From positions 1 to 5,108 of the forward strand of contig JAEDNJ010000120.1 in assembly GCA_016302525.1 (NCBI GenBank): DNA of 5,108 nucleotides. Direction: 5' to 3'. Positions 1-5,108 of the stretch are shown one piece after another. The position numbers and the translations under genes are program-made. The first letter of the stretch is position 1. Each line of letters starts with the position of its first letter. Below the pieces are notes generated by a model that saw only the letters and a list, made by a program, of their open reading frames with translations, was not told the origin of the DNA and did not search any database. The stretch is from Phascolarctobacterium sp. Lineage in GTDB: Bacteria; Bacillota; Negativicutes; Acidaminococcales; Acidaminococcaceae.

Positions 1-872
1 ACACGCACACCCATAGCCTGTTCAATATTACGCTGCTGTGCAGGGCTCAGCTCATCATCAAAAATGCACAGGTCAATGTTTTCCTGCTGTACGAATAAAG
101 CTAGCTCCTGCACCTTGCCCTTGCCGATAAAGAAGGCTGGGTCGGGCTTAGGACGCTTCTGGAGAAAGCGAGCCACTACCTGGGCACCAGCGGTATCAGC
201 CAGCTGTTTGAGCTCCTCTACGGAGTCCTCAAGGCTCCAGCCCAGCATATTACCCATACCACTGTATTCCATGCCTACAAGGATAGCCCGCTCCTGTACC
301 TTAGCCAGACTAGAAGAAGCGCTCTGCTTATCTAGGATACGCTCAATCATGGCCATCATATTAGGCAGATGGATGTTTTCAGCCTGCTCTAGGGTTAAGA
401 CATCAGTACATTCGACTATATAATTTTCGTTTTCATCAAAGCCGGCAATCATACCAAAGGTAACAAGGCTTTTTTCAAACTCAGGCACGACACCAATGGC
501 CAGCATACAGTCAAAGCGATTGTTCTTAAGCGCAGAAATATCCACACCGCTCAAGGTAGGATTTCCACCTGGATGTGTGTGTAGACAACGCACACCACTC
601 AAACGGCTAGCTCCCCTTCTGCCCTCCACTGCTGGCAATTCAACCGTATTGTCGTCGCCAACAATAACATTGAGAATTTGTCCACTGCGGTTAATATAAA
701 CAGAAATCTCTCTGCCGATGAAGTCGGTAATACGAGCCATTTTTACGGCCAGCTCCTGACTGAGCAGCTGACCATCATGGAGCTCTAGATCATAAATTGT
801 CTTTAGGTCCTCAATAACCGAATTGCGTATGCCCTTTAGGTTACCCTGGACCTCTTTTTCTAATTCACTCAT
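1..872 (-). CDS. hflX: GTPase HflX with N-terminal JAMM/MPN-like extension (3' end cut by window)
   Basis: HflX is a cytosolic GTPase that binds the 50S subunit and splits stalled or idle 70S ribosomes, for example after heat or antibiotic stress. Only the first 290 codons are visible, and the frame is open to the left edge. Residues about 195-290 match the HflX N-terminal domain, including FIGKGKVQEL, the conserved DDELSPAQQRNIEQAMGVRV segment and a preceding ERAILVGM. The G domain lies outside the window. Residues 1 to about 190 are extra compared with short HflX proteins such as that of E. coli. This part starts GNLKGIRNSVIEDL and contains E55 (in GREISVYI) and HTHPGGNPTLSGVD at 98-111. 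That is an exact H-x-H-x7-S-x2-D JAMM metal site, very like RadC. The start ATG (870-872) lies 23 bases after the helicase stop, behind a GGGGG ribosome site; upstream in-frame codons offer no better start. The HflX assignment is firm. Metalloprotease activity is inference. Confidence 0.94.
   Translation of the reverse strand, partial: MSELEKEVQGNLKGIRNSVIEDLKTIYDLELHDGQLLSQELAVKMARITDFIGREISVYINRSGQILNVIVGDDNTVELPAVEGRRGASRLSGVRCLHTHPGGNPTLSGVDISALKNNRFDCMLAIGVVPEFEKSLVTFGMIAGFDENENYIVECTDVLTLEQAENIHLPNMMAMIERILDKQSASSSLAKVQERAILVGMEYSGMGNMLGWSLEDSVEELKQLADTAGAQVVARFLQKRPKPDPAFFIGKGKVQELALFVQQENIDLCIFDDELSPAQQRNIEQAMGVR
328..780 (-). other. JAMM/MPN-like (RadC-like) domain within HflX
   Basis: Protein region about residues 32-181 of the hflX product. 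Seen directly: a candidate catalytic glutamate E55 on a predicted strand (REISVYINRSGQILNVIVGD), then H98, H100, S108 and D111 in HTHPGGNPTLSGVDIS, then a hydrophobic strand (FDCMLAIGVV). The RadC family shows the same layout, with a motif of the form HNHPSGDPTPSxxD. In JAMM enzymes the two histidines and the aspartate bind zinc, and the upstream glutamate activates water. All of these positions are present here, so the site looks intact rather than decayed. The domain boundaries are approximate, and no substrate can be inferred from sequence. Confidence 0.75.
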
Positions 873-882
873 GGGTACTACA

Positions 883-887
883 CCCCC
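883..887 (-). promoter_or_regulatory. Ribosome binding site of hflX (GGGGG)
   Basis: The minus strand reads ATTGGGGGTGTAGTACCC just before the ATG. GGGGG can pair with the CCUCC anti-Shine-Dalgarno through one G-U wobble and sits 10 bases from the start. It is weaker than the GGAGG-type sites of the two upstream genes, so hflX may be translated less efficiently or partly through coupling to the helicase, whose stop is 23 bases away. Confidence 0.55.
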
Positions 888-895
888 AATAAATT

Positions 896-2488
896 TTATC
901 TTCGTTGCTTTGCAGGCTCAATATTAACCTTGTAGCCACGAATAGTGTTCTTGTGCATTACGCCCAGAACCTTCTCCGCATACTCTTCGGGAACCTCAAC
1001 AAAGGTAAACTTGTCGTAAATATTAATCATACCAATGCTGCGAGCAGGAATGTCTGCTTCAATAGCAATGGCGCTGATAATATCCTTTACAGTGATACGC
1101 TGCGCACGGCCTACATTGACAAACATACGCACCATGCCCGGCTTAGCGCCAGTGTTTTGCAGATCCATAGCAATAGGCTCATCCTCTGCCTGTACCTGCA
1201 AAGCCTTGGGACCCTCCTGCATGAGCTTAATCGCTGCAGCAGCAATGTCCTCAGCAGAATAATCATCTAACAGGGATTCAGTAATGGATTTATAATCCTG
1301 ATATTGGTTAATCTCCAAAACAGTTTGCAGCTTGTTGATAATCTGGTCTCTTTGGCGTTCCAGTACATCTGCGCCTGTGGGCAGCTGACGGCGTTGAATT
1401 TTGGTATGCGCAATCCGCTCAATAAGCTTTAATTGACGGAATTCACGCGGAGTAATAAAGGTCATAGCTACGCCAGTGTTGCCTGCACGTCCAGTACGAC
1501 CAATTCTATGCACATAGCTTTCAGGATCCTGCGGAATGTCAAAGTTAATAACATGGGTAATGTTATCAATATCAATACCACGGGCAGCAACATCTGTAGC
1601 GATGAGGATGTCGCAAGCACCCTCGCGGAACTTTTTCATAACACGGTCACGCTGAGTTTGGCTTAAATCACCATGCAGACCTTCAGAAATATAGCCACGG
1701 CTAGAAAGAGCGATGGATAAATCATCCACACCCTTCTTAGTGCGACAGAAGATAATCAGCTTGCCATCTACCTCAGTATCTAAGAGGCGGCACAGACCTT
1801 CCACCTTATCCTTAGTTTCATAGTAGCATTGCTCAATAAGGGGAACAGTAAGCTCCTCTTTGGTAATGGTGACATTCTTGGGAGCCTTCATGTACTTTTT
1901 CGTGAGGCTCAGAATAGGTCTCGGCATAGTAGCAGAGAACAGCAGCGTTTGGCGCTCAGAGGGCAGGGATTTCATGATTTCTTCAATGTCATCCACAAAG
2001 CCCATGTCCAGCATTTCGTCGGCTTCGTCTAGAACCAGGAATTTAATATGGTCTAAACGAATGGTGCCACGATTAATGTGGTCAATTAAGCGGCCCGGAG
2101 TACCAATAACGATTTGTACGCCACTCTTTAAAGCGCGAATTTGACGGTCAATAGGCTGGCCACCATAAACAGGCAGAGCCTTAATACGGCGGTTGCGGCC
2201 AATGTTGCCAATTTCCTCGGCTACCTGAATAGCCAGCTCGCGCGTAGGAGTCATAATCAAAGCAGAAATTTGCTTATAGTTTTCAATAGCCTGGACAATG
2301 GGAATACCAAAGGCAGCTGTTTTACCAGTACCGGTTTGCGCTTGTCCAATAACATCATTACCTTCTAATACCAGGGGAATAGTAGCAGCCTGAATGGGAG
2401 AAGGCTCTTCAAAGCCCATGTAAGTAATTGCAGCAACTATTTTTTTGTCCAGCTCTAAGGAGCCAAACATTTCTTTTTGCATTGTCAT
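896..2488 (-). CDS. deaD: DEAD-box ATP-dependent RNA helicase, DeaD/CsdA type
   Basis: A 530-residue cytosolic helicase that uses ATP to unwind short RNA duplexes; relatives act in ribosome assembly, mRNA decay and cold adaptation. All core motifs are present: Q motif GFEEPSPIQ (25-33), motif I AQTGTGKT (50-57), PTRELA (81-86), TPGR (130-133), DEAD (154-157), SAT (185-187), LIIFCRTK (244-251), ATDVAARGID (297-306) and HRIGRTGR (327-334). Residues about 360-425 resemble the dimerisation region of CsdA/CshA. Residues about 452-525 (MVRMFVNVGRAQRI to GYKVNIEP) form a DbpA/DeaD-type RNA-binding domain. The protein ends right after this domain (AKQRR), without the long basic or Gly/Arg-rich tail many DeaD proteins carry. 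It lies 49 bases after cinA and 23 before hflX. The helicase family is certain. The symbol deaD is preferred over dbpA because of the dimerisation-like linker, and over cshA because of the RNA-binding domain, but orthology is not proven. Confidence 0.93.
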   Translation of the reverse strand: MTMQKEMFGSLELDKKIVAAITYMGFEEPSPIQAATIPLVLEGNDVIGQAQTGTGKTAAFGIPIVQAIENYKQISALIMTPTRELAIQVAEEIGNIGRNRRIKALPVYGGQPIDRQIRALKSGVQIVIGTPGRLIDHINRGTIRLDHIKFLVLDEADEMLDMGFVDDIEEIMKSLPSERQTLLFSATMPRPILSLTKKYMKAPKNVTITKEELTVPLIEQCYYETKDKVEGLCRLLDTEVDGKLIIFCRTKKGVDDLSIALSSRGYISEGLHGDLSQTQRDRVMKKFREGACDILIATDVAARGIDIDNITHVINFDIPQDPESYVHRIGRTGRAGNTGVAMTFITPREFRQLKLIERIAHTKIQRRQLPTGADVLERQRDQIINKLQTVLEINQYQDYKSITESLLDDYSAEDIAAAAIKLMQEGPKALQVQAEDEPIAMDLQNTGAKPGMVRMFVNVGRAQRITVKDIISAIAIEADIPARSIGMINIYDKFTFVEVPEEYAEKVLGVMHKNTIRGYKVNIEPAKQRR

Positions 2489-2494
2489 TAATTT

Positions 2495-2499
2495 CCTCC
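2495..2499 (-). promoter_or_regulatory. Ribosome binding site of the helicase gene (GGAGG)
   Basis: The minus strand reads TGGAGGAAATTA directly before ATG. The perfect GGAGG lies 6 bases from the ATG at 2486-2488 but 12 bases from the second in-frame ATG at 2480-2482. The spacing therefore favours the first of the two methionine codons (protein start MTMQKEMF). Confidence 0.85.
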
Positions 2500-2537
2500 A
2501 AAAACATTTCCTGCCCTAAGGCATATATCATTAACAA

Positions 2538-3776
2538 CTAAACCTGTTGTAATTTATCTAACATCATATTAATCGCAGCCTGAGCTATACGCAGCTTATT
2601 TTCTGTGCGATTACCATCAAAATGATGCTCCTGCCAATACACAAGAGTGCGATTAGCAACAGCAATATAAACCAAGCCTACAGGCTTGCCCTCACTCATG
2701 CCGGGTCCAGCGTTGCCTGTAATACTAATGCCATAATCTGTATCCATCAGCTTACGCACGCCAGCGGCCATTTCACAGGCACACTTGCTGCTCACAGCGC
2801 CTGGATTTTTGAGGGTTTCAGGGTTTACCCCTAGAACCCTTTCTTTTATTTCGTTGGTATAGCTTACCACGGAGCCCTTAAGATATTCCGAGCTGCCAGC
2901 TATATCTGTAATCAAGCTAGAAGCCAGACCACCGCTGCAGGATTCAGCAAAGGCGATAGTAGCGTGCAAGGCCTTAAGCCTTTCACCGAGGATGGCAGCA
3001 GGACTGTCATTATCTGCACCATAGATGTACTTAGCGAGGCTAGCGCGTATTTTTTCTTCTACGCTAGCAATGAGCTCCTTAGCCAGCGCAGGACTAGCAG
3101 CCTTCGCTGCAATGCGAATGAGAATTTCGCCATGGCGAGCATAAATAGCAATAGTAGGATTGCTCTGCTTAAGGATTAGTTCATCAATACGTGTTGCCAC
3201 AGAAGATTCGCCAATGCCCCGTAAACGCAGGGTTCTGGTAATGAGAACACCATTTTCGGGGAAGCGCTGCATAAGGCGGGGCCACAGCTGCGTTTCGCAC
3301 ACTGCCTCGACCTCATGGGGCGGGCCAGGCAAAAGAATGATGATTTTGCCCTTATGCTCCAGCCAAAGACCAGGAGCAGTGCCAGCAGGATTTTCTAGCA
3401 CATCTGCTCCAAAGGGAACAATAGCCTGCTTTTCATTGTTGGGCGTAGGGGTAACACCCTTCGCCGCAAGGAAATCATAAATGCGGCACAGCGTGCTAAA
3501 ATCTGAATAGCCCTCTAAGCCACAGAGCTCCATGACGACTTCCTTCGTAATATCACCGCGAGTAGGTCCTAAGCCACCGCTAGTGATGACAATATCGGCA
3601 CGTCCTAAGGCGTGCTCAATAGTTTCACGCATACGCGAGGGATTATCGCCCACAGTAGTTTGATACAAAACATCAAAGCCCAGGTCATTTAAGTGACGAG
3701 AGAGATATTGAAAATTAGTATTTAAAATCTCGCCTAATAATAGCTCTGTACCTGTATTTATTACCTCAACTACCAT
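2538..3776 (-). CDS. cinA: CinA, MoCF-like domain plus NMN deamidase (PncC) domain
   Basis: A full-length CinA of 412 residues, the usual size of the two-domain family. Residues 1 to about 170 are the MoCF-like (COG1058) domain, with GTELLLGEILNTN (9-21), SGGLGPTRGDITKE (66-79), NEKQA (114-118) and LLPGPPHEVEAV (148-159). This domain is linked in some members to ADP-ribose pyrophosphatase activity. A KH-like linker spans about 175-250. Residues about 257-408 are the C-terminal amidohydrolase, with ESCSGG (278-283, candidate catalytic S279), YTNEIK (306-311), TGNAGPG (353-359) and KPVGLVYIAV (364-373). This domain converts nicotinamide mononucleotide to nicotinic acid mononucleotide, recycling the NMN released by NAD-dependent DNA ligase. 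The ATG at 3774-3776 has a strong ribosome site 7 bases upstream. The gene follows rimO by 28 bases. In many Bacillota pgsA sits between rimO and cinA and recA follows; neither is present here. The family is certain. A role in competence is not implied. Confidence 0.97.
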   Translation of the reverse strand: MVVEVINTGTELLLGEILNTNFQYLSRHLNDLGFDVLYQTTVGDNPSRMRETIEHALGRADIVITSGGLGPTRGDITKEVVMELCGLEGYSDFSTLCRIYDFLAAKGVTPTPNNEKQAIVPFGADVLENPAGTAPGLWLEHKGKIIILLPGPPHEVEAVCETQLWPRLMQRFPENGVLITRTLRLRGIGESSVATRIDELILKQSNPTIAIYARHGEILIRIAAKAASPALAKELIASVEEKIRASLAKYIYGADNDSPAAILGERLKALHATIAFAESCSGGLASSLITDIAGSSEYLKGSVVSYTNEIKERVLGVNPETLKNPGAVSSKCACEMAAGVRKLMDTDYGISITGNAGPGMSEGKPVGLVYIAVANRTLVYWQEHHFDGNRTENKLRIAQAAINMMLDKLQQV

Positions 3777-3783
3777 GGTCTTT

Positions 3784-3789
3784 CCTCCC
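3784..3789 (-). promoter_or_regulatory. Ribosome binding site of cinA (GGGAGG)
   Basis: The minus strand reads AAAGGGAGGAAAGACC before the ATG. This strong Shine-Dalgarno core, 7 bases from the start, supports the chosen start. It lies wholly in the 28-base gap after the rimO stop codon, so cinA has its own translation signal. Confidence 0.88.
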
Positions 3790-3804
3790 TTTAGATACTC
3801 TTCT

Positions 3805-5108
3805 CTACTCTGCTTCCACTAGCTCAGCAACCATACCATTGGAAAAGCCCTGAGAAATTTTAATGGTCACAAAGTCTCCAACCTCTAAATGCTCTGCTCC
3901 TTCAACATAAATAGGATTATCAACCTCAGGTGCTTCGTGCTCACTGCGAGCATCAGCAATGCCATCCTCACCAAAGCCGACGATGACGGCCTTCATGATT
4001 CTGTCCTCCTTCTCGCGGTAAATCTCCTGCGAGATAGCAGACTGGATAGCCTTAAGCTCGTGGAAACGATTCTCCTTGGTTTCCTCATCAATCTGGTTTT
4101 CCATACGGCCTGCCTCTGTGCCATCCTCCTGCGAATACATAAAGACACCAGCATCCTCAAAGCGTTGCTTCTGCACAAAATCCTTGAGCTCTGCAAAATC
4201 CTCCTCTGTTTCACCGGGGAAGCCCACAATAAAGGTAGTACGAATAGTTATATCAGGAATACGAGCGCGCAGCTTAGCTAAGAGCTCCTCTACCTGAGCG
4301 CGTGTGTCTCTACGTCTCATGGTTTTCAGCAGTCTGTCACTAGCGTGCTGCAGGGGAATATCAATGTATTTGCAAACCTTGGGCAGAGTTGCAAAGCATT
4401 CAATAAGCTCATCCGTAAAGTTGTTGGGATAAAGATACATAACACGAATCCATTCCAGGCCTTCAATGTCATTCAAATCTCTTAAAAGCTGGGGCAGCAT
4501 GAGCTTTTTGTAAAGGTCAAGGCCATAGACGGTAGTATCCTGAGCAACAACTATCAGCTCTTTAACACCACTGGCAACTAAATCCTTAGCCTCCTGCAAC
4601 ACATCCTCATATTTTTCGCTGACATATTTGCCACGAATAAAGGGAATAGCGCAGTAGGAGCAGCGATTGTTGCAGCCCTCAGCAATTTTTAAATAAGCCA
4701 TATAAGAATCGGTTGTCAGCATACGAGGAACGGCTTTCACATTTTTGCTGGTCATTTCACTGAGCTTTTCTAAGTGCAGCAAGCGCTCGCCAGCCATAAC
4801 CCTATCAATTACCCAGCCTATATCGACAAAGCAGCTAGTTCCTACAATGGCATCAACCTCTGGCATAGCTTCAAAAAGCTCATCTGCATAGCGTTGACCG
4901 AGGCAGCCCGTCATAATTAAATATTTACAGCTGCCCTGCTCCTTGTATTGAGCCATTTCTAAAATAGTATCAATAGATTCCTGCTTAGCGCTTTCAATAA
5001 AGCCACAGGTATTGACAATAATAATATCTGCTTCCTCGGGATTATTGGTAATCTCATATTTTTTTTCACGTATAATTCCCAGCATGACTTCGGAATCTAC
5101 AAGATTCT
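3805..5108 (-). CDS. rimO: Ribosomal protein uS12 methylthiotransferase RimO (5' end cut by window)
   Basis: RimO is a radical-SAM enzyme that adds a methylthio group to the beta carbon of a conserved aspartate of ribosomal protein uS12. The frame is open to the right edge, and the first visible residues NLVDSEVMLG continue the family's typical SLGCSK start. About 12 N-terminal residues, including the first cluster cysteine, are therefore missing. The internal ATG at 5083-5085 is not the true start. Counting from that methionine, the MTTase domain shows C28 (VNTCGFIESAK) and C61 (TGCLGQRY). The radical-SAM CxxxCxxC is at 138-145 (EGCNNRCSYCAIPFIRGKY, C138/C142/C145). Further core segments are IDIPLQHASD (241-250) and TTFIVGFPGETEEDF (283-297). 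A C-terminal TRAM domain spans about 363-426 and ends in a distinct acidic run (ELVEAE). NTCGFIESAK and IPFIRGKY fit RimO rather than the tRNA enzymes MiaB or MtaB. It is the most promoter-proximal gene visible in the apparent operon. Confidence 0.97.
   Translation of the reverse strand, partial: NLVDSEVMLGIIREKKYEITNNPEEADIIIVNTCGFIESAKQESIDTILEMAQYKEQGSCKYLIMTGCLGQRYADELFEAMPEVDAIVGTSCFVDIGWVIDRVMAGERLLHLEKLSEMTSKNVKAVPRMLTTDSYMAYLKIAEGCNNRCSYCAIPFIRGKYVSEKYEDVLQEAKDLVASGVKELIVVAQDTTVYGLDLYKKLMLPQLLRDLNDIEGLEWIRVMYLYPNNFTDELIECFATLPKVCKYIDIPLQHASDRLLKTMRRRDTRAQVEELLAKLRARIPDITIRTTFIVGFPGETEEDFAELKDFVQKQRFEDAGVFMYSQEDGTEAGRMENQIDEETKENRFHELKAIQSAISQEIYREKEDRIMKAVIVGFGEDGIADARSEHEAPEVDNPIYVEGAEHLEVGDFVTIKISQGFSNGMVAELVEAE

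Follow-up and report, generated by a model that had tools for sequence, protein, structure and literature searches.

HflX and the JAMM/MPN+ proteins are both well-known families. In its GTP-bound state, HflX enters stalled 70S ribosomes and splits them. The JAMM/MPN+ consensus associates an upstream glutamate with the motif HxH-x7-S-x2-D; in the enzymes of this type, both histidines and the aspartate bind zinc, the glutamate, which is not a zinc ligand, activates the water molecule, and the serine steadies the transition state or the intermediate. The AMSH, AMSH-like and Sst2 deubiquitinases are ubiquitin-specific and eukaryotic and, unlike the protein described here, carry no GTPase fusion. 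Among the archaeal members, which include AF2198, PfJAMM1 was solved together with the ubiquitin-like protein SAMP2, according to the title of its entry. RadC differs from the present protein in being a separate gene with its own front part, made of UPF0758_N and a helix-hairpin-helix. On the HflX side, the mycobacterial protein also bears an N-terminal addition that acts on the ribosome; at 39-58 residues, however, this extension is too short for an MPN domain, and it is described as a contact element in the available part of the article (PMC12493154).

The window analysed in this work, a stretch of 5,108 nucleotides from a Phascolarctobacterium genome, contains four genes on the minus strand, defined by the reading of open frames, Pfam and NCBIfam: rimO (3805-5085), cinA (2538-3776), a DEAD-box RNA helicase gene of the CshA/DbpA type (896-2488) and, downstream of the latter, hflX (3-872). 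The helicase matches the Pfam families DEAD, Helicase_C and DbpA, and scores 616 bits against NCBIfam CshA, whose cut-off is 646. This gene order is an ordinary translation-linked neighbourhood. It is found again at locus L001, in a Phascolarctobacterium MAG, where hflX is complete (619 aa) and is followed by a gene of the methionine gamma-lyase family and by one resembling lexA. The hflX gene of the window exceeds the left end of the stretch and encodes residues 1-290 of a long-form HflX, of which residues 1-190 share 88% identity with the L001 protein.

The affiliation of this protein to HflX is indicated by the GTP-bdg_N domain at residues 215-290 (3-230, minus strand; PF13167, E 1.3e-26) and by a partial match to TIGR03156, with 79 bits for the truncated part present in the window; a full-length relative in genome G001 reaches 495 bits for a cut-off of 216.75. 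The ordinary HflX sequence starts at about residue 193, in agreement with the initial annotation, which had placed a further domain before the HflX N-domain. The extra N-terminal region corresponds to residues 1-195 (288-872, minus strand), as delimited by the phylum survey presented below and by a comparison with short HflX proteins without it: in 39 such proteins from this phylum, the core is preceded by 0 to 71 in-frame residues. The long protein shares with TIGR03156 and with the solved structures 5ADY, 8A57 and 8VIO the N-, middle and GTPase domains, the GTRGPGE loop motif and the P-loop. The matched solved HflX chains align from profile position 172 onward only, and leave the JAMM domain of about 190 residues uncovered.

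Residues 98-111 of the window HflX (540-581, minus strand) read HTHPGGNPTLSGVD and match the motif H-x-H-x7-S-x2-D, with E55 (708-710) placed 43 residues ahead of H98. The codons of the other four residues lie, on the same strand, at 579-581 (H98), 573-575 (H100), 549-551 (S108) and 540-542 (D111). All five residues are kept in the 31 sequences of a first alignment, A1, composed of the window, L001 and 29 further genomes; these are the best-scoring 29 of 38 matches, so that A1 leans towards intact members. A second alignment of 123 sequences, A2, equally made of best matches, contains eleven invariant columns, namely E55, R62, G64, G72, R95, H98, T99, H100, P101, S108 and D111. The A1 profile was also run against 398 genomes of the phylum, of which 75 matched; after the removal of two RadC proteins, recognized by Pfam in G101 and by reading in G269, 73 HflX-borne domains were left and were all read. 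The complete set of catalytic residues is intact in 60 of them. The JAMM signature claimed by the initial annotation at residues 98-111 is therefore borne out by direct reading, by this conservation and by a profile match to Sst2: it is real, beyond a chance match. The same annotation had proposed E55 as the catalytic glutamate, and its invariance in A1 and A2 suggests that this was the right residue, with a predicted role of general acid/base.

The homology of the domain with JAMM peptidases can be detected in several ways. When the A1 profile was compared with the PDB, the nine distinct sequences matched under E 1e-3 (range 3e-4 to 9.5e-4) were all AMSH-type peptidases, headed by the AMSH-like protease Sst2 (3e-4) and including the AMSH-like protease (8e-4); in the Sst2 alignments, the HxHP-x6-SxxD motifs are in register with the A1 profile. 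The A2 profile retrieved HflX cores, and AMSH weakly (E 0.13), probably because it contains many HflX-core columns. In Pfam, at E values up to 1, Prok-JAB was matched by 18 of the 31 A1 members (best 5.5e-5) and RadC by 10 of the 31 (best 5.5e-4). The window taken alone scores 13.9 bits, under the 25-bit cut-off, and the true RadC of G101 is likewise below this cut-off of 25 with Prok-JAB (20.7 bits, E only 4e-4). The PADLOC JAB models give a weak match (best E 6.8e-4), and the hhalign comparison with the G101 RadC reaches a probability of 93.8%, with HTHP aligned on HNHP. The domain nevertheless falls outside RadC proper: the A1 members match the RadC JAB weakly and show no front-part family (UPF0758_N, helix-hairpin-helix), and the window yields no Pfam match to RadC at E up to 10, whereas the G101 RadC obtained 165 and 100 bits.

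The structure prediction leads in the same direction. The AlphaFold2 model of the domain has a pTM of 0.78, its best PDB rows are JAMM/MPN proteins, and the predicted MPN/JAMM fold extends over residues 33-168 (369-776, minus strand). The best E in the Foldseek comparisons is only 5e-4, the TM-scores lie at about 0.2-0.3 and the rmsd is large; the VIA-align Z values are all below 8, a range for which the program cautions that a widespread arrangement may be enough. The fold check suggested by the initial annotation, a comparison of the predicted structure with JAMM/MPN proteins, is thus answered by an MPN-like prediction. Taken together, the AMSH profile match, the weak Pfam and PADLOC JAB and RadC matches, the hhalign result and the model point to a predicted MPN+ domain in the first 190 or so residues of the long HflX, which combines the signature, the predicted MPN fold and a detectable sequence homology with the JAMM/MPN+ family.

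The GTPase part of these proteins is well preserved. All survey genes but one contain the P-loop and the DTVGF motif (72 of 73 for each); the remaining gene, L137, stops at a contig end. The columns of the P-loop, DTVGF and NKxD are invariant in a third alignment of 30 sequences (A3). In a sample of 199 genomes, HflX exceeds the curated cut-off in 157 and the domain is present in 40, with an intact site in 35 and a broken one in 5. Each of these 40 genomes has a single HflX (E up to 1e-40), which makes the long form the main HflX of these organisms rather than an accessory copy. The class search revealed one genome, G402, with two HflX (G402:C1:2319754 and G402:C1:3554402, loci L156 and L157), both with the domain and intact sites.

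A predicted flexible linker (residues 186-190; 303-317, minus strand) appears to connect the JAMM domain to the HflX N-domain. In the model of the full-length L001 protein, which aligns with the window without gaps across this region, the pLDDT falls below 50 at residues 186-190, and the overall pTM is 0.59. This floppy segment, the difference between a pTM of 0.59 and the value of 0.78 for the domain, and the biology of HflX suggest a tethered hydrolase operating during ribosome rescue. The preferred reading, to which a probability of roughly 55% is given, is that of a long HflX with a predicted zinc-dependent MPN+ domain, likely delivered to stalled ribosomes and cutting a peptide or isopeptide bond. 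This type of bond is preferred on account of the nine PDB sequences under E 1e-3, which are peptidases without exception. By analogy with the JAMM enzymes, H98, H100 and D111 would hold the zinc, E55 would activate the water and S108 would steady the transition state. As expected from the biology of HflX, the GTP-bound protein would bind the stalled 70S ribosomes and split them, and the tethered domain may then cut a polypeptide that is stuck there, or detach a conjugate, as the subunits part. The predicted place of the domain is the intersubunit face of the 50S, a position extrapolated from the mycobacterial extension of 39-58 residues, which is unrelated to the JAMM domain. According to the available part of PMC12493154, this extension, located immediately ahead of the core, contacts uL16 and helix 38 of the 23S rRNA and extends as far as helices 69-71. 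In the minority of lineages devoid of the metal site, the domain would probably be only a binding module, in the manner of the MPN- proteins.

These lineages deserve particular attention. In 13 of the 73 survey domains the site is broken, with the loss of H98 in all 13 and of H100 in 12, and the domain is retained. Five of the 13 display YLT where HTH is expected, seven display FTR or FTK with E55 and S108 kept, and L109 alone has preserved the histidine aligned with H100 and lost the other four residues. The possibility of a free variation of the site among long HflX proteins, considered in the initial annotation, is therefore not confirmed: 60 of the 73 domains keep the complete set, and the other 13 have lost H98, together with H100 in 12 of them. 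One more broken domain, that of G151, escaped the A1 profile and came to light on inspection of long frames; broken forms may be undercounted, since this profile was built from intact members. In total, 14 of the 89 domains scored are broken (H98 lost in 14, H100 in 13), and all 14 keep G64 and the GTPase P-loop. The corresponding loci are L103, L104, L107-L109, L111 and L145-L152, in genomes G118, G040, G180, G153, G178, G151, G383, G322, G300, G278, G345, G205, G324 and G302. On a tree of the HflX core, the broken form requires three changes, one of them forced, and falls into two groups with strong support, besides G178 and G151; one origin or several losses may both account for this pattern, as each is compatible with the tree. 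Judged by sequence, an MPN+/MPN- split exists inside one HflX family, and the 13 broken survey members, together with G151, imply that catalysis is dispensable in some lineages.

The broken forms are also an argument for the main rival explanation, in which the MPN domain is a non-catalytic scaffold, or a module binding rRNA or protein, that helps HflX to grip or split the ribosome, any zinc being only structural. The 14 broken domains with their preserved G64 and P-loop are consistent with it, as is the mycobacterial extension, which aids splitting by contact alone in the available part of PMC12493154. The intact members, however, argue against a purely structural role. The class search added 15 further loci, 14 intact and one cut off at its contig end, and the 75 intact sequences now gathered (60, these 14 and the window) have a median pairwise identity of 31% and a minimum of 17%. 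Ten of the 190 positions never vary in this set (G10, E55, G64, G72, H98, T99, H100, P101, S108 and D111), five of the ten being the very criterion by which the intact group was selected. The full set, including E55, persists in 60 of the 73 survey domains in spite of this divergence, and neither E55 nor S108 is needed for a structural zinc site. The scaffold explanation probably holds in the broken lineages; for the family at large it is considered unlikely, albeit a serious competitor.

Less probable still is a zinc hydrolase that would act at the ribosome on a non-peptide substrate, such as a tRNA ester or a small metabolite. The relatives of the domain in sequence and fold include RadC, for which we know of no settled biochemical activity or function, and the JAMM fold is shared with the cytidine deaminases; both facts leave some room for this alternative. 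Against it stand the AMSH-type peptidases, the sole PDB matches under E 1e-3 (9/9), and the domain showed none of the features of a nucleotide or tRNA enzyme.

The domain is present in many Bacillota. Beside the 73 of 398 phylum genomes, the profile matches 47 of 60 genomes of the class and 37 of 41 of the family, nearly all in frames of the length of a long HflX. In three genomes of the family (G453:C77, G454:C145/C205 and G473:C25), all the frames that contain the domain are short or interrupted, which may reflect broken genes, sequencing errors or contig ends. The invariant residues are present in named members such as Selenomonas, Sporomusa and Phosphitispora. Outside the phylum, the domain is found with an intact site in a Fusobacterium animalis record annotated as GTPase HflX, and a second Fusobacterium record matches the profile. 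The F. animalis gene (L200; NZ_CP077186.1, 153558-155360) belongs to a complete record labelled as a 219-kb plasmid, and is surrounded by a shikimate kinase gene and other chromosomal-looking genes. An assembly fault or a fortuitous motif, which a four-residue pattern could in principle produce in a long protein, is refuted by the phylum, class and family counts as well as by this complete record, and its probability is negligible.

On the same HflX-core tree (90 rows), the presence of the domain requires 5 changes, versus a mean of 30.3 after shuffling, in line with a linked inheritance of domain and core; the strongly supported branches force a single change, and the changes may be gains or losses alike. 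In IMG/VR, one contig matched the domain profile: L199 (IMGVR_UViG_3300010167_001092), filed as viral, encodes a complete JAMM-HflX of 607 aa at 3001-4824 and is probably bacterial host DNA. A search for stand-alone versions with A1, which admits proteins of roughly 110-345 aa only, returned 135 proteins; the ten that were read look like the beginnings of HflX proteins that have been cut, frame-shifted or made chimeric. A stand-alone form of the domain may exist, P0145 and P0163, each of which stands for many sequences, being candidates.

The genomic context was searched for partners and substrates. Prp is the protease that trims L27, and a replacement of this enzyme by the JAMM domain was considered. 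The Prp family (PF04327) is present in 162 of the 199 genomes: 29 of the 35 with an intact JAMM-HflX, all five with a broken one and 128 of the 159 in which HflX gave no match. The two proteins coexist with no exclusion, and the presence of Prp in 29 of 35 intact-domain genomes speaks against such a replacement. The intact JAMM-HflX genomes absent from the PF04327 match rows are G024, G107, G126, G171, G179 and G182. Of the neighbourhoods examined, from eight further genomes and L001, some have the usual miaA-hfq-hflX arrangement; in L191, L194, L195, L197 and L001, hflX adjoins a gene of the methionine gamma-lyase family. A defence-related reading was rejected: the PADLOC JAB matches are weak, and no defence gene was noticed by eye in the eight neighbourhoods.

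Unlike the case of PfJAMM1 with SAMP2, no conserved ubiquitin-like partner of JAMM-HflX was found in the neighbourhoods examined. No E1-like, E2-like or ubiquitin-like gene was detected by Pfam among the three other genes of the window. Ubiquitin-like neighbours occur in one of the eight further neighbourhoods, whose genes were identified in part by Pfam and in part by eye. In this genome, G112, two ubiquitin-like beta-grasp genes lie immediately upstream of JAMM-HflX on the same strand (L192, 5883-6435): a ThiS of 88 aa ending in GG and a Ub-Mut7C of 97 aa, preceded by an aldehyde ferredoxin oxidoreductase gene. The pair is regarded as a coincidence: G112 has eight such matches, and in the other two genomes of its family the beta-grasp genes are located elsewhere. 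A scan of the loci gathered by then for frames of 60-120 aa ending in GG returned the G112 gene and a few chance-looking frames.

No description of a JAMM domain on HflX was found in the open-access papers searched. The available parts of PMC12493154 and PMC6310831 contain no account of a JAMM-HflX, that of PMC10502375 associates HflX with JAMM only through the word 'jammed', and 'hflx' occurs 0 times in the available text of the JAB-domain survey PMC1779556. The Pfam lists for 343 homologues, read by eye, mention no JAB family. Within these searches of the open literature, JAMM-HflX is, on the basis of its sequences, a new architecture that combines an apparently conserved catalytic site with natural pseudoenzyme offshoots. 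As a more tentative proposal, it may be a quality-control enzyme in which a splitting GTPase is united with a JAMM domain of the deubiquitinase type, so as to remove a conjugate or clip a jammed polypeptide on the 50S, its MPN- offshoots mirroring the Rpn11/Rpn8 pair.

HflX is studied for its splitting of ribosomes, and the JAMM domain lies outside the solved structures that were matched. If this domain is active, a sizeable share of the Bacillota (40 of 157 genomes with HflX, 35 of them with an intact site) would couple the splitting of ribosomes to a hydrolysis step for which no report was found in these searches. The defined active site and the naturally broken variants make the existence of cuts during bacterial ribosome rescue a testable proposition, which, if true, would provide bacterial JAMM domains with a cellular role beyond RadC and the ubiquitin-like operons.
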